From the NCBI GenBank assembly GCA_903884005.1, contig CAISDA010000013.1, forward strand, positions 106,037 through 170,036: DNA of 64,000 nt, given 5' to 3'. Positions 1-64,000 of the stretch are shown here, piece after piece. The position numbers and the translations under genes are program-made. The notes under the pieces are model-generated. The model made no database searches. It had not been told where the DNA came from and saw only the letters and a program-made list of their open reading frames with translations. The stretch's first letter is position 1; every line of letters starts with the position of its first letter. Source of the DNA: an uncultured Ignavibacteriota bacterium. GTDB taxonomy: Bacteria; Bacteroidota; Ignavibacteria; UBA10030; UBA8401.

Positions 1-1
1 C

Positions 2-352
2 TCTGCATCAGATGTCGAAAATGAATTGCGCTCAGCGACCGGCACGACGCTGGTGGTGATCAATTCCGTGTGCGGGTGCGCCGCAGGCAAGGCGCGCCCG
101 GGCATTCGCATTGCGCTCGAACATGCGGTAACACCGGATAAGTCGGTCAGCGTCTTTGCCGGACAGGACAAGGAAGCGACGGAATATTTGCGGCAGCATT
201 TTCTCAACGGACTTCCTCCGTCGTCACCGGCGGTGGCATTGTTCAAGAATAACGATCTCGTGCATTTTATTCCCCGGCACAGAATAGAAAACCGGCTGGC
301 GAACGAGATCGCCACGGACCTGATACAGGCATTCGACGCGCATTGCGCGTAG
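2..352 (+). CDS. BrxA/BrxB-type bacilliredoxin, 5' end cut by the window edge
   Basis: Frame is open upstream of the tracked start (…SDVENELRSATGTTLVVINSVCGCAAGKARPG…). The NSVCGCAAG motif is characteristic of YphP/YqiW (BrxA/B) proteins. Confidence 0.85.
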   Translation, partial: SASDVENELRSATGTTLVVINSVCGCAAGKARPGIRIALEHAVTPDKSVSVFAGQDKEATEYLRQHFLNGLPPSSPAVALFKNNDLVHFIPRHRIENRLANEIATDLIQAFDAHCA

Positions 353-400
353 GGAGAGGATCTCCCTCGTTTGCGCGAGGCCTTCGACAACAGAAGCCTG

Positions 401-438
401 TATAAGCGTGAAAACATTTCGGTGTTTTCACGCTTATA
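401..438. terminator. Perfect 15-bp inverted repeat (hairpin / likely terminator)
   Basis: tataagcgtgaaaac-atttcggt-gttttcacgcttata, just downstream of the bacilliredoxin gene. Confidence 0.6.
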
Positions 439-791
439 AAAATGTTGTTCCTTCCGCCATACAGCCCGGAAGTTTTTGGGATTTTCTTTCGGTAGGAGGG
501 GAAACTACAACTTGTGTATTTATCCAAAACCAATCAAACGGTTAATACAGAAGATACGTGGGACAACCGAATGAAGCATGACACGAATATGGAAAGGCAA
601 ATACAGAGCCCAGATGTGGTTTAAATAATATTCCTTTTGGCTCTCGATAATTGCTTAATAGTAGAATTTAAACAAACTTTCATTAGCACTCTTTCCCAAA
701 CGGTACCAAGGGAAAGAGGATTAACAAGCAAAGATATGCTAAAGAAAATCTATCGGTCGTAAAGACAATAACACGGCCATAATATCCAATT

Positions 792-1541
792 CTAACAGGA
801 TTCTTTTGGAAGAAAGACAAAGTCCACACCGTCATATTTTCCCGGAATGAACTTTTCAAACATAGTGCTTGAATCACCGGTTGGTATTCGAACCTCGTAA
901 TTTAGATCCTGCATGATTTTCATGCAACGGACTCTATTTTCGTTGTCCCACATTTCACAGAGGATGATCGGGTGCCATTTATTTATTGTTTCTTTTGCTC
1001 CGGCCAACACAAAAGATTCATAGTTTTCCACATCAAGAATAATCACGTTAATAGGGTTTGATACGATCTCTTGGAGGTCATCAAGGCGTTCCTGTTGCAC
1101 AGGATAGATAGACCCTTCGTTGAAATCATTAAGGTCAGGATGAACAACATGACTTAGGCCTTGGAGACGCGCACCGTTGTTTTCAGGGAGAATCATTTGG
1201 ATTTGTTTTTTTTCATCACCCAGGGCTAGATTGTAGAGTCTGACGTTATCCAGCTTAAAAAATTTGACCATTCTTTGAAGAGTGTGAAAATTTTGAGGCA
1301 CTGGCTCAATAGCGTGAACGATTCCTTTGTTGCAATGTTTTGCCATCATAATAGTGAGGATGCCAATATTAGCGCCGATTTCAAGAACAGTCGCATCCGG
1401 AGAAAGTGAATGAAGAATGTTTGTCACTCCCCGTTCTTGATTTGTAAATTTGAGAGTATAGATTTTGAATAGCGAAAATATAAAGAGATAATTATTTAAC
1501 CCTAATACATGCTGAAGCAGTGTTCTCAAAAACATTTTCAT
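792..1541 (-). CDS. FkbM-family SAM-dependent methyltransferase
   Basis: VLEIGANIGILTIMMAKH (SAM motif I), AIEPVPQNFHTLQRMVKFFKLDNVRLYNLALGD, and ILDVENYESFVLAGAKETI are typical of FkbM methyltransferases. Confidence 0.8.
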   Translation of the reverse strand: MKMFLRTLLQHVLGLNNYLFIFSLFKIYTLKFTNQERGVTNILHSLSPDATVLEIGANIGILTIMMAKHCNKGIVHAIEPVPQNFHTLQRMVKFFKLDNVRLYNLALGDEKKQIQMILPENNGARLQGLSHVVHPDLNDFNEGSIYPVQQERLDDLQEIVSNPINVIILDVENYESFVLAGAKETINKWHPIILCEMWDNENRVRCMKIMQDLNYEVRIPTGDSSTMFEKFIPGKYDGVDFVFLPKESC

Positions 1542-1596
1542 TTATCTACCTTCCTAACGCGGCGTAGCCGCAACCAAACAGGTTTAAAAATTCTCG

Positions 1597-3165
1597 GTGA
1601 TTTCGTATCTTTGCAAAAAGGAACCAAGTTACATTGCAACAGGAAAAGATATGGAAACTCAATTGTTCACCGACCGCCATGCGGAGCGTCTCATCGGTGT
1701 ATTGAATTGTTTCGATCGAATCACCATGCAAGGGACACTGCGCCATCTGTGTTATGCTGATGGGATGACATCCTATCTATACGCACATCATATCCGCATC
1801 TTTGATTATCCGAAATTCGCGGAACCTTATCGCGAAAAACTTCGGGTAACGGCGGAAGAACATGCTGCAGCGAACGGATTGACGATTGAATTCATTCGGA
1901 AAAACAATTTCCGAAAAGAAAAACGCATCAAAGAAATAATCCAGGAACGTGGAGCACATCCTGGCATCGTGCATATATTTTCCGCGATGGAGCCTTGTGC
2001 ATCGTATCGGCCATGGCACGATAAGGCGACCGGTAAAACGTCATTACGGTATGCCGATGGCAAGTGCCTCCATTACTACTATTATTTTATCGATAAAGAT
2101 CTTGGACTCTGTTATCTGCGCGTGCCGACATGGTGTCCATTCCGTCTTCAGTTTTATTGTAATGGTCATTCGATTTTGGCAAAACAATTAGACCGTGCAA
2201 AGATCGGTTACACCATGGTTGAAAATGCTTTCATCTCTATAGACAACATGGAAAAAGCCAATACGCTCGCAGACTCATTCTCCGTTGAGAAACTTCATCA
2301 CCGGTTGGAAGAATATGTCCTTTTGTTTTGCCCCGTCGCTGCTGAACTGGGCGAGGGGTATCATTGGAGTTTATGGCAAACTGAATATTCGACGGATCTT
2401 CTCTTCCGAAAATCGAGCGATCTCCAAATGATTTACCCTCATATGGTAGAGACTTTAATCCACTCCGTAAAACCGGAGAATATCGCCACCTTTCTCGGCC
2501 AGAAAATCCACGGCAACTACAAGGGCGAGATGGGGAACAATTTCAATGTCCGAACGCTTGGCACGCGTATCAAACATTCAATGGGTCCGGTATCAATCAA
2601 ACTGTACGATAAAGCCGGTTCCGTGCTGCGCATCGAAACAACGGTCAATGATGTCACATTCTTCCGTGAATACCGTGATGTCAATTGCCGCAATGGTGAA
2701 ACCGAAACAAAGTGGGCGGCAATGAAAAAAAGTATTTACGGTCTTCCGAGACTGCGAGAACTACTCTTTGCAGCGAACCATCGCTACCTCGAATTTCTCT
2801 CCCATATCGAGACTCCGCATATTGGGGTCAAAGAACTTCGTGCCGTTACCACATCAAAATCGGTGCATGATCATTGCTTCAAAGGTTTTAACCCATTGGC
2901 AGAAGACGATTCCACGTTGTTCCGTGTGTTATCACGGGGTGAATTTACCATCACGGGAATTACCGCCGCATTATTACGAGCGCAACTGACGACGAAATCT
3001 CCTAATCAAATTAGTCGTCTGATCAAACGTCTGCGTGTTCATGGTATCATCAAAAAAATATCATCATGTTACAAATATCACCTGACCAAATACGGGCGCA
3101 AAATTGTCACGATCGCTCTTCGGTTACGTGAAGAATTTGTCATCCCTGAACTCGCGCGCTCTTAA
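1597..3165 (+). CDS. 522-aa protein of unknown function with C-terminal winged-helix (MarR-like) segment; possible mobile-element gene
   Basis: Long ORF; C-term NQISRLIKRLRVHGIIKKISSCYKYHLTKYGRKIV looks like a wHTH. It resembles long proteins often auto-annotated as MarR family (recalled, not searched). True start may be the internal ATG at 1651 (METQLFTDRHAERLIGVLNCFDRI). Confidence 0.7.
   Translation: MISYLCKKEPSYIATGKDMETQLFTDRHAERLIGVLNCFDRITMQGTLRHLCYADGMTSYLYAHHIRIFDYPKFAEPYREKLRVTAEEHAAANGLTIEFIRKNNFRKEKRIKEIIQERGAHPGIVHIFSAMEPCASYRPWHDKATGKTSLRYADGKCLHYYYYFIDKDLGLCYLRVPTWCPFRLQFYCNGHSILAKQLDRAKIGYTMVENAFISIDNMEKANTLADSFSVEKLHHRLEEYVLLFCPVAAELGEGYHWSLWQTEYSTDLLFRKSSDLQMIYPHMVETLIHSVKPENIATFLGQKIHGNYKGEMGNNFNVRTLGTRIKHSMGPVSIKLYDKAGSVLRIETTVNDVTFFREYRDVNCRNGETETKWAAMKKSIYGLPRLRELLFAANHRYLEFLSHIETPHIGVKELRAVTTSKSVHDHCFKGFNPLAEDDSTLFRVLSRGEFTITGITAALLRAQLTTKSPNQISRLIKRLRVHGIIKKISSCYKYHLTKYGRKIVTIALRLREEFVIPELARS
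1607..1619 (+). repeat. Left arm of 13-bp inverted repeat flanking the 522-aa ORF
   Basis: atctttgcaaaaa; perfect reverse complement of 3191-3203. It overlaps a TAnnTTTG-like motif (TATCTTTG, 1606-1613). Confidence 0.6.
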
Positions 3166-3190
3166 TTTGCACGCTGAATATTTGTGCTTT

Positions 3191-3203
3191 TTTTTGCAAA
3201 GAT
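3191..3203 (-). repeat. Right arm of 13-bp inverted repeat flanking the 522-aa ORF
   Basis: tttttgcaaagat; perfect reverse complement of 1607-1619. Confidence 0.6.
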
Positions 3204-3575
3204 TTTACTCTTAAGAGACTAAGAGATTAGTAACAATAAAATAACAATTTTATGGGAATAAAAAACATTTGAATAAAAAATATTTTTAACATGTATCCCC
3301 GCGTTATAGCTTATGAAACACAATCAATTTTTAAAATGAACATTCACTGTCTGCAATTAATAAAATCCGGATAAAATATTCCCCGTTCGTATGAATCGGT
3401 GATAAATGGTAGAATTGTGTGTGTGATAATCATTGATAAGTGTTCATTCAGTCTTGGTGAGATTACAGGCGATTCAAAAAAAAAGGCCTCTACCGAGCCA
3501 AAGGGTTCAGTAGAAGCTATCAAGATGATAATCCGGTTTTTTTGAATCTGCTACGGCTAATTGAATGATATATAT

Positions 3576-4514
3576 TTATTGCTGAGCATCTAGCCATCCA
3601 GCGCTCTCGGCCGTAGTACAAAAATCATTTAACAAATATAATTGGGACATATCAGTGATTACGTATCCATATATCCACATCTCACCCTTCGAATAATTAA
3701 TGGAGAAATTTAGATTGTCGGATGGAATTGTGTTGTCGTTCGATAAACTTAACCAATTTGCGTTGTTCTGAGTCCCATATGCTGACGTAAAGCGACCTAT
3801 GGTCCATTGTCGGCCAGGTGAATACTCCGAGTATGAATCATTCATCATTTTAACACAGGAATAGACAGTACTCAATGATTTAAATTTAAATCCGCTATCC
3901 GTCCACGGATAACTAGTACCCGGGTCTTGCTGAGACGTCATATGAAGTTGTGCACCGTGAGTCTGAATATAATCAGTAATTAGCCATACAAGGCTAGCAT
4001 TTGTTCCCCATTTTGTGAGAGGAGTATCAAAAACTTCATCCATTAAAAAATCATGAATTCCTAAATTATGATAATAGAGAATTAAATCTGAGTAATACTT
4101 TAAACTATCGCTATTGTTTTTAGCGGTGTCTAACCTAGCTCCACCTGGGGCTGGATCGGCAGGCCATTCCCAAGAAAAATATAAAATAATATTACTGGTT
4201 CCAAATACTGAGGCATTAGTAAGACATGTTTCGAACCAAAGACGCTCACCAGGCATATCCGAAATCATAATTTTTTGAAAGCCATAATAGTCCTTTAATA
4301 AATGCAGATTTGCAGCATTCCAAATGTTGTTCGTACTATGTGGTTCTATCCATATTCCCAATATTTTATCGGCTTTATAGCTAAAACCACCCGAGGTTGC
4401 TTTAACACTGTAATTCATTTTATAATCATTTTGTATTGCTGTTGTTGGTGACTCTTGTTTACATGAAATAAAAATTAAACAAATTAATGCCAAAACAAGC
4501 GAATAGTGTTTCAT
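3576..4514 (-). CDS. Putative lipoprotein of unknown function, possibly a glycosidase-like (TIM-barrel-like) fold
   Basis: Start chosen at MKHYSLVLALICLIFISC (lipobox ending in Cys) rather than the longer tracked ORF. The fold suggestion rests only on sequence texture (…HDFLMDEVFDTP…). Confidence 0.6.
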   Translation of the reverse strand: MKHYSLVLALICLIFISCKQESPTTAIQNDYKMNYSVKATSGGFSYKADKILGIWIEPHSTNNIWNAANLHLLKDYYGFQKIMISDMPGERLWFETCLTNASVFGTSNIILYFSWEWPADPAPGGARLDTAKNNSDSLKYYSDLILYYHNLGIHDFLMDEVFDTPLTKWGTNASLVWLITDYIQTHGAQLHMTSQQDPGTSYPWTDSGFKFKSLSTVYSCVKMMNDSYSEYSPGRQWTIGRFTSAYGTQNNANWLSLSNDNTIPSDNLNFSINYSKGEMWIYGYVITDMSQLYLLNDFCTTAESAGWLDAQQ

Positions 4515-5660
4515 TTGTATCTCCATTATAAAATGGGAAATAAATAGAGTGTATTGTACAATACACATCCTATAAAAACGCTATATAAAGCGTTATATAG
4601 TATAGGTTAATAACCAATTAATAGCAAAGGAATTAACGGTATGATAATATATCAAAAAAACCATTAAATACGTAGGAAAAAACCCATCCTAACCAATGTT
4701 GAAAAAACTATTCAAGACAAGGTGTAATTCTATACATAGGAAAATATATTTTTGTCATATAAATGGCAGGTAGTCCGGAACAATTGTTATCGATACGGCA
4801 TAATGAATAGCCTCGCTAATTAAATCCAAGGGAGAAAATCGATCCGACGTGGTCGAGTCGATGTGATGGTGGACGAATTCCAGGTTCAACATGGACAATT
4901 TGGTGCGAAGAGCCTGCGCTGACGCGATGGTCATGTAACGGACTTGTTCAATGCGCCAATGAAATGAATCCCCTGAAGTCGGCAAATGTTGCGGTACAAT
5001 AATGATCATCACCTTCATCCAGAAATACCAACCGGGTCTTGAAGAGAATATCTCGCGGCACTGCGGACGATGGATAGACGCACCACCGCGACCGCCGTTA
5101 CAAGGACAAGCAGAGTTGGAAGAATCACCGATCGATAAATGGATAATTCCGGAAAAGGAGCTCGCGGCATATCATGAGCTACGATAGAGAGAAACCGCGC
5201 GTGGCGCATTAATTGCCACCTCTGGACGAGGGATATTTTGATAGTGTTTGATCTAACATGCACGTTATTTCAGTTACAACCTAGGATCTACCCCATCTGG
5301 TCGGAAAAAACCATTTGTATTTCGATACGAATTGATCGACGATGCTTGATTCCGTTGCCGCCGAAAGGTATATTGACACATATGCATGATGAGATCGCGC
5401 ATCACCAGTTGATATTCCACTACGACAGTGGGCATTGATAGCATCAACAACTAAACAATTAAATATTATATCATACCAGATTGTGTGTTATCGAAGGCTG
5501 AACCGATAGATATCGGGTTCGCCTTGCCATTCGGCATGAAGCCTGTCGTAATTATTTACAAAATTATTAGCCTCGTGGGATTTTACCGACCTTACCTTGT
5601 ATTTCACATTGGATATCTACTCGGCGTCGTGTAGCTTTGGACGCGAAAGGATGAATTATA

Positions 5661-6938
5661 TTGGTCCAAGAAGGTCGCCGATGGATCGGTAAACTTGCGA
5701 CAGACGTGGTATTTCGGAACAGCATTATCCTCATTGCTGCGCGTATTGGTACTAAAATAGCAACATCGGTACTGCTGATCTATGTCGCACGTGTTCTCGG
5801 CGATGTACTCTTCGGCATGTTGTCGACAATTTTAACGATTACTGCTTTTTTCGGCATCTTTGAGGAATTCGGGTTCACAGTGCCGCTCATTCGCCGAATC
5901 GCTCTTCGTGAAGTACCTGCCGGACGTCTAATGGGGGAGGTGATGCTGCTGAAAAGCATCCTCGGAGTTGTCGCCTTCGTCGGACTGTTCATAACGACAT
6001 TCTTCTCATATCCTCTGCCCGCCATTTTCACCGTCTTCGGCATCAGCATGGTGCTCGAAATGATGAACGTGTCGCTGACGCGTGGGTTCGAAGGCCGCGA
6101 GAAGATGAGCAATATTTCGTTCATCCTGCTGTGGGAAAAAAGCGTCCTTTGCATTGTGGCCATCATCAGTCTCATGAGCGGATTGGGCTTGTTTGGAGTC
6201 GGTGTCGCATACATCGTCAGCAACATCGTGTCCATGGCCGTCAGTATGCACTATTGGAGCAAGGAAGGGGAACACATCGTCTTTTCCTTCCGGCAGGCCA
6301 GGGCGCTCGGGCTCATCAAGGAAGCGGTACCGTTCGCATTTGCCGCATTAATCGCGGTGCTCTATATGCGCATCGACACATTTTTCCTTGTATACTATCG
6401 TCCGGTCTCCGAAGTAGGGTGGTACAACGCGGCATATAGGATCAGTGACGCGCAATTGTTTATTCCTTCGGCGATTGTCGCATCCGTCTTCCCGATCCTG
6501 TCACGAACCTATGTCGGGAACTTGGGTGAATTTATGAGACACTATCAGCGGACATTTTTTACTCTCTTGATGATCGGATGCACGTTTGCGCTGGTTTGTT
6601 CCTTATTTGCAGAACCTATCATTTTGCTGTTGTATGGTCCAATGTATGCTCATTCGGCGGAGTCGTTTCGGTTGCTGTCGTGGGTAATGCCATTTTACTA
6701 CGTCAATGTGTTAATGGGGACGGCGCTAATTGCAATGGGGAAAGAGAAGGTCGTCACGGCGGTGATCACGATAGGGGCGATTACTAATATCGGATTGAAT
6801 GCTCTCGTCGTAAAGGAATACGGACAAGTGGGAGCGGCATCAGTTAAAATAATAACCGAAATAGTGGCGTTCTCATTTCAATTTTATTTTTTCCATCGAG
6901 TGCTTCCCATTCGCGGAACATATCTGCGGCTGTCATAA
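5661..6938 (+). CDS. Oligosaccharide flippase / polysaccharide biosynthesis membrane protein (MOP superfamily)
   Basis: 425 aa, about 12 hydrophobic segments, N-term IARIGTKIATSVLLIYVARVLGDVLFG typical of Wzx-like flippases; TTG start. Confidence 0.8.
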   Translation: MVQEGRRWIGKLATDVVFRNSIILIAARIGTKIATSVLLIYVARVLGDVLFGMLSTILTITAFFGIFEEFGFTVPLIRRIALREVPAGRLMGEVMLLKSILGVVAFVGLFITTFFSYPLPAIFTVFGISMVLEMMNVSLTRGFEGREKMSNISFILLWEKSVLCIVAIISLMSGLGLFGVGVAYIVSNIVSMAVSMHYWSKEGEHIVFSFRQARALGLIKEAVPFAFAALIAVLYMRIDTFFLVYYRPVSEVGWYNAAYRISDAQLFIPSAIVASVFPILSRTYVGNLGEFMRHYQRTFFTLLMIGCTFALVCSLFAEPIILLLYGPMYAHSAESFRLLSWVMPFYYVNVLMGTALIAMGKEKVVTAVITIGAITNIGLNALVVKEYGQVGAASVKIITEIVAFSFQFYFFHRVLPIRGTYLRLS

Positions 6939-6990
6939 GAGCATATACATTCAATATCGTTTCGTTGTGGGATATTAAATTAGCTTGAAA

Positions 6991-7032
6991 CGACAAACGC
7001 TCCGATCGGACCATCGATCGGAGCGTTTGTCG
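6991..7032. terminator. Bidirectional terminator hairpin between convergent genes
   Basis: Perfect 18-bp stem cgacaaacgctccgatcg / cgatcggagcgtttgtcg with 6-nt loop gaccat, between the flippase (+) and slipin (-) stops. Confidence 0.8.
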
Positions 7033-7053
7033 TATGTGTATGGATCGATTATG

Positions 7054-7848
7054 TTACGCGGGTTTCTTGGGAGTCTTGCCGTTGCCTACGGCATTTTCTG
7101 CCAAATTCATGAACGGCTTCAGGAATTCGATGGGGAACGGGAAGATCGTTGTCGAGTTGTTCTCCGATGCGATCTCGGTGAGCGTCTGCAAATAGCGGAG
7201 CTGCAGCGCGATCGGGTTGCGCTGTATGATCTCTGCGGCCTCGCCCAATTTCACGCTTGCCTGCAGTTCTCCTTCGGCGTGGACGATTTTCGCGCGGCGT
7301 TCTCGTTCGGCCTCGGCCTGTTTCGCCATGGCGCGCTGCATCTCGACCGGCAGATCGATCTGCTTCACTTCCACATTCGTCACTTTGATGCCCCACGGTT
7401 CGGTGTGCTGATCGATGATCATCTGCAGCTCGTGGTTGATCTTATCGCGCTGCGCAAGCAGGTCGTCGAGTTCGGACTGGCCGAGGATGCTGCGAAGCGT
7501 CGTCTGCGACATCTGGGAGGTTGCGTACAGATAATTTTCGACATTCACGATTGCTTTTTCAGGCAGCAAAACGCGGAAGTAAATGACCGCGTTGACCTTG
7601 ATTGAGACGTTGTCTTTCGTGATCACATCCTGCGGCGGCACATCGAGCACCACGGTGCGGAGGCTGACCTTCACCATGCGGTCGACAATGGGGATGAGGA
7701 GTATGAGCCCCGGGCCTTTTGTTTGAATGAGCCGGCCCAGTCGGAAGATCACGCCTCGTTCGTATTCCGAAAGGATCTTGATCGAATTCATCAGAATGAA
7801 TGCGACAAAAAAAATGATGATGAATAGTCCGAATAACGTTGGTTCCAT
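7054..7848 (-). CDS. Slipin / stomatin-like SPFH-domain membrane protein
   Basis: [72 protein letters not shown] is the canonical slipin N-terminus. Confidence 0.93.
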
Positions 7849-8015
7849 GGTGCTCTCCTGTCATTATGTGGTGTGTGGGTACGGTATCGGCCCGCTCGGG
7901 CGCCGGAGCGCGAGTGCGGGAGAAAACAAAAAGCAATTCGTGTGATGCGTGCGCGCCAATGCAACGGCAGCGGGTTACGTCGTAAAAAAAATGCGCCGCG
8001 GGCACTCAGATCGCG

Positions 8016-9311
8016 CTACTTCGCCGTCACCAGCAGTTTTAAGCCATCGACGTTCCTGACGATGATCTCCGCGCCCTGTGCGATGGCGCCTTCGGCGGCG
8101 ACGGCATTCCAGAATTCTCCATGCACTTTCACCTGTCCGAACGGGGAGAGCGTTGTGACGGCAATGCCTTCATCGCCGATGATGGACTGCAGTCCGGTGA
8201 CCGGGCGTCGTTGCTGTGCGCGGATGCCGGCGCCGAGGGCAAAAATAAAAAACGCCGCCGTGCAGAGCACCGAGGGAATGACGACTTCAAGCGACACCCT
8301 GACAAAGTCGAACGGCGAATCTGTTTGAAAGAGCATGATCGATCCGAAAAAGAGGGCGAGAATTCCGCCGATGGAAAGAACGCCGTAACTCGTGATTTTG
8401 ATCTCCAGGATAAAAAGGATGATGCCGACCACGATCAGGGCGAGTCCCGCATAATTCACCGGCATCGTATGGAAGGCATACAACGCAAGAATGATCGCGA
8501 TCACTCCTGCCACGCCGGGAAACACCGCTCCGGGATTATAGAGTTCAAAAAATAATCCGTAGATGCCGATCAGAAACAGGATGTACGACACGTTCGGATC
8601 GCTCAGCATGTTCAGGATCTGATACGCCCATCCCATGTCGTGTTCCTCAATCGCCGCTCCCGCTATTGCGAGCGTCAATGTGCCGGCATCGGTCTCGACA
8701 ATTTTTCCGTTCAGCGAATCCAGGAGCGCGCCCCGATCGACGGCGATGAAGTCTATGATGTGCTTTGCAAGCGCTTCGTTCTCCGTGATGGAGACACTCT
8801 TGCGCACCGCGTCTTCAGCCCACTCGACATTGCGCTTCCGTTTTTCGGAGATCGAGCGTATGAATGCGGCGGCATCGTTTGTCACCTTCCCCGACATCAC
8901 GGAATCCATCTGGCCTTGTGTGCTCACAGGATGTGCCGCGCCGATGTTGGTGCCGGGAGACATGACGGCGATGTTCGCCGCGAGCGTGATAAAGACTCCG
9001 GCCGATGCCGCCTGAGCTCCCTGCGGAGAGACGTAGACGACGATGGGGACGGGCGACGTCAGGAAGTCTGTAACGATGGAACGCGTCGATTTCAACAATC
9101 CACCCGGGGTGTTGATTTCGACGATCACAAGCTGGGCATCGTTTTTTTTCGCGCGGGCGATGCCTTCGTGGACATAGTCCGAGACGGCGGGAGTAATGGC
9201 GCCGTCAATTTTCAGGACATGGATTGATTTCGCACCGGCAACAGCCACTGGTGGAGACAACAGCAAAAAAGATAGTAATAACGCGGTAACGGTGATTGCG
9301 ATGAGTTTCAT
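8016..9311 (-). CDS. NfeD-family membrane-bound ClpP-like serine protease (long form)
   Basis: VLKIDGAITPAVSDYVHEGIARAKKNDAQLVIVEINTPGGLL…SPQGAQAASAGVFITLAANIAVMSPGTNIGAAHPV; start taken at MKLIAITVTALLLSF signal peptide. Confidence 0.92.
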   Translation of the reverse strand: MKLIAITVTALLLSFLLLSPPVAVAGAKSIHVLKIDGAITPAVSDYVHEGIARAKKNDAQLVIVEINTPGGLLKSTRSIVTDFLTSPVPIVVYVSPQGAQAASAGVFITLAANIAVMSPGTNIGAAHPVSTQGQMDSVMSGKVTNDAAAFIRSISEKRKRNVEWAEDAVRKSVSITENEALAKHIIDFIAVDRGALLDSLNGKIVETDAGTLTLAIAGAAIEEHDMGWAYQILNMLSDPNVSYILFLIGIYGLFFELYNPGAVFPGVAGVIAIILALYAFHTMPVNYAGLALIVVGIILFILEIKITSYGVLSIGGILALFFGSIMLFQTDSPFDFVRVSLEVVIPSVLCTAAFFIFALGAGIRAQQRRPVTGLQSIIGDEGIAVTTLSPFGQVKVHGEFWNAVAAEGAIAQGAEIIVRNVDGLKLLVTAK

Positions 9312-9442
9312 AGATGTGGTCCCGGATTCTTCCTTTGCAAGATAATACGAAGAAGGAATGTAGGATGCAACTTCGATGAACAGACTTACGTTCTTCAAGA
9401 AAATCATTTCATTATTTGAAAAATTCTTCTTATCCTTAATAT

Positions 9443-9799
9443 ATGAAGAATATACTTCAACGCCAGTCGATCCTTCTCGACCTGGATAATACTGCGCTGG
9501 TCTTTAACAAGAACGGCACGTTCAGTGAACATCCGAAGCTTCGGCTTCTGCTGAAGCATTACCGTGTTATTCTCTATTCCGCTCGCGATGATATAGAAGA
9601 ATTCGCAAAGCGCTGGGGCGTACCGTATATATGGAAGGGGTATAACGACCTGTTCCCCCAGGCCGATTTTCTCATAGACGATCAAAGCGACGAATACGAG
9701 CATCTTGTCGATGTGAAGAAAACGTACAGTTCCATCAACCGGTTCGTTGCTGCGCAGCTCAAACCGCAGCGTAAACGAATCGTGCCGAAAAAACGATAG
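9443..9799 (+). CDS. Small HAD-superfamily-like hydrolase
   Basis: ILLDLDNTAL (HAD motif I), VILYSAR (motif II-like), FLIDDQ (motif IV-like); 118 aa. Confidence 0.6.
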   Translation: MKNILQRQSILLDLDNTALVFNKNGTFSEHPKLRLLLKHYRVILYSARDDIEEFAKRWGVPYIWKGYNDLFPQADFLIDDQSDEYEHLVDVKKTYSSINRFVAAQLKPQRKRIVPKKR

Positions 9800-9961
9800 G
9801 GGTCTCACGCCATTCCGTCAGGAACATCCTCCTCACGCCGCCGGCGCCTCATCAATCACCGTTTCTCACCACCGTCCACTCGGGGGAGCGCGAGTGTTCC
9901 TGCAATCCAGCCGTTCATCCGCCGTGACCTGTTGATTGTTCATGGGGGCGGGACGGAAAAC

Positions 9962-12709
9962 ATGCGTATGTATTTAAAGACTATGAAAACACTGACCGTG
10001 GTACTGTTCTGCCTGCTGTTCTTCACCGGCGCCGGGAGTGCCAGCGCACAATCCGATCCCGTCGTCCGCGCGTGTGACCTGCAAACGTCCGTGCAGAAAC
10101 TTGCAGTGACAGGGACCGTGATGTACATCGCGGCGCATCCCGACGACGAAAACACGGCGCTCCTTGCATATTTCTCAAAGGGAAAAAAATATCGAACCGT
10201 CTACTTGTCGCTGACGCGTGGAGAGGGCGGACAAAATATTCTCGGCACTGAAAAAGGAGCCGACCTCGGCGTCATTCGTACGCAGGAACTGCTCGCGGCT
10301 CGGCGCGTGGATGGCGCGGAGCAGATGTTCACGCGCGCGATCGATTTCGGTTTTTCGAAGACGTCCGACGAAACGATCGCGATGTGGACGAAAGACTCTG
10401 TCGTCGCAGACATTGTCTGGGCAATACGCACTGTGCGGCCGGATATCATCATCACACGATTCTCGCCGACTGAAGGCGGACATGGAAACCATACCGCGTC
10501 GGCGATCCTGGCGGAAGCGGCGTATAAGATCTCCGGCGATCCCTCGGCGTATCCCGAGCAGCTGCGCTTTGTGCGTCCATGGAAAGCAAAAATATTATTT
10601 TTCAACCGGCTCAACTTTGGCATTCGAGTGACCGTGAAGGATCCGGACGACCTCGAGATCGATACCGGCATCTTCGATCCGCTGTTGGGCCTCTCGTACA
10701 CCGAGGTTGCCGGCATCAGCCGGAGCCTTCATAAAACACAGGGGATGGGATCCGCACAGAGGCGCGGCGCTAACCCGGAATATTTCCGGCTCACGGATCA
10801 GACTCTGGAGGCTGGCACTACCGACCGCGCTGCTGCACACGGAACCCGGAACTCCGCCGCCCTGGACACAGGCACGAGAGTTCGCCGATCCGGCACGGAC
10901 CTGTTCGCCGGCATCGACGCATCGTGGAATCGGTTTTCAGGAGGGGCATCGATCGATCGGTTATTGCGTCAGGCAGGCACCGACTTCGAGCCGGCACATC
11001 CTGAAAAAATCGCCGGCCTCCTGCTCAAGGCATTGAAGAAGGTGAAGCTGCTCGCGAATGAGAACCCAAGGACGCTCGATCCGATGATCCTCCGGAAGCA
11101 GAAGGAACTCGTTGCCGTGCTGAGTGCCGCTCTCGGCATTCGATGCGATATCGTATCGTCATCGTCTGCCGTGCTGCCAGGCCATATACTGCAATGCGAC
11201 GCGGAGATCATTCAGCGCTCCGGGCCTCAGATCACTCTGCGATCAATCAGCGCTCCGATGCTGGGCATCGATACCAGCTTCTGCGACACACTGCATATCA
11301 ATAGCACGAAGAAGATAAGCCTCGCCGCTTCAATCCCTGCATCGATGCGTGCCACGGCCCCGTACTGGCTCCAGCGGCCGGCCGCAGGCAACCTGTATCG
11401 AGTGCCCTCACAGGAGTTTTGTGGCCTTCCCGAAAATCCCGACTCGCTCACGGCGGCGGTGTCTGTGATGATCAGCGGCGAATCCATGACTCTGACTGTG
11501 CCGGTCCGCTTCCGTCGCATCGATCCAGTCGCCGGTGAAGTGTTTCGTCCGGTGGTGATCCTGCCGAGGCTGGATGTCTCGACCACTCAGAATGACCTGC
11601 TGTGGACCGGGCCGGGCAGGAAGCAAGTTTCTGTACATCTGGTTTCGAACGACTCGCCTCTCTCCGGACGGCTCACGCTCAACACGCCGTCGGGGTTCAG
11701 AATGGCTTCCGCTCCGGTATCCTTTGCAATGGCCAGGGTTGGAGAGGAACAGAATTTCGTTCTCACCGTTGAGGCCGATTCGACCGCCGCGGCTGGAACC
11801 ATCACCCCGGTCGCGACCGTGTCGGGCAGCACTTCCACTGCGGCAGCGCTTACGACAGCGGGAAGCTCAGCGGCATCATCGTCGGCATCGCCGGTGCTCG
11901 AACAATGGACGCAGCACGGGGCCGATATTTCATACCCTCACATCGTTCCGCAGTTTGTGATGCATACGGCGCAACTCAAGGCTATGCGGGCAGATATCAG
12001 GGTCACTAAAAGCAAAATCGGCGTCATTGCGGGCACTGGCGACGAGGTTCCCGCCGCTCTCCGCCTCTGCGGATACGACGTCGTCATGATCGACGACGAT
12101 TCATTGCGTTCAGGCATATTGACGCCATTCGACGCGATCGTGGTTGGTGTGCGCGCCTACAATGTCCGCACACAAGTCCAGCAGTCGAATCCCCGTTTGC
12201 TCGAGTATGTGCAAGGCGGAGGAACACTGGTTGTCCAATATCAGACCCCGGGTAAAGAAGTCGAATCCATCGGTCCTTATCCCTTTAGAATATCGCGCAA
12301 CCGTGTCACGGACGAACACGCCGAGATGTCGGTCGCCGTTCCACCTGCAGCCGCCCACGATCAGACCTCGACTCAGGGTGCCGGGATGCTTTCTGCGGGA
12401 CCCGCATCGGCGGCAACGTTAACTTTGCGGCTGATGACTGTGCCGAACCGTTTGAAGAATGACGATTTCAACGGATGGGTGCAGGAGCGGGGATTGTATT
12501 TCGCGGACAAGTGGGATCCGTTGTATGAAACGCCGTTCTCGTGCCACGATCCGAACGAACCGCCGACACAGGGAAGCGTGCTTGCGGCGCCGTATGGACG
12601 TGGAGTGTATTGCTACACGGGGCTCGCATTCTTCCGGCAATTGCCCGAAGCAGTGCCGGGGGCGTTCCGGCTGTTTATCAATTTACTCGAATTGAAGCAA
12701 GCGAGGTAG
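9962..12709 (+). CDS. Secreted PIG-L family (LmbE-like) deacetylase, large form
   Basis: MYIAAHPDDENTALLAYFSKGKKYRTVYLSLTRGEGGQNILG and GGHGNHTASA motifs; signal peptide at MRMYLKTMKTLTVVLFCLLFFTGAGSASAQ. Confidence 0.88.
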   Translation: MRMYLKTMKTLTVVLFCLLFFTGAGSASAQSDPVVRACDLQTSVQKLAVTGTVMYIAAHPDDENTALLAYFSKGKKYRTVYLSLTRGEGGQNILGTEKGADLGVIRTQELLAARRVDGAEQMFTRAIDFGFSKTSDETIAMWTKDSVVADIVWAIRTVRPDIIITRFSPTEGGHGNHTASAILAEAAYKISGDPSAYPEQLRFVRPWKAKILFFNRLNFGIRVTVKDPDDLEIDTGIFDPLLGLSYTEVAGISRSLHKTQGMGSAQRRGANPEYFRLTDQTLEAGTTDRAAAHGTRNSAALDTGTRVRRSGTDLFAGIDASWNRFSGGASIDRLLRQAGTDFEPAHPEKIAGLLLKALKKVKLLANENPRTLDPMILRKQKELVAVLSAALGIRCDIVSSSSAVLPGHILQCDAEIIQRSGPQITLRSISAPMLGIDTSFCDTLHINSTKKISLAASIPASMRATAPYWLQRPAAGNLYRVPSQEFCGLPENPDSLTAAVSVMISGESMTLTVPVRFRRIDPVAGEVFRPVVILPRLDVSTTQNDLLWTGPGRKQVSVHLVSNDSPLSGRLTLNTPSGFRMASAPVSFAMARVGEEQNFVLTVEADSTAAAGTITPVATVSGSTSTAAALTTAGSSAASSSASPVLEQWTQHGADISYPHIVPQFVMHTAQLKAMRADIRVTKSKIGVIAGTGDEVPAALRLCGYDVVMIDDDSLRSGILTPFDAIVVGVRAYNVRTQVQQSNPRLLEYVQGGGTLVVQYQTPGKEVESIGPYPFRISRNRVTDEHAEMSVAVPPAAAHDQTSTQGAGMLSAGPASAATLTLRLMTVPNRLKNDDFNGWVQERGLYFADKWDPLYETPFSCHDPNEPPTQGSVLAAPYGRGVYCYTGLAFFRQLPEAVPGAFRLFINLLELKQAR

Positions 12710-12787
12710 TACAGTGAAACTGCCGCATATTTCCGATCGGCATCCGGAGATGGGGTTTCTCAGCATACACACACTTGGACTGAAAGC

Positions 12788-13360
12788 ATGGCGATGAAAA
12801 TATACACAAAAACGGGCGACACGGGAGAAACGGGACTCTTTGGCGGACAACGCGTGCCGAAGGACGCACTGCGCATCGAGGCGTATGGAGGCGTGGACGA
12901 AGTCAACTCGGCTATCGGCATGGTGCAATCGATGCCGCGGCCGGAGAAACTCGTGCCGATGCTGGCGCAGATACAACACGACCTTTTCATTGTGGGAGCG
13001 GATCTGGCCACGCCGCGTGTGCAGGCGGGCATGCACATCGAACGAGTGGAGGCTGCGCACAGCGATGTGCTCGAGCAGTATATCGATGAGCTGGAAGTTG
13101 AGCTGCCCCCGTTGCGAACTTTCATACTGCCGGGCGGGACGCCGACAGCGTCGCACCTGCATTTTGCCCGGACGGTATGCCGGCGTGCCGAACGGAACGT
13201 TGTGAGTCTGTCGCGCATGGACGATATCGGCGACGCTGTGCTCATGTACATGAACAGGCTATCCGATTTCCTCTTTGTCGCGGCGCGATATGCAAACCAT
13301 GCAGCGGGCGAAGCGGAAATACCGTGGGTGAGCAGCCGCAACACGGCCGTAAAAAAATGA
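12788..13360 (+). CDS. Cob(I)yrinic acid a,c-diamide adenosyltransferase (PduO type)
   Basis: MKIYTKTGDTGETGLFGGQRVPKDALRIEAYGGVDEVNSAIG is diagnostic. Confidence 0.95.
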   Translation: MAMKIYTKTGDTGETGLFGGQRVPKDALRIEAYGGVDEVNSAIGMVQSMPRPEKLVPMLAQIQHDLFIVGADLATPRVQAGMHIERVEAAHSDVLEQYIDELEVELPPLRTFILPGGTPTASHLHFARTVCRRAERNVVSLSRMDDIGDAVLMYMNRLSDFLFVAARYANHAAGEAEIPWVSSRNTAVKK

Positions 13361-13531
13361 TGCGGCGCGGAAAATACCCTTTTTAATTCGTTGTTTTTTT
13401 TCGTATTATTGCACACATGTACCAACGGTCTTCACGAGCCGTTTCGGCCGATGAGACCATGAACACGTCATCCACATTTTTTTTTACATTACAGCACCAT
13501 CATATTGGTTCACTGAGGAGGTTTTTGACTT

Positions 13532-14689
13532 ATGCGTATCGGTATTTTGACAGGCGGTGGAGATGTACCCGGACTTAATCCCTGCATCAAAGCAGTTGTC
13601 TATCGCGCCATGGACCAGGGTGCAGAGGTGATCGGCATTCGGCGCGGATGGGGGGGATTGCTCAACTACGACTTTAATGCAAACGACAATAGCAATTTCA
13701 TCATCCATCTCAATAAGGGCAATACGCGCGTGGTCGACCGCACCGGCGGAACATTCCTCCACACCTCGCGCACGAATCCTTCAAAAGTGCGAAAGGCGGA
13801 TATTCCGAATCATCTATACTCCGATGAATTCAATAATCTGCAGGACGACGACAAAGTTGATTTCACGCCGCACGTGCTGAAGGTGATCGCTCATAACAAG
13901 ATCGATGTGATCATCTCCATCGGCGGCGACGACACGCAAAGTTACGCACTGCGCCTTCATCAGGAAGGTGTTCCCGTCGTTTCCATTCCGAAAACGATGG
14001 ACAACGACGTGTTCGGAACCGACTATTGCATCGGTTTTTCGACAGCCGTAACGCGCTCCGTCGACTTCATCACGAATCTGCGCACGGTGGCCGGATCGCA
14101 CGAGCGCATCGCGGTGGTTGAATTATTCGGCCGCAATTCCGGAGAAACCTCGCTCGTGTCCGCATATCTTGCAGGCGTCGATCGGGCATTGATCTCCGAA
14201 GTGCCGTTCGATCTCGACAAGCTTGCAAAATATCTTATGGACGACAAGAAACGCAATCCCAGCAACTATGCGATCATGACCATTTCCGAAGGCGCTCATC
14301 CGATCGGCGGGAGCGTCATCGAATCGGGTCCCGAAGACGCCTACGGCCATCGGAAGATCGGCGGCATCGGAGAATATCTTGAAGCGCAGATCACGAAAAA
14401 AATGGGCGTCCATACAGTGTACCAAAAAGTCGCGTATCTGATGCGCTCGGGCGAGCCCGACGCGCTCGACCGCATGGTAGCAATAAGCTACGCGAGTCTT
14501 GCCACTGATCTCGTGCTTCGCAAAGAGTACGGCAAATTAGTCGCGCTCAAGGGCGGCAGGTATACAACCGTGCCCATCGAGACATTGACGCAAGGCGTGA
14601 AGCGTGTTGATGTTGATGAATTGTACGATTCGGAACATTACCGGCCGAAAGTGTCGCACGTCTTCGGCAAACCGATGTTCCTGTATTGA
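13532..14689 (+). CDS. 6-phosphofructokinase (PfkA superfamily; sequence signature suggests PPi dependence)
   Basis: [23 protein letters not shown]…SIGGDDTQS…[18 protein letters not shown]…[18 protein letters not shown]. Confidence 0.93.
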
Positions 14690-14757
14690 GAGAAGAAAAA
14701 AGTGCCGGTGCATGTCGCTGACGCGACAGAGTATCGGTGAACGCAACGAACAGCACG

Positions 14758-14788
14758 CAACAGCCTGGCGCCACACGCCGGGCTGTTG
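14758..14788. terminator. Hairpin between convergent genes
   Basis: caacagcc…ggctgttg stem with additional inner pairing, between the phosphofructokinase (+) and cytochrome-like lipoprotein (-). Confidence 0.65.
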
Positions 14789-15244
14789 TCATTTGATCGT
14801 ATTGGTGGCGCCTTCGAGTATCCATTGTTTCAGGCCCTGCCGCTGATTCAAGGTCAGGAGCCTGGTGGGCGGCATCGGGGTGAGACCGAATTTGCCTTCG
14901 ATCCTCCAGACGAGCCTGCTCAGATTCGTATCGCGCACGACCACGACATCGTAGAACCGCTGACGTATGCCTGAGTAGCCTGTCAGGTCAAGATCGCCGG
15001 CGAACGTTTTCGTGTCGTGGCAGCCGCTGTAAGTGCACGCTATGTTGAAGAGGGGCTGCACTGAATTGTCGTAACTGATGTTCTTAGCCGGAAAAACAAT
15101 GTCGTCGAGCGCACTGACGGTGTTGCTGTCCTTGCACGAAGCCAAGAGCAGTGCCGCGGTGAAGATCACCGCCATGGTGCTGTGTCTGGTGCTGAACTGG
15201 TGCATCATACCTCGGTTGTTGTGAACAGTAGACTCCCTGTGCAT
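14789..15244 (-). CDS. Small lipoprotein with putative c-type heme motif CX4CH
   Basis: Signal sequence ending LLLASC (lipobox) and NIACTYSGCHDTKTFAGDLDLTGY; start may be one of several internal Met codons. Confidence 0.65.
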   Translation of the reverse strand: MHRESTVHNNRGMMHQFSTRHSTMAVIFTAALLLASCKDSNTVSALDDIVFPAKNISYDNSVQPLFNIACTYSGCHDTKTFAGDLDLTGYSGIRQRFYDVVVVRDTNLSRLVWRIEGKFGLTPMPPTRLLTLNQRQGLKQWILEGATNTIK

Positions 15245-15361
15245 CTCATCGTACTGCTAATATAATGATTCTCACGTAAAAAAGTTGTACACTTCATAAA
15301 AACCGGGCGTCGCAGCGTGCGGAGTGCGCATCAACTCAATCAGCGTGGAGCGTCTCACATC

Positions 15362-16069
15362 GTGAAAATTATTTTGTGGCCTGCAATCATTCTTCTCATC
15401 GTCAGTGCAGAGGCTTCGGCACAGGATTTCCAATCGTCGCTGCGCGAGAGCGATCTGTCGGAGTTCCGCGCGCTGGGCGGCGGCGCCGCGGCGAACGTGT
15501 TTGAATCCCGTTCGGACAACACACTGCCCGACTCTCTGCGCATTAAATTTACAACGCCGATGATGTTTCTGGAATACCGCCAGATGGATATCCGCATCGC
15601 CGTCTGCTACAGCCATTATGAACTGCACGGCGCGGGCAAGGCATCGTACTCGATCTATGCAGACGGAGCCACGGACGTACCGATCATTGCCCGTCGATCG
15701 GGCGGCCTGTATCTGCCGATCATTATCTCTACAAATTATGTGAAGGCCGAAGATATCGGCAGTTCATCCAGTATCTTCGATGTCGGCAGCATCGGCATCG
15801 GCACCGGAATAAAATATCGCTACCTTTCCGAAAGCTTCGGACTGCAGGCGTATGCCGGAGCGGTGATCCATTACAGCACGGTCGGGTTCAGCGTCGAGCA
15901 CGGCTCGTCGTCCTCGATGCGGGCGGAACTAGAGTTCCTGTTCCCGGACCTCGTGTGGAAGGGAGCCGTGGCAGGTTATCGATTCGATGCGCAGCAGTGG
16001 ATCATGACCGATGAGAAATTAAATTACAGCCGCCGGTATCACGGCGTATTTATCGGATTGTTTTTCTGA
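15362..16069 (+). CDS. Exported protein of unknown function (probable outer-membrane beta-barrel)
   Basis: GTG start gives (M)KIILWPAIILLIVSAEASAQ signal peptide; alternating beta-like segments and aromatic C-terminus (…RRYHGVFIGLFF). Confidence 0.6.
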   Translation: MKIILWPAIILLIVSAEASAQDFQSSLRESDLSEFRALGGGAAANVFESRSDNTLPDSLRIKFTTPMMFLEYRQMDIRIAVCYSHYELHGAGKASYSIYADGATDVPIIARRSGGLYLPIIISTNYVKAEDIGSSSSIFDVGSIGIGTGIKYRYLSESFGLQAYAGAVIHYSTVGFSVEHGSSSSMRAELEFLFPDLVWKGAVAGYRFDAQQWIMTDEKLNYSRRYHGVFIGLFF

Positions 16070-16113
16070 AGCACAGCAGCATCGGGCCGTTCCGATGTGT
16101 AAAAGACCAGTGA

Positions 16114-19100
16114 ATGAAAATATTTTTTAACATAGCACTCACTGTCTGTCTTGTCACACTTGCCGCCGCCCGGGAGAACGCCGACGGCGGCGCAGGCCGC
16201 ATCGATACGCTGCGCGTCGTGCTGCATCGGTCCGTTGTCGACACGACAATCGTGTTTCCGCACGCCTTCATCTATCCCCATTCGCTCGGACTCACTGCCG
16301 ATACCGCCTCGGCTGCCCGGTTCCCCGCAGCGTGGTACAGTTTTGACCCGTCGCACGTGCGCATCACATTCTTGTCCCGCCTGATCGTTCCTGTCTCAGC
16401 CGAATCGGCGGTCGTCTATATCCGTTATGCATATGTACCTCTGCTGTTCCAGCCGTCGTATAGTCTCCGGAAAATGATCATCAAGAACGATACGGCATCG
16501 GCGCGCGCCGGACGGATTTACACTCAACAAACATCGGCCATCTTCGGCGATTTTTTCGGCCCCGAATTGCAGAAAAGCGGAAGTATCGTAAGGGGCTTCA
16601 CCGTCGGAACAAATCGCGATCTCACGTTGAACTCGGGGTTGCGTCTTCAATTTTCCGGAAAACTTTCTTCCGATATCGACATCGTTGCGGCACTCACCGA
16701 TGAAAATACTCCCATTCAACCGCAGGGGAATACACAGACCCTGCAGGAATTCGACAACATCTTTGTTGAAGTGAAGAGCAAACAGTACGGCGCCACGCTG
16801 GGCGATTTTTATTTCTCTTCCGAAAAAACAGAATTCGGCACGATCGCGCGCAAGCTCCAGGGGGCGCAAGGGACCGCGTCGTTCGCCGCCGGCGGGTTCA
16901 AAGCCGATGCGGCAATTGTGGGCGCCACGTCGAAGGGAAAATTTTTCACCAACCAGGTCGCGGGCATCGAAGGAGTGCAGGGACCATACAGATTGATCGG
17001 CAAAAATAACGAACAGGGTATCATCGTCATCGCCGGCACTGAAAAAGTGTATTGCAACGGGGAACTCATGACCCGGGGCGAGGCGAACGATTATACGATC
17101 GAATACGGCAGCGGTGAAATACTATTTTCCGCGCGGCGCCTGATCACATCCGCCACGCGTATTACGGTTGACTTTGAATATTCGGACAGGCAGTACACGC
17201 GAAATTTTTTCGGTGTGACTGCGGCGGCGGAGATCGGCAACTCGGTCTCAGTTCGGACGAGCTATTTTCGCGAAGCAGACAATCCGGATGCCCCTATCGA
17301 TATCACGCTCTCCGATTCGGATAAGGAACTGCTGCGGCAAAGCGGCAGCCATCCGGCAGTGAAATCGGGCGTCGTGGTTGTCGGCACGGATACTGCGACC
17401 GGCATCGGCAGGGGGCAATACGCGTCGATCGATACGACGATCGGCGGAGTGCAGAAAACGATCTATCACTATATGCCCGCCACATACGGCGCGGTCTACA
17501 ATGTCGCCTTCTCTTTTGTCGGCACGGGCGCAGGCGACTATACCCGCTCGTTCTTCGGCGCATACACGTTCGCCGGCATAGGCCAGGGCGGGTATCTGCC
17601 AGTGATACTCGTGCCGAGTCCGCAGTTGCATCAGCTTGCAGATGTCGCCGCAACGGTGAAAGCGTCCGATGCATTGGAACTTTCGGCCGAGATCGCACAT
17701 TCCGTTCTTGACGTCAACAGTCTTTCCACGCTCGGCGACGATGCGAACGGCGGGAATGCCGTGAAAGCGTCGGTGCGCTTTTCGCCGAAAGATATCCGCT
17801 TGGGCGAGACGCAGCTCGGATCGATGGACCTGTCCTTTCAGGAACGCTATATCGACAGCCGCTTTGTGTCCATCGACCGGATCAACGACATCGAGTATGC
17901 GCGAAAATGGAACATCGACAGCACGGTCTCGAACAGCAGTCTCACGGAAGAGACCCGCCAGGCAGCGTTGTCGTTCGAGCCGTCGAAACTGGTGGCGTTC
18001 GGAGGCACATACGGCACATACGAACGCGGAACAATCTTCTCGTCCTCCCGGTCCTCGGCATTTGCGCGCGCCGGCACGGCGGCTAAAAAGATCGGGGACT
18101 ATAGTGCAGAATTGATCGCAAGCGATGACCGTCAGGCATCGACGACAAGCCGATGGTTTCGCCAGAAGGGAAATGCGGAGTATGCCTTCGGGCAATTTGT
18201 GCCGGGCATCCGTTGTGAAAACGAGGAGAAACTGGATCGACTTACATCCACTGGCGTCTTGACGGCTGCCAGTTTTTCGTTCCTTGAATACGCGCCAAAA
18301 CTCGCGATGCCCGAATGGGGCGGAATCTCGCTGTCGACGGAACTTACCTGGCGCACTGAAAATGCTCCGGTCAACGGGAGCCTGGTGCGTCAATCGACCG
18401 CGTTCACACAATCCTACGACGCCGGGATAAAATCAGGCCCGTCCTTTAAATCGTCCGCCACTGTCACACTCAGAACGAAGGAATACGACAGGGCGTTTCA
18501 AAATCTCTACACCAATCAGCAGTCTGTGCTGGTCCGCCTGCAATCGCGGTATCTGCCATATAACGGCGCGATCGATGCCGATCTTTTTTACGAAGGTGCG
18601 ACCGAACGCACCGCGAAGCTCGAGAAGGTATTCTACAAAGTGCGCAAAGGAGAGGGACAATACGTTTGGGTCGACGGAAACAAGAACGGCGTCGTGGATA
18701 TCAACGACGAGCGGGATTTTGAATTGAACCGGTACGACGGGGATTATATCATCCTGACGCTGTCAGGCGATTCGTTTTATCCGATCATTAATGTAAAAAC
18801 CTCGGAGCGATTTCGGATAACGCCCCGAAAGTTTTTTGCGCAGCCGTCGTCGGCTGCCGAACGCATCGTCTCCGCTCTGTCGTCCGAAACGTCCTTCCGC
18901 ATCGAAGAAAAAAGTACGGAGCCGGACATCAAAAAAGTATATTTCCTGCAGTCGGGAGCGCTCATGAATACGTCCACAACCCTTGTCGGTTCGCAGCAGC
19001 TGCAGCAGGATGTATTTCTTTTCGAGAATGAACCGGACCTGAATCTGCGCGCGCGATATCTTCAACGAAAAGCGATGGGGCAGTACAGTTCCGGTACCGA

Positions 19101-19638
19101 AAACAGCTACGGCCGCGAGCGTTCGGCGCGCGTCCGCTTCAGGCTTGCAGACCAGCTTTCAGGCCAGGCCGATCTTTACAATAAACAGGACAACGCGTTC
19201 TCGCCCGCCGTCAGCGGCCGTTCACGCACGATCGGCACGGACGGTGTCGCATTAGACTGGTCGTACCGCCCCGAACAGTCTGTTGAAGTCGGGTTGAAAA
19301 TTGAGACGTCGCAATCGACCGATGAACTGCCGGCACAACCGGCAGAGTCGGCATTCAACATGCAATCACTTCGCACGGTCATCGCATTCCAGGGGAACGG
19401 CCAGGCGCGCCTTGAAGTATCGCGCGAGGAGATCACGCTGGCTCGTACGGCGCCCGGCTACATTGTGCCGTACGAATTGACAACCGGCCGCGATGTCGGC
19501 AAGACGTACCTGTGGAGCTCCGTGATCGACTATAAGTTAGGGAAGAACATACAGCTTTCCGCGCAGTATAACGGCAGAACGCTCAACGGCCGATTGCCGA
19601 TTCATTCGGGCAGAATGGAAGTGCGCGCATATTTTTGA
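16114..19638 (+). CDS. Very large exported outer-membrane-type protein, unknown function
   Basis: 1174 aa, signal peptide MKIFFNIALTVCLVTLAAA, repetitive beta-strand-rich composition, C-terminal …RMEVRAYF resembling a barrel-terminal strand. Confidence 0.7.
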   Translation: MKIFFNIALTVCLVTLAAARENADGGAGRIDTLRVVLHRSVVDTTIVFPHAFIYPHSLGLTADTASAARFPAAWYSFDPSHVRITFLSRLIVPVSAESAVVYIRYAYVPLLFQPSYSLRKMIIKNDTASARAGRIYTQQTSAIFGDFFGPELQKSGSIVRGFTVGTNRDLTLNSGLRLQFSGKLSSDIDIVAALTDENTPIQPQGNTQTLQEFDNIFVEVKSKQYGATLGDFYFSSEKTEFGTIARKLQGAQGTASFAAGGFKADAAIVGATSKGKFFTNQVAGIEGVQGPYRLIGKNNEQGIIVIAGTEKVYCNGELMTRGEANDYTIEYGSGEILFSARRLITSATRITVDFEYSDRQYTRNFFGVTAAAEIGNSVSVRTSYFREADNPDAPIDITLSDSDKELLRQSGSHPAVKSGVVVVGTDTATGIGRGQYASIDTTIGGVQKTIYHYMPATYGAVYNVAFSFVGTGAGDYTRSFFGAYTFAGIGQGGYLPVILVPSPQLHQLADVAATVKASDALELSAEIAHSVLDVNSLSTLGDDANGGNAVKASVRFSPKDIRLGETQLGSMDLSFQERYIDSRFVSIDRINDIEYARKWNIDSTVSNSSLTEETRQAALSFEPSKLVAFGGTYGTYERGTIFSSSRSSAFARAGTAAKKIGDYSAELIASDDRQASTTSRWFRQKGNAEYAFGQFVPGIRCENEEKLDRLTSTGVLTAASFSFLEYAPKLAMPEWGGISLSTELTWRTENAPVNGSLVRQSTAFTQSYDAGIKSGPSFKSSATVTLRTKEYDRAFQNLYTNQQSVLVRLQSRYLPYNGAIDADLFYEGATERTAKLEKVFYKVRKGEGQYVWVDGNKNGVVDINDERDFELNRYDGDYIILTLSGDSFYPIINVKTSERFRITPRKFFAQPSSAAERIVSALSSETSFRIEEKSTEPDIKKVYFLQSGALMNTSTTLVGSQQLQQDVFLFENEPDLNLRARYLQRKAMGQYSSGTENSYGRERSARVRFRLADQLSGQADLYNKQDNAFSPAVSGRSRTIGTDGVALDWSYRPEQSVEVGLKIETSQSTDELPAQPAESAFNMQSLRTVIAFQGNGQARLEVSREEITLARTAPGYIVPYELTTGRDVGKTYLWSSVIDYKLGKNIQLSAQYNGRTLNGRLPIHSGRMEVRAYF

Positions 19639-19680
19639 TAAAATCAGGCGCATGTAATTTCGGTGCGGTCAAAAATATTA

Positions 19681-19711
19681 TTGACAAACGGCCGAAGAAT
19701 CCGTATCTTTA
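19681..19711 (+). promoter_or_regulatory. Putative Bacteroidota-type promoter upstream of the tRNA-Leu/tRNA-Cys pair
   Basis: TTGaca (-33-like) about 20 nt before TATCTTTA (consensus TAnnTTTG), 25 nt before the tRNA-Leu. Confidence 0.45.
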
Positions 19712-19735
19712 TTACTGTATTTGTTGTGCCATCAC

Positions 19736-19820
19736 GCCATCATGGCGGAATTGGTAGACGCGCTGGACTCAAAATCCAGTTCCCTTTAAAGGAGTGTCGG
19801 TTCGAGTCCGACTGATGGTA
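19736..19820 (+). tRNA. tRNA-Leu (anticodon CAA)
   Basis: Acceptor gccatca / tgatggt, anticodon stem ctgga-ctcaaaa-tccag, variable arm, T-arm GGTTCGAGTCC; CCA not encoded. Confidence 0.93.
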
Positions 19821-19827
19821 CAACAAC

Positions 19828-19899
19828 GGCGCCGTACCCAAGTGGTAAGGGAGAGGTCTGCAAAACCTTTATGCATCAGTTCGAATCTGATCGGCGCCT
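19828..19899 (+). tRNA. tRNA-Cys (anticodon GCA)
   Basis: Acceptor ggcgccg / cggcgcc, anticodon stem-loop aggt-ctgcaaa-acct, T-arm GTTCGAATC, discriminator U. Confidence 0.93.
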
Positions 19900-19932
19900 C
19901 TCTACTGCAACAGTGAAAAAAAGCATAATACA

Positions 19933-19970
19933 ACGACCTTATTTCTTTCAGACGTAAGGTCGTTTTTTTT
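19933..19970 (+). terminator. Rho-independent terminator after tRNA pair
   Basis: acgacctta…taaggtcgt followed by a long T run. Confidence 0.85.
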
Positions 19971-20083
19971 TGTGCCATAGTTGCACAGACACCGTTTCCT
20001 TCCCACACGACAAATGGTGGAGCGGGCTTGATATACAAAGGAAATAGTGGTACGTTCATACACGATGATCATGGAGTCCGGCA

Positions 20084-20644
20084 ATGAACAGCGGCATGCT
20101 TACAATTGCGATCTTTAGTGTATGTTCGGTGTGGATTTTTTTTATCTCACGGAAGCCGCTGCGCGTCGCGGGTTCCCACGGCTTCTATCGGGTCTTTGCG
20201 TGGGAAGCGATGCTTGCCCTTGCATTGATCAATGCTCCGGCCTGGTTCTCCGAACCATGTACAATTCTTCACATCATATCGTGGATATCCCTGACCTCAT
20301 CATTGCTATTGTTGATCCCCGGCGCGTATCTTCTTCTTAAGAAAGGCAAACCCACGAGTCAACGGCAGGATGACACATTGTTTTCGTTCGAGAAGACGAC
20401 GGTACTTGTCACCGATGGAATGTATCGGTACATCCGTCATCCGTTGTATGGATCATTGCTTTTCCTCGCCTGGGGGATATTTTTAAAGGATGTCACATGG
20501 GTAACAACGGGCTTCACTGCCGCTGCCACATTGTTGTTAACGGCAACGGCAAGAGCCGATGAAAGAGAATGCATCGTCTACTTCGGTTCATCGTACAAAG
20601 AGTATATAAGGCGGACAAAAATGTTCGTGCCGTTTATTTTCTAA
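20084..20644 (+). CDS. Isoprenylcysteine carboxyl methyltransferase-like / phospholipid methyltransferase-like membrane protein
   Basis: MYRYIRHPLYGSLLFLAWGIFL … ADERECIVYFGSSYKEYIRRTKMFVPFIF matches the ICMT/PEMT C-terminal signature. Confidence 0.8.
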   Translation: MNSGMLTIAIFSVCSVWIFFISRKPLRVAGSHGFYRVFAWEAMLALALINAPAWFSEPCTILHIISWISLTSSLLLLIPGAYLLLKKGKPTSQRQDDTLFSFEKTTVLVTDGMYRYIRHPLYGSLLFLAWGIFLKDVTWVTTGFTAAATLLLTATARADERECIVYFGSSYKEYIRRTKMFVPFIF

Positions 20645-20689
20645 TCCATGGGACGAATTCACAATCCAGACTCATGAGGAGGCAACAGA

Positions 20690-20938
20690 ATGTCGTCTGA
20701 ACAACAATACTGGTTTCCGGCGAAGACGTACGGCTGGGGCTGGGGACCCCCGTCTACCTGGCAAGGATGGGCCGTGTTACTGGCATACATCGGGGCGGAA
20801 ACTCTCGCCTTTTTCGTCGTTCCGCCTCAGCGTAGCCCGATATATTTTTTTACCTGTTTTGCCATGCTGACATCGCTGTTCCTGTGGGTGTGCTTGAAAA
20901 AAGGTGAGCCGCCGAAGTGGCGCTGGGGAAGACAATGA
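20690..20938 (+). CDS. Small conserved membrane protein
   Basis: 82 aa, MSSEQQYWFPAKTYGWGWGPPSTWQGWAVLLAYIGAE; two hydrophobic segments; preceded by a purine-rich gaggagg RBS-like sequence. Confidence 0.75.
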   Translation: MSSEQQYWFPAKTYGWGWGPPSTWQGWAVLLAYIGAETLAFFVVPPQRSPIYFFTCFAMLTSLFLWVCLKKGEPPKWRWGRQ

Positions 20939-21172
20939 AGGCCGGCGGTGATGAACGTATGAGCGCGGCAAGGGCGCCTGCAACGCACTATTTTCAACGA
21001 GAGTAGCCCAGCCTAAACATCATCGACGCAATAAATTTGCCCTTGCAAAATATGCGGCAATTGTGTATGTTTATTGATAATTATAAAGCAACGATGCAGG
21101 ATACTTGAGTTGAGAAGTATTTTGGGGTAAGACTCAATGGTGGTCCCATGCGATGGAAGCTGGCACAGTGTT

Positions 21173-21255
21173 GCCGGGGTGGTGGAATGGTAGACACAAG
21201 AGACTTAAAATCTCTCGGGTGCAAGCCCGTACCGGTTCAAGTCCGGTCCTCGGTA
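21173..21255 (+). tRNA. tRNA-Leu (anticodon UAA)
   Basis: Acceptor gccgggg / cctcggt (wobble pairs), anticodon stem agaga-cttaaaa-tctct, T-arm GGTTCAAGTCC; CCA not encoded. Confidence 0.92.
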
Positions 21256-21344
21256 CAAACAAAAGCCTTAAAGCTAACTACTTTAGGGCTTTTATGTTTT
21301 TAAACGAGGGAATTGGGGGACAGATTATTCGGTAAATACTACCG

Positions 21345-21400
21345 ATTGTAAACAACTGTAAACACTTTTTAAGAGATTTTGTTTACAATTTGTTTACAGT
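21345..21400. repeat. Cluster of four TGTAAACA/TGTTTACA octamers (two forward, two reverse)
   Basis: attgtaaacaactgtaaaca … gtttacaatttgtttacagt, within about 150 bp 3' of tRNA-Leu(UAA). Confidence 0.75.
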
Positions 21401-21736
21401 GAATCATCGCATTATTTTTCACTGCATCGACAAAGTTCCTGTCGTAGTCTCTGCTGGTCCATCCGTACCAGACAGAGGCCAAAATAGTGTCCCCGAAACG
21501 TTGCTACTGGGAGCCGGCGAAGTAGATGCAGCGGCACCATCATCGTCAGTCGATGGTGGTGTGCATCCGTCAAAGGCACATTTAAGCAGTGGATAGCGTC
21601 TAGCCATTTGGATTCGATCTCATGCATAGGAACCTCCTGGCCTTTCGCCCATTCTTCCGCCGGTGTTGGCACTTTCACGAGCGTAGATTGGCACACCGAC
21701 CCAGCAATGATCCCTCCACATATCATCCGAAAAAAT

Positions 21737-24022
21737 ATGATACATAAACTAACAAAAATTTTCGTCATCGCATTCTTCGTGTTCGCGAGCGGAGTAAGTT
21801 TTTCGGGACAACAGGACACGAAAAAATCTACGCCGCTCTCCGCCGTGGTGAAAAACTACTATGGCAAGCCCACGATATTTTTAAATGATGTCGCATATGC
21901 GCCGATGATCTATGCTCTCACCGATCAACCGGGCGGCCGTTGGTCGACCGACGAGGTGCCGCAACTGAACATACAATTATTCGCAAACATTGGCGTGAAA
22001 TTGTATCAAGTCGATATCTTCCTCGAGCATCTCTGGTACGAGGACGGTACGTTCAGCCTGGAGAGGGCGAAGCTGCAGATACAAGGTATTTTGGCTGTCT
22101 GTCCCGATGCCGGTGTTATCTTCCGTTTTCACGTAAACGCTCCCAAATGGTGGGTCAAGCAGCACCCAGAGGAGAACGTGCACTACGATAAGGCCCTGGC
22201 AAAGCCCGATCCACTATCGGCGGACAGGCAGCTTATCTATCACGATGCAGGCCTGGCCGAACGTTCCAGTTTTGCATCAAAGAAGTGGATAGAAAGTGCC
22301 ACTGAAAAATTGCAGCAGTTCTGCAAGGAATTTTCGAAAACGGAGGAAGGCAACCATCTCGTCGGCATACAGGTGGCGAACGGAATATACGGCGAATGGC
22401 ATATGTGGGGGCTGCTTCGCTGGGAAGCCGATTTCAGCGAGCCGATGCGGAAACATTTTGCAGCGTGGGCGCAAAAAAAATACGGCACTGTTGAGAACCT
22501 CAGAAAAGCATGGCACGACAATGCAGCCGATTTCGGGACGATAACCGTTCCCACGACAATTGAAAGGGGTAAAATATCAGCCGGCATTTTCAGAGATCCC
22601 ACGGTCGACCGAAAGGTCATCGACTACTACACATGCCAGCATGAATTGGTCGCAGCCGATGTTCTGCATTTCTGTAAAGCCGTCAAAGATGCATGGCCGC
22701 GTCCGATCATCACCGGCGCATTCTACGGGTACTTCTTCTCCGTCTTTAACAGGCTTGCCGCCGGCAGCCAGCTGGATCTCGAGCCGGTCCTTCGGTCCCC
22801 ATACATCGATTATCTCTGCGGCCCGCAGGCGTATGAACCCGAATCGTATCTGACAGGCGAACCGTACAGGTCGAGGAGCTTAATAACGTCAATGCTGCTC
22901 AATGGAAAGTTGTGGCTCGACGAAATGGACCAGCAGCCGAAAAGAGTGTTGCCGTATAACTATAAGGACGATGATAATCCCGATTATGCCCGGACCATTT
23001 CCGAAAACGTCGCCCAGATCACCAGAAATGTCATGTTCTCGCAGTCAAAAGGCATGGGATTGTGGTTCTATGATTTCGGTCCCTCAGGGTCGTTCACGCA
23101 TCCGGAAAAAAATACATTCCCCAGTTATTGCGTGACAGGATATTGGGATCATCCGGAGTATCTCGCATCGATAAAAACTCTGAAGGGGATCATTGACGGC
23201 AATCTCCGAAAAGAATATACAACCGAAGCGGATGTCCTGCTTGTCTACGACACTAAAGTGCAGTATCACTTGATGAGTATCGGCAAGGCGGATCCCGTCA
23301 CGGGCCAGATCATCGATTGGACAAGCCTCAATTCTTTTTACGCCGGCGTCGTCTTCGATCCCATCCATATCTCCGATCTGGATAAGGTCGATTACAGCAA
23401 ATACAAAATTGTCGTGTTCGGAAATACGTTTGTGATGGATGCAAAGACCAAGGAGATCATCAGGACGAAGATCGCAAAAGATCACAGGCATCTGCTGTGG
23501 ATCTACGCCCCGGCATACAGCAGTCGAGACTCGGTCTCGGATCAAAACGTCTCAGAAGTAACAGAGATCGCATTGAAAAAAACAGTGTGCGCGGAGATTC
23601 CGAAGGTGGAGATCTCACGCACGATCGGACTGATTCCGGCACAAATGCCGAAAGGCATCTGTGCGCCGCTGTATTCCATCGACGACAGCGCCGCCGCCAT
23701 TTACGGAACGTATGCGCACGACGGTTCCGCCGCGTTCGGGAAAAAAGACCTCGGCGATCATACCTCCTGGTTCATTGGCGTGCCGCCTACAGATTACACT
23801 CTGCTGAAGTTCATTTACCGGTCCGCAGGCGCGAACATCTATGATGATGAGAAGGATGTGTTCTACGGCGGCGCAGGCATCGTCACAATGCATACAAAAA
23901 GCGGCGGAAAAAAATCCGTGCATTTGAAAAATGGAAAAAGCATTTCACTGGATCTGCCCGCAGGACCCGCCACGGTGCTGTTGAACAGCACGACCGGCGA
24001 GGTCATCTACGAGGGGAGATAG
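21737..24022 (+). CDS. Secreted glycoside hydrolase, beta-galactosidase-like (clan GH-A-like)
   Basis: Signal peptide MIHKLTKIFVIAFFVFASGVSFSGQ; candidate catalytic acids in GIYGEWHMWG and LWLDEMDQQP; barrel-like N-terminal domain and C-terminal trimerisation-like segment. Confidence 0.65.
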   Translation: MIHKLTKIFVIAFFVFASGVSFSGQQDTKKSTPLSAVVKNYYGKPTIFLNDVAYAPMIYALTDQPGGRWSTDEVPQLNIQLFANIGVKLYQVDIFLEHLWYEDGTFSLERAKLQIQGILAVCPDAGVIFRFHVNAPKWWVKQHPEENVHYDKALAKPDPLSADRQLIYHDAGLAERSSFASKKWIESATEKLQQFCKEFSKTEEGNHLVGIQVANGIYGEWHMWGLLRWEADFSEPMRKHFAAWAQKKYGTVENLRKAWHDNAADFGTITVPTTIERGKISAGIFRDPTVDRKVIDYYTCQHELVAADVLHFCKAVKDAWPRPIITGAFYGYFFSVFNRLAAGSQLDLEPVLRSPYIDYLCGPQAYEPESYLTGEPYRSRSLITSMLLNGKLWLDEMDQQPKRVLPYNYKDDDNPDYARTISENVAQITRNVMFSQSKGMGLWFYDFGPSGSFTHPEKNTFPSYCVTGYWDHPEYLASIKTLKGIIDGNLRKEYTTEADVLLVYDTKVQYHLMSIGKADPVTGQIIDWTSLNSFYAGVVFDPIHISDLDKVDYSKYKIVVFGNTFVMDAKTKEIIRTKIAKDHRHLLWIYAPAYSSRDSVSDQNVSEVTEIALKKTVCAEIPKVEISRTIGLIPAQMPKGICAPLYSIDDSAAAIYGTYAHDGSAAFGKKDLGDHTSWFIGVPPTDYTLLKFIYRSAGANIYDDEKDVFYGGAGIVTMHTKSGGKKSVHLKNGKSISLDLPAGPATVLLNSTTGEVIYEGR

Positions 24023-24076
24023 GCCGCCATTGGAATTTGGCAGAGCAGGACGTTCACGTATGAAAGGGATAGTGAT

Positions 24077-25519
24077 ATGAATACAGTCATCGTCATTCTG
24101 GGTGCGTCGGGAGATCTCACATCGCGCAAACTCATACCGGCGCTCTTTACTCTCTTCACAAAAAAACGGCTTCCTGCTGAAACGGCGATCATCGGTTTCG
24201 CCCGGAAGCGGTTCACGGATGAAGAGTTCAAGACGCTCGTGCGAACAGCAGCTCCTGATCCCTACGACGACGCTGAATGGCATGCATTCTCCCAGAACCT
24301 CTTCTATCACGTCGGCGATGTCGAGAACGAGGGCGATTATCTGGCACTCTCGGAAAAGCTCAACACCATGTACGGCGCGGCATGCAATCGTCTGTTTTAT
24401 CTCGCGGTTGGACCGGGACTGTATCCGGCAGCCATCGAGCACATGGGCGCGTCGAATCTCACGACAGAATCTCAGGGGAGCGGATACCGGCGCGTCATCA
24501 TCGAAAAACCCTTCGGACGAGATCTGGCGTCCTGCCGCGATCTGAACACACAATTGAAACATTTTTTAAGCGAACAGCAGATCTACCACATAGATCACTA
24601 CCTGGGCAAAGAGACGGTTCAGAACGTGTTGATATTCCGGTTTGCCAATGCGATATTCGAGCCGCTATGGAACAGGAACTATATCGACCACGTGCAGATC
24701 ACCGTCGCCGAATCCGTCGGCGTCGAACATCGTGCAGGATATTACGACACGGCGGGGGCGCTCCGTGACATGTTTCAGAACCATCTGCTGCAGCTCCTCA
24801 CGCTCATAGCAATGGAACCGCCTGCGCTTATCGAAGCCGATTCGCTCAGGAATGAAAAGGCTAAAGTGTTGAGGTCGCTTCGGGAGATCGCGCCCGAGCA
24901 TTCGGCACGGTACACTGTTCGCGCGCAATACGACGGCTATCTGAATGAACCGGGTGTCGCTCCGGATTCTCAAACGGAAACATATGCCGCGCTGCGCCTG
25001 TTCATCGACAATTGGCGATGGCAGGGTGTGCCGTTTTATCTTCGCTCAGGAAAAATGCTGCGAGAAAAAACCTCGGAGATCATCATCCAATTCAGGCGTC
25101 CGCCCACGCAGATCTTCGATACGCAGACCGGATCGACGGAGCTGAACACCAACCGCCTGAGCATCTGCATACAACCGGATGAGGGCATACATCTTCGTTT
25201 CATAACGAAAGTGCCGGACGAGGGCATGAAGACGCGCGCAGTGGCAATGGCATTTCAGACCCCCAAGGCAAGCGAAGCCGAATTCGCACCAGGCGCATAC
25301 GAACGCCTGCTGCTCGACGCGATCAATGGCGATGCATCGCTCTTCACGCGCAGCGACGAGATCGAGCTGGCGTGGAAATTCATCGACTCGATACGCGTGG
25401 GATGGGAGAGCGATGACGCACCGCCTCCGTCCTCCTATGCTCCGGGGTCGGCAGGCCCAGAAACTGCAGACGATCTCCTTGCACATGACGGACATTGGTG
25501 GATCCTGGGGTGCATGTAA
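24077..25519 (+). CDS. zwf: Glucose-6-phosphate 1-dehydrogenase
   Basis: VILGASGDLTSRKLIPALF…IIEKPFGRDL…IYHIDHYLGKETVQNVLIFRFANAIFEPLWNRNYIDHVQITVAE. Confidence 0.97.
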   Translation: MNTVIVILGASGDLTSRKLIPALFTLFTKKRLPAETAIIGFARKRFTDEEFKTLVRTAAPDPYDDAEWHAFSQNLFYHVGDVENEGDYLALSEKLNTMYGAACNRLFYLAVGPGLYPAAIEHMGASNLTTESQGSGYRRVIIEKPFGRDLASCRDLNTQLKHFLSEQQIYHIDHYLGKETVQNVLIFRFANAIFEPLWNRNYIDHVQITVAESVGVEHRAGYYDTAGALRDMFQNHLLQLLTLIAMEPPALIEADSLRNEKAKVLRSLREIAPEHSARYTVRAQYDGYLNEPGVAPDSQTETYAALRLFIDNWRWQGVPFYLRSGKMLREKTSEIIIQFRRPPTQIFDTQTGSTELNTNRLSICIQPDEGIHLRFITKVPDEGMKTRAVAMAFQTPKASEAEFAPGAYERLLLDAINGDASLFTRSDEIELAWKFIDSIRVGWESDDAPPPSSYAPGSAGPETADDLLAHDGHWWILGCM

Positions 25520-25807
25520 GGCGAAAGCCCGGTTCCTGCATGACATTGCTCCGCGGTGATTAACCGTACAAAAAAAAGTCTAATACCACCGTTATGGCTA
25601 TTATTACACAACTTCTCCATCACACCTCTCCCAAAACTGCTGTATTTTAACCATTTTGATTGGCATTATATTTGCTCATCGTACAGCAGATTTTACTCTT
25701 GTTCGATACTGTCGGCGAAGCACTTCGGAAAACGCCTCGCGGCGCATCAGCAGATTCGTTTAAGCAGACAGTGTACTTTTCGGCAATGAGACCACACCTC
25801 TCAACTC

Positions 25808-26353
25808 ATGTTGTATCCTTACTCAATGGTGCATATGAAATATACCGTCACACCCACCGCGAAACTCCGTGAAATGCGTGAAGAGGATTTCATCGTTTCC
25901 AAGACCGATCTTAAAGGCAGGATCGTGTACTGCAACAAGATTTTTGTGGAGTTTGCACAGTTTACCGAGCGCGAACTCATCGGTTCGCAGCACAACATTG
26001 TGCGCCACCCGGACATGCCCCGCGCCATTTTCAAGATGCTGTGGGATGTTGTGCAGAGCGGGAATGAAATATTTGCGTACGTTAAAAATATGGCGAAAGA
26101 CGGAAGCGGGTACTGGGTCTTCGCCAATATCTCCGTATCGACGGACGAGAAGGGAATTCCGATCGCGTATAGTTCGGTGCGCCGCAAACCCAAGGCGAGC
26201 GGCGTTAAAACCGTGACCGAAATCTACCGCGAAATGGTGGCGATCGAAAAACGCGTCGGTACCAGGGATGGCATGGCCGCCTCGGCTGAATATTGGAACT
26301 CGATCCAGTCGAAAGGAGGAATGAGTTATGAAGAATTTATTCATACGATATAA
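25808..26353 (+). CDS. PAS-domain protein, Aer/CetB-like (start uncertain; ATGs at 25808, 25826, 25835)
   Basis: [52 protein letters not shown] matches Aer-type PAS domains. Confidence 0.85.
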
Positions 26354-27998
26354 TAATTTTCCGGTGAGGAAGAAATTGACGATCGGTCTTGTTGCGATCG
26401 CTCTTGCCCTCGTTGTCTTTGCAGGTTCGGTCTCCGTCACGTTGTACCGTATCAACGACAAAATTGACACGCTTGTGGCATCTTCAGACAGAGCGAGCAT
26501 CGCAAAAGAAATCCAACGTGATGTGTCGACAGATGTGACTCTGGTCGTCATCTTCAGCATACTGTTGATCGGCGGCATCATATTCTTCATCAGTTACATC
26601 TCCCGGTATATCAGCCAATTCACCGCTAAAATGTTGTCGGTGATCAAACATATCGAACACGGCGTTTTTGCCTACCGCATCAACGACATCCACTATAACG
26701 ACGATATCGGAGAAATATCCTGGGCGCTCAATAATATGCTGGATCAATTCGAGGCGTTCTTAAAGGAGATCGTCACCTCGATCCATTACAGCAGCAATAA
26801 AAAATATTTCCGCAAACCCATTTCGACCGGTCTGCATGGGGCTTTTATCGAAGCGGTGGGAGAGGTCCGTACATCACTCGACTTGCAGGAGAGCACGACA
26901 AAAGAGATCGAGGAGCAGCAGGCGTATCTGTCCACAAGCGTCAACACGATGTTGAGCGAAATGGACAAGTTTGCCGACGGAGACCTGACAGTGCATATGC
27001 AGCAGCAGCGCGACGACGAGATCGGCACGCTGTATAACGGGTTCAATCGTTCCGTTGAAAAGATCCGGTCCATGATCACCCAAGTGTATGAAGCAGTTGA
27101 TGCAACGGCAAGCGCAAGCGCTGAAATATCCTCGTCAACGGAGGAAATGGCTGCGGGTGCTCAGGAGCAGACGCGACAGGCGACAGAGGTAACGGCAGCC
27201 GTTGAAGAAATGACGCAATCAATACAGACCACAACGGCAAACGTCGACCGTGCGGCGTCGATGTCTAAAAAATCGGGAGAGCAGGCGAAGGTCGGCGGCA
27301 AGGTGGTCGAAGAAACGGTGGCCGGCATGAACAGGATCGCCGATGTGGTGAAGCAATCCGCCGCCACGGTTCAGGCGCTCGGCGCATCGAGCGATCAGAT
27401 CGGAGAGATCGCGCAGGTGATCGACGATATCGCCGATCAGACCAATCTGCTTGCCCTTAACGCAGCGATCGAAGCCGCCCGCGCCGGAGAGCAGGGGCGA
27501 GGGTTCGCCGTTGTTGCCGATGAAGTGAGGAAGCTCGCCGAGCGGACATCGAAGGCGACGAAGGAGATCTCGACGATGATCAAAAAAATCCAGACCGACA
27601 CGGCGCTCGCCGTGGATGCGATGAACCGTGGCAACGAGGAGGTCGAAAACGGAAAACGCTTGTCGGCGAGAGCCGGCGAGTCGCTCAATGAGATCATTTC
27701 GGGCACGAATGAAGTGGTCAAAGTGATCGGTGAAATTGCCGAAGCGAGCGCCGAAGAGGAAAAGATGTCGAGATCGATCAATTCGAATATCGAGTCCATC
27801 AATAACGTAACGCGGGAAACGGCGACCGGCACGCATGAAATAGCGAAAGCGGCGGAAGACCTCAACCATCTGACGAACTCGCTCCACCAGTTGGTAACCC
27901 AGTTCAGGCTGAACGGCGACGGAGAATCGACGCATTCGCCGAAGATCGCATCTGTCCGGCACACGAAACCTGTAAAGGCCATCGCTGGACGCTGGTAA
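26328..27998 (+). CDS. Methyl-accepting chemotaxis protein with very short extracytoplasmic loop (CetA-like)
   Basis: Two N-terminal TM segments, HAMP-like region, signalling hairpin [47 protein letters not shown]; overlaps the PAS gene by 26 bp. Confidence 0.95.
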
Positions 27999-28036
27999 TG
28001 GCACTAAGCGCGGATCGAGCCGCACCAACAAGCCGC

Positions 28037-28072
28037 ACCTTGCACCGGAATATCGGTGCAAGGTTTTTTTTT
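28037..28072 (+). terminator. Rho-independent terminator
   Basis: accttgcaccg-gaatat-cggtgcaaggt followed by a T run. Confidence 0.9.
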
Positions 28073-28125
28073 GTACGGGGGTAAAAGTCTGTTATTTGGG
28101 GCGAAGTTTTCGTATAATTATCATT

Positions 28126-29718
28126 ATGGAAATAAAGACTGATTTTCTTGTTCTGGGCAGCGGTATTGCCGGCTTATTCTTTGCCATCCATGCTGCGGAA
28201 CTCGGCACGGTGGCCATTGTCACGAAAAAGGAAAAAGCCGAGTCCAATACAAACTACGCTCAAGGCGGGATCGCCTCGGTGATCGCGCAGGACGATACGT
28301 ACGATTCACACATCGAAGATACGATGAAGGCCGGGGCATATCTGTGCCACCGTGATTCTGTAGAGGCGCTCGTGAAAGAAGGGCCGCATCAGATCGAAGA
28401 ATTGATCGATATCGGCGTTGCGTTCACGCGGAAGGGAACGGCGCTCGATCTCGGGAAAGAAGGCGGCCATTCGATGCACCGCATCGTCCATGCCGCAGAT
28501 CTCACAGGCAAGGAAGTCGAGCGTGCCCTGCTCGCGCGTGCAGCAGAGCATCCGAACATCACGATGTACGAGAATCATGTCGCGATCGATCTCATCACCG
28601 AACATCATCTTTTCGGCACCGACAAAAAACACTACAACACGACCCATTGCTGGGGGGCGTATGTGCTCGATGCCGAAGAGAACGTGGTGAAGACATTTCT
28701 TGCTACAACGACCATGCTTGCCACGGGCGGTGCAGGGCAGGTATATCTGCACACGACGAATCCGACCATCGCCACCGGCGATGGCGTGGCAATGGCTCAC
28801 CGTGCCGGCGCCAAGATCGCCAACATGGAATTCATTCAATTCCACCCCACGACGCTCTTCAATTCTGGCTCGCCATCGTTCCTCATTTCAGAGGCCGTCC
28901 GCGGATTCGGCGCAATTCTCAGGAACGCCGACGGCGAAGATTTCATGAAGCGCTACCATCCCATGGCGTCGCTTGCACCGCGCGATATTGTCGCCCGTGC
29001 GATCGATGCGGAATTGAAAAGGAGCGGGGACGACTTCGTCACGCTCGATCTGAGCCATCTCGATGCGCCGGCAGTGCGTGAACATTTCCCCAATATTTAT
29101 CAACGCTGCCTTCGCCATTCGATCGACATCACGAAAGATCCGGTGCCTGTGGTCCCGGCTGCGCATTATTCCTGCGGCGGCGTTGTCACCGACCTGAACG
29201 GGCAGACCACGATCAGCGGACTCTACGCATGCGGTGAAGTGAGCATGACGGGAGTGCACGGGGCCAACAGACTTGCCAGCAATTCTCTGCTCGAAGCGCT
29301 CGTCTTCGCATCCCGAGCAGCGGTGCATGTGCGCGAATTCAGGGAAAAAATCGTGCCTATCCCCTCCATCGGACCGTGGGATGACAGCGGCACGATCAAC
29401 AGCGACGAATGGGTGCTCGTTGCGCACGACCGACGCGAGATACAGCAGATCATGTGGGACTATGTCGGCATTGTGCGCTCAAATATACGCCTCGAACGCG
29501 CGCTGCGGCGTGTGGAGTTGATACAGAAGGAAGTGCGGGATTTTTACATACGCACCAAAGTAACCGAAGGACTGATCGAACTGCGCAATATCGCCTGCGT
29601 TGCAGACCTGATCATCCGTTCGGGACTGCTGCGCAAGGAAAGCCGCGGTCTCCATTACAATACAGATTTTCCCGCGACGGACGACGCACATTGGCTTAAA
29701 GATACGGTCATCGATTAA
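28126..29718 (+). CDS. nadB: L-aspartate oxidase
   Basis: DFLVLGSGIAGLFFAIHAAELG…TNYAQGGIASVIAQDDT…EFIQFHPTTLF…HYSCGGVVTDLNGQTTISGLYACGEVSMTGVHGANRLASNSLLEALVF. Confidence 0.96.
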   Translation: MEIKTDFLVLGSGIAGLFFAIHAAELGTVAIVTKKEKAESNTNYAQGGIASVIAQDDTYDSHIEDTMKAGAYLCHRDSVEALVKEGPHQIEELIDIGVAFTRKGTALDLGKEGGHSMHRIVHAADLTGKEVERALLARAAEHPNITMYENHVAIDLITEHHLFGTDKKHYNTTHCWGAYVLDAEENVVKTFLATTTMLATGGAGQVYLHTTNPTIATGDGVAMAHRAGAKIANMEFIQFHPTTLFNSGSPSFLISEAVRGFGAILRNADGEDFMKRYHPMASLAPRDIVARAIDAELKRSGDDFVTLDLSHLDAPAVREHFPNIYQRCLRHSIDITKDPVPVVPAAHYSCGGVVTDLNGQTTISGLYACGEVSMTGVHGANRLASNSLLEALVFASRAAVHVREFREKIVPIPSIGPWDDSGTINSDEWVLVAHDRREIQQIMWDYVGIVRSNIRLERALRRVELIQKEVRDFYIRTKVTEGLIELRNIACVADLIIRSGLLRKESRGLHYNTDFPATDDAHWLKDTVID

Positions 29719-29733
29719 CAACGAAAAGTCAGC

Positions 29734-31233
29734 ATGATGAAAAAAGTTGCATTGACAAAGGATAAACCGCGGTGTGCCTGCGGCATTTTTGGAGTGTTCG
29801 ATCATCCTCAGGCATCGCTGCTGACGTATTACGGACTGCACGCTCTGCAGCATCGCGGACAGGAAGCGAGCGGCATCGTGGCATGCGAGGATGATGCGGA
29901 CGGGAAGAAAAAGCATTTCAATTTGCTCAAAGGGCTCGGACTCGTCACGGACGTGTTCAAGGACTATACCATATTGCAGGATACGCTCAACGGCACATCT
30001 GCGATCGGGCATAACCGGTATTCGACGGCTGGCTCGGCCAACAACAAATTCAATATTCAACCGTTCGTCGTGAATTACCGGAACGGCAATCTCGCGCTGG
30101 CGCATAACGGCAACCTCACCAACTTCCGTTCGCTGCGCATGGAACTGCAGGACGACGGAACGATCTTTCAAACCACGTCGGACAGCGAGATCATACTGCA
30201 TCTCATTGCCCGCAGCAGGCAGGCGAAGCAGATCGATCAGGTCAGAGACGCCCTCAATAAAGTGGAGGGGGCGTTTTCACTCGTCATCCTCACGGACACG
30301 ATGCTCATCGCCGCGCGCGATTCTCACGGGTTCCGTCCGCTGGCGCTCGGGAAAAAAGACGGCTCCTATATCGTCGCATCGGAAACCTGCGCGTTCGACA
30401 TCATCGATGCGGAATATATTCGCGACATCGAACCAGGAGAAATTTTAGTCATCGACAGGACGGTCGCGGCCGATGAGCCGCTTGAATCGTACCGACTCGA
30501 GACCGTGTCTCCGGTGTCGCATCACTGCATTTTCGAATTCATTTATTTTTCGCGTCCCGACAGCAGAATATTCGAGGAGAGCGTGGACAAGGTCCGCCGC
30601 AAACTCGGCAAGGCCTTGGCGCAGGATTCTCCCGTTCGCCCCGATGAAGGGGACAAAAAAACTATCGTCATCAGCGTGCCCGACTCGAGCAATACGGCGA
30701 CGCTCGGCTACGTTTCGCAGAGCAACAAGGACGGCATTCCCACGAAAATGGAGATAGGCCTCATCCGCAACCACTACGTCGGCCGCACATTCATCCAGCC
30801 GGAGCAAAAGCAGCGCGAGATGAAAGTGAAAACGAAGTATTCCATCGTGAAGGGCGTGCTCAAAGGCCGCAAAGTTGTCATCGTGGACGATTCCATTGTC
30901 CGCGGCACGACCTCAAAGCAACTCGTGAAATTGCTCAAGCAGGCGGAACCGAAGGAGATTCATTTCCGCATCACCTCTCCGCCGATTGTGAACGCGTGCC
31001 ATTACGGCATGGATTTTCCAAAAAAGGAAGACCTCATTGCCGTGCAATGCGGCGGCGACATCGAAAAGATCCGCGAGGAACTTGGGGTCGACAGTATCCG
31101 GTATCTGTCCATGGAAAAAATGTTGGAATCCGTTCCCACTGACGACCGCAAACGTTACTGCACGGCGTGCTTCGGCGGGCCTTATCCGACGCCGATCGAA
31201 ACGACCGGCGATAAAAACGATCTCGAAGTATAA
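29734..31233 (+). CDS. purF: Amidophosphoribosyltransferase
   Basis: CGIFGVFDH…LHALQHRGQEASGI…VVIVDDSIVRGTTSKQLV…ITSPPIVNACHYGMDFP. Confidence 0.97.
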   Translation: MMKKVALTKDKPRCACGIFGVFDHPQASLLTYYGLHALQHRGQEASGIVACEDDADGKKKHFNLLKGLGLVTDVFKDYTILQDTLNGTSAIGHNRYSTAGSANNKFNIQPFVVNYRNGNLALAHNGNLTNFRSLRMELQDDGTIFQTTSDSEIILHLIARSRQAKQIDQVRDALNKVEGAFSLVILTDTMLIAARDSHGFRPLALGKKDGSYIVASETCAFDIIDAEYIRDIEPGEILVIDRTVAADEPLESYRLETVSPVSHHCIFEFIYFSRPDSRIFEESVDKVRRKLGKALAQDSPVRPDEGDKKTIVISVPDSSNTATLGYVSQSNKDGIPTKMEIGLIRNHYVGRTFIQPEQKQREMKVKTKYSIVKGVLKGRKVVIVDDSIVRGTTSKQLVKLLKQAEPKEIHFRITSPPIVNACHYGMDFPKKEDLIAVQCGGDIEKIREELGVDSIRYLSMEKMLESVPTDDRKRYCTACFGGPYPTPIETTGDKNDLEV

Positions 31234-31235
31234 CG

Positions 31236-34200
31236 ATGAGAGGACGACAACCCTTTTTCCTGCTGCTGGCGTTGCTGTGGATCATTCCAACGGCAGCATC
31301 GGCGTCAGCCTTCACGCCGAACACACTCATCGTAAGGATCGCACTATCATCGAGCGCCGCTGCGCTGGAAGCCGAGATACGCAGCGGCGTTTCATCGCTG
31401 CAAAAAAATACGCAGGCCCTTATCACGCTGCGCCCCGTGTTTTCGGCGCGCCGGACCGGGGCACAGACGCTGGGCGCACATCAGGAATTCCCCGCCGATC
31501 TCTTTGTCACCGTGCACTGTCCCACCGAAGCTGCAACAGACACCGTGCTTTCCATGCTCCAGCAGTCGTCCTCCGTCGTCTACGTCCAGAGGAATTATAT
31601 CTACACGATAGACGCGCAGCCGAACGATTCCGCCATTGCGTCGCAATGGGGCTTGAAGCGCATGGGCGTGCAGCACTTATGGGATGACGGATTTTTTTCA
31701 GTGATCCGTCCGATTGTGAAGGTGGGTGTTCTCGACACGGGCATCGATTATCTGCATCCCGATCTTGCCGATGCCATCGCTGTGAATACGGGAGAGACCG
31801 GACTCGACGCACTTGGCCGCAACAAGCGGACCAACGGAGTGGATGACGACGGCAACGGATTCATCGACGATTGGCACGGATATAATTTTGTCGAGAACGA
31901 CATCCGCAGCAACGATCCTGCCGACATCAACGGCCATGGCACCGGGGTTGCCGGTATCATTGGCGCCGTCGCGAACAATGCAAGAGGAATCGCCGGCGTC
32001 GCGCACTGTTCATTGATGCCGCTCCGCGCGTTCGATGCCGGAGGCAACGGCAACGATGCCGACGTGGCTGCCGCGATCGTTTACGGCATCGACAACGGAT
32101 GCAGCGTGATCAACATGAGTTTCGGAGTGACCGTCCTGTCGCCGCTCATGCGCGATGTGATCGCGTATGCAGTTTCCAGGAATGCAACGCTTGTGGCCTC
32201 GAGCGGCAACGATGGAAATGAAAAGCCGCATTTTCCGTCGGATCTCAACGGCGTCATATCGGTCGGATCGGTCTCGCAATACGACAGCCGTTCGTATTTC
32301 TCATCGTACGGCCCTGCCCTGTGCGTATGCGCGCCGGGTGAAAATATTGTGACAACGATAATCGGCGGCGGATATACCTCGTCATTTTCGGGAACCTCCG
32401 CGGCTGCGCCGCACGTGTCCGGTGCGGCGGCGATCGTCCAGAGCGTGATCGCTGCGGATCCTGCGCTTCGGGCCGTGCCATTTTCATCGGCAGAGTTCCG
32501 GACCCTGCTTGCGTCCACTGCCGACGATGTCGGGAAGCCGGGATGGGAAAATGAAACGGGTGCGGGAATTGTGAATGCATACCGCGCCGTGCAAACGGTT
32601 ATTCATAATACGGTTGCTATTGCCGATCCGCTGCCGGATGCGGTCCTGACCGGAGCGCCCTTGGCGATACGAGGCACGGCGGTGTTTTCCGGCATGAAGT
32701 CTCTGTCGGTGTCCGTCGGCACCGGCGAACGTCCCGATGCATGGACACAGCTTGCGTCGTACGAGAACAGATATTTTTTCGGTGACACGATCGCCGTATG
32801 GAATCCCGCAGGATTTCCGGACGGGGTTTATACGCTGCGATTGGCGGCACAGAACCTTGCAGGCTCGGATGTGGAAAGCCGCGTCCGCGTGTACGTTGCA
32901 CGCAGTGCTCCTTCGATCGTGTCGTTCACGGCGGACGACTCCGTCATCATCGGCGATGAATACGGCACAATGGTCCGCATACAGACAGACCGGCCCACGG
33001 CCATGACGCTCATGCTGCGTCCGGCGGACCATTCGGATATCTTCCGCGCACAACAATCTGCGGGAATACAGAAGAATCATTTTTTTATTCTCACCTCAAG
33101 CGATATGAAGGAGGGAGTTCCGTATGAAGCGTACTGCCGGGCAGAGGACAATGCGCATCAGAGTGTGACGTCGCTATCGCCGGTGTCCGCAGGCAAGAAT
33201 CTTCTTTCTCTCAATCAAGTGGGCGCGCGCATACCGACGACCGGATTCACACAATTGCCGTACTCGCTTCCCGCCGGATACCTGGGCGATGCCGTTGCGG
33301 TGTTCGCAGCGAAGCCGACCGTGCTTGTGAACCAGTATGACGCCGGCAACAATTTCGGTCCGTTAAAAGCCTATCAGTTTTCGAACGGATCGTTCTCATT
33401 TCTCGATTCACTGCCGCGCCAATGGGTGCCGCGCGATCTGGGCATTGTGAACGGCACCGTCGCGTCGCTCGTGCAGGAGCGCGGCGTGACAAAAATAATC
33501 GGGAGCGATTCTGTTGCCGGAAAATTTTTCGCTCATGATCTGTTTGCCGATTCAACGGATGTCTGGGGAAGCCAGTTGTATGATATCGACGGAGACGGGA
33601 GACTCGACATCATTGCGCGGAGTTCGACCGAGTACCTCATTTACCGCAACATGGGCGGAAACGTGTTTACTCTTGCAACGCACCTTCCGGACCCGACGAC
33701 GCCGCTTCCGGGAGAAGCAGTGAATCAATTCGGGCCGCCGAAAACGCTCGTGGGAAAATTTTCCGGTTCCGGACTCACAGAGATCGTCTTTGCCGATTAT
33801 GACGGGGATATGGTCATGTATCGTCAGAGTCCGACGGATCGGTTTCAATTTACACTCGTCTGGACGGACACGACGAGCCTGTACGAGACGAGCGAATATC
33901 TTGCCGCCGGAGATTTCGATGGAGACGGCGTCACGGACATAGCCATAGCGGGCCACTCGAACCTCGACTTCAACGCGGACCGCGAATATGATGCTCCGTT
34001 CTGGACTGTTCGTATTTTTTCGCATTCCGCTGCCGCAGTCCCGGGCATGATGGCCAAAGTGTGGGAACAAAAATTTGCGGGAGTCCGCTCGGGATTTCAG
34101 AACGACAATGGAGTCTCTGCCGGCAAAATCACGAGTGCTCGCGATCAGCTTCTGCTGGCGCTCAATCCGTATCTCTACATCGTTCAATACGACCAGGCCG

Positions 34201-35504
34201 CGAGGAATTTTATACCGGTATGGGTGCACAACGCGCAGTCGAATACGGCGATGGTGTACGACTTCAATCGCAATGGGGCAAATGACATCGGCGTCAACAC
34301 CGGAGACGGGATCCATTTTTTCGAACGGAGCTCGATCGGCACGCCGATGCAGGCGCCGTGGGGAGTGACGGCCGAGCAGACGAGTGAATCGCGCGTGCGC
34401 GTTCGGTGGAATTCGATGACGCCCGCAGGCGCACATATCCTGTATCGGGAGACCTCACCGAATGTCTTTGTGCACGGATCCACGGTGACGGGTACCATCG
34501 TCATCGACAGCGCGGTGACGTCAGGGAGCCGGTATTATTACACCGTCGGCGCCCAGAGCGAAGGAACGGGGGAGTTGTCGGCGACGGTGTCTATTGCCGT
34601 CGAAAAAAAACCGCGCATGCTGTCGGTCGAATCCGTTGCCCCGGCGCAGCTGCGCATCACACTCTCGACGGAACCAGACCGTTCCCGGTTCCCCTCGGCG
34701 TCGGTGAGTGTGGACGACGCAGTCACCGCGCGGTCGGTCATCTCCGGCGCGCCGAACAGCATCCTTGTGACGTTCGCGCAGGCCTTCAGCCCCGGCCGTC
34801 ATACGGTACACATCGGACGGCTGTACACACAATCAGGGCTGGAGAACGACACGCTGCAGCTCGTGGAATTTTCGGCCATGTCCGTGTCGACGGCGCAATT
34901 TGGGATCAGCGAGGCGACGCTGGCGGGCGCGAACGGTATCACGGTTCGGTTCAACCGTTCTGTCGGCTCTTTGTCTCTGCGAAAAGAATTATTTACCGTG
35001 AGGAACAGTGCGACGACGTTTTCACTCGCCGCGCCTGCAGTGGATGCAAAGGATTCGTCGATCGTCACGCTGGTGACGGCGAATGGGGAAGCGCTCACGC
35101 GGCTCGGCCTTCGTATCGAACTCACCGTGTCGCCGCAGGTTACGGACAGAAGCGGCGTGAGGCTCAATGAAGGGAAGGGACAGACGCTCTCGTTCGGAGT
35201 GGATGTGCGGACAGTGGATCATGTAGTTGTTTTTCCCAATCCACTCCGCTATCTTATAGGGTTGCAGGAAAAGATCACGTTCGTGAATATTCCGCCGCGA
35301 TGCCGTGTCACCATCTATACGGCAGGCGGACATAAAGTGATCGATCAAAGCGATCTCAGCACCGCAGACGGCCTCACGTGGAATTTGCGCGACGAGCACG
35401 GCGACCTGGTCTCTTCCGGCATTTACCTCTACCGCCTCGTGCGCGTGGATGACAGTGGAACTGTCCTCGAGACGACAATGGGAAAATTTGCACTCATTCG
35501 ATGA
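31236..35504 (+). CDS. Secreted subtilisin-like (S8) serine protease with FG-GAP-like repeats and T9SS C-terminal sorting domain
   Basis: Catalytic D (VGVLDTGIDYLHPD), H (NGHGTGVAGI), S (FSGTSAAAPHVSGAAA); YDIDGDGRLDI/AGDFDGDGVTDIAIAG repeats; C-term VFPNPL…VTIYTAGGHKV…GIYLYRL. Confidence 0.93.
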   Translation: MRGRQPFFLLLALLWIIPTAASASAFTPNTLIVRIALSSSAAALEAEIRSGVSSLQKNTQALITLRPVFSARRTGAQTLGAHQEFPADLFVTVHCPTEAATDTVLSMLQQSSSVVYVQRNYIYTIDAQPNDSAIASQWGLKRMGVQHLWDDGFFSVIRPIVKVGVLDTGIDYLHPDLADAIAVNTGETGLDALGRNKRTNGVDDDGNGFIDDWHGYNFVENDIRSNDPADINGHGTGVAGIIGAVANNARGIAGVAHCSLMPLRAFDAGGNGNDADVAAAIVYGIDNGCSVINMSFGVTVLSPLMRDVIAYAVSRNATLVASSGNDGNEKPHFPSDLNGVISVGSVSQYDSRSYFSSYGPALCVCAPGENIVTTIIGGGYTSSFSGTSAAAPHVSGAAAIVQSVIAADPALRAVPFSSAEFRTLLASTADDVGKPGWENETGAGIVNAYRAVQTVIHNTVAIADPLPDAVLTGAPLAIRGTAVFSGMKSLSVSVGTGERPDAWTQLASYENRYFFGDTIAVWNPAGFPDGVYTLRLAAQNLAGSDVESRVRVYVARSAPSIVSFTADDSVIIGDEYGTMVRIQTDRPTAMTLMLRPADHSDIFRAQQSAGIQKNHFFILTSSDMKEGVPYEAYCRAEDNAHQSVTSLSPVSAGKNLLSLNQVGARIPTTGFTQLPYSLPAGYLGDAVAVFAAKPTVLVNQYDAGNNFGPLKAYQFSNGSFSFLDSLPRQWVPRDLGIVNGTVASLVQERGVTKIIGSDSVAGKFFAHDLFADSTDVWGSQLYDIDGDGRLDIIARSSTEYLIYRNMGGNVFTLATHLPDPTTPLPGEAVNQFGPPKTLVGKFSGSGLTEIVFADYDGDMVMYRQSPTDRFQFTLVWTDTTSLYETSEYLAAGDFDGDGVTDIAIAGHSNLDFNADREYDAPFWTVRIFSHSAAAVPGMMAKVWEQKFAGVRSGFQNDNGVSAGKITSARDQLLLALNPYLYIVQYDQAARNFIPVWVHNAQSNTAMVYDFNRNGANDIGVNTGDGIHFFERSSIGTPMQAPWGVTAEQTSESRVRVRWNSMTPAGAHILYRETSPNVFVHGSTVTGTIVIDSAVTSGSRYYYTVGAQSEGTGELSATVSIAVEKKPRMLSVESVAPAQLRITLSTEPDRSRFPSASVSVDDAVTARSVISGAPNSILVTFAQAFSPGRHTVHIGRLYTQSGLENDTLQLVEFSAMSVSTAQFGISEATLAGANGITVRFNRSVGSLSLRKELFTVRNSATTFSLAAPAVDAKDSSIVTLVTANGEALTRLGLRIELTVSPQVTDRSGVRLNEGKGQTLSFGVDVRTVDHVVVFPNPLRYLIGLQEKITFVNIPPRCRVTIYTAGGHKVIDQSDLSTADGLTWNLRDEHGDLVSSGIYLYRLVRVDDSGTVLETTMGKFALIR

Positions 35505-35507
35505 CGC

Positions 35508-36053
35508 ATGAAGAATAAAATAGTTACGATATCTAATTTATTAAGCTCCAGCCGCATCGTGCTGCTGCTGCCTCTCATGGCGGTGCTGTTCGGGACATCG
35601 TGGCCGCATAAGCGCATCTATGCCATCATCATCATCGTGATCGGAATGGTGACCGATTCGCTCGACGGATATTTCGCACGCAAGTTCGACGAAGTCTCAG
35701 AACTTGGCAAGGTCATCGATCCGCTTGCGGACAAGATATGCATTGCCGCGATCGTCGTGATTCTGGCCCTGCTGCAGGGCATTCCGATGTGGTATATGTA
35801 TGTCGTCCTCGGACGCGATGTGCTGATCTTCGTCGCGGGGCTGTATGTCCAGCAAAGGAAAGGCATCGTGCTCGTTTCCACAATGTCTGGCAAAGTGGCT
35901 GTTGTGTTCATTGCCTTGACGCTGACGTTTGCGCTTCTGGGCAATCAGTTCTTCGCTCCGGCGGTTGAATTGTTTCTGTGGATCAGCATCGTGTCCATGG
36001 CGTTTTCCGTGTTCGTCTATGCAAAAAGATTTTTTGCCGTCATCCGATCATAA
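35508..36053 (+). CDS. CDP-alcohol phosphatidyltransferase (PgsA-like)
   Basis: TDSLDGYFARKFDEVSELGKVIDPLADK = D-x2-DG-x2-AR-x8-G-x3-D-x3-D signature. Confidence 0.93.
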   Translation: MKNKIVTISNLLSSSRIVLLLPLMAVLFGTSWPHKRIYAIIIIVIGMVTDSLDGYFARKFDEVSELGKVIDPLADKICIAAIVVILALLQGIPMWYMYVVLGRDVLIFVAGLYVQQRKGIVLVSTMSGKVAVVFIALTLTFALLGNQFFAPAVELFLWISIVSMAFSVFVYAKRFFAVIRS

Positions 36054-36124
36054 TTCGAGTTATTCATCTTCCTGAACATCGTTCGTCCGGGACATTGTTG
36101 TTACCTTACTCACACACGACACCT

Positions 36125-37075
36125 ATGGGCTTTTTCGATAAATTAAAACTTTCCAGGCTTAAAGAGGGCCTGACAAAGACACGCGATGCGATCGTCACCA
36201 AAGTGACGAAACTCATCTACGCTAAAGGAACGGTGGACGACGAGTTTCTGGAACAGCTCGAAGAGATACTGATCGGCGGAGATGTCGGCGTCGCAACATC
36301 GCAAACGATCATCGAATCGATCAAGGCGCGCGTAAAAACTCAGCGGTACGAAACGCCGGAAGAACTGAACACGCTCGTCCGCGATGAGATCGCCTCGGGG
36401 CTGATCGGTTCGCTCAAAACGAACGGCACCGATCCGTTCGATCTGCCCGCCGGCAAGAAGCCGTACGTGATCATGGTCGTTGGCGTGAACGGGGTCGGTA
36501 AAACGACAACGATCGGGAAACTTGCGCACAACTATAAAAATGCGGGCAAGAGCGTGCTCATCGGCGCCGCAGACACGTTTCGTGCCGCAGCGAACGAACA
36601 ACTCGAGATATGGGCGAAACGCGCGGGTGTCCCGATCGTCCAGCAGCTGCAGGGCGCCGATCCTGCCGCGGTGGCATTCGACACGTTGAAGTCGGCGCAG
36701 TCGCGTGACATCGATGTCGTCATCATAGACACGGCCGGCCGGCTGCACACCAAAACAAATCTGATGGAAGAGCTTAAGAAGATACAGCGAGTGATGAAAA
36801 AATGCGTGCCCGACGCCCCTCACGAAGCGCTGCTGGTGCTCGATGCGACCACGGGGCAAAATGCGATACAACAGGCGAAGCTGTTTCATCAGGCCATCGG
36901 GTTGACCGGATTGGTGGTGACAAAACTGGACGGCACTGCGAAGGGCGGCATTGTTCTCTCGATCAGCCAATCGATGAAACTCCCCGTCCGTTTTATCGGC
37001 GTGGGCGAGCAGATAGACGATTTGCAGCCGTTCGATTCGCAAAAATTCATCGAAGCATTATTTGAAAAGGAATAA
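36125..37075 (+). CDS. ftsY: Signal recognition particle receptor FtsY
   Basis: VGVNGVGKTTTIGKLAHNYKNAGKSVLIGAADTFRAAANEQLEIWAKRAG…IIDTAGRLHTKTNLMEELKKI…TKLDGTAKGGIVLSI. Confidence 0.97.
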   Translation: MGFFDKLKLSRLKEGLTKTRDAIVTKVTKLIYAKGTVDDEFLEQLEEILIGGDVGVATSQTIIESIKARVKTQRYETPEELNTLVRDEIASGLIGSLKTNGTDPFDLPAGKKPYVIMVVGVNGVGKTTTIGKLAHNYKNAGKSVLIGAADTFRAAANEQLEIWAKRAGVPIVQQLQGADPAAVAFDTLKSAQSRDIDVVIIDTAGRLHTKTNLMEELKKIQRVMKKCVPDAPHEALLVLDATTGQNAIQQAKLFHQAIGLTGLVVTKLDGTAKGGIVLSISQSMKLPVRFIGVGEQIDDLQPFDSQKFIEALFEKE

Positions 37076-37083
37076 CACACACA

Positions 37084-38103
37084 ATGAATCTTTCCTGGTA
37101 TCGGTATGACCTGGCGTTGAAACACGTGTTCAGGATCTCACGGAGCGCGCGGACGACAATACCGATCGTGCTGCTGGAGATCGAACACGACGGCATCATC
37201 GGATACGGCGAAGCATCGCCCAATGTCCGTTATGGAGAAACACAGGAGACGGTGGAGGCATTTTTTGCGAAAGTGGACCTCGAACGCTACGAGTCGCCGT
37301 TCCTCATCGACGACATACTCCAGTACACCGACGCCCTGGACACACACAACACCGCTGCGAAATGCGCCGTCGATATTGCGCTGCACGACTGGGTCGGCAA
37401 AAAGCTCGGCGTGCCGTTATACCGGCTCTGGGGGTTGAATCCGGACAACACACCGCTCTGTTCGTTCACGATCGGCATCGATACGGCTGACGTGGTCAGA
37501 CAAAAAGTGATCGAAGCCGAAGCATATCCCATACTGAAGATCAAAGTCGGCCTGGACAATGACGAAGAGATCATTCGCACGATCCGCTCGGTGACGGACA
37601 AAGTAATCCGCGTTGATGCAAACGAAGGCTGGAAGGACAAACATCTGGCCCTGGAGCGCATCAAATTCCTGCAGGACAACAATGTTGAGTTCATCGAACA
37701 GCCGATGCCGGCGGCGCAATTCGACGACATCAAATGGCTTCGGGACAGGGTGTCCATGCCGATCATCGCCGACGAAAGCGTCGTCCGCCTTTCCGATCTT
37801 CCGATGCTGGCGCAGGCATACGACGGCATCAACATTAAATTGCAAAAATGCACCGGCGTGCGGGAGGCAATGCGCATGATCAGCACCGCGCGCGCGCTCG
37901 GCATGAAGGTGATGCTCGGATGCATGATCGAAAGCGCCGTCGGCGTAGCGGCCGCAGCTCATCTGTCGCCGCTCATCGATTATGCCGATCTTGACGGCAA
38001 TGTGCTCATCAGCAACGATCCGTTCGACGGCGTGCGCAACATCAATGGCATGCTCCGGCTCGATCTGCAGCCGGGGCTCGGCGTTCATAAAAAAATTCTC
38101 TAA
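37084..38103 (+). CDS. Dipeptide epimerase (enolase superfamily, L-Ala-D/L-Glu epimerase type)
   Basis: LKIKVGLDNDEEIIRTIR…RVDANEGW…FIEQPMP…IIADESV…NIKLQKCTG…MLGCMIES. Confidence 0.9.
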   Translation: MNLSWYRYDLALKHVFRISRSARTTIPIVLLEIEHDGIIGYGEASPNVRYGETQETVEAFFAKVDLERYESPFLIDDILQYTDALDTHNTAAKCAVDIALHDWVGKKLGVPLYRLWGLNPDNTPLCSFTIGIDTADVVRQKVIEAEAYPILKIKVGLDNDEEIIRTIRSVTDKVIRVDANEGWKDKHLALERIKFLQDNNVEFIEQPMPAAQFDDIKWLRDRVSMPIIADESVVRLSDLPMLAQAYDGINIKLQKCTGVREAMRMISTARALGMKVMLGCMIESAVGVAAAAHLSPLIDYADLDGNVLISNDPFDGVRNINGMLRLDLQPGLGVHKKIL

Positions 38104-38119
38104 CGATAGGCCACATTAT

Positions 38120-39979
38120 TTGTCTGCTACGATAAACATACTGCCAACATCGTTGGCCAATAAAATAGCCGCAGGGGAGGTTGTGCAGCGCCCCGAATCG
38201 GTTGTAAAAGAACTGCTGGAAAATTCAATCGACGCCCACGCGCGCTCCATCGCCGTGACGATCAAGGACGGCGGCAAGACGCTCATACAGATCGCCGACG
38301 ACGGCCTCGGCATGAACGAAGAGGATGCATCGCTCTCGTTCCTTCGGCATGCCACGAGTAAGATCGCATCGTATGACGATCTTGAATGCATACGCACGCT
38401 GGGGTTCCGGGGCGAAGCGCTGGCAAGCATTGCCGCCGTTGCGCAGGTGGAATTGAAAACGCGCCGTAGCGACGACGATGCCGGCACGCTGATACGGATC
38501 GCCGACGGCGTCATCCAGGAGCAGTCGAAGACCGGCATGTCGCGCGGCACGACGATCACGGTGAAAAATCTTTTTTTTAACACCCCCGCGCGGCGCCATT
38601 TCATGAAATCGAACAGCACCGAATTTAAGCATATCTACGACGCTGTGCAGCGCATCGCCCTTTCCCATCCGGATATTGCGATCGAGTTTACGAGCGACGG
38701 CGACGCGATCGCAAACTTGCCTGTCGGATCGATGGACGACAGGATAAAGAATCTGTTCGGCGAACGGTTATTTTCGACGCTCATCCCAATCGAAGAGCGC
38801 ACGGAACTTATCAACGTCACAGGATATATCGGCAAGCCGAATTTTGCGCGAAAATCGAAGGCGGAACAATTCATCTTCCTGAACGGACGGTTCATCATCA
38901 GCCGCTCGCTCAATCATGCCATCTACTCGGGGTACGAACACCTCGTAGAAAAGGGAAACTTTCCGTTCTACGTGCTGTCGCTCGAACTCGATCCGCACAA
39001 AGTGGATGTGAACGTGCATCCATCGAAGATGGAGGTGAAATTTTCGGACGAACAGAGCATCTACAGGATCGTGATGGCCGTTGTCCGCCGCGCGCTCGGC
39101 GAACAAGAAGTGATCCCATCGGTCGAGTTTCAACAGCCAGGGTCGAGTCCGGCGCACCGGCAGACGTTCGGCTCGTTCCAGCATGCGGAGTATCCTCGTT
39201 TCGCAAATTTTCCGCCGATCGCTCCGAGTCCGTTCACTAACACACCGCTTGATGCACGGCCGGGTGGAGACGCTCAGCCGGGCAGGACGACGCCCTTCGG
39301 CCTAAACCAGGAACCGCTATTTTCTACACTCGATATACCTTCCGGCAGCATTCAATACGATGGTGCACCGGTGGCGCTCACGATGGACCGAATCATACCT
39401 GGCCAGAACGACACCGTAGCGATCTGGCAGCTTCATAATAAATACATCCTGACGCAGATACGCACGGGACTCATGATCGTCGACCAGCATGTGGCGCACG
39501 AACGCATACTCTACGAACGCGCACAATCCCGATTTCAAAACGCCGTTCCGTCATCCCAACAGCTGCTCTTCCCGCATACCATGACGTTGACGCCGGGCGA
39601 TTTTGCATTGGCAAAGGAGCTCATCCCCGATCTGGAACTGCTCGGATTTCAGGTGAAGGTGTTCGGTAAGAACACGCTTGTGCTCGAAGGCGTACCGCCC
39701 GACGTGAAGGCGGGGAGCGAAGCGACCATCCTTCAGGATATTGTTGACGAATTTAAAAATAACCAAAACCGTATCGTGCTCGATGCCCGAGACAATCTTG
39801 CAAAATCATTTTCATGCAAGGCTGCTATCAAGGCGGGAGATAAACTGACGGAATTGGAGATGCGGTCGCTGATCGATCAGCTCTTCGGCACGTCGATGCC
39901 GTATGTCTGTCCTCACGGAAGGCCGGTCATTGTGAAAGTGGCCTTATCGGAGTTGGACCGGCGCTTCATGAGGACGTAA
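38120..39979 (+). CDS. mutL: DNA mismatch repair protein MutL (TTG start)
   Basis: INILPTSLANKIAAGEVVQRPESVVKELLENSIDAHA…GFRGEALASIAAVAQVE; C-terminal DQHVAHERILYE endonuclease-type motif and CPHGRP. Confidence 0.96.
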   Translation: MSATINILPTSLANKIAAGEVVQRPESVVKELLENSIDAHARSIAVTIKDGGKTLIQIADDGLGMNEEDASLSFLRHATSKIASYDDLECIRTLGFRGEALASIAAVAQVELKTRRSDDDAGTLIRIADGVIQEQSKTGMSRGTTITVKNLFFNTPARRHFMKSNSTEFKHIYDAVQRIALSHPDIAIEFTSDGDAIANLPVGSMDDRIKNLFGERLFSTLIPIEERTELINVTGYIGKPNFARKSKAEQFIFLNGRFIISRSLNHAIYSGYEHLVEKGNFPFYVLSLELDPHKVDVNVHPSKMEVKFSDEQSIYRIVMAVVRRALGEQEVIPSVEFQQPGSSPAHRQTFGSFQHAEYPRFANFPPIAPSPFTNTPLDARPGGDAQPGRTTPFGLNQEPLFSTLDIPSGSIQYDGAPVALTMDRIIPGQNDTVAIWQLHNKYILTQIRTGLMIVDQHVAHERILYERAQSRFQNAVPSSQQLLFPHTMTLTPGDFALAKELIPDLELLGFQVKVFGKNTLVLEGVPPDVKAGSEATILQDIVDEFKNNQNRIVLDARDNLAKSFSCKAAIKAGDKLTELEMRSLIDQLFGTSMPYVCPHGRPVIVKVALSELDRRFMRT

Positions 39980-40012
39980 TCGGATAGAATATGCCGTATT
40001 CGGATATGTATT

Positions 40013-40058
40013 GTAGGGCGAGATGGTATCTCGCCCGCACCGCGAAGCGGTGCAAGTT
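40013..40058. repeat. REP-like double-hairpin repeat, copy 1
   Basis: gtagggcgagatggtatctcgcccgcaccgcgaagcggtgcaagtt: 8-bp stem gggcgaga/tctcgccc then 7-bp stem gcaccgc/gcggtgc. Confidence 0.8.
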
Positions 40059-40094
40059 GCAAGGAAATTTTCAATTTTTACTACAAGGAAAACC

Positions 40095-42923
40095 ATGAAG
40101 CATATATATTTTACATTGTTGTTATTCACTGCCGCGTCCCTGCTTGCTCAACCCGTGCAGAAGAAACCGATCACGCACGATGTGTACGATTCCTGGAAAA
40201 AGATCGCGGGCGAATCAATATCCCAGAACGGTCAATGGATCGGATATACGCTTGAAGCGCAGGAAGGCGACGCCAATCTCGTCATTGCACCGCGCAACGC
40301 TTCGCGGTACGATACAATCCCGCGCGGCATCGGAGCGCGGTTCACGGTGAACTCCGATTTCTGCGCATTCTCCATCAAACCGTTCTACAAGGACATACGC
40401 AAAGCGCGCATCGACAAAAAAAAACCGGCAGACATGCCGAAAGATTCACTCGGCATTCTCCGTCTGAGTGATCTGACGATTGTTAAAATTCCGCGCGTGA
40501 TGTCGTTCAAATTTCCGGAAAAGGGATCGGGATGGATCGCGTACCTGCTCGAGAAAGACGCTGCGGCAGCCGATACGGCAAAGAAAAAAGAGGCCGTTAA
40601 AAAAGCCGATGATGCAGATGCATCGGATGCTGCGGGCGACGACAAGGACGCGAAGGATGAAAAAGGGACGACGCTGACCGTTCGCCATCTGGCAAGCGGC
40701 AGGGATACGGCATTTCAATTCGTATCCGACTATATTTTTACAAAAGACGGATCGCGGCTGCTGTTTTCGTCGACCGGAAACGACTCGACCGTGAAAGCCG
40801 GAGTCTTTTGCTTCGATACGAAACAATGGACGCTCGACACGCTCAGTGCCGGGAAAGGCAAATACAAGCAGCTGGCATTTGACGATGACGGCGTCCAGGC
40901 GGCATTCGTCGCCGATAAGGACACCTCAAAAGCGAAGCAGCGTTTCTTCTCCTTGTATTACTGGCAGATGTCTGATAAAAACGCATCGGTGCTTGCGGAC
41001 ACAAACACGGAAGGATTCAAGAAGCATTGGCTGATCAGCGAGAACGGCAAGCTGACATTTTCGAAAGATGGCAGTCGACTGTATTTTGGAACCGCGCCGA
41101 TCCCGATGCCGGAGGATACGACACTCTACGAATCCGAGACGGCCAAGCTGGACGTATGGAATTGGCAGGATCCGCTGCTCCAGTCGCAGCAGGTGAAAAG
41201 TCTTGATGAAGAAAAAAAACGTTCGTATACGGCAGTGATGCATTTGAAGAAACACCGTTTTATTCAATTAGGCGATCTTGGGCTGCCGACGGTGGTACTG
41301 GGTGGTGAAGGGAACGCCGAAATTGCCCTTGGTCTCTCGGCACTGCCATACAGACAACTGATATCGTGGGACGGTGAAAACTATACCGACGCCTATCTGA
41401 TCGACGTAAAAACCGGCGAGGCGAAAAAGATACTCGAAAAAATCAAGGGCAAGCCGGGACTTTCGCCTGATTCCCGCTACGTGTTGTGGTATGATGAAAA
41501 GCTCATGCAATGGTTCACGCACAATGTGAGGACGGATGTCGTCACTAATATCACGCAGGCGATCACTGTTCCGCTGTACAATGAATTGAACGACATTCCG
41601 GATGACCCGAATGCGTATGGCACATGCGGATGGTCTCAGGACGATCAGTCGGTCCTTATCTATGATAAATACGACATCTGGAGCGTCGATCCGCAGGGCA
41701 AGAAGCCACTGGTCAACGTGACACAAGGAATGGGAAGGAAGTCGAAGCTCGTGTTCCGTTACGTCCGTTTGGACAGTGATGAAAAATTTGTGAAGCCCAC
41801 ACAGCCGCTGTTACTCAAAGCATTCGATGATGTGACAAAGTCGGCAGGGTATTACACTACAACGATCAGTTCATCGGAGGCACCGAAAAAATTGTATATG
41901 GCCGCAGCCGATCTTTCGAATCCCGTGAAAGCGAAGGATACCGACGATCTGTTCTTTGCGAAAAGTTCATTCGTCGATTCACCGGATCTTTATGTGTCGA
42001 CGCTTGCATTCACCGGGATACAGCGGGTCAGCGACTCGAATCCCCAACAGAAAAATTTTCTCTGGGGAACGGTGGAACAGTTCAATTGGGTGGCGGGTGA
42101 CGGCAAGCCGCTGGACGGGTTGTTGTATAAACCGGAAAATTTCGATCCGAAAAATAAATATCCCATGATCGTGTATTTTTACGAACGCAATGCCGATCAG
42201 CTGCACCGGTATTGGGCGCCTGCGCCGAGTGCATCGACGATCAGCGCGTCGGTCTACGCCAGTAACGGATACATCGTCTTCATACCGGATATCCGGTACG
42301 AGATCGGCTATCCCGGCAAAAGCGCGCTTGAGTGCATCGTGCCGGGAACACTCAAATTGATATCGATGGGATTCGTGGACAGTTCCCGCATAGCCATTCA
42401 GGGGCAGAGCTGGGGCGGATATCAGGTTGCATATCTTGCAACACACACGCACATGTTCCGGGCAGCCGGCGCCGGCGCGGCCGTGTCCAATATGACAAGC
42501 GCATACGGCGGCATACGCTGGGAATCGGGCGTGAGCCGCATGATGCAGTACGAGCATCAGCAAAGCCGCATAGGCGGGACACTGTGGGAAAAGCCGCTGC
42601 TGTATATTGAAAATTCACCGCTCTTCAGTGCGCCATACTGTACCACGCCGCTGCTGCTGATGAACAATGACGCCGACGGCGCGGTGCCGTGGTATCAGGG
42701 CATCGAGTTTTTCACTGCGCTGCGGCGCCTTGGCAAGCCGGCTTGGATGCTGGTGTATAATAATGAAGCGCACAATTTAGTGGAGCGAAGAAATCGCAAG
42801 GATTTGTCCATCCGCATGATGCAATTTTTCGACCATTATTTGAAGGATGCGCCGATGCCCGTGTGGATGAAGACAGGAGTGCCGGCGATCGAGAAGGGAA
42901 AGACACTGGGATTGGACTATTAA
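40095..42923 (+). CDS. Secreted S9 (prolyl oligopeptidase) family serine peptidase
   Basis: GQSWGGYQVAYLATHTHMF nucleophile elbow, NNDADGAVPW (Asp), NNEAHNLVERRNRKDLSIRMMQFFDHYL (His); signal peptide MKHIYFTLLLFTAASLLAQ. Confidence 0.92.
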   Translation: MKHIYFTLLLFTAASLLAQPVQKKPITHDVYDSWKKIAGESISQNGQWIGYTLEAQEGDANLVIAPRNASRYDTIPRGIGARFTVNSDFCAFSIKPFYKDIRKARIDKKKPADMPKDSLGILRLSDLTIVKIPRVMSFKFPEKGSGWIAYLLEKDAAAADTAKKKEAVKKADDADASDAAGDDKDAKDEKGTTLTVRHLASGRDTAFQFVSDYIFTKDGSRLLFSSTGNDSTVKAGVFCFDTKQWTLDTLSAGKGKYKQLAFDDDGVQAAFVADKDTSKAKQRFFSLYYWQMSDKNASVLADTNTEGFKKHWLISENGKLTFSKDGSRLYFGTAPIPMPEDTTLYESETAKLDVWNWQDPLLQSQQVKSLDEEKKRSYTAVMHLKKHRFIQLGDLGLPTVVLGGEGNAEIALGLSALPYRQLISWDGENYTDAYLIDVKTGEAKKILEKIKGKPGLSPDSRYVLWYDEKLMQWFTHNVRTDVVTNITQAITVPLYNELNDIPDDPNAYGTCGWSQDDQSVLIYDKYDIWSVDPQGKKPLVNVTQGMGRKSKLVFRYVRLDSDEKFVKPTQPLLLKAFDDVTKSAGYYTTTISSSEAPKKLYMAAADLSNPVKAKDTDDLFFAKSSFVDSPDLYVSTLAFTGIQRVSDSNPQQKNFLWGTVEQFNWVAGDGKPLDGLLYKPENFDPKNKYPMIVYFYERNADQLHRYWAPAPSASTISASVYASNGYIVFIPDIRYEIGYPGKSALECIVPGTLKLISMGFVDSSRIAIQGQSWGGYQVAYLATHTHMFRAAGAGAAVSNMTSAYGGIRWESGVSRMMQYEHQQSRIGGTLWEKPLLYIENSPLFSAPYCTTPLLLMNNDADGAVPWYQGIEFFTALRRLGKPAWMLVYNNEAHNLVERRNRKDLSIRMMQFFDHYLKDAPMPVWMKTGVPAIEKGKTLGLDY

Positions 42924-42990
42924 GAAGCGTTCAATGCGCATGCAGAAATTATTTCTGCTGAAGAACCGGGGCGGTTGCATTGGTGCGCAT

Positions 42991-43038
42991 GCAGGGCGAG
43001 ACGTTATCTCGCCCGCTCGAGCGAAGCGGTGCTAGTTT
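42991..43038. repeat. REP-like double-hairpin repeat, copy 2
   Basis: gcagggcgagacgttatctcgcccgctcgagcgaagcggtgctagttt: nearly identical to 40013-40058. Confidence 0.8.
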
Positions 43039-43090
43039 CTGCGAGTTACGTAAGAAGCGTTAATCTCCAACTACTATTGCGAGGCACATC

Positions 43091-43372
43091 ATGGTATCAG
43101 CAATTGTGTTATTGACCGTGGCACGAGACAGGATCACGCCGCTCGCGGAGCAGCTTGCAGACTTGCCGGGAATATCGGAGGTTCATTCGGTCGCGGGGAA
43201 ATACGATCTTGTGGCGATCATCCGCGTTTCGGACAATGAGCAGTTGGCGCACCTGGTAACGGAAAAAATACGAGCGCTGGACGGCATTGAAAAATCGGAG
43301 ACGCTCATTGCATTCCGCGTCTATTCGAAGCACGATCTTGACAACATCTTTTCAATAGGCATGGAGCAATAA
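43091..43372 (+). CDS. Stand-alone Lrp/AsnC ligand-binding (RAM) domain protein
   Basis: 93 aa; VLLTVARDRITPLAEQLADLPGISEVHSVAGKYDLVAIIRVSDNEQLAHLVTEKIRALDGIEKSETLIAF; no HTH. Confidence 0.9.
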   Translation: MVSAIVLLTVARDRITPLAEQLADLPGISEVHSVAGKYDLVAIIRVSDNEQLAHLVTEKIRALDGIEKSETLIAFRVYSKHDLDNIFSIGMEQ

Positions 43373-43392
43373 ACGGCGTCGGAGTAAGTTCA
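43368..43392 (+). repeat. Imperfect 25-bp direct repeat, copy 1
   Basis: aataaacggcgtcggagtaagttca; 21/25 identical to 43458-43482. Confidence 0.65.
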
Positions 43393-43457
43393 AGGTATTA
43401 ATGGCCCCGATCTCATTTACAGCCGAAGCAAGCTTCGGGGTACTGGCCCCGAAAGGG

Positions 43458-43482
43458 AATAAACGGCGACGGACTGAGCTCA
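43458..43482 (+). repeat. Imperfect 25-bp direct repeat, copy 2
   Basis: aataaacggcgacggactgagctca. Confidence 0.65.
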
Positions 43483-43593
43483 CGTGTATGGCATGGGCGG
43501 GTGGACACATGGACGATGCATTATTTTTCCCGGTGCGTCCTGAAACTCTTGCATCGAACGCATAAATTTATTATATTTAGTTTCACTTTTGGA

Positions 43594-43665
43594 GAGCGCG
43601 TAGCTCAGCGGTAGAGCATCTCCCTTTTAAGGAGAGGGTCGATGGTTCGAGACCATCCGCGCTCA
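43594..43665 (+). tRNA. tRNA-Lys (anticodon UUU)
   Basis: Acceptor gagcgcg / cgcgctc, anticodon stem-loop tctcc-cttttaa-ggaga, T-arm GGTTCGAGACC; CCA not encoded. Confidence 0.93.
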
Positions 43666-43668
43666 CGA

Positions 43669-43712
43669 AAACACCCTCATTCTAGTCCAGGATGTGGGTG
43701 TTTTTTTTTATA
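43669..43712 (+). terminator. Rho-independent terminator after tRNA-Lys
   Basis: aaacaccc…gggtgtt followed by a T run. Confidence 0.8.
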
Positions 43713-43887
43713 CGCTTTTTCCGAAGACAACTCAACTGTTCGGAAAGATCAATAGTCGTGAGTATTCGTCTTCTTACTCTCTTTAAACTTTCGCATTATA
43801 TTGTGTTTCCAACAATATCTGTGCTCAGATACATTTACAACATTAGTTTGTGCACCGTCGTCTAACAATATAAATAAGGAGGTTCCG

Positions 43888-44919
43888 TTGAAACATCTCT
43901 ATATTATCACCGCTTTCATTATCGCTTTTTGCTTCTTCCCGACGAGCGGGAATGCACAAACATTCACGGTGCAGAAATTCAATATCGGTGGTGACGGCGG
44001 AACAGACTATCTGACGGCTGAACAGGGGACCGGCAGAGTGTTCATCTCCCGCGGTTCGCATGTGATGGTTGTTAATGGCGCTACCGGTGCGGTGCTCGGC
44101 GATATTCCTGAGACACCCCGTGTGCATGGAATTGCCCTCGTTACAGCATTGAATCACGGCTTTACAACAAACGCCGGCGATTCCACTGTGACGATGTTCG
44201 ATATGAAAACTCTCGCAGCCATTAAGAAAATAAAAATACCGGCCGGCGGTTTGGATGGTATTATGTTTGATGAGTATGCCAATCGCATTATCCTGACCAA
44301 TCACAGCAAACCTGGTACGGCAACGGCACTCGATCCGGCAACAGGAGCCATAACAGGACAAGCGGAACTAGAGGATACTTCGCCCGAGGGCGCAGCAAGT
44401 GATGGTAAAGGGAAACTGTTCGTCAACAATGAACGAAAAAACACGATCCAGGTCCTGGATGCAAAATCTATGAAGGTACTGGCCTCCTGGCCGATGGAAC
44501 CGTGCGATGGGCCGACAGGTATTGCCTACGATCGCGCCACTGACCGGATCTTCGCCGGATGCGGCAAAGCATCGGCTGTTGTGAATGCTGTCACTGGGAA
44601 AATCGTCGCGACCATCAAGAACGGCGACGGCGTGGATGCGCTGGGCTGGGACTCGGTCGAGAAGCTCGTCTACATTCCCGCAGGCAAAGACAGCAGTGTC
44701 ACCATCGTGCACGAAGATTCGCCGGACACGTATAGCGTCGTTGCCACGGTGACAACAGGTGCGGGTGCGAAAACGATTGCAGTCGATGCAGTGAACCATG
44801 TTGCCTATTTGTTTCAACCGGTATACGGACCTCCTCCGGCAAGTGCACCACAGGCCGAAGGCGGACGCCGTCCGCGCGGGGCAGTCATTGGCGCCAATTT
44901 GTATGTCATTCGGCATTGA
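43888..44919 (+). CDS. Exported YVTN/YncE-like beta-propeller protein
   Basis: TTG start after an aaggaggt RBS; signal peptide KHLYIITAFIIAFCFFPTSGNAQ; repeated propeller strands (VMVVNGATGAVLGDI, GTATALDPATGAI, IQVLDAKSMKVLASW). Confidence 0.85.
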   Translation: MKHLYIITAFIIAFCFFPTSGNAQTFTVQKFNIGGDGGTDYLTAEQGTGRVFISRGSHVMVVNGATGAVLGDIPETPRVHGIALVTALNHGFTTNAGDSTVTMFDMKTLAAIKKIKIPAGGLDGIMFDEYANRIILTNHSKPGTATALDPATGAITGQAELEDTSPEGAASDGKGKLFVNNERKNTIQVLDAKSMKVLASWPMEPCDGPTGIAYDRATDRIFAGCGKASAVVNAVTGKIVATIKNGDGVDALGWDSVEKLVYIPAGKDSSVTIVHEDSPDTYSVVATVTTGAGAKTIAVDAVNHVAYLFQPVYGPPPASAPQAEGGRRPRGAVIGANLYVIRH

Positions 44920-44996
44920 ACGATGAATAATACCGATTCCCGATTGTATTCCAGTGCCGTAACGGCGACTGAAACTCCTATTTGAGGACGAATGTA

Positions 44997-45428
44997 ATGA
45001 AAATAGCATTCCTTTGCATCGCCTTGATGGCGGTGTTCATCAATACACAATCCCCGTCACAGGTAAAAAAGACTCGCTCCGAGTGGTTCGCGAGCGGACA
45101 GGAAAAATACGCACATAAGGACTATAAGCATGCCATCGCCGACTTCAGCGAAGCAATAGCGTTGGATCCAAAATACGATGCTTCATATGCCCAGAGAGGC
45201 AATGCCAAATGTGCCCTGAAGGATTATGATGGAGCGATAAAGGATTATACGGTTGCCGTAAACCACAATCCTACCGATAAATCATTCTTGATGGGGCGCG
45301 GTATTGCATACCTGCGGAGCGGGCAAAAGGACAAAGCTCGGTCAGACCTCAGGATAGCAAAGGCATTGGGTGCTCCGGTATCCGAGAAGGATTTGAACGA
45401 GTGCCAAGAGAAAAAACAGAAAAAATAA
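44997..45428 (+). CDS. Tetratricopeptide repeat protein, exported
   Basis: YKHAIADFSEAIALDPKYDASYAQRGNAKCALKDYDGAIKDYTVAVNHNPTDKSFLMGRGIAYLRSGQKDKARSDLRIAKALG. Confidence 0.9.
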   Translation: MKIAFLCIALMAVFINTQSPSQVKKTRSEWFASGQEKYAHKDYKHAIADFSEAIALDPKYDASYAQRGNAKCALKDYDGAIKDYTVAVNHNPTDKSFLMGRGIAYLRSGQKDKARSDLRIAKALGAPVSEKDLNECQEKKQKK

Positions 45429-45462
45429 TTGGTGATCGGACGTTATAAGAACGGGAGCCCAT

Positions 45463-45497
45463 TTGACTATCAGTATGGAAATTCATAGTATAGTCAA
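45463..45497. promoter_or_regulatory. Inverted repeat immediately upstream of the metal-uptake operon (candidate operator)
   Basis: ttgactat … atagtcaa (8-bp arms, 19-nt spacer), ending 2 bp before the ATG at 45500. Confidence 0.4.
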
Positions 45498-45499
45498 GA

Positions 45500-45805
45500 A
45501 TGAAGAACAAGCCAATAGAATATCGCAGTAGGATACGTGCCGCCATCTCAGCCGTGATCCTCGTCGTTTTTATGGCGAGTATCACCATCAGCGCATTTCA
45601 CTCTCATCGTGAGTGCAAAGATGCGGAAACGTGTGCAATGTGCACATTCCAGACGAGCGGTGGTGCATTGGCTCCGGATCCGGCACTTGGCACCGATCCC
45701 TACGCCGGCCCCGTTCTTCACCCCAGGATAGCTCTGACTGAAAGAGTCTCAGAGTCATTTCATACATGTGTATACTCCAGCCACGCCCCTCCTCAGTTCC
45801 TTTGA
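45500..45805 (+). CDS. Small membrane protein with His/Cys cluster, probably metal-related
   Basis: One TM segment followed by AFHSHRECKDAETCAMCTFQ; first gene of a cluster with porin and metal ABC transporter genes. Confidence 0.55.
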   Translation: MKNKPIEYRSRIRAAISAVILVVFMASITISAFHSHRECKDAETCAMCTFQTSGGALAPDPALGTDPYAGPVLHPRIALTERVSESFHTCVYSSHAPPQFL

Positions 45806-45936
45806 TCATCCATAATGTGTTTGCCTTCTCTTCCTTTTGCTGATCGTGAGCGGGGAAAAGCGGCATTATATTTTGTCGGCTGACGGGCGATGTCGTATCG
45901 TTCCCTCGGCGTTCATATCAAAATTGAGGAGCTCCT

Positions 45937-47217
45937 ATGAAACTCAAGCACACGTCCATTCCAATGGTCCTTCTATTATTCTTATTCCATAGCGGACCTC
46001 TACGGGCGCAAGCAAATGAAGGATCCGCGTTCGATCAATCAAAATTTGTTCCCGATATTGCATTCATTCTCGATGTCTCCGGTGTTGCACGCGACATGAA
46101 CGATCAAAAATATACATCACTTTCGATACCTGGATTCAGTTATCCATTCCTGAACCCGCCGAGTCCCTCGGGTTTGAATGCACACCGCGGCATGAATTTC
46201 AATTATGGAGAGATGTCGCTGTATTCCGTCGTCGATCCGTATTTTGATCTCTTCGCCGTGCTCGGCCTTGCGCCCGATGGTGCCGGTCTGGAAGAAGCCT
46301 ATTTTTCGACGAGAAAACTTCCGTATGGTTTTAAAGTGAAGGCCGGACGGTTTCTAGCGAGTTTCGGAAGGGTGAACGAACAGCACGAACATTACTGGGA
46401 CTTCGCCAACCGGCCGCTCATTGCCACAGCGTTATTCGGTGAGGAGGGATTGAAAGAGACCGGCGTTCAAGCAACATGGGTCGCGCCAACTTCGTATTTT
46501 TTTGTCTTCGGTGCGGAAGTGCTGAACGGAGAGAACGGGCAAAGTTTCGGTACATCCGGATTCACAGCCCATGCGGGGAACGTCTCCATCGCCCCCGTGC
46601 AGGGACCGAACCTGTATATCGGATTCATCCGATCGTCAGTCGATATCGGTGATGCTTCGATCTTATTCGGTCTCTCCAATGCGATGGGGAAGACGCGAAA
46701 CGATCAGGGCTTCACTACTCCCGGCGGCACAGCCGCAGCCATCGATGCGAACACGAACATCATCGACGGCGAGATGACGGTGAAATATTCTCTTGATGCG
46801 ATCCGCTTCATTTCATTCCAGGGCGAATATATGCGTCGCGCGACCGATGGAACGGAATATGCATACGATGCATTCAACGCACTCAGCGAACCAAGTCTCG
46901 ACAAGCATCATTCCGGTTTGTATGCACAGGTTCTTGCAAAGATTGATGAGGTATGGGAGATCGGCGCCCGGTATGACCTCCTGCTGCAGAATGATGTGTC
47001 GATGAACAGTGTCGATCAGCGTATGCCGTCGGATCTTCCCCGGTATTCCGCCATGATCGAATACAACCCGACGGAATTCTCACGGTTCCGTCTTCAGTTC
47101 GACCGCGATGAAAGTCTTTTTATGCCGGCTTCCGGAGGATGGCTTCGGCAGCCGTATACACAAGTTCTATTGCAGGCAAACCTTACCATCGGCGCTCATG
47201 GCGCTCATGCTTTTTAA
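45937..47217 (+). CDS. Outer-membrane porin-like protein in a metal-uptake operon
   Basis: Signal peptide; PDIAFILDVSGVARDMN…ARFLASFGRVNEQHEHYWDFANRPLI; linked to znuA/znuB-like genes. Confidence 0.75.
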   Translation: MKLKHTSIPMVLLLFLFHSGPLRAQANEGSAFDQSKFVPDIAFILDVSGVARDMNDQKYTSLSIPGFSYPFLNPPSPSGLNAHRGMNFNYGEMSLYSVVDPYFDLFAVLGLAPDGAGLEEAYFSTRKLPYGFKVKAGRFLASFGRVNEQHEHYWDFANRPLIATALFGEEGLKETGVQATWVAPTSYFFVFGAEVLNGENGQSFGTSGFTAHAGNVSIAPVQGPNLYIGFIRSSVDIGDASILFGLSNAMGKTRNDQGFTTPGGTAAAIDANTNIIDGEMTVKYSLDAIRFISFQGEYMRRATDGTEYAYDAFNALSEPSLDKHHSGLYAQVLAKIDEVWEIGARYDLLLQNDVSMNSVDQRMPSDLPRYSAMIEYNPTEFSRFRLQFDRDESLFMPASGGWLRQPYTQVLLQANLTIGAHGAHAF

Positions 47218-47253
47218 CGAATGTCTATTTTAACATTATTCATGGAGTGTCAT

Positions 47254-48147
47254 ATGAAAGTATGGAAATTTATTCCGCTGCTGATGATGTGCGTGCAGTC
47301 GGTCCTTCCGGGTCAACTACAGGTTGTGTCGACGTACGGCTATATCGGTGACATCGTTTCGCGCATTGGGAAAGAACGTGTGGAAGTCGTTACGCTCGCG
47401 CGAGGCGATTACAATCCTCACGTCATCATTCCCAAGCCATCATACATCGCTAAATTACGAAGAGCCGACCTCCTTATCATCAACGGTGGGCAATTGGAAA
47501 TTGGATGGCTTCCGCAAATTATCCGACAGGCGAACAATGGCGCCGTGCAGCCGGGAGGACGCGGATTTCTCGACCTCTCGATGCATGTGCATCTGATCGA
47601 TGTACCGACAGGCGTCTCCCGTGAACTCGGCGATGTGCATCCTGAAGGAAACCCGCATTTTTTCCTGGACCCGGATAATATCCCGGCCATTGCCAATGCA
47701 GTCACGGCACGATTAGTCGAACTCGATTCGGATAATCAGGCATATTATGAAGCAAACAATAAGGAATTGTATGCTCTCTGGCAGCAGAAGATGAAAGGAT
47801 GGGAGGCGAAATTAAAACCGTTCAAAGGGGAGAAGATCGTCGAATATCATCGAATCTTCGATTATTTCCTGCATCGTTTTGGGTTCACCATCGTCGGCAC
47901 GATCGAGCCGCTTCCTGGAATTCCGGCGACAACAAAACATATTGCCGATGTCGAGAAATTGATCGGCCAAGAACATGTGAAGTTCATCTTTCAGGATGTC
48001 TATAATCCACAGGATGCCTCGGAGTACATCGCGAAGCGGCTTAATGTGAAACTTCTGATCCTGCCCCACGATGTCGGCGCGGTGAAAGAGGCGGACAATG
48101 TGTTCAGCGTATTTGACGAAATCGTGAGGAGACTGACCAATGTTTGA
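47254..48147 (+). CDS. Metal ABC transporter substrate-binding protein (ZnuA/cluster A-I family)
   Basis: VVSTYGYIGDIVSRIGKERVEVVTLARGDYNPHVIIPKPSYIAKLRRADLLIINGGQLE…GNPHFFLDPDN…FQDVYNPQDASEYIAKRLNVKLLILPHDVG. Confidence 0.9.
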   Translation: MKVWKFIPLLMMCVQSVLPGQLQVVSTYGYIGDIVSRIGKERVEVVTLARGDYNPHVIIPKPSYIAKLRRADLLIINGGQLEIGWLPQIIRQANNGAVQPGGRGFLDLSMHVHLIDVPTGVSRELGDVHPEGNPHFFLDPDNIPAIANAVTARLVELDSDNQAYYEANNKELYALWQQKMKGWEAKLKPFKGEKIVEYHRIFDYFLHRFGFTIVGTIEPLPGIPATTKHIADVEKLIGQEHVKFIFQDVYNPQDASEYIAKRLNVKLLILPHDVGAVKEADNVFSVFDEIVRRLTNV

Positions 48148-48910
48148 TATCCTTCTTTCCGCATTCGTGCTCTCTGTTGTACTGCTGGGGATCCATTCTT
48201 TTTTCGGACTGGAAATCATCAGAAGGGGAATCATTTTTACAGACCTTGCCATCGGGCAGATGTCCGCGCTGGGAGCGGCACTGTCGATCCTTTTTCTGGA
48301 TGGTAAATATATTTACCCCGTGTCTCTCTCCTTTGCACTGCTTGCCGGATTGCTCATCTCGCTGGCATCCAAACGTACATCGTCACACGAAGCATTCATC
48401 GGTTTGCTCTACGCCTTCGGCATTTCGGGCGTGTTCATCGTCCTCGCCAAATCGGCGCACGGGATGGAGATGTTCGACAAGTTGATGGCCTCAGATATTC
48501 TCTTCACACCATGGTCGGATATCATTGAAACAGCGATTTTATATTCGCTTCTAGGCCTGTTCCTGATTTTCATCTACCCGCGCATGAAGGGCTTTTGGAA
48601 AGATACCCTCTTCTTTGTGTCGTTTGCGGCTACCGTGACCAGTTCCGTTCGATTGGCGGGTGTTCTGATCGTATTTGCCTTGCTCGTCGCGCCGGCATTC
48701 ATCGCCATCCGACTGAACAAATGGAAAATTCTTCTTGTGGCATGGATCGTCGGGATCGCCGTCAACCTGATCTCCATCACCGTTTCGTACAACCTTGATC
48801 TGCCAACCGGTTATACACTGGTCTTTTGTCATGCGCTGCTGGCGTTGATCGTGGCGTTCGCTCTTCCGATGACGAAACCACAGGAGAAGAAAGTGGAGAC
48901 CGCAGGATGA
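48140..48910 (+). CDS. Metal ABC transporter permease (ABC-3 / ZnuB family)
   Basis: FFGLEIIRRGIIFTDLAIGQMSALGAALSILF … VRLAGVLIVFALLVAPAFIAIRL; overlaps the upstream gene by 8 bp. Confidence 0.9.
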   Translation: MFDILLSAFVLSVVLLGIHSFFGLEIIRRGIIFTDLAIGQMSALGAALSILFLDGKYIYPVSLSFALLAGLLISLASKRTSSHEAFIGLLYAFGISGVFIVLAKSAHGMEMFDKLMASDILFTPWSDIIETAILYSLLGLFLIFIYPRMKGFWKDTLFFVSFAATVTSSVRLAGVLIVFALLVAPAFIAIRLNKWKILLVAWIVGIAVNLISITVSYNLDLPTGYTLVFCHALLALIVAFALPMTKPQEKKVETAG

Positions 48911-49130
48911 AGTAAGGCTGTTGAAAAATATACCGGACAGGCAAGCCTGTGCGGCAGGGTGTGTGAAAGCCAGAGCCGATGCGCATAATGCTGCGTATGC
49001 ATTGTTCTCGTCGAGAATATGCATATATTACAATCTTCGCAGATTGAGGCGCTCCATTATCGCCGAGACGAGTGAAAAGTCGGTCGAGTCTATTACACTT
49101 TTTTGATAGTCGATAGTTAAGGGATCAACG

Positions 49131-51143
49131 ATGGCCGCGGACATATTGCTTCTCGGGGAATCAGATTGTGGCACATCTGCATGCATTAATTTGCTGCTCG
49201 GTGTACCGGTTTTGCCAGAGAAGACCGCATCGACGAATTTGCCTGTGATTCGTATCCAGGCGGGCAAACCATCGGGACTCTGGCTGAGGCAGGCGGGTGC
49301 TGAATTCACGATGTCGCCCCTGACCGGATTGAACGAATGCACGGACGATTGGACTTCATTCGAGCACGTCGAAATTATGGTGGAAGGCCACCAGTTGTTG
49401 GATAAGGGGATCGTTCTCTGGGATACGCCGAGCGTCAATACGCCGATCAAGTATCAACAAGATCACCTTCACAAGTTTCTTACGGACAGACAAAGCATTT
49501 TTTCAACGGTACTGTTTTTTGTGCCGAACAAACTCACCGCATCGAGCATCGCATTCCTGAAACAATGGCCTGCAATGCTTCGCCGCACAACCCTAGTCCT
49601 CAACATTACCGAGCGAAAATCCGAAAATGAATGTCAGTTGATCGAATCGGCGGTCAGGGAATTGTCCGCTCGCGAATTGGATGACATCCCGGTAAAACTC
49701 CTCTACACAGGCGAAGTGTATGAAGAGTTTTCCTCGTTATCGAAAGAAATGAGGCGAAAATATTCTGATGTTGAATTGCTTGCGGGATGGAATGATATTC
49801 GCGAGGCTATCGATGAGATCGCACGTAAATATAATTCGGAGACAGTAGAAACATCTGTGTCCGACTTTCTCGAAAAATCCGTGAAATGGGAGGAGATCGA
49901 TTATACGGACGTCAGCGAAACCGTATTGCGTCAGTATGCGGAAAATAATGTTGCAGGCGCGCAATATGATCTGGCAAAGCGATTGCTTCTAAAAGAAGAA
50001 TATTATGGCGCTGTTAAATATCTGCGTGCGCTGGCCGATAACAATCACGGCGATGCCATGTATGCCCTTTCTCAATGTTATCTCGAAGGAAACGGTGTCG
50101 AGCAGAACATGGATGCTGCGATAAGTTGGAACAGGACCGCAGCCGACGCAGGAGTCACCGAGGCTCAATTTCTGATGTATACCTATCTTTCAAATGGGAA
50201 ACACATGAAGGAGAATATGCCTCGGGCGATTTCATATTTAAAGATGGCGGCATATTCTCAGCATGCTCATGCAAGTGCATTGCTGGGCCAGTTGTATTTG
50301 GCCGGCATCGATATTCCGGTCAATTATGATCTGGGCGTGAAATACCTCACTGCTGCTGTCGATGCCGGCGACGCCGATGCGATGGTGGCGTTGGCAGTCA
50401 GCCATAAAAAGGGACTCGGGGTGAAGAAAGACCTGGTGGAAATGTACAGGCTTCTGGAAAGAGCCGCCGAATTGAATCAACCAGACGCGCTAGTGGCGCT
50501 TGGCGACGCTTATGCAGCCGGGACAGATGTAGACGTCGATAAAAATAAAGCGTTCAAATATTATATGCGGGCTGCCGATGCCTGCGCCGCAGATGCACAA
50601 ATGCGTGTCGGCACCTGTTATGAAAACGGCATCGGGGTCAATGCGGACCCGGCATTGGCAATTGCCTATTACACGAGGGCGGCAGAAAATGGAGATGAGT
50701 CTGCACAGCAGCATCTCGGTGCCGTGTATAATAACGGGGTATTAGTACCGAAGGATGTCGAAAAAGCAAAACACTGGCTGCGACTTGCATCGGCATCAGG
50801 CAATACGACGGCTCGGGACCTCCTCTATGAAATAGGTGATGATTCGCCCGACAATTCGGGAGCGCGCGGCAGCGGCAAATGCTTTGTTGTGACGGCTTCA
50901 TTCGGCGACGAGCACGCTCCGGAAGTGCTCTTCTTCCAAACATTCAGGGATACGATATTGGCCCGTTACGCGGCGGGGCGAAAATGCATTTCACTGTACT
51001 ACAGGGTCGGTCCATACGGTGCGCGGATCATCGGCAGACACAGGGTGTTGCGCGCATTGACCAGGCGGATACTTCTTCGCCTGCAGCACTGCCTCACCAT
51101 TGTGTATGGCAGCGAGTGCGGCGGACGAAACGATCGTTCCTAA
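49131..51143 (+). CDS. Dynamin-like (pseudo)GTPase domain + Sel1-like repeats + CFI-box-like C-terminal domain
   Basis: N-term ADILLLGESDCGTSACINLLLGVPVLP…STNLPVIRI…WDTPS; Sel1 repeats (AGAQYDLAKRLL…GDAMYALSQCYLEGNGVEQNMDAAISW…); C-term CFVVTASFGDEHAPEVLFFQTFRDTILARYAAGRKCISLYYRVGPYGARII. Confidence 0.75.
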   Translation: MAADILLLGESDCGTSACINLLLGVPVLPEKTASTNLPVIRIQAGKPSGLWLRQAGAEFTMSPLTGLNECTDDWTSFEHVEIMVEGHQLLDKGIVLWDTPSVNTPIKYQQDHLHKFLTDRQSIFSTVLFFVPNKLTASSIAFLKQWPAMLRRTTLVLNITERKSENECQLIESAVRELSARELDDIPVKLLYTGEVYEEFSSLSKEMRRKYSDVELLAGWNDIREAIDEIARKYNSETVETSVSDFLEKSVKWEEIDYTDVSETVLRQYAENNVAGAQYDLAKRLLLKEEYYGAVKYLRALADNNHGDAMYALSQCYLEGNGVEQNMDAAISWNRTAADAGVTEAQFLMYTYLSNGKHMKENMPRAISYLKMAAYSQHAHASALLGQLYLAGIDIPVNYDLGVKYLTAAVDAGDADAMVALAVSHKKGLGVKKDLVEMYRLLERAAELNQPDALVALGDAYAAGTDVDVDKNKAFKYYMRAADACAADAQMRVGTCYENGIGVNADPALAIAYYTRAAENGDESAQQHLGAVYNNGVLVPKDVEKAKHWLRLASASGNTTARDLLYEIGDDSPDNSGARGSGKCFVVTASFGDEHAPEVLFFQTFRDTILARYAAGRKCISLYYRVGPYGARIIGRHRVLRALTRRILLRLQHCLTIVYGSECGGRNDRS

Positions 51144-51212
51144 ATTATTGCACACCAACGATGTACTACTATCATTTGCGTCGATCAAACCATTTGCGGA
51201 AGGATAAGGACT

Positions 51213-51887
51213 ATGGCAAATCCACAATACAGCAGGCTCGAGGCTGAAGAGCGTGTTGCACGCTATGAAGGAATGATCAATTCGCTGCGGGAAGAACGGA
51301 ATATTATTTCCGAAACGAATTCGATCCTCAGTCTTCGACGGGAAGCGAACGACAACTCCCTGGAAGAATATACGTCGCTTCAGACCGAAACCGCGCTCAG
51401 GTCGACGGCCCGCGATGTGGAACGTTTAAAAACTATTCCCATCATTCATATCGGCGAGCATGTCTATCATCCCGCTGAACAATATTCCGTGCTTGAGCGG
51501 GCCATACAGAAGCGTGAACAGGAGATAACGAAACTGGCGCTGAAAGTGCCGTACACCGACGCCTTGAAGGAGGAGGGAAATTATCTGTTCGAGTTGGGAT
51601 ACTTTGTGCGGAGCGCGCGTGACTATGATGCCCTGCAGGTGCGCATCAGCCGTCTGTATGAGGAACGAGAACACCTGTTGGATTATTTAAACGGCGAAAA
51701 ACCGCAGAGCATTGCGAGGGCGCGGGAAATCGAAAAGCTCAGCGTGAGGAACATGGTGGTAAAGCTTCAGAAGGAATTGCCGGAGAAGACACTCGACGAA
51801 TTGTTATGGCACATTGCCGATAAGGTCAACAAAGCGTACGAGTCGATTAAAGCCGCGTATTATTATAAGGGAAAAAAGAGCGCATAA
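51213..51887 (+). CDS. Coiled-coil protein of unknown function
   Basis: 224 aa, Glu/Arg/Leu-rich heptad-like segments; 70 bp downstream of the Sel1 gene on the same strand. Confidence 0.65.
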   Translation: MANPQYSRLEAEERVARYEGMINSLREERNIISETNSILSLRREANDNSLEEYTSLQTETALRSTARDVERLKTIPIIHIGEHVYHPAEQYSVLERAIQKREQEITKLALKVPYTDALKEEGNYLFELGYFVRSARDYDALQVRISRLYEEREHLLDYLNGEKPQSIARAREIEKLSVRNMVVKLQKELPEKTLDELLWHIADKVNKAYESIKAAYYYKGKKSA

Positions 51888-52076
51888 GTATACGGAGAGA
51901 ACATTTCCATTGACCACACGACAAAGCCTTGCAGCCCAGCGTTGCGAGGCTTTGTTGCGTTTATACCTGCGCGCCCCAATATAACGGATCACTTTTAAAT
52001 ACGCAATTATTAGAAATTTCTAACTTGACTCTTGCTGCGATAACTATTACACTCGCGGTAAATGCAGGGGGCCAAC

Positions 52077-53633
52077 ATGAAATCCATTGGGGCAATGCTG
52101 TTGTGCGGAATGCTGCTGTCCATATCGACCGGAACTGTGCGAGCGCAATCGGTCAATCATGTGGTCATCAGCGAAGTATACGGCGGCGGCGGAAACGCCG
52201 GTACTGTCTATAAAAATGACTTCATCGAATTGTTTAATCCGACGGGGCTGCCAGTGAGTCTGGCAGGATGGTCCGTGCAATACGCAGCAGCTGCAGGCAG
52301 TTCGTGGAGTGTGACCGTACTGAGCGGGTCGATCCCAGCGTACGGGTATTACCTCATTCAGGAACGCGCAGGAACAGGCGGGACTACGGCTCTTCCGACA
52401 CCGGACGTGACCGGTACAATTTCCATGAGCGCTACCGCAGGGAAGGTCGCGCTTGTGAACAATACGGGAGCACTCTCTGTATCAAACCCGGTCGGAGGCG
52501 CTTCAGTCGTCGACTTTGTTGGGTATGGCACGGCAAATGCCTATGAAGGCGCTGCGGCGGCTGCGGGTCCAACCTATGATAGCCAATCTATTGGAAGATT
52601 GGCCACTCCGTCCGGATTCGGCAACGGCTACGACACCGATAATAATAAAAATGATTTTGCATTACTGACAACCCCCACTCCTCAGAACTCCACCGTGTTC
52701 GATACGACGCCGTATCCCGTCACAGCGCTTGCGATACTTCCTGCATCTAACCGAACCATGCTGATCACATGGACAGCGCCTGTGGGAAATGCCGCCGGTG
52801 TCATCGTTCTTATGCGAAGCGCTGCTCCTGTTGCAACGGCTGTGCCGACCATGGCCTATGAGTCGGTCTCCGGAGCTGACGCACATTTCACAACGGCAGT
52901 TGAAGCCGGAACGGGGGGATTTGGCGCTGCGGGAGACAGACTTGTGTATCAAGGCACTGGAACGGCTGTGACCGTGACCGGACTTGCAGCACACGGGACA
53001 TACCATATCGGCGTGTTTACAGGATCGGGAGCGGTGTGGTCGGCGGCTGTGGTGAGGTCCGAGACGGCTCTTCCTGTTGAACTCGTAACGTTTACTGCGT
53101 ACGCAAGGGGCAGTCATGTCGTGCTCGCTTGGAAAACGGCATGTGAAATCAATAATGCGGGTTTCTCGATCGAGAAGAAGGCCGCGAACAGTGAATGGAC
53201 GAGCATAGCATTTGTGGACGGGCACGGCACCGTCAATGCTCCGCAGACATATTCGTATGCCGATGCGTGTAAGGCAGGGAAGTATGTGTATCGACTGAAG
53301 CAGATCGACCGGGACGGTGCATTCAGCTATAGCCATAATGCGGAAGTGACGGTCGCATTGACTGCGGACGAGTATTCGCTCGGACAGAATCATCCTAACC
53401 CATTCAATCCCGCGACCATCATTCATTTTGCCGTGCAAAGGGAACAGCACGCAAAACTCGTCGTGTTCACTCCGCTGGGACAGGAAGTGGCGACGCTCTT
53501 CGATGGCATTGCGCGTAAACACACGCTCTACGCCATCGAATTCAACGGCGCGGGGTGTTCCAGCGGCATATATTTTTATACGCTGCAAACGGACGACCTG
53601 CGCGAAACGAAAAAAATGTCGTTGGAAAAATAG
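52077..53633 (+). CDS. Secreted lamin-tail-domain (LTD) protein with T9SS C-terminal sorting domain
   Basis: VVISEVYGGGGNAGTVYKNDFIELFNPTGLPVSLAGWSVQY (LTD) and NHPNPFNPATIIHFAVQREQHAKLVVFTPLGQEVATLF…SSGIYFYTLQTDD (T9SS type A). Confidence 0.92.
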   Translation: MKSIGAMLLCGMLLSISTGTVRAQSVNHVVISEVYGGGGNAGTVYKNDFIELFNPTGLPVSLAGWSVQYAAAAGSSWSVTVLSGSIPAYGYYLIQERAGTGGTTALPTPDVTGTISMSATAGKVALVNNTGALSVSNPVGGASVVDFVGYGTANAYEGAAAAAGPTYDSQSIGRLATPSGFGNGYDTDNNKNDFALLTTPTPQNSTVFDTTPYPVTALAILPASNRTMLITWTAPVGNAAGVIVLMRSAAPVATAVPTMAYESVSGADAHFTTAVEAGTGGFGAAGDRLVYQGTGTAVTVTGLAAHGTYHIGVFTGSGAVWSAAVVRSETALPVELVTFTAYARGSHVVLAWKTACEINNAGFSIEKKAANSEWTSIAFVDGHGTVNAPQTYSYADACKAGKYVYRLKQIDRDGAFSYSHNAEVTVALTADEYSLGQNHPNPFNPATIIHFAVQREQHAKLVVFTPLGQEVATLFDGIARKHTLYAIEFNGAGCSSGIYFYTLQTDDLRETKKMSLEK

Positions 53634-53654
53634 CGTGCGAGCCGTCCCTATCGA

Positions 53655-53702
53655 ATGAGAGAGCCGTGAAGTGCACCATTCATGGCTCTCTCATTTTTTT
53701 TG
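53655..53702 (+). terminator. Rho-independent terminator
   Basis: atgagagagcc … ggctctctcat followed by a T run. Confidence 0.85.
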
Positions 53703-53846
53703 TTACGGATGTTCATTGTGTTCCGGCATACTTAATTACAGACATCGTTCGGAAAATATTGCAAAGACACGCTGAGGATATCATAAAAAAATAATATTGG
53801 CCGTATATTTAAATAGAGGCGTGTTCATTAACTGTAAGGAGTGTGT

Positions 53847-54113
53847 ATGGCCGGGGAGAAAAATAACGACAAGGAAGCAGAGTTGAATCGGTGCGGAAAA
53901 TGTGAATTGTACACCGCCGTTTCCGAGCATCATGGCCGCTGTGAATTTTGGAGAAGCATGGATGTCCGGCCGGAGTGGATGGAAGGCGAGGCGAAGCCTG
54001 CTCATTCCGTGAGAGCGGACGATGGTGAACGATGTGATGGATTTATCCCTCCCGACAACCAATTGGGTTCCCGGCACACCTGGCTGCTGGATAATTTAAC
54101 GAGCCGGAATTGA
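53847..54113 (+). CDS. Small Cys-containing protein of unknown function
   Basis: MAGEKNNDKEAELNRCGKCELYTAVSEHHGRCEFWRSMDVRPEWMEG… with CX2C and two further Cys. Confidence 0.5.
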   Translation: MAGEKNNDKEAELNRCGKCELYTAVSEHHGRCEFWRSMDVRPEWMEGEAKPAHSVRADDGERCDGFIPPDNQLGSRHTWLLDNLTSRN

Positions 54114-54160
54114 ATTTTCCACTCGCCGCGCTGCGCATGTGCCAATCGCGAAAGAAATGA

Positions 54161-54196
54161 AACCCCCGACATGAGCAGTCGAGGGTGTTTTTATTT
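54161..54196 (+). terminator. Terminator-like hairpin
   Basis: aacccccgacatgagcagtcgagggtgttttta with T-rich tail. Confidence 0.6.
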
Positions 54197-54368
54197 TTTT
54201 TCACTCGGGGTGGGGCGCGGTAAAATATACGGTTGTCAATTGATTTTAGAGCTGGAATAGCGTAATATAGAACAGTACAGGTTCCGGGGGGGATACAGAT
54301 GTCGCATCCCATCCGGATTTTTATATTTGGACGTTCCACTACACAGCCGCCGAATTCTACTAATAATC

Positions 54369-55724
54369 ATGACCACACAAATGCCGTTTATTAAAAAATA
54401 TGTTCTCGTGTCATTGCTCTGTTCGCTCTCTGTTCTGCCTTCGTGCACAAAAAACAACCCTGTCGATCAGGCCCCTGCACCGGTCGTGCCGGTGAAAGTG
54501 TTGCTGCTGGCACCGGGTAATCTGCAATTGAGTTCACTCACCGCGACGGAAGTGAAATTGCGCTGGACCGATAACAGCACGAACGAAACGGCGTTCATCA
54601 TTGAGCAAAGCACAGACAGCCTGAATTTCACATCTACAGCAACGGTTGGCGCGAATGTGGACTCTGCGACGGTCGCCGGAACATTCCTGACCGTGAACAC
54701 ATATTATTTCCGCGTGAAGGCGAAAAATGCCGATACGACGACCGCCGCGTCGAATGTTGTGCATAAAGCATTGCTGATTCCGCCGTCAAATTTACAAATC
54801 CTCTCGATTGCACTTAACTGGGTGTCGCTCCGCTGGTCGGATAACAGCGCGAATGAAACCGGATTTTATATTGAGCAGCGCACTGATTCATTGAAGTATG
54901 TTCTTGTCGACAGCACGGGACCTAACACAACATCGAAGACCATGATCGGATATTTTGATTCGAGTAATACGTACTCATTCCGTGTCTGCGCACGTACAGG
55001 TGTGAATGCGTCGGCATATTCGAACGCGATCGCACAAACGCTCGGCAAATGGGTGCTTGTGGTCGGTGGAACATTCCAGATGGGAAGGAACGACATGGCG
55101 GATGCACGTCCGGTGCACACCGTCACGCTCTCGAATTATTTAATCGGCAAGTATGAAGTGACGGTTCAGGAATACCGGAAATACACCACTGCCGCCAATA
55201 AGGCATTCCCGGTCGCACCGGCGGGCGGATGGAACGACAACAATCCCATTGTCAATGTGACCTGGAACGAAGCCGATGCGTATTGCAAATGGCTGGACAG
55301 CACGTCTGTGAAGACAGTACGCCTTCCGACGGAGGCTGAATGGGAATACGCCGCCCGGGGCGGCGTGAATACGCAGAATTGTGTCTACAGCGGAAGCAAT
55401 ATTGTTGGTGATGTCGCATGGTATTATTTAAATTCAAACAATATGACATATCCTGTGGGGACAAAACTTCCGAACGAACTTGGCATTTACGACATGAGCG
55501 GGAACGCATGGGAATGGGTGTACGACTGGCAGGGATCATATTCCTATTTGCCCCAGATCAATCCGAAAGGCCCCACACTCGGGGGGACGAATAAAGTGTT
55601 CCGCGGAGGATCCTGGTTTAATTATGGATTGGCAGACAATGAATGCCGTGTCGACACACGCTATACCTATACCCCGGATAGAAAAGTGAGCGACGGCGGA
55701 TTTAGAATCGTCAAAGAACGATAA
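54369..55724 (+). CDS. Lipoprotein with two fibronectin type III domains and a formylglycine-generating-enzyme-like (SUMF1) domain
   Basis: Lipobox SVLPSC; two FN3 repeats (LRWTDNSTNETAFIIEQSTD / LRWSDNSANETGFYIEQRTD); VGGTFQMGRNDMADARPVHTVTLSNYLIGKYEVTVQEYRKY…RLPTEAEWEYAARGG…VFRGGSW. Confidence 0.88.
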   Translation: MTTQMPFIKKYVLVSLLCSLSVLPSCTKNNPVDQAPAPVVPVKVLLLAPGNLQLSSLTATEVKLRWTDNSTNETAFIIEQSTDSLNFTSTATVGANVDSATVAGTFLTVNTYYFRVKAKNADTTTAASNVVHKALLIPPSNLQILSIALNWVSLRWSDNSANETGFYIEQRTDSLKYVLVDSTGPNTTSKTMIGYFDSSNTYSFRVCARTGVNASAYSNAIAQTLGKWVLVVGGTFQMGRNDMADARPVHTVTLSNYLIGKYEVTVQEYRKYTTAANKAFPVAPAGGWNDNNPIVNVTWNEADAYCKWLDSTSVKTVRLPTEAEWEYAARGGVNTQNCVYSGSNIVGDVAWYYLNSNNMTYPVGTKLPNELGIYDMSGNAWEWVYDWQGSYSYLPQINPKGPTLGGTNKVFRGGSWFNYGLADNECRVDTRYTYTPDRKVSDGGFRIVKER

Positions 55725-56158
55725 AAGGCTGCAAGCAGGGCCACGATTAAATTCCTCTATAAGTTGGGTTTCCCCTAGTGGAAAGAAGACTGGGGAAACG
55801 CATGCTGTGAGTCCAAATACGTAGATGAATGCATTGATCGGTCAATATTCGCCAACAGAATAACAAACTTCAAATATATTTTCCCCCAATTCCATCCTCA
55901 GAAGTACATTTCCTTCAAATCTTCCATTATTAGGCAATTGTAGAGATGTTTTATTAATGGCATTAAAATTGCGACTACTTTAAGCAAATTTAAACTTCCC
56001 CACTCGACACTGTTTCTATCGGACAGCCGTATGATGGCCGAGGGAGATTGCGTTGGTATGTTGTTTTCCAGGCTGCCAACGGTATGGAAGATGGCGGGCA
56101 TGGTAAGTTTATCACGTTCATAGGTATGTTATAAATTTACAGATAATTTGGAGGAAGT

Positions 56159-57220
56159 ATGGTGAAGAAAATTGGTACCGTGGTTTCAGTGATAGTTGTT
56201 CTATCTCTTCTTCGAATGACAGAACTGCATTCTCAAGTGAAATTTGCAGGATATATGCAGAATTGGTTCATCAATCAACAGAATGTTGTTTCGGACAAGA
56301 ATCTGGAACAGGGCGTATCGGGTTTCCGCATACGACGGGCCCGGTTGAACGCAAAAGCGGAACTGAATGACGTGTTCAGCGTTGAAACGTGGTTTGAATT
56401 CGCCGACAAAGACAACATACTTCTGGATTTTAAGGCGGTGGCGAAGCTCTCGCCAGCGGCTATTGTGACGGTTGGACAGTTCATCACGCCGGTGCAAACG
56501 TACGAATCGAGCAGACAATCGTCTTCGTCTATTTTGTTTTATGAACTTTCCGATGTTGCCGTCGCGCTGTCGACAAATATGGGACATGGCAACTACCGCG
56601 ATGTCGGTGTGATGGTCGGAGGTCAGTTGTCCATCGTTACCTACGGCATCTATATGGGTAACGGCACAGGACGATTCAACTATGCCGGAAGCGCGAGCAC
56701 CCTGTCCATTAACAACAGAAAATTGGGCGACGGGTTAATGGGCGGCAGGGTCGATGTGGAAATTGTCAAAGGTCTCACAGTTGGCGGACATTACGGCATC
56801 AATAAACAGGACAGCGTGTCCGGGAGCGCATACGGAACAAAGCCGGTATCGTATGACCGCAATTCGTATTCAGCCAATCTCCTTTTGGATGGATTCGGTA
56901 TTCCTGCATTGTACGCCTACGCTTCTGTCAGTGGTGGTCAAGTAAATGAAGCGAAGACGACGTATGACGGTATCGTTGCCGCAGTGGGATATAAGGTGTT
57001 GCCGGAGCTGCAATTACTTGCTCGGTACGATACCTACAACTCGACGGTCGGCACTGCGGCCACGCAAAAAAAGAACAATACCACGGTGGGAGTTCTGTAC
57101 TATCTCTTCAAGGAGAAGACAGAGATCGTTCGTCTCGGACTCGATTATGAAATGCGCAAAGAAGAACCGATAGAAGTGAATAAGGATATGGTCGTGCTCT
57201 GGGCGCAATTTAAATTCTAA
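56159..57220 (+). CDS. Outer-membrane porin (phosphate-selective O/P-like)
   Basis: VKFAGYMQNWFINQQNVVSDKNLEQGVSGFRIRRARLNAKAELNDVFSVETWFEFADKDNILLDFKAVAKLSPAAIVTVGQFITPVQTYE; C-terminal VLWAQFKF. Confidence 0.8.
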   Translation: MVKKIGTVVSVIVVLSLLRMTELHSQVKFAGYMQNWFINQQNVVSDKNLEQGVSGFRIRRARLNAKAELNDVFSVETWFEFADKDNILLDFKAVAKLSPAAIVTVGQFITPVQTYESSRQSSSSILFYELSDVAVALSTNMGHGNYRDVGVMVGGQLSIVTYGIYMGNGTGRFNYAGSASTLSINNRKLGDGLMGGRVDVEIVKGLTVGGHYGINKQDSVSGSAYGTKPVSYDRNSYSANLLLDGFGIPALYAYASVSGGQVNEAKTTYDGIVAAVGYKVLPELQLLARYDTYNSTVGTAATQKKNNTTVGVLYYLFKEKTEIVRLGLDYEMRKEEPIEVNKDMVVLWAQFKF

Positions 57221-57375
57221 GGGAACCGAAACGACGGACAACAATATTCATACCCACTGTTCGAGATCGGGCCACCCATTTAAGCTATCAACAGATCTGC
57301 CGATAGTAGTAGAGTATTTCATAGAAAATAAAATCAGCGTTTAATTACACAAATATACATTTCAAGGATTACACT

Positions 57376-57936
57376 ATGACTACAGAGCGTATGCACTCAA
57401 CGCGTAGAATTACCCGAATCATTGGAGTAGCAGCGTGTATGGTTTTGTTTGCATTTCCCGTTTTGGCACAGAAAGCATCGTTTGGACAACAAGTAGCTGT
57501 GATGAAGGTTTTAAAAGCTGATTTAAAAATTGTGGGAGTCCTGGCAGGGACTCTCAATGATAAAATGTCGCAGGATCTCACGCGGGCAGGTCTATCGCAG
57601 GGCGTTACCGTCGTCATCGCAAAACCGAAGGATCAACGCGAAGTCGGTTCGCTGTACAAGAAATTGCTCAATGAAAAGAAAATTCAAATGCTATGGCTAC
57701 CGGACGCAAATGATGATGTGGTGAACGGCGTCGGCATCGATTATCTGAGAGAGAATACCGCAATGGATGGCGTCGGATTATGTGTGACGGAAAAAAAATT
57801 AGTGTCGGGCGGCGTGTTGTGCAGTGTCCAGCTTGAAAACGGAAAATTGATCGTGTATGTGAATAAGAAGATCGCCTCGGTCGTCGGCGCCGTGATTCCG
57901 GGCGAGGGAGGCGATATTAATTTTGTGGCTCAATAA
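57376..57936 (+). CDS. Exported protein, YfiR/ABC-substrate-binding-like (weak)
   Basis: Signal peptide ending FPVLAQ; 186 aa single domain; GVGIDYLRENTAMDGVGLCVTEKKLVSGGVLCSV. Confidence 0.5.
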   Translation: MTTERMHSTRRITRIIGVAACMVLFAFPVLAQKASFGQQVAVMKVLKADLKIVGVLAGTLNDKMSQDLTRAGLSQGVTVVIAKPKDQREVGSLYKKLLNEKKIQMLWLPDANDDVVNGVGIDYLRENTAMDGVGLCVTEKKLVSGGVLCSVQLENGKLIVYVNKKIASVVGAVIPGEGGDINFVAQ

Positions 57937-57990
57937 GCACAGAACGGACTGCTCTACGGGCGCATCTCGATTCGGCATGAAAAATAACGG

Positions 57991-58017
57991 GACGGCATGA
58001 CATCCGTTCATGCCGTC
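57991..58017. terminator. 10-bp-stem hairpin
   Basis: gacggcatga-catccgt-tcatgccgtc. Confidence 0.5.
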
Positions 58018-58271
58018 TCATCGCGCGTTAATTCGCGCACCCCTGTCTGTAATGAGAGCAAAGAAGTGTCTTCGCTACGTTCAATGTCAAAATATTTTCC
58101 CCTCCTCCACGGTAATTATTGACTCCTTCATTTCATTCATGCGCCATCCCAACGATCAATGATCGACACCAATAATATTGAGATTTGAAGAAAGATTGCC
58201 TATTTTATCGCACTCATGTTCTTGCCGTGCATACAACCGTATTGCGGTCTCTTTTCATCCTGAAGGATCAT

Positions 58272-61200
58272 ATGTCTCGATCGAAACTTCGTTATGCGCT
58301 TTTCTGCGTCTTGTTGTTCATTACCGCTTCGTGCACGGCACAGTCCGTAGCCAACGGCGGATTTGAAGGATCGCTGTCCGAGTGGCACTCGTCGGAAAAA
58401 AACGTCGCGCTAGACCGGAGCGTCATGCATTCCGGCACGGCATCGCTGCGCCTCACGAGCGCTGTGCCGGTCCGAGCGACAGTGAGTTCAGAACCAGTGA
58501 GACTCAACGTCGGATCTCTCTATCGCGTGAGCGCGTGGGTGAAGACGGCCGATGTCCGAACAGACAGCCGCGACCAATACCCGACCCCGGTTGGAGCGTG
58601 CATTGCAATGGCGTCGTTCCCTTTCACGAATCAATCGGGAGCGGCGGGCGGGACGGGCGACTGGAAAAAATTAGAAGCGCTCTTCATCGCAACTCAGAGT
58701 GAGGACAGAGTCTGCCTCTACCTTGGAAAAAACGGCAGCGCCACAGGCACGGCGTGGTTCGACGATGTCATAGTGGAAGAAGAGACGGACATCACACGGT
58801 ATATCCCGATGGAAACGGTCAAATGGCAGGGCGATGCATTCCGCTTTGAAGACCGCGGTTGGATCTTTGTCCATATCGAAGGGACTCCGTATGCACGTGG
58901 AGTCCAATACGGCAGACTCATGGCCGACGAGATCAAAGAATTCATCACTAAACTGTCGATCAATAAAAATACGATGCAGCCGCAAACCGGATGGAATGAA
59001 ATGCGATTCGCAACCGATGCGTTGCTGCTGCGTAAATTCGATACTGAATACCTTGAGGAAATGAAAGGAATCGCCGACGGGGCGAACGCGGGAGGCGCGA
59101 CCGTGTTCGGTAAGCCACTGACGCTGCTGGATGTGGTGACCATTAATTGTGCCGTCGATGTATCGTATGCAGGCGATGCGCTTCCTGTGACACCGACGCC
59201 CCTGACCGGCAGATCATTCCTTTCAGCTGAAGACGACCTGACAGTGCAGGAACGGCTGCATAAATGTTCCTCGTTCCTCGCGTCCAAATCTGCCACAAAG
59301 GACAAGCGGATCGTGTTCGGCCAGCTCTTCATGTGGAACGCCTATACGGGCATCCATTGGAATGTGATCGTCGACGATAACCCCTCATCGGGGCACAGAC
59401 TCGTGTATCAGACGTTTCCGGGAGGAATACATTCTGGATCCGACTTTTATATCAACGACGCCGGCATCATGATCGGAGAGACGACCGTCAATCAATCGCC
59501 GTTCGACGCCGACGGCACGCCGCAATCGTACCGCATCCGCAAGGCCGCGCAATATGCCGGCACGATCGACGATGTCGTGCGCATCATGACCGAAAGGAAC
59601 AACGGTCTTTATACGAATGACTGGCTCATCGGTGACGCGAAGACGAACGACATCGCGGTGCTGGCGCTCGGCACGAAAAAGCATACCGTATGGCGAAGCT
59701 CCCGGCAGGAATGGTATGACGGGCAGAAGGATTGGTACTGGAGCGACAACAATGTGAAGTCGGACGACGTGCGAAGGGAATATGTGACAAATGAGGACAA
59801 TGCCCCCTATGACGTCATATTCAAACCGGTGAATCGGGATATCGCGTTTAGAACATTCTACAACGACAAGCATGGCGTCATCGATGCAAATGCAGGCATC
59901 GACATACTGGCAACATCGCCTATCAACCGTCCTCACGCGTGCGACGGGAAGGTAACGACCGGCGCGATGGCGGACAAGATGATGTTCTTTGCACACTCGG
60001 GTAAAGTGACGATGCGCGAAAAATTTGTCGGCGAAAACGGCCGCGTGCCGGACCTGCCCGGAGCCCAGCCGCAGTTCGCGCTCGGGTATACCGTCATCGC
60101 GCCTCTGCTCTTCGTCGAAAAGCTGCAGCAGGCGCATCGTTCCATCGCGGCCGTAGCGGCCGTTGCTGCCGTGAAAGAACGTGCCGACAATATTGACAGT
60201 GTGAAAATTGTGTACTCCTTCGATCCGAAAATGTTATGGCACAATTCAGTCTATCCGGCATCGCCGAAGGAAAATTGGTATGTCAGCGCCACGGCCGCGT
60301 ATTGGAACCTGCTTCACGCAATGCCTGCCGTGCCTGCGAAAGCGGCGGCCTATGTGCGTGATGAACTGTCTGAATTGAACTGCCGATACCTCTATACAAC
60401 GAAAAGAGAAGGCCCGCTTGCCGCACGCGATGCCCGCGTGTCGTACGACAGCTATAAATATTACCAGGTGCCTCGCATTCGGGGAACGTTTGTCCTCCAT
60501 CAATTGCGGCTGCTTGTGGGTAATGAGAAGTTTGCGAAGGCGGAGGCATCCATTCATGAAAAATATTCGGGGAAAGAAGTCACGAACGAACAGATCGTTG
60601 AGACGTTTGAGCGCGAAACCGGCCGATCGGTGAAGGCATACATTGATCAATGGCTCGATCGCGACGATCTGCCTGTTTGTGAAGTCACAGTGAAATTGAA
60701 AGAACACGCGCCGACCGGTACGCTTCATGAACCGATCGCATCGCCGCGGGCGCATGACGGTGCGAAGGCCGACGCGGCCACGAAGGAAGGACATACAAAC
60801 GGCACGCACTCGCCTTCATCGGATGTTCAGGTTCTTGACGGCTTAAGTCAGCCCGTGATGAAAGGGGAAAAGTGGTCGGTTGAAGCAACTGTCGCACAGA
60901 ACGGTCATCCGTACCATTTCTTCACGACCGTGACGATCGAAACAGAAAAAGAAAAAATATACAGGCTTGTTGAAATACAGAACGCTTCAACAGTGATCCA
61001 ATTCGAAACGAAAGACAAACCCACGGCGTTCCGATTCAACAGCGGCAACGACATACCGGTGGACCGGGAACGCTATTTCACATTCTCGAATTTCTCCGAT
61101 GACTTTTCATCGGTGCTCATCGTGTATGGTACGACGCGGCAGGTCGAAGCGCAGCATACATTGGCGCTGCGGTTCCGGAAAATGGCGGCCGACCGGTTCA

Positions 61201-61580
61201 CCGAAACAATGCTTCCGGTGGCGAAGGAGAGCGAACTGACCGACAGTATTTTGGCCTGCCACGATCTTGTCGTGCTGGGTAATAGTGCAGAAAACGAACT
61301 GACGAAACGCCTGGCAGCGAAGCTGAACATCGAGGTTGGAACAAATTATTTCGCGTGGCAGGACAAGACGTACGCGGCGAGCGATGACGGATTATTCATC
61401 GCCGTGCCCAACCCATTTAACCCATCAAAAACAGTGTACCTTTTCGCCGGCAATAGTGTGTTGGAGGTCTACAATATGACGAAAACATTGCCTCGTTTGC
61501 CCAGTTGGGCGATCTTCAAGAAAGACCAGGTCATCGATAAAGGCTATCATCCTTTGACTGAACAGGGGCAGGCCAAATAA
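58272..61580 (+). CDS. Secreted multidomain protein: N-terminal carbohydrate-binding-like module, C45/phospholipase-B-like Ntn hydrolase domain, M1-peptidase-like C-lobe
   Basis: Signal peptide/lipobox FITASC; GTPYARGVQYGRLMADEI and KCSSFLASKSATKDKRIVFGQLFMWN (Ntn Cys); later ETFERETGRSVKAYIDQWLDRDDLPVCEVTVKL resembles M1 peptidase C-terminal sequences. Confidence 0.7.
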   Translation: MSRSKLRYALFCVLLFITASCTAQSVANGGFEGSLSEWHSSEKNVALDRSVMHSGTASLRLTSAVPVRATVSSEPVRLNVGSLYRVSAWVKTADVRTDSRDQYPTPVGACIAMASFPFTNQSGAAGGTGDWKKLEALFIATQSEDRVCLYLGKNGSATGTAWFDDVIVEEETDITRYIPMETVKWQGDAFRFEDRGWIFVHIEGTPYARGVQYGRLMADEIKEFITKLSINKNTMQPQTGWNEMRFATDALLLRKFDTEYLEEMKGIADGANAGGATVFGKPLTLLDVVTINCAVDVSYAGDALPVTPTPLTGRSFLSAEDDLTVQERLHKCSSFLASKSATKDKRIVFGQLFMWNAYTGIHWNVIVDDNPSSGHRLVYQTFPGGIHSGSDFYINDAGIMIGETTVNQSPFDADGTPQSYRIRKAAQYAGTIDDVVRIMTERNNGLYTNDWLIGDAKTNDIAVLALGTKKHTVWRSSRQEWYDGQKDWYWSDNNVKSDDVRREYVTNEDNAPYDVIFKPVNRDIAFRTFYNDKHGVIDANAGIDILATSPINRPHACDGKVTTGAMADKMMFFAHSGKVTMREKFVGENGRVPDLPGAQPQFALGYTVIAPLLFVEKLQQAHRSIAAVAAVAAVKERADNIDSVKIVYSFDPKMLWHNSVYPASPKENWYVSATAAYWNLLHAMPAVPAKAAAYVRDELSELNCRYLYTTKREGPLAARDARVSYDSYKYYQVPRIRGTFVLHQLRLLVGNEKFAKAEASIHEKYSGKEVTNEQIVETFERETGRSVKAYIDQWLDRDDLPVCEVTVKLKEHAPTGTLHEPIASPRAHDGAKADAATKEGHTNGTHSPSSDVQVLDGLSQPVMKGEKWSVEATVAQNGHPYHFFTTVTIETEKEKIYRLVEIQNASTVIQFETKDKPTAFRFNSGNDIPVDRERYFTFSNFSDDFSSVLIVYGTTRQVEAQHTLALRFRKMAADRFTETMLPVAKESELTDSILACHDLVVLGNSAENELTKRLAAKLNIEVGTNYFAWQDKTYAASDDGLFIAVPNPFNPSKTVYLFAGNSVLEVYNMTKTLPRLPSWAIFKKDQVIDKGYHPLTEQGQAK

Positions 61581-61795
61581 CCGCCAAGCCGGCTGCCGGA
61601 ATGCAACGGAACAATTTCTACAAAAGTGATATCACCGGGGTCAATGTTCGATCACCTCGGCCTGGCCAAAGCCAAAGAAGCATCGACCTACGGATCCACT
61701 GCGGACGAACCCTTGAATTTGCCGGACACGGAACGGCAGTTCGATTCAGCACACCGCAGACGCACCAACACCCATTGCAGCATCCGCCGCACGAC

Positions 61796-61822
61796 AACGG
61801 CAGCCATCATCGGCTGCCGTTG
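61796..61822 (+). terminator. Terminator-like hairpin
   Basis: aacggcagcc-atcat-cggctgccgtt followed by a moderately AT-rich tail. Confidence 0.5.
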
Positions 61823-62146
61823 CTTATTTAAACCATCCCCGCAATCTCTGTCTGAATTCTTCCCGCCCACTTCGGTCCATAATCAATAACGGAAATAAAA
61901 AAAAATCGGACTCAACGCATTAGATAATTCTAATTAGAGCATTCTAACTTGATAAAACAGACGATGGATGTTACAATGACAGTGTAGTCGTATGGAAAGA
62001 CAAAATTTAGAATGTACATCGGTAGTCGGTGGGGCTTAGGCGATGATCATGCTTATGATCGATGCAGACTCCGCATCGGTATCAGCAATCTGTTCGAACA
62101 TGGTTCTATAATAAAATGCACACATCACATTCCTGGGGGGGAACAA

Positions 62147-64000
62147 ATGAAAAAAATAATCTATTTAACATGGTCAACGCTGCTTCTTTTAGTGTTCGGA
62201 TCAGTCGCAATAGCGGCGCCGGGGAGAACCGCATCAGTATCGGGCCTATGGAGTGCCACTTCGACGTGGGGAGGGTCGTCGGTTCCAACATCGTCAAATG
62301 CCGTAACTATAAACAGTGGTGTTATTGTTACCGTGGATGTTGCGGCTTCAGCAGCCAGCATAACCGTAAATGGGCCGACGGTAAGTAATGGACTATCTAT
62401 CAGCGGTTCAAATTCACTCACAGTAGCTGGCGCGATTACAATGAACGCTCCGACATCAGGTACAGTCACAAGTACGATTGATGTAGGGTCAGGTTCGCTT
62501 AGTACGGGGGGTGATATTACCATTAATGGTAGCAGCACTGCGGCCCGTTATTGTACAATGTCTCTATCAACAGGCACAATCGCGGCTGGTGGCAATATAA
62601 ATTTTTCAGGTACAGCTGCGCAGGCTAGACTAATCTTTAACGGAATTGGAATCCTCAATATAGACGGAAATATTTCATCAGGTGGAACATTTGTTGCATC
62701 TAGTGGGACAGTTAACTATGATGGATTATTTTCTCAAACGATTGCCGCATACACGTACAATAATTTAATTTTTAGTGGTTACGGTGTCAAAACTATTCCT
62801 AACGGATTGGTTGTTCTTGGCAACTTTACTGCCAGTGGAGGGCAGATATCGTTAGCGAATCCAAACACGTTTACCCTCGCTGGTAATTGGAATTCGTCAT
62901 GTGCCCTTTCGAATACTGACAGACTGATATTGACCCTTAATGGTTCTGGTGATCAAACAATAACTAACAACTCGAATCCATTAACATTAAGAAGTCTAAT
63001 CGTCAACAAAGCAAGTGGGACAGCAACACTCAATCAAAATATTACCACTTCCAACACCGCCGGCAATGAGTTGACGGTCACTGCAGGAACCCTCGATTTG
63101 TCAACGTTTACCGCGAACCGCGCCTCTACGGGCAGCGGTACATTAACTGTTGCCAATGGTGCAAAATTGGATATAGGGGGGAGCAATACGCTTCCAACGA
63201 ATTATTCAACTTACTCATTAGACGTGTCAAGCATAGTCGAGTATTCGGGTACTGTTCAGTCCGTAGCGGGTAAAACCTATGGAAATCTCATACTGTCAGG
63301 TAGCGGGGATAAATCTGTAATCACGGGCACTTCGGTAGCCAAAAATCTGAGTGTCGCCCCGACCGGGACAGCCAGGGCAAGTGTAGGTGCAGGCTTAAGC
63401 ATTGGAGTGGGCAGTTTAACACTCGGTGGCTATAATAAAATCAATGGAACGTGGGGGTCATCATCGTCTTCTGCATCAAACACAAATAATACGTATTTTT
63501 CTACGACTACCGGTATGGTAAATGTCGTAAACGATACGAGGCCAACCCCGGTCTTCTCGAACCTGACCGCCAACCAGTCGATCGCTTACGGTACTCCGAC
63601 TGTTACGGTAAATGGGACATTAAGCGCATCAGGCCCGGTGTATGCTTTTGACGGAGAAACGGTTGGGATAACGGTTAATGGGATTACACAAAATGCTACA
63701 ATATCAGGTGGGATTGGCCAATTCTCTCTCAATTTTGCAACGGCTTTAATTCCTGCAAATAATAATCCATACGCCATCACCTATTCATATGCTGGTGGTG
63801 TACAGTTAAAAAGTGCAAGCAATAGTTTAAGTTCCACGTTGACGGTGAATAAGAAACCTGTCACGGTAACGGCGAATGCGGGCCAGAATAAAATATTCGG
63901 CTCGGCCGATCCGGTCTTCTCCTATACGTCCTCCGATCCGGCGATCGTGTTCACAGGAGCGCTCGCTCGTGTGGCAGGCGATGCGGTCGGCAGTTATGCG
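62147..64000 (+). CDS. Large secreted repeat protein with MBG/YDG-like domain, 3' end beyond the window
   Basis: Translated by hand from ATG 62147: MKKIIYLTWSTLLLLVFGSVAIAAPGRTASVSGLWSATSTWGGSSVPTSSNAVTINSGVIVTVD…; 618 codons open to the last base; end KPVTVTANAGQNKIFGSADPVFSYTSSDPAIVFTGALARVAGDAVGSYA resembles the MBG domain. Absent from the supplied ORF track. Confidence 0.85.
   Translation, partial: MKKIIYLTWSTLLLLVFGSVAIAAPGRTASVSGLWSATSTWGGSSVPTSSNAVTINSGVIVTVDVAASAASITVNGPTVSNGLSISGSNSLTVAGAITMNAPTSGTVTSTIDVGSGSLSTGGDITINGSSTAARYCTMSLSTGTIAAGGNINFSGTAAQARLIFNGIGILNIDGNISSGGTFVASSGTVNYDGLFSQTIAAYTYNNLIFSGYGVKTIPNGLVVLGNFTASGGQISLANPNTFTLAGNWNSSCALSNTDRLILTLNGSGDQTITNNSNPLTLRSLIVNKASGTATLNQNITTSNTAGNELTVTAGTLDLSTFTANRASTGSGTLTVANGAKLDIGGSNTLPTNYSTYSLDVSSIVEYSGTVQSVAGKTYGNLILSGSGDKSVITGTSVAKNLSVAPTGTARASVGAGLSIGVGSLTLGGYNKINGTWGSSSSSASNTNNTYFSTTTGMVNVVNDTRPTPVFSNLTANQSIAYGTPTVTVNGTLSASGPVYAFDGETVGITVNGITQNATISGGIGQFSLNFATALIPANNNPYAITYSYAGGVQLKSASNSLSSTLTVNKKPVTVTANAGQNKIFGSADPVFSYTSSDPAIVFTGALARVAGDAVGSYA

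Follow-up and report, generated by a model that had tools for sequence, protein, structure and literature searches.

A probable dynamin-type pseudo-GTPase with Sel1 repeats and a CFI box, and its intact relatives in gene clusters with paired dynamin-like proteins

What can a dynamin-type G domain do in a protein that has lost the hallmark residues of its nucleotide site, and which other proteins belong with it? The question is raised by a gene in a 64,000-nucleotide stretch of the genome of an uncultured Ignavibacteriota bacterium (GCA_903884005.1, contig CAISDA010000013.1), called the window here. A first-pass annotation of the letters had read its product as a degenerate dynamin-like GTPase fused to roughly eight Sel1-like repeats and a CFI-box-like C-terminus, and had suggested that, as a non-hydrolysing GTPase scaffold, it may act together with the product of the coiled-coil gene that follows, in a small two-component module that is membrane-associated or serves stress or defence. 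Our analysis bears out the domain architecture and makes a non-hydrolysing scaffold likely; the two-gene module is not supported. The conserved partners of the family, found in other genomes, are two dynamin-like GTPases and a J-domain protein.

Results

Domain make-up and predicted fold

The open reading frame begins with ATG and has 670 codons for protein; its parts are set out in Table 1. The isolated G domain matches Pfam Dynamin_N over residues 5-157 with 25.5 bits (E 1.6e-5), just below the gathering score of 27, a low score that we put down to divergence because the intact homologues described below reach 46.8-55.5 bits (three scanned against Pfam). The Sel1 match is strong (PF08238, 144.9 bits), and the predicted structure has helix pairs at a 36-residue spacing from residue 263 to 567, mostly with pLDDT of about 75-88. 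NCBIfam NF041770 covers a C-terminal stretch of 67 residues (584-650 of 670) with 65.6 bits against a cut-off of 40, and no other CFI-box protein was found in the 4.5-Mb genome. Matches to the NCBIfam models MotX, MerG and AlgK lie far under their cut-offs and are cross-matches of the Sel1 repeats, and the PADLOC hit to PtuA that the full-length sequence gives (21.3 bits), which falls within these repeats as well, was discounted.

When the whole protein was modelled from two sequences, the G domain came out poorly, with residues 1-113 mostly at pLDDT under 50. An AlphaFold2 model of the G domain from an alignment of eight G domains, which leans on the intact homologues, reached pLDDT 73 and pTM 0.70. 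When this predicted N-domain was compared with the PDB by Foldseek, the top match was IniA (6j73, E 1.5e-5), followed by EHD4 and mitofusin 1 (E from 1.5e-5 to 8e-4 across the three), with TM-scores near 0.5 for the 250-residue query, a moderate value. The N-domain is thus predicted to have the dynamin G-domain fold, with the G domains of IniA, mitofusin and EHD proteins as its nearest solved counterparts. Unlike these, the window protein has neither the G1 Lys nor the G3 Gly, and where a dynamin has its stalk and the part that binds membrane it has a Sel1 solenoid.

Table 1. Positions of the features in the window and of the intact gene clusters in other genomes
Feature	Position	Strand	Basis or remark
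Pseudo-GTPase (dynamin type) - Sel1 repeats - CFI-box-CTERM, 670 aa	49131..51143	+	ORF, Pfam, NCBIfam, homologue
Dynamin-type G domain (predicted fold), residues 1-240	49131..49850	+	Dynamin_N, AlphaFold2, Foldseek
G1/P-loop remnant GESDCGTS, residues 9-16	49155..49178	+	alignment
G3 remnant DTPS, residues 98-101	49422..49433	+	alignment
G4-position motif NITE, residues 158-161	49602..49613	+	alignment
ERKSENECQLIES, residues 161-173	49611..49649	+	alignment, window-sister comparison
Sel1 repeats, about eight, residues 263-567	49917..50831	+	PF08238, predicted helix pairs
CFI-box-CTERM domain, residues 584-650	50880..51080	+	NF041770
224-aa helical neighbour, not a conserved partner	51213..51887	+	not seen beside homologues
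L033 (G691) cluster	6592-8466, 8463-10211, 10213-11010, 11104-13173, 13255-15927		two G-Sel1 genes last
L034 (G647) cluster			contig ends inside G-Sel1
L058 (G732) cluster	1776-3641, 3638-5383, 5385-6266, 6270-8960		
L059 (G707) cluster		-	two G-Sel1 genes

Intact relatives and their gene cluster

A full-length homologue, the sister, is present in one other genome of the same genus (L002, L004); it is 56% identical to the window protein, and its reading frame stays open over 662 codons. With a profile built from both G domains, a search of 98 genomes of the window's order gave nothing outside the genus. Class-wide, the same profile gave strong matches in a second family (f14), and a search of that family's order added two genomes. 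The proteins found there join an intact dynamin-type G domain to Sel1 repeats (G-Sel1 proteins). Six were aligned, and their G domains are 36-40% identical to that of the window protein. Sel1 repeats were detected by Pfam in the window, sister and L033 proteins, and through cross-matches to Sel1-type NCBIfam models in those of L058 and L059.

In all four of these genomes the gene order is the same: two genes for dynamin-like proteins (DLP1 and DLP2) come first, a J-domain gene follows, and G-Sel1, in one or two copies, stands last (Table 1). Several of the genes overlap or are separated by a few bases, which fits an operon. Few genomes carry the intact family, 4 of the 166 in its order, so the evidence for linkage comes from four loci, and at one of these a contig end cuts the cluster. 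Translations of the J-domain proteins of L034, L058 and L059 contain the HPD motif; the J gene of L033 ends early within the J domain and may be frameshifted. The L033 copy, at this single locus, has as neighbours genes for a phage-type replisome organizer and a lytic enzyme.

Both L059 copies carry a CFI box (NF041770, 84.0 and 78.6 bits), so the domain order of the window protein, G domain, Sel1 repeats, CFI box, also occurs in members with intact G1 and G3. A CFI-box tree did not separate an ancestral from a non-ancestral fusion of this domain. Between the Sel1 repeats and the CFI box the L059 proteins (L059:5808-9310) have a zinc-ribbon-like stretch (CPSC...CPIC / CPFC...CPNC) that is missing from the window protein.

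A tree that uses the DLPs as outgroup joins the window protein to its sister (support 100/100) and nests the two within the G-Sel1 clade (100/100), with a long stem of 1.04 changes per column. Profile search, alignment and tree show that the G domain of the window protein shares a common ancestor with those of the intact family, and Sel1 repeats are present in both.

The order DLP1-DLP2-J-G-Sel1 is absent at the window and sister loci. The window genome, an estimated 100% complete, encodes no DLP; the remaining Dynamin_N hits there are short matches in frames about as long as those of Era/Der-type GTPases and one ABC-F-type ATPase. Presumably the window lineage once had the DLP/J/G-Sel1 module. 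A different arrangement was seen in another genome of the class (G384, L068:7057-15515), where two adjacent dynamin-like genes are followed by unknown genes and then a third DLP-like gene; this operon has no match to the G-Sel1 or the J-domain component.

Loss of the nucleotide-site motifs

The P-loop without its Lys and the DTPS at G3 were read correctly in the first-pass annotation, and the relatives give them a context. At G1 all six intact homologues have GEFSTGKS and the sister has GDSRSMRF; at G3 the six have DTPG and the sister DTPE. Neither the window protein nor its sister therefore has the GxxxxGK(S/T) or the DxxG of a functional dynamin-type GTPase. The G2-position Thr is kept in the window protein and lost in the sister. 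At the G4 position the intact homologues have NIKE, NVKE or YIKE in place of the canonical NKxD, so that even these members are unusual there. Overlapping this position, ERKSENECQLIES does not differ between the two degenerate proteins, and the intact homologues share part of it, E161, E167, C168 and E172 being invariant across the family; it is a candidate for a retained interaction or contact surface.

GTP binding has probably been lost in the window protein, though a missing P-loop Lys does not by itself prove this. Some pseudo-GTPases elsewhere keep nucleotide binding, and the domain might bind GTP or GDP in a non-canonical way and act as a slow nucleotide switch; its predicted globular structure would fit this, as would the G2-position Thr and the DTP of G3 that the window copy retains. 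The G1 Lys and the G3 Gly are gone, however, and the sister lacks seven of the eight P-loop residues as well as the G2 Thr, which makes a nucleotide dependence shared by the two proteins unlikely. We regard a slow switch as rather improbable.

Constraint on the degenerate proteins

Ninety-three positions are invariant in the six intact G domains. Within the P-loop the window protein keeps 4 of 8 of these and the sister 1 of 8; outside it they keep 50 and 43 of 85. The P-loop of the window protein has thus not decayed faster than its other conserved positions (4/8 against 50/85). Between the two genes the differences per codon position are 0.31, 0.24 and 0.62, with pN 0.28, pS 0.77 and pN/pS about 0.36, the synonymous sites being saturated. 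Identity is 49% in the G domain, 63% in the Sel1 region and 54% in the CFI box. The two proteins, the only degenerate members known (one of them from a 71%-complete genome), are under protein-level constraint. A P-loop kept no better than the rest, in a protein so constrained, indicates that the nucleotide site has lost its special protection while the whole protein is still under selection.

The same figures bear on the idea that the gene, left without DLP partners, has lost its function and is itself being lost. The missing partners, the P-loop positions that are retained no better than the remainder of the G domain and the lack of any order-wide match beyond the genus would all be in keeping with such decay. 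Against it, each copy can be read over its full length, some 660-670 codons, without meeting a stop, pN/pS is about 0.36 with synonymous sites saturated, and identity is still 63% in the Sel1 region and 56% overall; decay is an improbable account of this gene.

Neighbourhood of the gene

The 224-aa coiled-coil gene is real and lies on the same strand, 70 bp after the window frame. Its product has no meaningful family score in Pfam, NCBIfam, PADLOC or PHROGs. The gene is not downstream of the sister homologue, where the stretch directly downstream is present in the assembly (estimated 71% complete) and the neighbours, judged by eye, encode a methyl-accepting chemotaxis-type protein on the upstream side and a prepilin-like one on the downstream side; nor was it seen at the four loci of the class-level homologues. 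A family-wide genome search found it in the window genome and in no other. Class-wide, the protein had one match, to a 51-residue C-terminal stretch in an unrelated context: its last 50 or so residues (KLQKELPEKTLDELLWHIADKVNKAYESIKAAYYYKGKK, window 51717-51884) have a 47% identical counterpart, a small motif, towards the C-terminal end of a 326-aa protein of genome G341 (L067:1480-2460) that otherwise gave no match.

The gene neighbourhood in the window consists of a zinc ABC transporter and cell-surface proteins. A ZnuA-type substrate-binding protein and an ABC-3 permease (47221-48910) lie directly upstream on the same strand, and this zinc/metal uptake operon has no evident tie to the G-Sel1 finding. 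With the coiled-coil gene absent beside the homologues we rejected the partnership, and a two-gene defence or stress module, for which the shared strand and the 70-bp gap spoke, is very unlikely given that the genes are unlinked in every homologue locus read, that the rest of the family lacks the coiled-coil gene, that the window neighbours are not defence genes and that PADLOC matches neither the G domain nor the coiled-coil protein.

Searches of viral contigs and phage records gave no match to the window protein, and plasmid matches were distant dynamins at 24-36% identity; a phage or plasmid origin was rejected. In one case, on plasmid NZ_CP133095.1 of P. aeruginosa, three dynamin-family genes in a row (L065:4744-13898) have close by them genes for a WYL-domain regulator, an EH-signature protein and a DEAD/DEAH helicase, in what looks like a defence island.

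Discussion

The protein combines these three domains, has lost the G1 and G3 motifs and stands in a genome without the dynamin-like pair. We give a probability of roughly 60% to the reading that it is an orphan pseudo-GTPase, derived from the G-Sel1 component of a DLP/J-protein module and now most likely a nucleotide-independent adaptor. Both that present function and the working of the intact module outlined below are inferred.

Among the known systems closest to the intact clusters is Eleos. PADLOC matches DLP1 and DLP2, along much of the two proteins, to its LeoBC (49.5 bits) and LeoA (85.7 bits) models, whereas the NCBIfam LeoA-type model reaches 18.3 bits on the cluster DLPs against a cut-off of 325. 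By these scores the cluster proteins resemble LeoA and LeoBC without being members. The clusters also differ in adding the J-domain and G-Sel1 proteins, and the window genome, having no DLP pair, lacks the LeoA plus LeoBC genes that mark Eleos. Most bacterial DLPs are paired in operons, as stated in the relevant passages of PMC6104087, and the Campylobacter cj-dlp1/2 operon is described there as putatively holding an HcpA-like protein, of a Sel1-type family. The Campylobacter jejuni Cj-DLP1/Cj-DLP2 operon (cj0411-cj0413) thus resembles the clusters in having a DLP pair beside a Sel1-type gene. In it, however, the Sel1-type protein is separate from any GTPase, and those passages mention neither a J-domain protein nor a CFI box. 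For another class, conflict systems built around a GTPase and including HSP70, GrpE and DnaJ parts have been described (PMC7159879).

The CFI box is C-terminal on proteins of the phylum with varied N-terminal parts, which in the other NF041770 proteins are TPR-like, zinc-ribbon, nuclease-like or other; in the stretches read, no evident dynamin G domain occurs in CFI-box proteins outside the G-Sel1 family. Many of the C-terminal tails are hydrophobic and may make membrane contact. The open-licence papers searched do not name the CFI box. In those papers and the family databases searched, a DLP pair with a J-domain protein and a GTPase-Sel1 protein is not described, and the papers contain no description of the pseudo-GTPase either. 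The clusters would add new parts to the dynamin-pair operon, and the orphan derives from the same family as the G-Sel1 proteins.

In the intact module, the DLP pair would bind and tether membrane as a hetero-oligomer. The G-Sel1 protein could dock through its G domain on the DLPs or on itself, its Sel1 solenoid bringing clients, and the J protein would recruit Hsp70, whereupon the assembly would be taken apart. In the window lineage, which has no DLP pair and a decayed nucleotide site, the fold, solenoid and CFI tail remain constrained. The window protein would then most likely serve as a nucleotide-independent adaptor, with the G domain used for protein contact, the Sel1 repeats for client binding and the CFI box for placement. 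A more tentative proposal, and one we think rather doubtful, is that the set DLP1 - DLP2 - J-domain protein - GTPase-Sel1(-CFI) makes up an Eleos-like module, so far undescribed, for membrane remodelling or defence, where a third GTPase, bearing a solenoid, and a chaperone helper control the dynamin pair, and that the window protein is a free-standing pseudo-GTPase which has kept the adaptor half without the dynamins. A defence role of the intact module is possible because its DLPs resemble those of Eleos.

Dynamin pairs are common in bacteria, though their control and disassembly are poorly known. A cluster that joins such a pair to a J-domain protein and a solenoid-bearing third GTPase is a testable candidate for that control. 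In the window protein and its sister the nucleotide site has been lost to different degrees, G1 and G3 in both and the G2 Thr in the sister only, with the rest kept, and the two offer a natural comparison for asking which tasks such a domain can carry out in the absence of GTP.
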